Shown piece by piece: positions 1 to 10,886 of a stretch of 10,886 nucleotides of DNA (position 1 is the stretch's first letter; each line of letters starts with the position of its first letter). The notes beneath the pieces were generated by a model. That model worked only from the letters and a program-made list of their open reading frames with translations. It searched no databases and was not told where the DNA came from. The stretch is from Spirochaetia bacterium. GTDB taxonomy: Bacteria; Spirochaetota; Spirochaetia; Treponematales; Breznakiellaceae. Made by a program: the position numbers and the translations under genes. The stretch lies in the NCBI GenBank assembly GCA_026002265.1, contig BOBG01000069.1, positions 1 to 10,886 of the forward strand. Reading direction: 5' to 3'.

Positions 1-76
1 TAAACGCACCCAGTTCCAGCCTGTCCCGCTCCAGTCCCGTAAGTGACGAGGCCACAAACAGCTTGATCTTCTTCAT
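1..76 (-). CDS. TIR-like/DUF4062-type domain protein, N-terminal 25 residues only (runs off window)
   Basis: An ATG at 76 opens a frame without stops to the window edge. It begins MKKIKLFVASSLTGLERDRL and continues ELGAF. An AAGGA ribosome binding site lies 8 bases upstream, which supports this start. The start matches the first strand and helix of the neighbouring 168-residue protein (KIKIFLASS, then R-LEL), so the two are tandem paralogues 33 bases apart, probably co-transcribed. The family resembles the TIR-like/DUF4062 Rossmann-type domains that head NLR-like or TPR proteins in gut bacteria. Only the first 25 residues are visible, so the downstream architecture is unknown. Confidence 0.7.
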   Translation of the reverse strand, partial: MKKIKLFVASSLTGLERDRLELGAF

Positions 77-109
77 TACGCGCATCCTTCATACGTTATT
101 GTAGTAAAA

Positions 110-616
110 TTATAGTTTCGCTGCAACCTTGCCATTCACTATTGCAAACCCGCCATCAACTATAAGCGAGGCATTTTTCAACTCCTTGCTAATAGCCGAT
201 ACCAACAGCATTTTCAGTTCCCGCGTGTCTGCAAAGTCAGTTCGCGTGACATTTTCCGGAAGCTTTTTCGTAAATTCCATGACGCTTGCATCTACCGTGT
301 CGCACTGTTTGAGCGCGATATAGATTTTTGGGTTCCCGCGCTTACCTAGGATTTTTTGCGCATAATCGTATTCCTCAATCGTAAACCACCCGATAGTTTG
401 CCCCGCCAGCAGCAGAAACAGATCACTGTCCTTGAGTTCCCGGTTGTGTTCCGCCATAGCGTTATCGTTATCGGCGTATTCGCAGATGAACAGATAAAGA
501 TACGTGTCGTAGTCAACAAGCCTGTCGTTCAGGCGACGCGCAAAATCCTTTAGCTCCAGCCGCGTGTCCGCAAACTCCTTGATAGATGATGCCAGAAATA
601 TCTTGATTTTTTCCAT
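110..616 (-). CDS. Free-standing TIR-like/DUF4062-type domain protein (168 aa)
   Basis: The start at ATG 616 is chosen over an in-frame TTG at 637 because an AAGGAG site sits 8 bases before it. Residues 4-12 (IKIFLASSI) form the first beta strand with the S-S turn typical of the family. Helix R19-LELKDF and N30-D follow, then strand YLFICE (41-46), an acidic D49-N-D-N patch, D63-SDLFLLLAG, and the conserved T79-I-E-E-Y segment where TIR-like folds place a glutamate. A strand NPKIYIALK (95-103) closes the core. Relatives usually carry a long C-terminal NTPase or repeat region; here the protein ends after about 18 further residues, so it is either a stand-alone domain or a truncation. A defence or signalling role is inference only. 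Its paralogue begins 33 bases downstream. Confidence 0.65.
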   Translation of the reverse strand: MEKIKIFLASSIKEFADTRLELKDFARRLNDRLVDYDTYLYLFICEYADNDNAMAEHNRELKDSDLFLLLAGQTIGWFTIEEYDYAQKILGKRGNPKIYIALKQCDTVDASVMEFTKKLPENVTRTDFADTRELKMLLVSAISKELKNASLIVDGGFAIVNGKVAAKL

Positions 617-645
617 AATCAATTCTCCTTTCTTCAACTCGTATT

Positions 646-674
646 ATTCTAATAAATTTCAATCTGTAGATCAA
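646..674 (-). promoter_or_regulatory. Putative sigma-70 type promoter of the TIR-like gene pair
   Basis: On the minus strand TTGATC (669-674) and TAGAAT (646-651) are separated by 17 bases. The -10 matches consensus at five of six positions and the -35 at four. Transcription would start near 639, leaving a short leader before the AAGGAG site of the gene starting at 616. No experimental support. Confidence 0.4.
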
Positions 675-882
675 TTTTTTATATCTAAAGTTATTCTCAC
701 AACCTCAAGAATCCGGTGTGATGGTATCTCCGTGAGTCTACCAGAGATTACTCTATGCTTTGTAGACGTTATCATATCGCAACCGGCGCCAGGAATCTTG
801 TGATTCATGCCGATCTGTGTCGCCGGCTTCAGCCGCCCTTCTTACCAGCCCATACCATGATTTCATTGTGAAGCGGCTTTCG

Positions 883-923
883 GCTGGCTTTGGAAAGCCC
901 TTAAGGCTTTCCACTAAGCCAGC
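883..923. repeat. Long inverted repeat (17-bp stem)
   Basis: Arms 883-899 and 905-923 pair perfectly except for a two-base CT bulge (914-915), with a five-base loop CTTAA. The stem contains GCTGGCTT/AAGCCAGC and TGGAAAGCC/GGCTTTCCA. No T-run follows on either strand, so it is not a standard intrinsic terminator. It lies close to the end of the rep-like gene and may belong to an origin or to a dispersed repeat family. Confidence 0.75.
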
Positions 924-930
924 GTTGGAT

Positions 931-956
931 TTCCAAAGGATTGGAATCCTTTGGAA
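931..956. repeat. Second inverted repeat (11-bp perfect stem)
   Basis: Arms TTCCAAAGGAT (931-941) and ATCCTTTGGAA (946-956) are perfect complements around a four-base loop. It starts 7 bases after the previous hairpin and 20 bases before the tandem repeats, so the three look like parts of one structured element. Confidence 0.75.
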
Positions 957-975
957 TACTTGGAGAGGGGCAAAT

Positions 976-1052
976 TCTCGTCCCCAGTACCTCCGTTTTT
1001 TGGCATTTCTCGTCCCCAGTACCTCCGTTTCTCGTCCCCAGTACCTCCGTTT
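976..1052. repeat. Three direct repeats of a 23-bp unit, iteron-like
   Basis: The unit reads TCTCGTCCCCAGTACCTCCG followed by TTT and occurs at 976-998, 1008-1030 and 1030-1052 without mismatches. Spacings are 32 and 22 bp, close to three and two helical turns. The array sits 94 bases beyond the stop codon of the putative replication initiator and beside two hairpins. That arrangement is compatible with iterons at a plasmid origin, but a dispersed chromosomal repeat cannot be excluded. Confidence 0.7.
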
Positions 1053-1145
1053 TTTTCGAGTCATTTTGATACAGCAGTGATCCCGAAAATCAGGCGGGTG
1101 ATCCTTAATGACTCACCTGTTTTTAAAACCTTTCCATACATTGAC

Positions 1146-2120
1146 TTAGTTCGCGTTTTCGTATAACTCCGGGAACCACTCCGGCTGATCATAGACCGGC
1201 TGCTCCCGGCTTTTCGGTCTCGCTACCCGGATCCGGAGCTTGTTGCTCTTCCGGTCAAACGCAGCGCCGGATTCTCCGAGGTTGATAATACTGGCAGGTA
1301 CAAATTGTCCGCCGTTCATGCCGCCGGCACGCGCCAGTGCTTTGAAAAAGGCGATTGCCGTGTGTAACTTTTCAATCAGGGCATCATAGTCTGCTGGTTT
1401 GAGCGTATATGTTCCGGTTTTGTCTTTGTACCGCACGAGTTCCGGGAAACAGCTTAAGGCAAAATCATTCACATCTTTAATGCTGATATACTCCGGATCA
1501 TGTTTTTTATCCCGGCTGTCGTGCTGTGCTAAATAGAGATAGATTCTCCGGATCTCTATTGCAGATAATGAGTCCAACTCTCCGATTTTTACGGTATCGA
1601 GGAGTGTATCCCGGCAATTCCGGATCTTTTCTTGAAAGGCCAAGGGTATTTGAATATAGTCCTTACCGATACTACCTTGACTATTCGTTACCAGCAAAGA
1701 CTCAAAAAGTGGTTTGTAAAAACTAATAGAAATAGCTTGTATATAACTGGTAACACCGATATTTTTGAGCTGGTTCTTCTTAACCTCGGAAACTTTACTG
1801 TCGTCTTCAAGAATAAGATCAACGCGTACCGGGTGCGTTAAAATCTTATACCCATTGACAAAGGGCAGCAGTTTTTTGGGAGGATTATAGACCATTTCAC
1901 GCAGATCGGTTACCATTTCGTGCCAATGCTCAGTACTCCCATTGAGCGAAAATTGTATCCACACTTCTATGGGAATAATTGCACTGTAATGAGTTGCGAC
2001 CGGATCGTCCTTACCGCTGATTATGTTGTATACTCTGCCGTCTTTTCCCACAAATTTTTTGTCAGCAAATTGCGTACACAGTGCATTTATGCCGTCAAAA
2101 ATATAAGGATAAATGTCCAT
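1146..2120 (-). CDS. Putative replication initiator (Rep-like), main part
   Basis: This 324-residue frame lies downstream of parA, a ribbon-helix-helix gene and a dnaB-like gene, the position expected for a plasmid initiator. I do not recognise a named Rep family from the sequence. What is visible is a mixed alpha/beta N-terminal half, the helix SAIEIRRIYLYLAQHD (about 187-202), and a C-terminal part with helix KLHTAIAFFKALARAGG and strand DRKSNKLRIRVARP. The latter is compatible with a winged-helix DNA-binding domain. ATG 2120 has no ribosome binding site and the same frame is closed 27 bases upstream. A second frame starting at 2256 supplies a likely N-terminus, joined across an A8 tract (2135-2142). 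Removing one A would give a continuous 369-residue protein. The initiator role is inference from context. Confidence 0.55.
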   Translation of the reverse strand: MDIYPYIFDGINALCTQFADKKFVGKDGRVYNIISGKDDPVATHYSAIIPIEVWIQFSLNGSTEHWHEMVTDLREMVYNPPKKLLPFVNGYKILTHPVRVDLILEDDSKVSEVKKNQLKNIGVTSYIQAISISFYKPLFESLLVTNSQGSIGKDYIQIPLAFQEKIRNCRDTLLDTVKIGELDSLSAIEIRRIYLYLAQHDSRDKKHDPEYISIKDVNDFALSCFPELVRYKDKTGTYTLKPADYDALIEKLHTAIAFFKALARAGGMNGGQFVPASIINLGESGAAFDRKSNKLRIRVARPKSREQPVYDQPEWFPELYENAN

Positions 2121-2256
2121 GAACGTATAGGTGCTTTTTTTTGGCTAATAACGCCGGATCCTCCGGCTCGCGCAGTTCCACTTTTTTGAGATCATGCTGC
2201 CGGCGAGTCGTAGTTTCAACTGTTGAAAGTGTCCGCGAGTGTTTGTTGTGCTTCAT
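2095..2256 (-). CDS. N-terminal fragment of the rep-like gene in the upstream frame (53 codons)
   Basis: ATG 2256 overlaps the stop of the dnaB-like gene as ATGA, the classic sign of translational coupling. The frame encodes a very charged stretch, MKHNKHSRTLSTVETTT, then RRQHDLKKVELREPEDPALL and AKKK, before leaving the conserved frame at eight consecutive A residues and stopping at 2095. One base fewer in the A tract would continue into the 324-residue frame. It is therefore most simply the true start of the initiator, with either a frameshift mutation, a sequencing error or slippage at A8. The codons after the tract (HLYVHGHLSLYF) are probably not meaningful. Confidence 0.5.
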   Translation of the reverse strand: MKHNKHSRTLSTVETTTRRQHDLKKVELREPEDPALLAKKKHLYVHGHLSLYF

Positions 2257-3695
2257 GTTAATACCCACCAATCCTTTACGATTTTTGATTCGTCTATGAT
2301 TTCTTCCGGTTTCGGCTCCGCTTTCTGTTTACTGGCTTGTACCGGTTTGACGCGCTCGCCGGCTCGTTCCATATAAGAAAATGCCTGATTAAAATCAAGC
2401 GTCCACTGCATACCAATCTGTCCTTGCCGGTATTTCAGTATCTCGATAAACCGGGTTTTTTCATCAGCTTCCCAGCCGAGGCCGATGACATTTTCCGCGT
2501 CCTGCTCGATATTACCGCTCTCCCGAAGTAGTTCCAGTGCAAGGGCATCCGCTCGGCCACGGGTTGCTCCGGTCCGGTTAATTTGCGCGCCGGCTATGGT
2601 AATTGCATCGGTCCGGACAGTTGCGTTCATAATGGCGCGGTTTATATCGCCGACACGCATAAAAGAATCTTTTGCCCCGTCCGGCACCGGCGGCATGGCT
2701 TGGATATAATCAAGCAAGATAAGGGTATCACGATCCGCTTTTGCACTGATGGTGTTGATAATTTCCGCATGTTCCGCACCCCGGCCATCAAAGAAAATAA
2801 AGGTACCGCCGGTAGACGCTTCCCGGACGAGCTTTATTGCCTGGGTCCAGTAATCACAAAAGATTTGAGCATCGGTTCCTCCGAGGGGAATTTCCCGGAC
2901 GAGCCGGTAATGATCAGTGACCGGAGATTCGCGTTCCGGAGGGAACCCGTCCCGGAGTGCAATTCCATAAGCTGTAGACAGAATCAGCTTGTTGAAGATG
3001 TCCTTTTGACTCATCTCAAGAGAAATGAATAGTGTTTTCCGGCCAGCCGCGATAGTTTCTCTGGCAAGGTTGACCATGGCGCTAGTTTTTCCGCGGGTCG
3101 TCCGTGCGCCGATAAATGACACAGTTCCGGTTGGAAACTGGATGCCGCCGAACAGATCCGGACGAAAGTGGGCGTCCTCCTCAAAGTTCCGGCAGGTCTC
3201 AAAATAATCGTCAAAGGTCGGTAGCCGGCTTTGTAGCGCTGGCCCAGAGTGGAGCGTCAAAGCTTCGACTGCCCATTGTGCAAGATGTCCCGGATCCGCG
3301 AGCGCGTGCCGGCTTTTGCTGGACAGTTCTTCTGCGATCTGAATATTCTGCCGGAGCTGATACAGTCTTAAAATAGCTGTAGCATAAAAAGCATGATTCG
3401 CTGCCGAGGGAACTTCAGTTGTGAGATCGGCAATTACTGCCGGCCCGCCAGCCAGCTTCAATGTGCCGGTTTCTCGCAGACGGCCGGTCACAGTGATCAG
3501 ATCCGGTGGAATACCATCGGCTTTAAGATTCAGGATTGCCTGATAGATGAGCCGGTGCTTGAGATCATAAAAGGCTTCAACCGGCAAAGTGACGGCTATT
3601 TTTGTATCGAGCAATAGACAGCCTACATAGGTCTTTTCGTAACGCAGATCAAACAGCTCGGTTTCGGCGGCTGGCTGGGGATTTTTGTGTGGCAT
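2253..3695 (-). CDS. dnaB-like: DnaB-type replicative helicase homologue (480 aa)
   Basis: This is a hexameric 5'-3' helicase homologue that would be loaded at an element-encoded origin. Residues 15-115 form the helical N-terminal domain, with VGCLLLD and the linker-proximal LRLYQLRQ. The RecA-type domain spans about 183-445. It has Walker A GARTTRGKT (196-204), the LEMS glutamate at 227, Walker B ILLDYIQ (326-332), and motif GAQINR (369-374). The family hallmark LRESGNIEQDAENVIGL (390-406) and the arginine-finger hairpin KYRQGQIG (421-428) complete it. Length matches cellular DnaB. The C-terminal tail is charged and ends in WWVLT. An AAAGGAG site precedes ATG 3695. The stop overlaps the start of the rep-like gene. 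It differs enough from a chromosomal DnaB to be a plasmid or phage version. Confidence 0.88.
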   Translation of the reverse strand: MPHKNPQPAAETELFDLRYEKTYVGCLLLDTKIAVTLPVEAFYDLKHRLIYQAILNLKADGIPPDLITVTGRLRETGTLKLAGGPAVIADLTTEVPSAANHAFYATAILRLYQLRQNIQIAEELSSKSRHALADPGHLAQWAVEALTLHSGPALQSRLPTFDDYFETCRNFEEDAHFRPDLFGGIQFPTGTVSFIGARTTRGKTSAMVNLARETIAAGRKTLFISLEMSQKDIFNKLILSTAYGIALRDGFPPERESPVTDHYRLVREIPLGGTDAQIFCDYWTQAIKLVREASTGGTFIFFDGRGAEHAEIINTISAKADRDTLILLDYIQAMPPVPDGAKDSFMRVGDINRAIMNATVRTDAITIAGAQINRTGATRGRADALALELLRESGNIEQDAENVIGLGWEADEKTRFIEILKYRQGQIGMQWTLDFNQAFSYMERAGERVKPVQASKQKAEPKPEEIIDESKIVKDWWVLT

Positions 3696-3748
3696 TGGTC
3701 ACTCCTTTTTAGGTTTGCTCCGGATACCAAAAACTGCACAATTGGCGT

Positions 3749-3841
3749 TTAGAGCGTCTCCGGCGCATGATTTATGAATTCCTCCCGGGAAGCCTGCCAG
3801 CGTGCTGCTATTGGGCTTTGAGAGGCATTTCCACAGCTCAT
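3749..3841 (-). CDS. Very small ORF (30 aa) overlapping the RHH gene stop
   Basis: ATG 3841 overlaps the TGA of the ribbon-helix-helix gene as ATGA and encodes 30 residues, MSCGNASQSPIAARWQASRE then EFINHAPETL. No homologue is recognised. The overlap and the collinear strand suggest coupled translation, but the length is within chance. An alternative 17-codon frame, MRRRRSKRQLCSFWYPEQT without the T-run, starts within it behind a GGAGG motif. Treat this as a note that the 142-base gap before the helicase gene may not be empty. Confidence 0.2.
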   Translation of the reverse strand: MSCGNASQSPIAARWQASREEFINHAPETL

Positions 3842-4122
3842 CTCCGGTCAATAATCCCGGCTTTGCTGATACTCATAGCTCCGGCTTCAACTTGGTCCGC
3901 AATCCACAGCGCCGCCATTTTCATGCCGGTTGATACTTTCAAGCCTTTCCCCTTCGTTTCAAAAATCCGCTTGAGATAGTCATATTCCTGCGGATTCAGC
4001 CGGACCGCAGTCGGACGAGCCGGTGCCGGCTCCTCATCGGTGTCAATGACTGCCGCGTTGACGGCGCCAATCGCATTGCTAATCTGTTCAATATCAACAG
4101 ATGTTGTTTTCCGTGTTGCCAT
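3838..4122 (-). CDS. Small ribbon-helix-helix DNA-binding protein, ParG/ParB-like partner of ParA (94 aa)
   Basis: The start at ATG 4122 is set by an AGAGGAAA site 5-7 bases upstream; an in-frame TTG at 4170 would lie inside parA. Residues 1-36 look disordered and acidic/Pro-rich (DTDEEPAPARP). Residues 38-80 show a strand AVRL, a helix PQEYDYLKRIFE and a second helix TGMKMAALWIADQVEA, compatible with a ribbon-helix-helix fold. In ParF/ParG systems such a protein binds the centromere, represses its own promoter, and uses its flexible N-terminus to stimulate the ParA ATPase. Only one base separates it from the parA stop. The symmetric half-sites upstream of parA are its probable target. Fold assignment is by eye. 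Confidence 0.65.
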   Translation of the reverse strand: MATRKTTSVDIEQISNAIGAVNAAVIDTDEEPAPARPTAVRLNPQEYDYLKRIFETKGKGLKVSTGMKMAALWIADQVEAGAMSISKAGIIDRR

Positions 4123-4123
4123 T

Positions 4124-4888
4124 TTACTTTCCTCTAGTGTGTAAATCTTCAGCGATGGTGTGCAATACAAGCCGGGTTTCCGGCTTTACCGTTGCGATTT
4201 CCTGCACAAAACAGTGTTTTCGCTGAGCAAGTCGAAATGCCGGATCGACTGGCACGCTGTAAATCGTTATCCCGGCAGCCGCGGCTCGAATTGCATCAAG
4301 GGTTTCAGCGTGTTGCTTAATCCGGCCATCAACCGCATTGACAATGATTCGAGTGTGCCGGGGTTTTTCAGTCTCAAACCGGTGCCGTAATGTTACGAGG
4401 TTTTCATTAAAAATCTGCAAGCCGTCAATTGCAAAAGAATCTCCCAGAACCGGCGTTATGATCTCATCCGCGCCCAGAGCTGCTGCTCGTTCAAGAGCGC
4501 CCCAGCCGGGTGAAAGATCAATGACGGTATACTGATAGCCACGCGCGGCAACTTCCTTAAGGAGACGCCGGAAGCAAAAGGGATCGTCTTTTCCCGGTCC
4601 CTCACCGAAAGCTTTCAGTTCTCCGCCAAGTCCGGCACTCGGTAGCAGATCAAGTCCTGTTATTCCGGTTTGCATGATCGCTTGTTTGACCGGTGTGGTG
4701 CCGGTCAAAACATCTGCGAGTTCCACGGTTATCGTATGCGTGCCGATCCAGCTCGTCGCGCTTGCTTGCGGATCCGCATCGATCAGTAACACTGATCCGG
4801 TCAACGAAGCCAGCTCCGCGGCAATAGATACCGCAAGACTCGTTTTGCCGACTCCGCCTTTTTGAAGTGATAGTGCGATTGTTTTCAT
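4124..4888 (-). CDS. parA: ParA-family partition ATPase (254 aa)
   Basis: A deviant Walker ATPase that positions plasmid copies along the nucleoid. Visible motifs are KGGVGKTS at 10-17 with the signature lysine K10, the A' motif LLIDADPQAS (34-43), and Walker B TVIDLSPGWG (121-130). There is no N-terminal helix-turn-helix extension, so it belongs to the short class (ParF/Soj-like), where the partner protein, not ParA, acts as repressor. Start ATG 4888 follows an AAGGGG site with 6-base spacing. It is the first gene of the operon and is followed after one base by the ribbon-helix-helix gene. Its 5' end (about 27 bases) is included in a block that is repeated twice more upstream. Confidence 0.9.
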   Translation of the reverse strand: MKTIALSLQKGGVGKTSLAVSIAAELASLTGSVLLIDADPQASATSWIGTHTITVELADVLTGTTPVKQAIMQTGITGLDLLPSAGLGGELKAFGEGPGKDDPFCFRRLLKEVAARGYQYTVIDLSPGWGALERAAALGADEIITPVLGDSFAIDGLQIFNENLVTLRHRFETEKPRHTRIIVNAVDGRIKQHAETLDAIRAAAAGITIYSVPVDPAFRLAQRKHCFVQEIATVKPETRLVLHTIAEDLHTRGK

Positions 4889-4921
4889 TAAATACCCCTT
4901 CTCATACAGTTTACATTTAAT

Positions 4922-4951
4922 ATGTTATCGTATTCTTAACGTATTTGTCAA
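4922..4951 (-). promoter_or_regulatory. parA promoter, proximal copy
   Basis: On the minus strand a perfect -35 TTGACA (4946-4951) is followed after 18 bases by TAACAT (4922-4927), leaving a leader of about 30 bases before ATG 4888. The -35 and the spacer lie inside the operator dyad, so a bound repressor would occlude polymerase. The same elements occur in the two upstream copies. Confidence 0.6.
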
Positions 4952-4966
4952 TACTTATTCAATACG
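4929..4966. promoter_or_regulatory. Symmetric operator with four half-sites (copy 1)
   Basis: Half-sites CGTATT at 4929 and 4940 and, inverted, AATAC at 4950 and AATACG at 4961 are arranged around one dyad axis (4947.5). Half-sites of the same orientation lie 11 bp apart, one helical turn, as expected for side-by-side binding of ribbon-helix-helix dimers. The site covers the promoter -35, which fits autorepression by the small protein encoded at 3838-4122. Confidence 0.65.
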
Positions 4967-5070
4967 TTTTTACTATAAATGTTAGCTGCACTTAGAAAAC
5001 AAAAATTGAAGTGATAGCGATTGTTTTCATTAAATACCCCTTCTCATACAGTTTACATTTAATATGTTAT

Positions 5071-5108
5071 CGTATTCTTAACGTATTTGTCAATACTTAT
5101 TCAATACG
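5071..5108. promoter_or_regulatory. Operator copy 2 and upstream promoter
   Basis: The same four half-sites occur at 5071, 5082, 5092 and 5103 with identical spacing, again overlapping TTGACA. This copy would drive the 12-codon decoy ORF at 4992-5030 and reads on toward parA. Confidence 0.6.
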
Positions 5109-5210
5109 TTTTTACTATAAATGTAGCTGCACTTAGAAAACAAAAATTGAAGTGATAGCGATTGTTTTCATTAAATACCCCTTCTCATCAGTTTATATTT
5201 AGTATGTTAT

Positions 5211-5248
5211 CGTATTCTTAACGTATTTGTCAATACCTATTCAATACG
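5211..5248. promoter_or_regulatory. Operator copy 3 and distal promoter
   Basis: Half-sites at 5211, 5222, 5232 and 5243 are intact although surrounding bases have diverged (AATACC in place of AATACT). Conservation of half-sites amid nearby change mildly supports function. Confidence 0.55.
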
Positions 5249-5296
5249 TTTTTACTATAAATGTAGCTGCACTTAAAAAGCAAGGGAATACGAAAA

Positions 5297-5333
5297 GAGA
5301 GAAAATAAGCCAGCCGGTTCCGGTACGGCTGGC
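5297..5333 (-). terminator. Intrinsic terminator of the DUF6266-like gene
   Basis: Stem GCCAGCCG/CGGCTGGC (5309-5316 and 5326-5333) with a 9-base loop is followed on the minus strand by a T-rich run TTATTTTCTCTC. It begins 11 bases after the restored stop codon of the upstream gene (5344), which supports that longer reading of the gene. Confidence 0.6.
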
Positions 5334-5343
5334 GGTGGTTTTA

Positions 5344-5996
5344 TCAACCGGCTGGAGCTTCCGGTAGAGTAAATGGCCAGTACGAAGTATTTGACACTTT
5401 CCCTTTTATGCCGGTATTTCGATCCGGTACTGCCGAATATGCAAGGTACACATCAGGTTGTTCCGGTTTGAATCATTCCCGGTGCAACGGTGCAAGTGAT
5501 GGAGCCGGCTTCTCGTTTTTCAGTAGTGGAGACTCCAATCAATTCATCAGTTTCTGAATCCCATCACCAGAATACCGGAATCGGTATCACGCGGTCCGGT
5601 TTCGGTATAATCCGTACCGGCAGTTAGAGAACGTGTTGCCGGATCGTAGGTTACACTGGTTATACACTGTCCTGGTAACTGTCCTTCAAAAATAGCAAAG
5701 TGCGCCGGCTCCCAGACTTTCGTCTTAAAATTGTCTTTATTCCATGAAACCACTAGATTAGCCTCCGTCATTTTGTGCGGCTTCGGATACAAATAAGGCT
5801 TGAGAACTGAATCCCGGATCGAGTTGGCACGCCGGGTGGTTCGGCTAAATATATTCCGGCCCGCCATTTGCTTTGGCGTTTGCGGATTCGCCGGCACAGC
5901 ATAATCCTTCACATAATATTCGCCTTTCCAGGTCGAACCGACAACGGCTCCAATTTTTCCATGAAGCTTACCAGTGAGAAAATTAATTTTTCCCAT
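5344..5996 (-). pseudogene. DUF6266-like protein gene with two frameshifts (216 aa when restored)
   Basis: The N-terminal 149 residues form one open frame from ATG 5996 to 5547. ATG 5996 is preferred over ATG 6002 because AAGGAG lies 7 bases before it. They begin MGKINFLTGKLHGKIGAVVG and STWKGEYYVK, closely resembling DUF6266, a family of unknown function found mostly in Bacteroidetes and often near phage or mobile DNA. Near 5560-5562 the frame shifts: VMG is followed in another frame by DSETDELIGVSTTEKREAG and ITCTVAPGMIQTGTT. Near 5457-5462 it shifts again into PDVYLAYSAVPDRNTGIKGK, then VSNTSYWPFTLPEAPAG and a stop at 5344. The final part has the VYLAYSA...VSNTSY pattern expected at the end of this family. 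Both lesions are repaired by removing one base. Function is unknown. Confidence 0.65.
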
Positions 5997-6026
5997 AATC
6001 ATACTCCTTATAATTAATCAGCAGTA

Positions 6027-6056
6027 ATTATACCTCTTTTTATGCCGGATTTCCAA
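6027..6056 (-). promoter_or_regulatory. Putative promoter of the DUF6266-like gene
   Basis: On the minus strand a perfect TATAAT (6027-6032) follows TTGGAA (6051-6056) after 18 bases. It lies about 30 bases upstream of the start at 5996. Confidence 0.5.
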
Positions 6057-6454
6057 AATAATGTATGATTATCCGGTTGCCGGACCCGGTAATCAGAGTC
6101 AACATTTATACATTTTGGCGTATTGACTGGGAGTTGGTCGTGCGTTGAGTAGGCGTTGTCTATTCCGGTTTATGTTTTTTATGTAACTATTTTTCGTTTA
6201 ATGCTGCGATCAATTTGTATACCGGCTTTTTGTTTCCGCCGGTGTGAAACACGGGCGGTGCCGGTGATTGTTGTGACTGATCTATGCGATATTGGTGTGG
6301 AGGCACGATTGCCACCGGCAATGGTGCCTGTTTTGGGGAATAATGTTTCGGATCATTTCTGCATGGCGCATACTAGAATAGGTTTACGCCGTTTTAATGG
6401 CGTAAACCGGCTAGTAGGCGCTGTACTGCTACAGTGATTCGATACGACATAATC
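6057..6454. other. Non-coding stretch with a long imperfect hairpin
   Basis: About 400 bases without a believable gene. A 93-codon plus-strand frame (6156-6437) has no ribosome binding site and no family resemblance, and it ends across the large hairpin. Minus-strand frames are interrupted. Apart from the hairpin at 6366-6421 nothing is recognised. Confidence 0.45.
6366..6421. repeat. Extended imperfect inverted repeat (19 paired bases)
   Basis: The core GGTTTACGCC/GGCGTAAACC (6381-6390 and 6399-6408) has an 8-base loop. Outside it ACTAG/CTAGT (6372-6376 and 6411-6415) and GCGC/GCGC (6366-6369 and 6418-6421) also pair, separated by small internal loops. No T-run follows. It may be a miniature element, an attachment-type site or an RNA structure. 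Confidence 0.65.
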
Positions 6455-6479
6455 GACAAAAATGCAGTGCATTTTTGTC
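6455..6479. terminator. Bidirectional-looking hairpin at the end of the Rpn-like gene
   Basis: A perfect palindrome, GACAAAAATGC / GCATTTTTGTC with an AGT loop, abuts the stop codon (6479-6481) of the Rpn-like gene. The T5 run lies within the arm on both strands, and an AT-rich stem of this kind can act as a terminator. Confidence 0.5.
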
Positions 6480-7286
6480 TACCTGATAGGCCGGAATATG
6501 CCACATTCATTGGATTCTTGAGTAAGTATTTCCTTGAGTTGTTCAACAGTATAATTCCGGTTCAATAATTCCATAATCCGGTCACGTTCTTCTTGTTTAG
6601 CTTCCTCTTCACGAACAGCTAATGCATCTTCTAAGTTCCATTCTGATGTCAGCATATTTACCTCCTCATTAGTAAGTCTGTTCCAAAAATCAGCCAAAAT
6701 GTTATGGTGCTTGCAATACTCTATCGCTCTTACTATCGCAAAATTAAGCACTGCTTCTCGATTTATACCGGGTTTTTCTTTCGCTAGTACCTCCTGATAA
6801 TTTCTTACCCTATCTACAAATTCTACATACCCACTTAATGTTTCATTTTTCTCAATTAGGTACTCATTATGCCCTTTATTTATATTATACACCCTTACGG
6901 TCAATTCAAGGTTGATTTCCTCGTTTCCTTCCTCTCTTTCAAAGGCAGTCGATAATTTCAATTCTTTTTCATCAGGATAGTTCGCAATGCCATTAGAGAA
7001 CAATAAATTCCGGTCGAGGCAGTTTTACCAATTTTTGCCGGTAGACCAAAGCTTTATCGGTGATGCTGTTTTCAAATAAATGGGCAACCGGCAAGAGAAA
7101 CCGGTACGGCATATTCTCATTTATAGTTGACTGCTGTTCAGCCAACACTACCAATTTCCGGTTAATAATAAAAGAGACATCATTTTTTTTATGGGTAAAG
7201 AACGTTTCTGACAAGGTATTTATTACCACTTCGGTTGTTTTATCGTAGTGAGTACCTTTGAGATTATTATATAATTTTAGTAGCAC
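6479..7286 (-). pseudogene. Rpn-family PD-(D/E)XK nuclease/transposase-like protein, 5'-truncated and frameshifted
   Basis: Two frames cover one protein. The first (7286-6993) has KLYNNLKGTHYD, NDVSFII, and the hallmark VVLAEQQSTINENMPYRFLL, and ends KLPRPEFIVL. The second (7003-6479) resumes with SNGIANYPDEKELKLS, then LELTVRVYNINKGHN and a C-terminal helical part rich in E/K (AVREEEAKQEERDRIMELL). Relatives read VLYNG at the join; here GTTCTCTAATGG lacks two bases, so a 2-bp deletion explains the shift. The first roughly 25-30 family residues are missing; homology fades near 7286-7300, next to insertion-sequence remnants. The frame there starts only with GTG and has no clear ribosome binding site. 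Rpn proteins promote recA-independent recombination and some act in phage defence. This copy is probably dead. Confidence 0.75.
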
Positions 7287-7388
7287 TGCTATCGTTGAAA
7301 AGCGACCGGAAAAGGCTGTCTTTGTAATGATTGCCCATAGGCTCTAGGGGATGTCGTCAAAAGACGAAAGAAGAGGTAACATGAAAAG

Positions 7389-7801
7389 ATGCATAGACAT
7401 GACATCAGCGACACTGTTTGGGAAAAGATAGAACCACTCCTGCCCGGTAGACCCGGTCAATGGGGGAGAGTCGCACGAAACAATCGGCTTTTCATCAATG
7501 CCGTCTGCTAGATATTCCGTACCGGTCCACCCTGGCAGAATTTACCGCCGGAGTATGGGGATTGGAAGAATACCAACCGGTGCTTTTGCCGGTGACAAGG
7601 TAAAGGTGTCTGGCAAAAAGTGGCTGAGCAGGTGACGGAATGGGTCGATAGACGCGACCCATAGTCCTGTGGCGCCCGAGGCGAGAATGACCGGATGGAG
7701 CGTACCAAAGAGGGCTCAACAGCAAGACACACCTCGCCATCGACAAACGCGGGTGCCCGGTACGAATGATCAACACTGCAGGCCCGGAGGCAGAATGGAA
7801 A
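7389..7801 (+). pseudogene. IS5-family (IS427-like) transposase remnant
   Basis: ATG 7389 opens MHRHDISDTVWEKIEPLLPG, then RPGQWGRVARNNRLFINAVC, followed by TAG at 7509 where relatives have Trp. It continues IFRTGPPWQNLPPEYGDWKN and TNRCFC, with TGA at 7593 again at an expected Trp. A third stop at 7662 lies near a deletion, because the expected segment up to the first catalytic aspartate is missing. CGARGENDRMERTK follows. A frameshift near 7708-7714 moves to GLNSKTHLAIDKRGCPVRM and INTAGPEAEWK, where homology ends near 7801. So it is an N-terminal half with at least five lesions. The bases between 7300 and 7388 presumably hold the left end, but no matching terminal repeat is seen. Confidence 0.8.
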
Positions 7802-7804
7802 AGT

Positions 7805-8066
7805 ATAGTTCCGGAGTTTTATTCGCAATCATTTTATACAAGCGCATCATTTGCTTTGCATCCAGCAGCAGCCCGCCGGATTTATCAACTTTCAACGCTT
7901 CATATCCGCCTGACCGGTAGAGAGCAAGCCAATAATATATTATGTGCTGGTTGTAACCGATTGATTTTATTACTCTTTCAGGGCTTTCCCCATTTATTAT
8001 CCGGTTAACCGCGGTTATCCTTATCTGAGCTTGCACTTCCTGATTTAATTTTCTTCTACGTTCATC
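7805..8066 (-). pseudogene. IS630-family transposase, N-terminal fragment
   Basis: Read from 8066 downward the frame gives DERRRKLNQEVQAQIRITAV, then NRIINGESPERVIKSIGYNQ, HIIYYWLALYRSGGYEALKV and finally QMMRLYKMIANKTPE. This is the helix-turn-helix region and linker typical of IS630/Tc1-like transposases, with the catalytic DDE domain absent. No ATG precedes the conserved start; the first usable codon is GTG at 8036. The sequence breaks off near 7805, exactly where the plus-strand IS5-type homology ends. Two unrelated elements therefore meet head to head at about 7800. Confidence 0.75.
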
Positions 8067-8077
8067 TCATATTCATA

Positions 8078-8117
8078 ATGTTATTATAACATAGGCTAAA
8101 ACTTTTGTAAAGTTTAG
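8078..8117. repeat. Two small AT-rich inverted repeats flanking the IS630 fragment
   Basis: ATGTTAT-T-ATAACAT (8078-8092) is a perfect palindrome, and CTAAAACTTT/AAAGTTTAG (8096-8105 and 8109-8117) forms a hairpin with one bulge. They lie just outside the IS630-type homology and could be its terminal region or promoter elements for the following plus-strand remnant. Confidence 0.35.
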
Positions 8118-8150
8118 TTATATTTTATTCTTTTGATATTATAGCGAGGG

Positions 8151-8434
8151 AATAACAATATTGCAGAAAAAGAGGATAAATTAAAGGTCGCTAAAGAAAA
8201 ATTTCAAATAGAGATAGGATAAAAAGATTAGTGATTTGGAAGCAGAAAATAAAACATTGGAAGTAAAATTAGATGAGAGTGAAAAATTATAGCGAATTAA
8301 AATATTCTGAAATGGAAAATAAAAACAATTATTTCAACCAAAAACAAATGGAATTAAATAAATCGATTGTCGAAAATATCGTAAAAATAATAATTGAAAT
8401 AAATAAATTAAAAGATAACGATAAAATGAATTAA
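8151..8434 (+). pseudogene. Decayed coiled-coil protein gene
   Basis: Three consecutive frames together give a continuous Glu/Lys-rich heptad-like protein. First comes NIAEKEDKLKVAKEKFQIEI, ending at a TAA. Then, in another frame, KKISDLEAENKTLEVKLDES and EKL end at TAG. Then YSELKYSEMENKNNYFNQKQ, MELNKSIVENIVKIIIEINK and LKDNDKMN end at a stop at 8434. The pattern of short frames with the same composition indicates two frameshifts in an originally longer coiled coil. No start codon is evident and the N-terminus may have been removed by the neighbouring insertion. The composition is very AT-rich, unlike the DNA to its left. No family is recognised. Confidence 0.45.
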
Positions 8435-8604
8435 TACTTAGAGTTGTAAAAAATTTTGTTAGTGACTGAAATTATAATGAATTATAGTGTAGCGAAAAAT
8501 TCCTACACAAAGAGTATGGCAAGATGCAGTAACAACTCATTTACCACACTCGATAACCCTTCGGTTCGTTCTTAAATACCACTAGCACAGCTTCGGCAAG
8601 GAAT
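8435..8604. other. AT-rich intergenic stretch with weak structure
   Basis: No gene larger than the 24-codon ORF at 8541-8615 is seen. GTGTAG/CTACAC (8487-8492 and 8503-8508) could form a weak hairpin with a T-rich loop downstream of the minus-strand TOPRIM-like gene. Confidence 0.3.
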
Positions 8605-8615
8605 TCAAACTTCAT
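8541..8615 (-). CDS. Tiny ORF (24 aa) overlapping the end of the TOPRIM-like gene
   Basis: ATG 8615 opens MKFEFLAEAVLVVFKNEPKG then YRVW, overlapping the last codons of the TOPRIM-like gene in another frame. The mixed hydrophobic/charged composition looks protein-like, but there is no ribosome binding site and the length is small. It could equally be the remnant of another gene. Confidence 0.2.
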   Translation of the reverse strand: MKFEFLAEAVLVVFKNEPKGYRVW

Positions 8616-9162
8616 TTTCCCATATCTTATTGATAAACTGCTGGAGTGGTCTAAACGAAGGACATTTTTGTGCTATTATGGTAACATCAAGCTGTTCTGC
8701 TATTCTTGCATTGTTGGATTCACGATAATTCCTATCTAAATACTTAAAACGTCCTTTCGGATTTGGTATCTTTTCAGGATTTGGTATTTTATCATTATCT
8801 GATAATAACTATGCTTCCAATTCTTCTATTGGTACCACTATACAAATTTTATTTATTGGATTTTTTTCCAGTGCATTTTTTAATTTATCCATCAATTTAT
8901 TTTTATCATTGAGCTCTTTGGTTACGCCATCCCGATCCAAATCATGCACAATCAATAAAAAATGGCAATTATCGGCATGGAGTGATTTTGTCCATTGCTC
9001 CATTTTCAGTATATTGAACATATTTCCACCACCGCCAGCTACACGGCGTTTTAGACTAAATTGTTTTGCCGGTTCTATCTTTTTTATGAGTATTTTGAGA
9101 CATTGAAAATCAGTATCATTTTCCACAATAATACCAATATGTAGCACTTGATCATTCATCAT
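8605..9162 (-). pseudogene. TOPRIM-like DUF4276-type protein, interrupted by one amber codon (185 aa read through)
   Basis: The likely start is ATG 9162 (or 9159), overlapping the end of the ATPase gene by 8-11 bases. Residues 8-14 (HIGIIVE) with E14 and D18, and the HDLDRD motif (73-78), match a TOPRIM-type metal site. The family landmark IEELEAWLLSD is present except that its Trp codon TGG is TAG at 8811-8809. Beyond the stop the frame stays open for 67 further conserved-looking codons, including KIPNPKGRFKYLD and the NNARIAEQLD...CPSFRPLQQFI segment expected in DUF4276-type proteins, to a TGA at 8605. The lesion is thus a single base change. Partnered with an OLD-like ATPase, it would act as a nuclease effector; that role is inferred from related two-gene defence systems. 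Confidence 0.7.
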
Positions 9163-10241
9163 CAAAACCGCCAGCCTTCCAATATTGTCCAAGACTTCCT
9201 TCACATTCAAGAAATGTTCGTAAGCCTTTGTAGTTACCTTCAGCAAGTTCTTTTGGTAAATTTCTAGCTTTTGTCCCATTTTCTCCATTTTCAATAAATA
9301 CAATATCTTCAGGTTTAAGCATATCCAGTACATAATCAGAATGAGTTGAGAAAATTATTTGTTTATATTCAGATTCACATTGTATAATTTCCACGATGTC
9401 ATGTAATAATTTGTAGTGGATACCGACTTCAGGTTCTTCCAGCAATAATAATCCTCCATCATTGCTAATGATATAAAATAATAAAGCCATTGTTTTAAAT
9501 GTACCTTCAGAAAGTTGATGAAACCCAAGTGTTGCTTCATTTAATTTAATTTTAGGTATCAGAATATTATCTTCATAAACAGGTAATTCTAAGGAATCAA
9601 TAAGATGAATACCGTTTGGACCAACTAAATCAATATACCGTTCATATAAACTGGTATTTCTTGAATCGTACAAATCATAAATAAATTTATCATGTCGTAC
9701 CCCCCCTATGCCTGTTTATATCTAATATAGGAGACGCATTTATTGGTTCAGTAAAATAAGCAGCAGAATAGTATTTAGTTGAGCGTATATAATTTCTAAT
9801 TAGCCATACCTGACTCATAAATTGAGATTGTACTTCATCAGTAATATCAATTTCTGAAAAAAGAAATTTTATTTTTTGCATATCAAGCGGGTCTGTAATC
9901 GCCCAGAGTGGAATTTCTAACCACTGAGGAAAAAGCTCTTTTATTCGCCACTTATATATTATATCCCATAGATCTTTTTTGTTGACAACATCAGCTATTT
10001 TTAATTCTACATGATAATTTTCTTGTTCAAATAGAATAGTAATAAATGGATGATTACTCTGAATATCATTCTCACCGTTACTAGCAATAAAATTACTCTC
10101 TAATAATGTATTTATCGCTGTCAATATATTCGTTTTGCCTGCTCCATTTACCCCAATAAGTGCAGTAAGTGTTTCATTAAAATTGACAACAGTATCTTTG
10201 CACGATTTATAATTGCGAATAGTTATTTCTTTTAGTTTCAT
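9152..10241 (-). pseudogene. OLD/AAA-type ATPase (ABC-like SMC fold), one-base frameshift in a G7 tract (362 aa restored)
   Basis: ATG 10241 follows an AGGTGA site. Residues 1-50 give MKLKEITIRNYKSCKD and Walker A GVNGAGKTN (30-38), the usual start of AAA_15/AAA_21 and RecF/SMC-like ATPases. After residue 179 (RHR) the frame hits seven G residues (9700-9706) and ends at 9690. In the next frame the protein continues VRHDKFIYDLYDSRNTS, then signature LSEGT (about 243-247), Walker B LLLLEEPEVGIH (264-275) and the H-loop STHSDYVLD (298-306). All ATPase motifs are therefore intact on either side of the shift. No coiled-coil or zinc hook is evident. The 3' end overlaps the TOPRIM-like gene, so the two form one unit. 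The second half (9673-9152) has no proper start. Confidence 0.75.
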
Positions 10242-10395
10242 TTAATTTCACCTCACCTCTATTTATTCGAGTCTTTTATCCAACTACCTTCGGCAATCCA
10301 GCCACAATATCGACCGTCTGCACACTCACGCTAATTAAGCTCAAAAGCAAGTCTAGTATACCGGGGCTGATACACTTCTCATCTGCCTTTTTGCG
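10242..10395. other. Intergenic stretch upstream of the ATPase gene
   Basis: Short non-coding interval holding the ATPase ribosome binding site (GAGGTGA). No confident promoter, terminator or repeat was identified. Confidence 0.3.
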
Positions 10396-10878
10396 TTAAT
10401 CCGATATAATCCTATCATATGTTTTCTCAAACACTTTACGGTTTATAATAAACACACTATCCACATTAGACCTACAGGCAATAAAATCACCCGGCTCACC
10501 ATTCATATAAGAATAACCATCCCTTATAAGTTTTGTCTTTTTTTCAAGCGGTTTTGCATATATATATGCTTCATCTTTAGGGGTACAGGTTTTGGCAAAT
10601 ATCCGTATTCTTTTTAAATTCTTTGATTCGCCGGTTATTTTGTTTCTTATAGTTGGCAAGTAAAATAAATCTCCGGGGGCCATATCTTCGGGATCCCTAT
10701 CAGAGGCTTGATTACTAGGAGAGTAGATTTTCTCAAATGTAGTTGCCCTCATACTATACACTTCACCAAAAACTCCAATCATTATATACCTATCTTTCGA
10801 TGCAATAACTTCCGAATCGCCTTCAAGCGTCCGAATTATTAAAGGTGTACCCTCGCTGAAAACCTCAGTTGACAGCAT
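10396..10878 (-). CDS. Protein with two PGDYG-like motifs (160 aa, N-terminus may extend past the window)
   Basis: Two parts of the protein carry the same pattern. At 30-52 it reads RYIMIGVFGEVYSMRATTFE then KIY; at 128-154 it reads EPGDFIAC, VFIINRKVFEKTY. This is the PGDYG-type motif, in which G-D, a gly-rich turn, a hydrophobic strand and F-E-x-T/I-Y recur. A third GD occurs in MAPGDLFYL (66-74) between them. Small PGDYG-type proteins have no firm function and are common in phage and bacterial genomes. ATG 10878 has no visible ribosome binding site and the frame stays open to the edge, so the start is provisional. It is collinear with the ATPase/TOPRIM pair 154 bases downstream but need not be co-transcribed. 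Confidence 0.5.
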   Translation of the reverse strand: MLSTEVFSEGTPLIIRTLEGDSEVIASKDRYIMIGVFGEVYSMRATTFEKIYSPSNQASDRDPEDMAPGDLFYLPTIRNKITGESKNLKRIRIFAKTCTPKDEAYIYAKPLEKKTKLIRDGYSYMNGEPGDFIACRSNVDSVFIINRKVFEKTYDRIISD

Positions 10879-10886
10879 ATAACCAA

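Follow-up and report, generated by a model that had tools for sequence, protein, structure and literature searches.

A tandem array of three units, each carrying its own promoter-like site, operator, ribosome-binding site (RBS), and start codon, precedes parA in the window analyzed here, which is an entire contig of 10,886 bp. The array occupies minus-strand positions 4862 through 5283, and Tandem Repeats Finder (TRF) describes it as 3.0 copies of a 142-bp period with 96% matches. The minus-strand starts of the units are 5275, 5135, and 4994; each unit is ∼141 bp long, and the array ends at the true parA start. Unit 1 (5136 through 5275), the most distant from parA, and unit 2 (4995 through 5135), in the middle, were placed by alignment; unit 3 (4862 through 4994), placed by TRF and alignment, continues into the true gene. 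The initial annotation had proposed just such a triplication of a ∼141-bp promoter-operator-start module upstream of parA, and both methods uphold it. The best reading, by analogy with known partition systems, is that the array would act as operator and centromere at once. We think it rather likely that it is the cis-acting site of a type Ib-like cassette comprising ParA and a small ribbon-helix-helix (RHH) protein, whose operator would double as the centromere and has been amplified together with promoter and start.

On the minus strand, the array is followed by parA (4124 through 4888), the gene for a small ParB-like protein of 94 aa (3838 through 4122), a gene for a DnaB-like helicase, and a 324-aa open reading frame (ORF; 1146 through 2120) that has no match in Pfam. 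ParA is a Walker ATPase of 254 aa that starts MKTIALSLQKGGVGKT, with its P-loop at residues 10 through 16 and matches to AAA_31 from residue 1 and to CbiA from residue 5. As in type Ib systems, it is small and has no N-terminal HTH extension; type Ia ParA proteins, in contrast, have about 300 to 450 aa and an N-terminal HTH (PMC9178275). The 94-aa protein is a probable RHH protein, and what counts against the type Ib-like model is that neither Pfam (no credible match) nor its structural model (no Foldseek match at E ≤ 0.001; VIA Z < 5) provides an RHH match. The N-terminal β-strand is not formed in the monomer model; a first AF2 model, based on 10 sequences, was poor (pLDDT 57) and was set aside. 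The contig belongs to a MAG of 2.53 Mb (381 contigs, 82.9% complete); it is probably plasmid-like, with a gut spirochaete as its probable host, and exact end words of 15, 20, 30, and 50 bases revealed no overlap between its ends. Elsewhere on the contig, an AAA_15-type ATPase (9152 through 10241) is seemingly split into two ORFs (9690 through 10241 and, by eye, 9152 through 9673), and a DUF4062 protein lies near the contig end (110 through 637). A DUF6266 protein (5547 through 6002) has counterparts on contigs that carry the par genes of the spirochaete relatives L207 (2909 through 3307) and L209 (642 through 1653).

The three units can be told apart by alignment. Units 1 and 2 differ by three substitutions and one 1-nt indel, units 2 and 3 differ by a 1-nt and a 2-nt indel up to their divergence past the start codon, and units 1 and 3 are 94.5% identical over 128 bp. 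Through the operator, unit 2 is the same as unit 3 except for 1 nt near the operator edge, and its leader and the junction that follows are identical to those of unit 1; because of this combination, the middle unit looks like a hybrid produced by unequal crossing-over within a two-unit array. The origin of the contig in a MAG and the 10 99-mers repeated within the array could indicate that an assembler stretched a locus of one or two copies. However, no 127-mer occurs twice, the middle unit combines its junction and GCTACA in a way that neither neighbor does, and comparison with a version lacking the middle unit leaves 8 21-mers and 202 127-mers private to the observed array. Together, the distinguishable units, the lack of a repeated 127-mer, and the private k-mers speak against a trivial assembly loop, and we consider an artefact very unlikely.

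Each unit contains an operator with four GTATT/AATAC half-sites, two direct and two inverted, at a spacing of 11-10-11; a pattern search places these operators on the minus strand at 5211 through 5248 (operator 1), 5071 through 5108 (operator 2), and 4929 through 4966 (operator 3). Direct and inverted repeats are thus present upstream of the operon, as in type Ib systems. The 12 half-sites counted initially, four per unit, are borne out (nine CGTATT/AATACG and three (A/G)GTATT); the 11-bp steps of the proposed register also stand, but a strict 11-bp register gives way to one of 10 to 11 bp. With up to three mismatches, the window contains the dyad pattern three times, with no further copy outside the array, and 0 of 200 shuffles contain it, a comparison for which the pattern was picked after the data had been viewed. 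For this reason, a motif-free test was run on one unit alone, considering chains of any 5-mer in steps of 8 to 12 bp; its four-step chain of one 5-mer was matched in 4 of 1,000 shuffles. A plain 6-mer count for one unit was ordinary, being reached in 25 of 100 shuffles for exact words and 60 of 100 with one mismatch. An extra CGTATT at 5292, 44 bp ahead of operator 1, and a GGTATT that overlaps the RBS in every unit may be chance occurrences. The blocks of half-sites in neighboring units are ∼100 bp apart, and the unit-to-unit distance of 140 to 141 bp corresponds to about 13.3 to 13.4 turns at 10.5 bp per turn. This distance fits three separate blocks better than a phased array of 12 sites, and the half-sites are therefore better seen as three adjacent four-site blocks than as one long phased filament.

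A promoter-like TTGACA-18-TAACAT site is present in every unit (minus strand; 5204 through 5233, 5064 through 5093, and 4922 through 4951 for units 1, 2, and 3), in agreement with the three promoters in series that had been suggested. The hexamers match at 10 of 12 positions; alone they prove little, because shuffles of the array stretch yield a mean of 2.5 promoter matches at the looser limit of the tool. Further downstream, each unit has GAAGGGG ahead of an ATG that opens MKTIA. In units 1 and 2, the frame departs from that of parA at the 2-nt difference from unit 3 and reaches a stop after 12 codons; the identical 12-codon ORF that the initial annotation saw at the end of both upstream units reads MKTIAITSIFVF at both places (minus strand; 5133 through 5171 and 4992 through 5030), with the correction that it has MKTIA in common with ParA, one residue more than MKTI. 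These ORFs are probably passive by-products of duplication. No terminator-like site was found on the minus strand between 4800 and 5400, and no Rfam match reached the gathering score; attenuation by a leader peptide was set aside on both grounds, and further because the extra unit of the relative L205, described below, has no ATG.

With its promoter-like sites arranged one after another and no terminator-like site seen between 4800 and 5400 of the same strand, the array could instead serve expression alone: the promoters and operators would set the dosage of parA-parB and titrate the repressor, as extra operators must if the repressor binds, and the centromere would lie elsewhere. We regard this as unlikely, as the dyad is absent from the rest of the window at up to three mismatches, and the type Ib centromeres described in the cited account lie upstream of the operon, with a single small RHH protein acting as repressor and centromere binder (PMC5016525).

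Under the reading of the array as operator plus centromere, dimers of the 94-aa protein would bind the four-half-site dyad over the −35 hexamer and spacer of the parA promoter; the bound dimers would repress parA-parB, and ParA would move this same protein-DNA complex. Proteins of the RHH-type ParB class are reported not to spread along DNA (PMC9499535), so the loading of dimers onto a plasmid is capped by its number of binding sites. The four half-sites of one unit over a promoter could suffice, with three units adding loading sites and repression. An ancestral single operator-promoter-start module would have been duplicated in tandem and then brought to three copies by unequal crossing-over, which may be advantageous in that each plasmid would load a larger number of ParB dimers and parA-parB would be repressed more tightly. 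The copied start codons and the 12-codon ORFs would have been carried along passively. Counting against this model, efficient ParA activation in pSM19035 is described as needing at least four contiguous repeats (PMC9499535), a threshold defined for contiguous heptads, and in that account full activation was not obtained with two triple blocks separated by a gap, whereas the blocks of the array lie ∼100 bp from one another.

ParA matches at E ≤ 1e-40 occur in 9 of 195 genomes of the family, and matches to the small protein in 7 of 390 genomes of the order, the window's own genome being among them in both cases. An earlier survey covered 188 regions upstream of parA homologs from all sources and the best internal repeat of each only. 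A survey of 203 such regions took in all internal repeats, leaving out 7 matches that start after residue 12, 9 with upstream pieces shorter than 250 bases, and 77 duplicates; an internal repeat at E ≤ 1e-3 is present in 15 regions and extends to within 30 bp of the parA start in two, the window and L199/L205. The arrangement is thus unusual, as had been claimed, at 2 of 203 regions, with the reservation that one of the two is L205, the nearest relative with readable DNA. The 201 regions without such a repeat at the start indicate that amplification is not generally needed.

L205 (G394:C8), whose ParA is 63% identical, is the closest relative among those with readable DNA; closer ones are known. 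Like the window, it has tandem operator-promoter-start units immediately before parA; unlike the window, it has two, 129 bp apart and 95.8% identical over 96 bp. Looking for the same array in related plasmids therefore recovered the tandem layout but not the half-sites, which are unrelated: those of L205 are GTTACT/AGTAAC and variants, in steps of 10, 11, 9, 22, 8, 11, and 10 in each unit. The last unit alone gives a four-step chain that was matched in 10 of 1,000 shuffles, and the extra unit retains its operator and an RBS-like stretch and lacks the ATG. DNA comparison of the two arrays yielded no convincing similarity (best matches of 15 bp, E = 0.19), so that either two duplications took place or an old array was homogenized while its half-sites changed.

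Tandem repeats expand readily, and the array could be an incidental duplication in which a single operator is functional and the extra copies are recent, roughly neutral, and due to be lost again. The near identity of units 2 and 3, which makes the last step recent, and the 201 upstream regions that do without such a repeat would fit this explanation; however, all four half-site cores, TTGACA, TAACAT, the RBS, and the ATG are kept in every unit, and L205 has an array of its own with a different half-site, whose extra copy has no ATG yet kept the operator. We therefore regard incidental duplication as possible and rather improbable. Returning to the amplified operator-centromere, we put forward only tentatively that a plasmid lineage of gut spirochaetes may tune centromere strength by tandem copying of the parA operator-promoter-start module, with copy number changing through unequal crossing-over, half-sites turning over, and centromere dose and repressor titration co-evolving.

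The 5-mer chains of 12 other upstream regions are not unusual, the lowest counts being those of L207 (54 of 1,000 shuffles) and the T. saccharophilum plasmid (83 of 1,000). The 6-mer count was matched in 2 or fewer of 100 shuffles for L209 (1 of 100 shuffles, exact), L207 (1 of 100, one mismatch), the T. saccharophilum plasmid (0 of 100 exact, 2 of 100 with one mismatch), and a poly-T run in T. succinifaciens (0 of 100, exact). A family-wide operator is thus only a guess. In L209, L210, L211, and L214, a likely −10 element identified by eye is separated from the parA ATG by just a few bases, so that these transcripts may be leaderless.

The ParA proteins of 22 entries (P0122 through P0143) rank above that of L205, the top one being 78% identical and encoded on a contig of 13,017 bp that bears the name Prevotella sp.; the small protein P0035 (83%) is also on a contig listed as 13,017 bp. 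These and other close ParA or small-protein relatives (P0122/P0035, P0106, and P0130) are found on contigs named Prevotella sp. and Candidatus Endomicrobiellum trichonymphae, a placement that reflects either cross-phylum plasmid spread or binning error. A scan of genome contigs gave at least 80 loci, with best-segment identities of 25 to 42% among the matches listed. The small protein had no match in PLSDB plasmids, nor did the 2-kb array region in a distant blastn search of plasmids. In viral contigs, the operator core pattern (0 occurrences) and the DnaB protein gave no pattern match, the small-protein alignment gave 36 stretches with 0 confirmed, and the ParA alignment found nothing closer than L032. 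Phage records with ParA matches numbered 69; the top identity among the 60 of 69 listed was 38%, and two of the other 9 were at 60 to 80%. Among the matches listed from the open-licence literature, none describes a tandem promoter-operator-start array before parA, which is weak evidence of absence.

On a plasmid-like contig, repeated sites might also mark an iteron origin of replication, which would have direct repeats beside a rep gene. The array, however, precedes parA, and its sites overlap the parA promoter. Separate 22-bp tandem repeats lie directly upstream of the Rep3 initiator genes of L205 (3709 through 3864), L208 (1987 through 2052), and L215 (3331 through 3417), where they are likely iterons. 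The window has its own 22-bp tandem repeat (1006 through 1052), inside a family of three copies of ∼22 to 27 nt at 975 through 1055, immediately downstream of the 324-aa ORF; by analogy with the Rep3-linked repeats, these are candidate origin iterons, and the origin iterons of the contig probably lie outside the array. An origin function for the array itself is extremely unlikely.

Several known partition systems offer comparisons. The motor of R1 parMRC is actin-like. Its type II centromere parC is described as repeats that flank the par promoter and are bound by an RHH protein acting as repressor and centromere binder; unlike the array, its direct repeats are split around a single promoter, which is not repeated. 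The F plasmid centromere sopC (type Ia) resembles the array in being multi-copy, with twelve repeats in the description at hand, but these are 43-bp repeats that serve an HTH-type ParB and a large ParA with an HTH. To our knowledge, no promoter or start codon lies inside the sopC repeats. For the type Ib system parFGH of TP228, the part of the published description considered contains no tandem promoter-start units, unlike the window. The delta/omega system of pSM19035, also type Ib, resembles the window in its described components, a small ParA and a small RHH protein (a probable one in the window); its parS sites overlap promoters and serve as operators and centromere, as the array would by analogy, and there too several separate sites per plasmid each hold multiple repeats. 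It differs in its 7-bp heptads, at least four of them contiguous, and in genes transcribed separately from different promoters, whereas the window has four half-sites at 11-10-11 bp, a 10- to 11-bp register, and repeats a whole promoter-start module before one gene. The authors of the pSM19035 work consider the number of parS sites required for plasmid stability worth learning (PMC9499535); the natural series, within one family of cassettes, of most regions with no duplicated unit, L205 with two, and the window with three offers a ready way to test this, and unequal crossing-over would be a visible route by which plasmid centromeres could grow. The array is a real and uncommon arrangement within a known type of system; its one parallel, independent or shared, is in L205.
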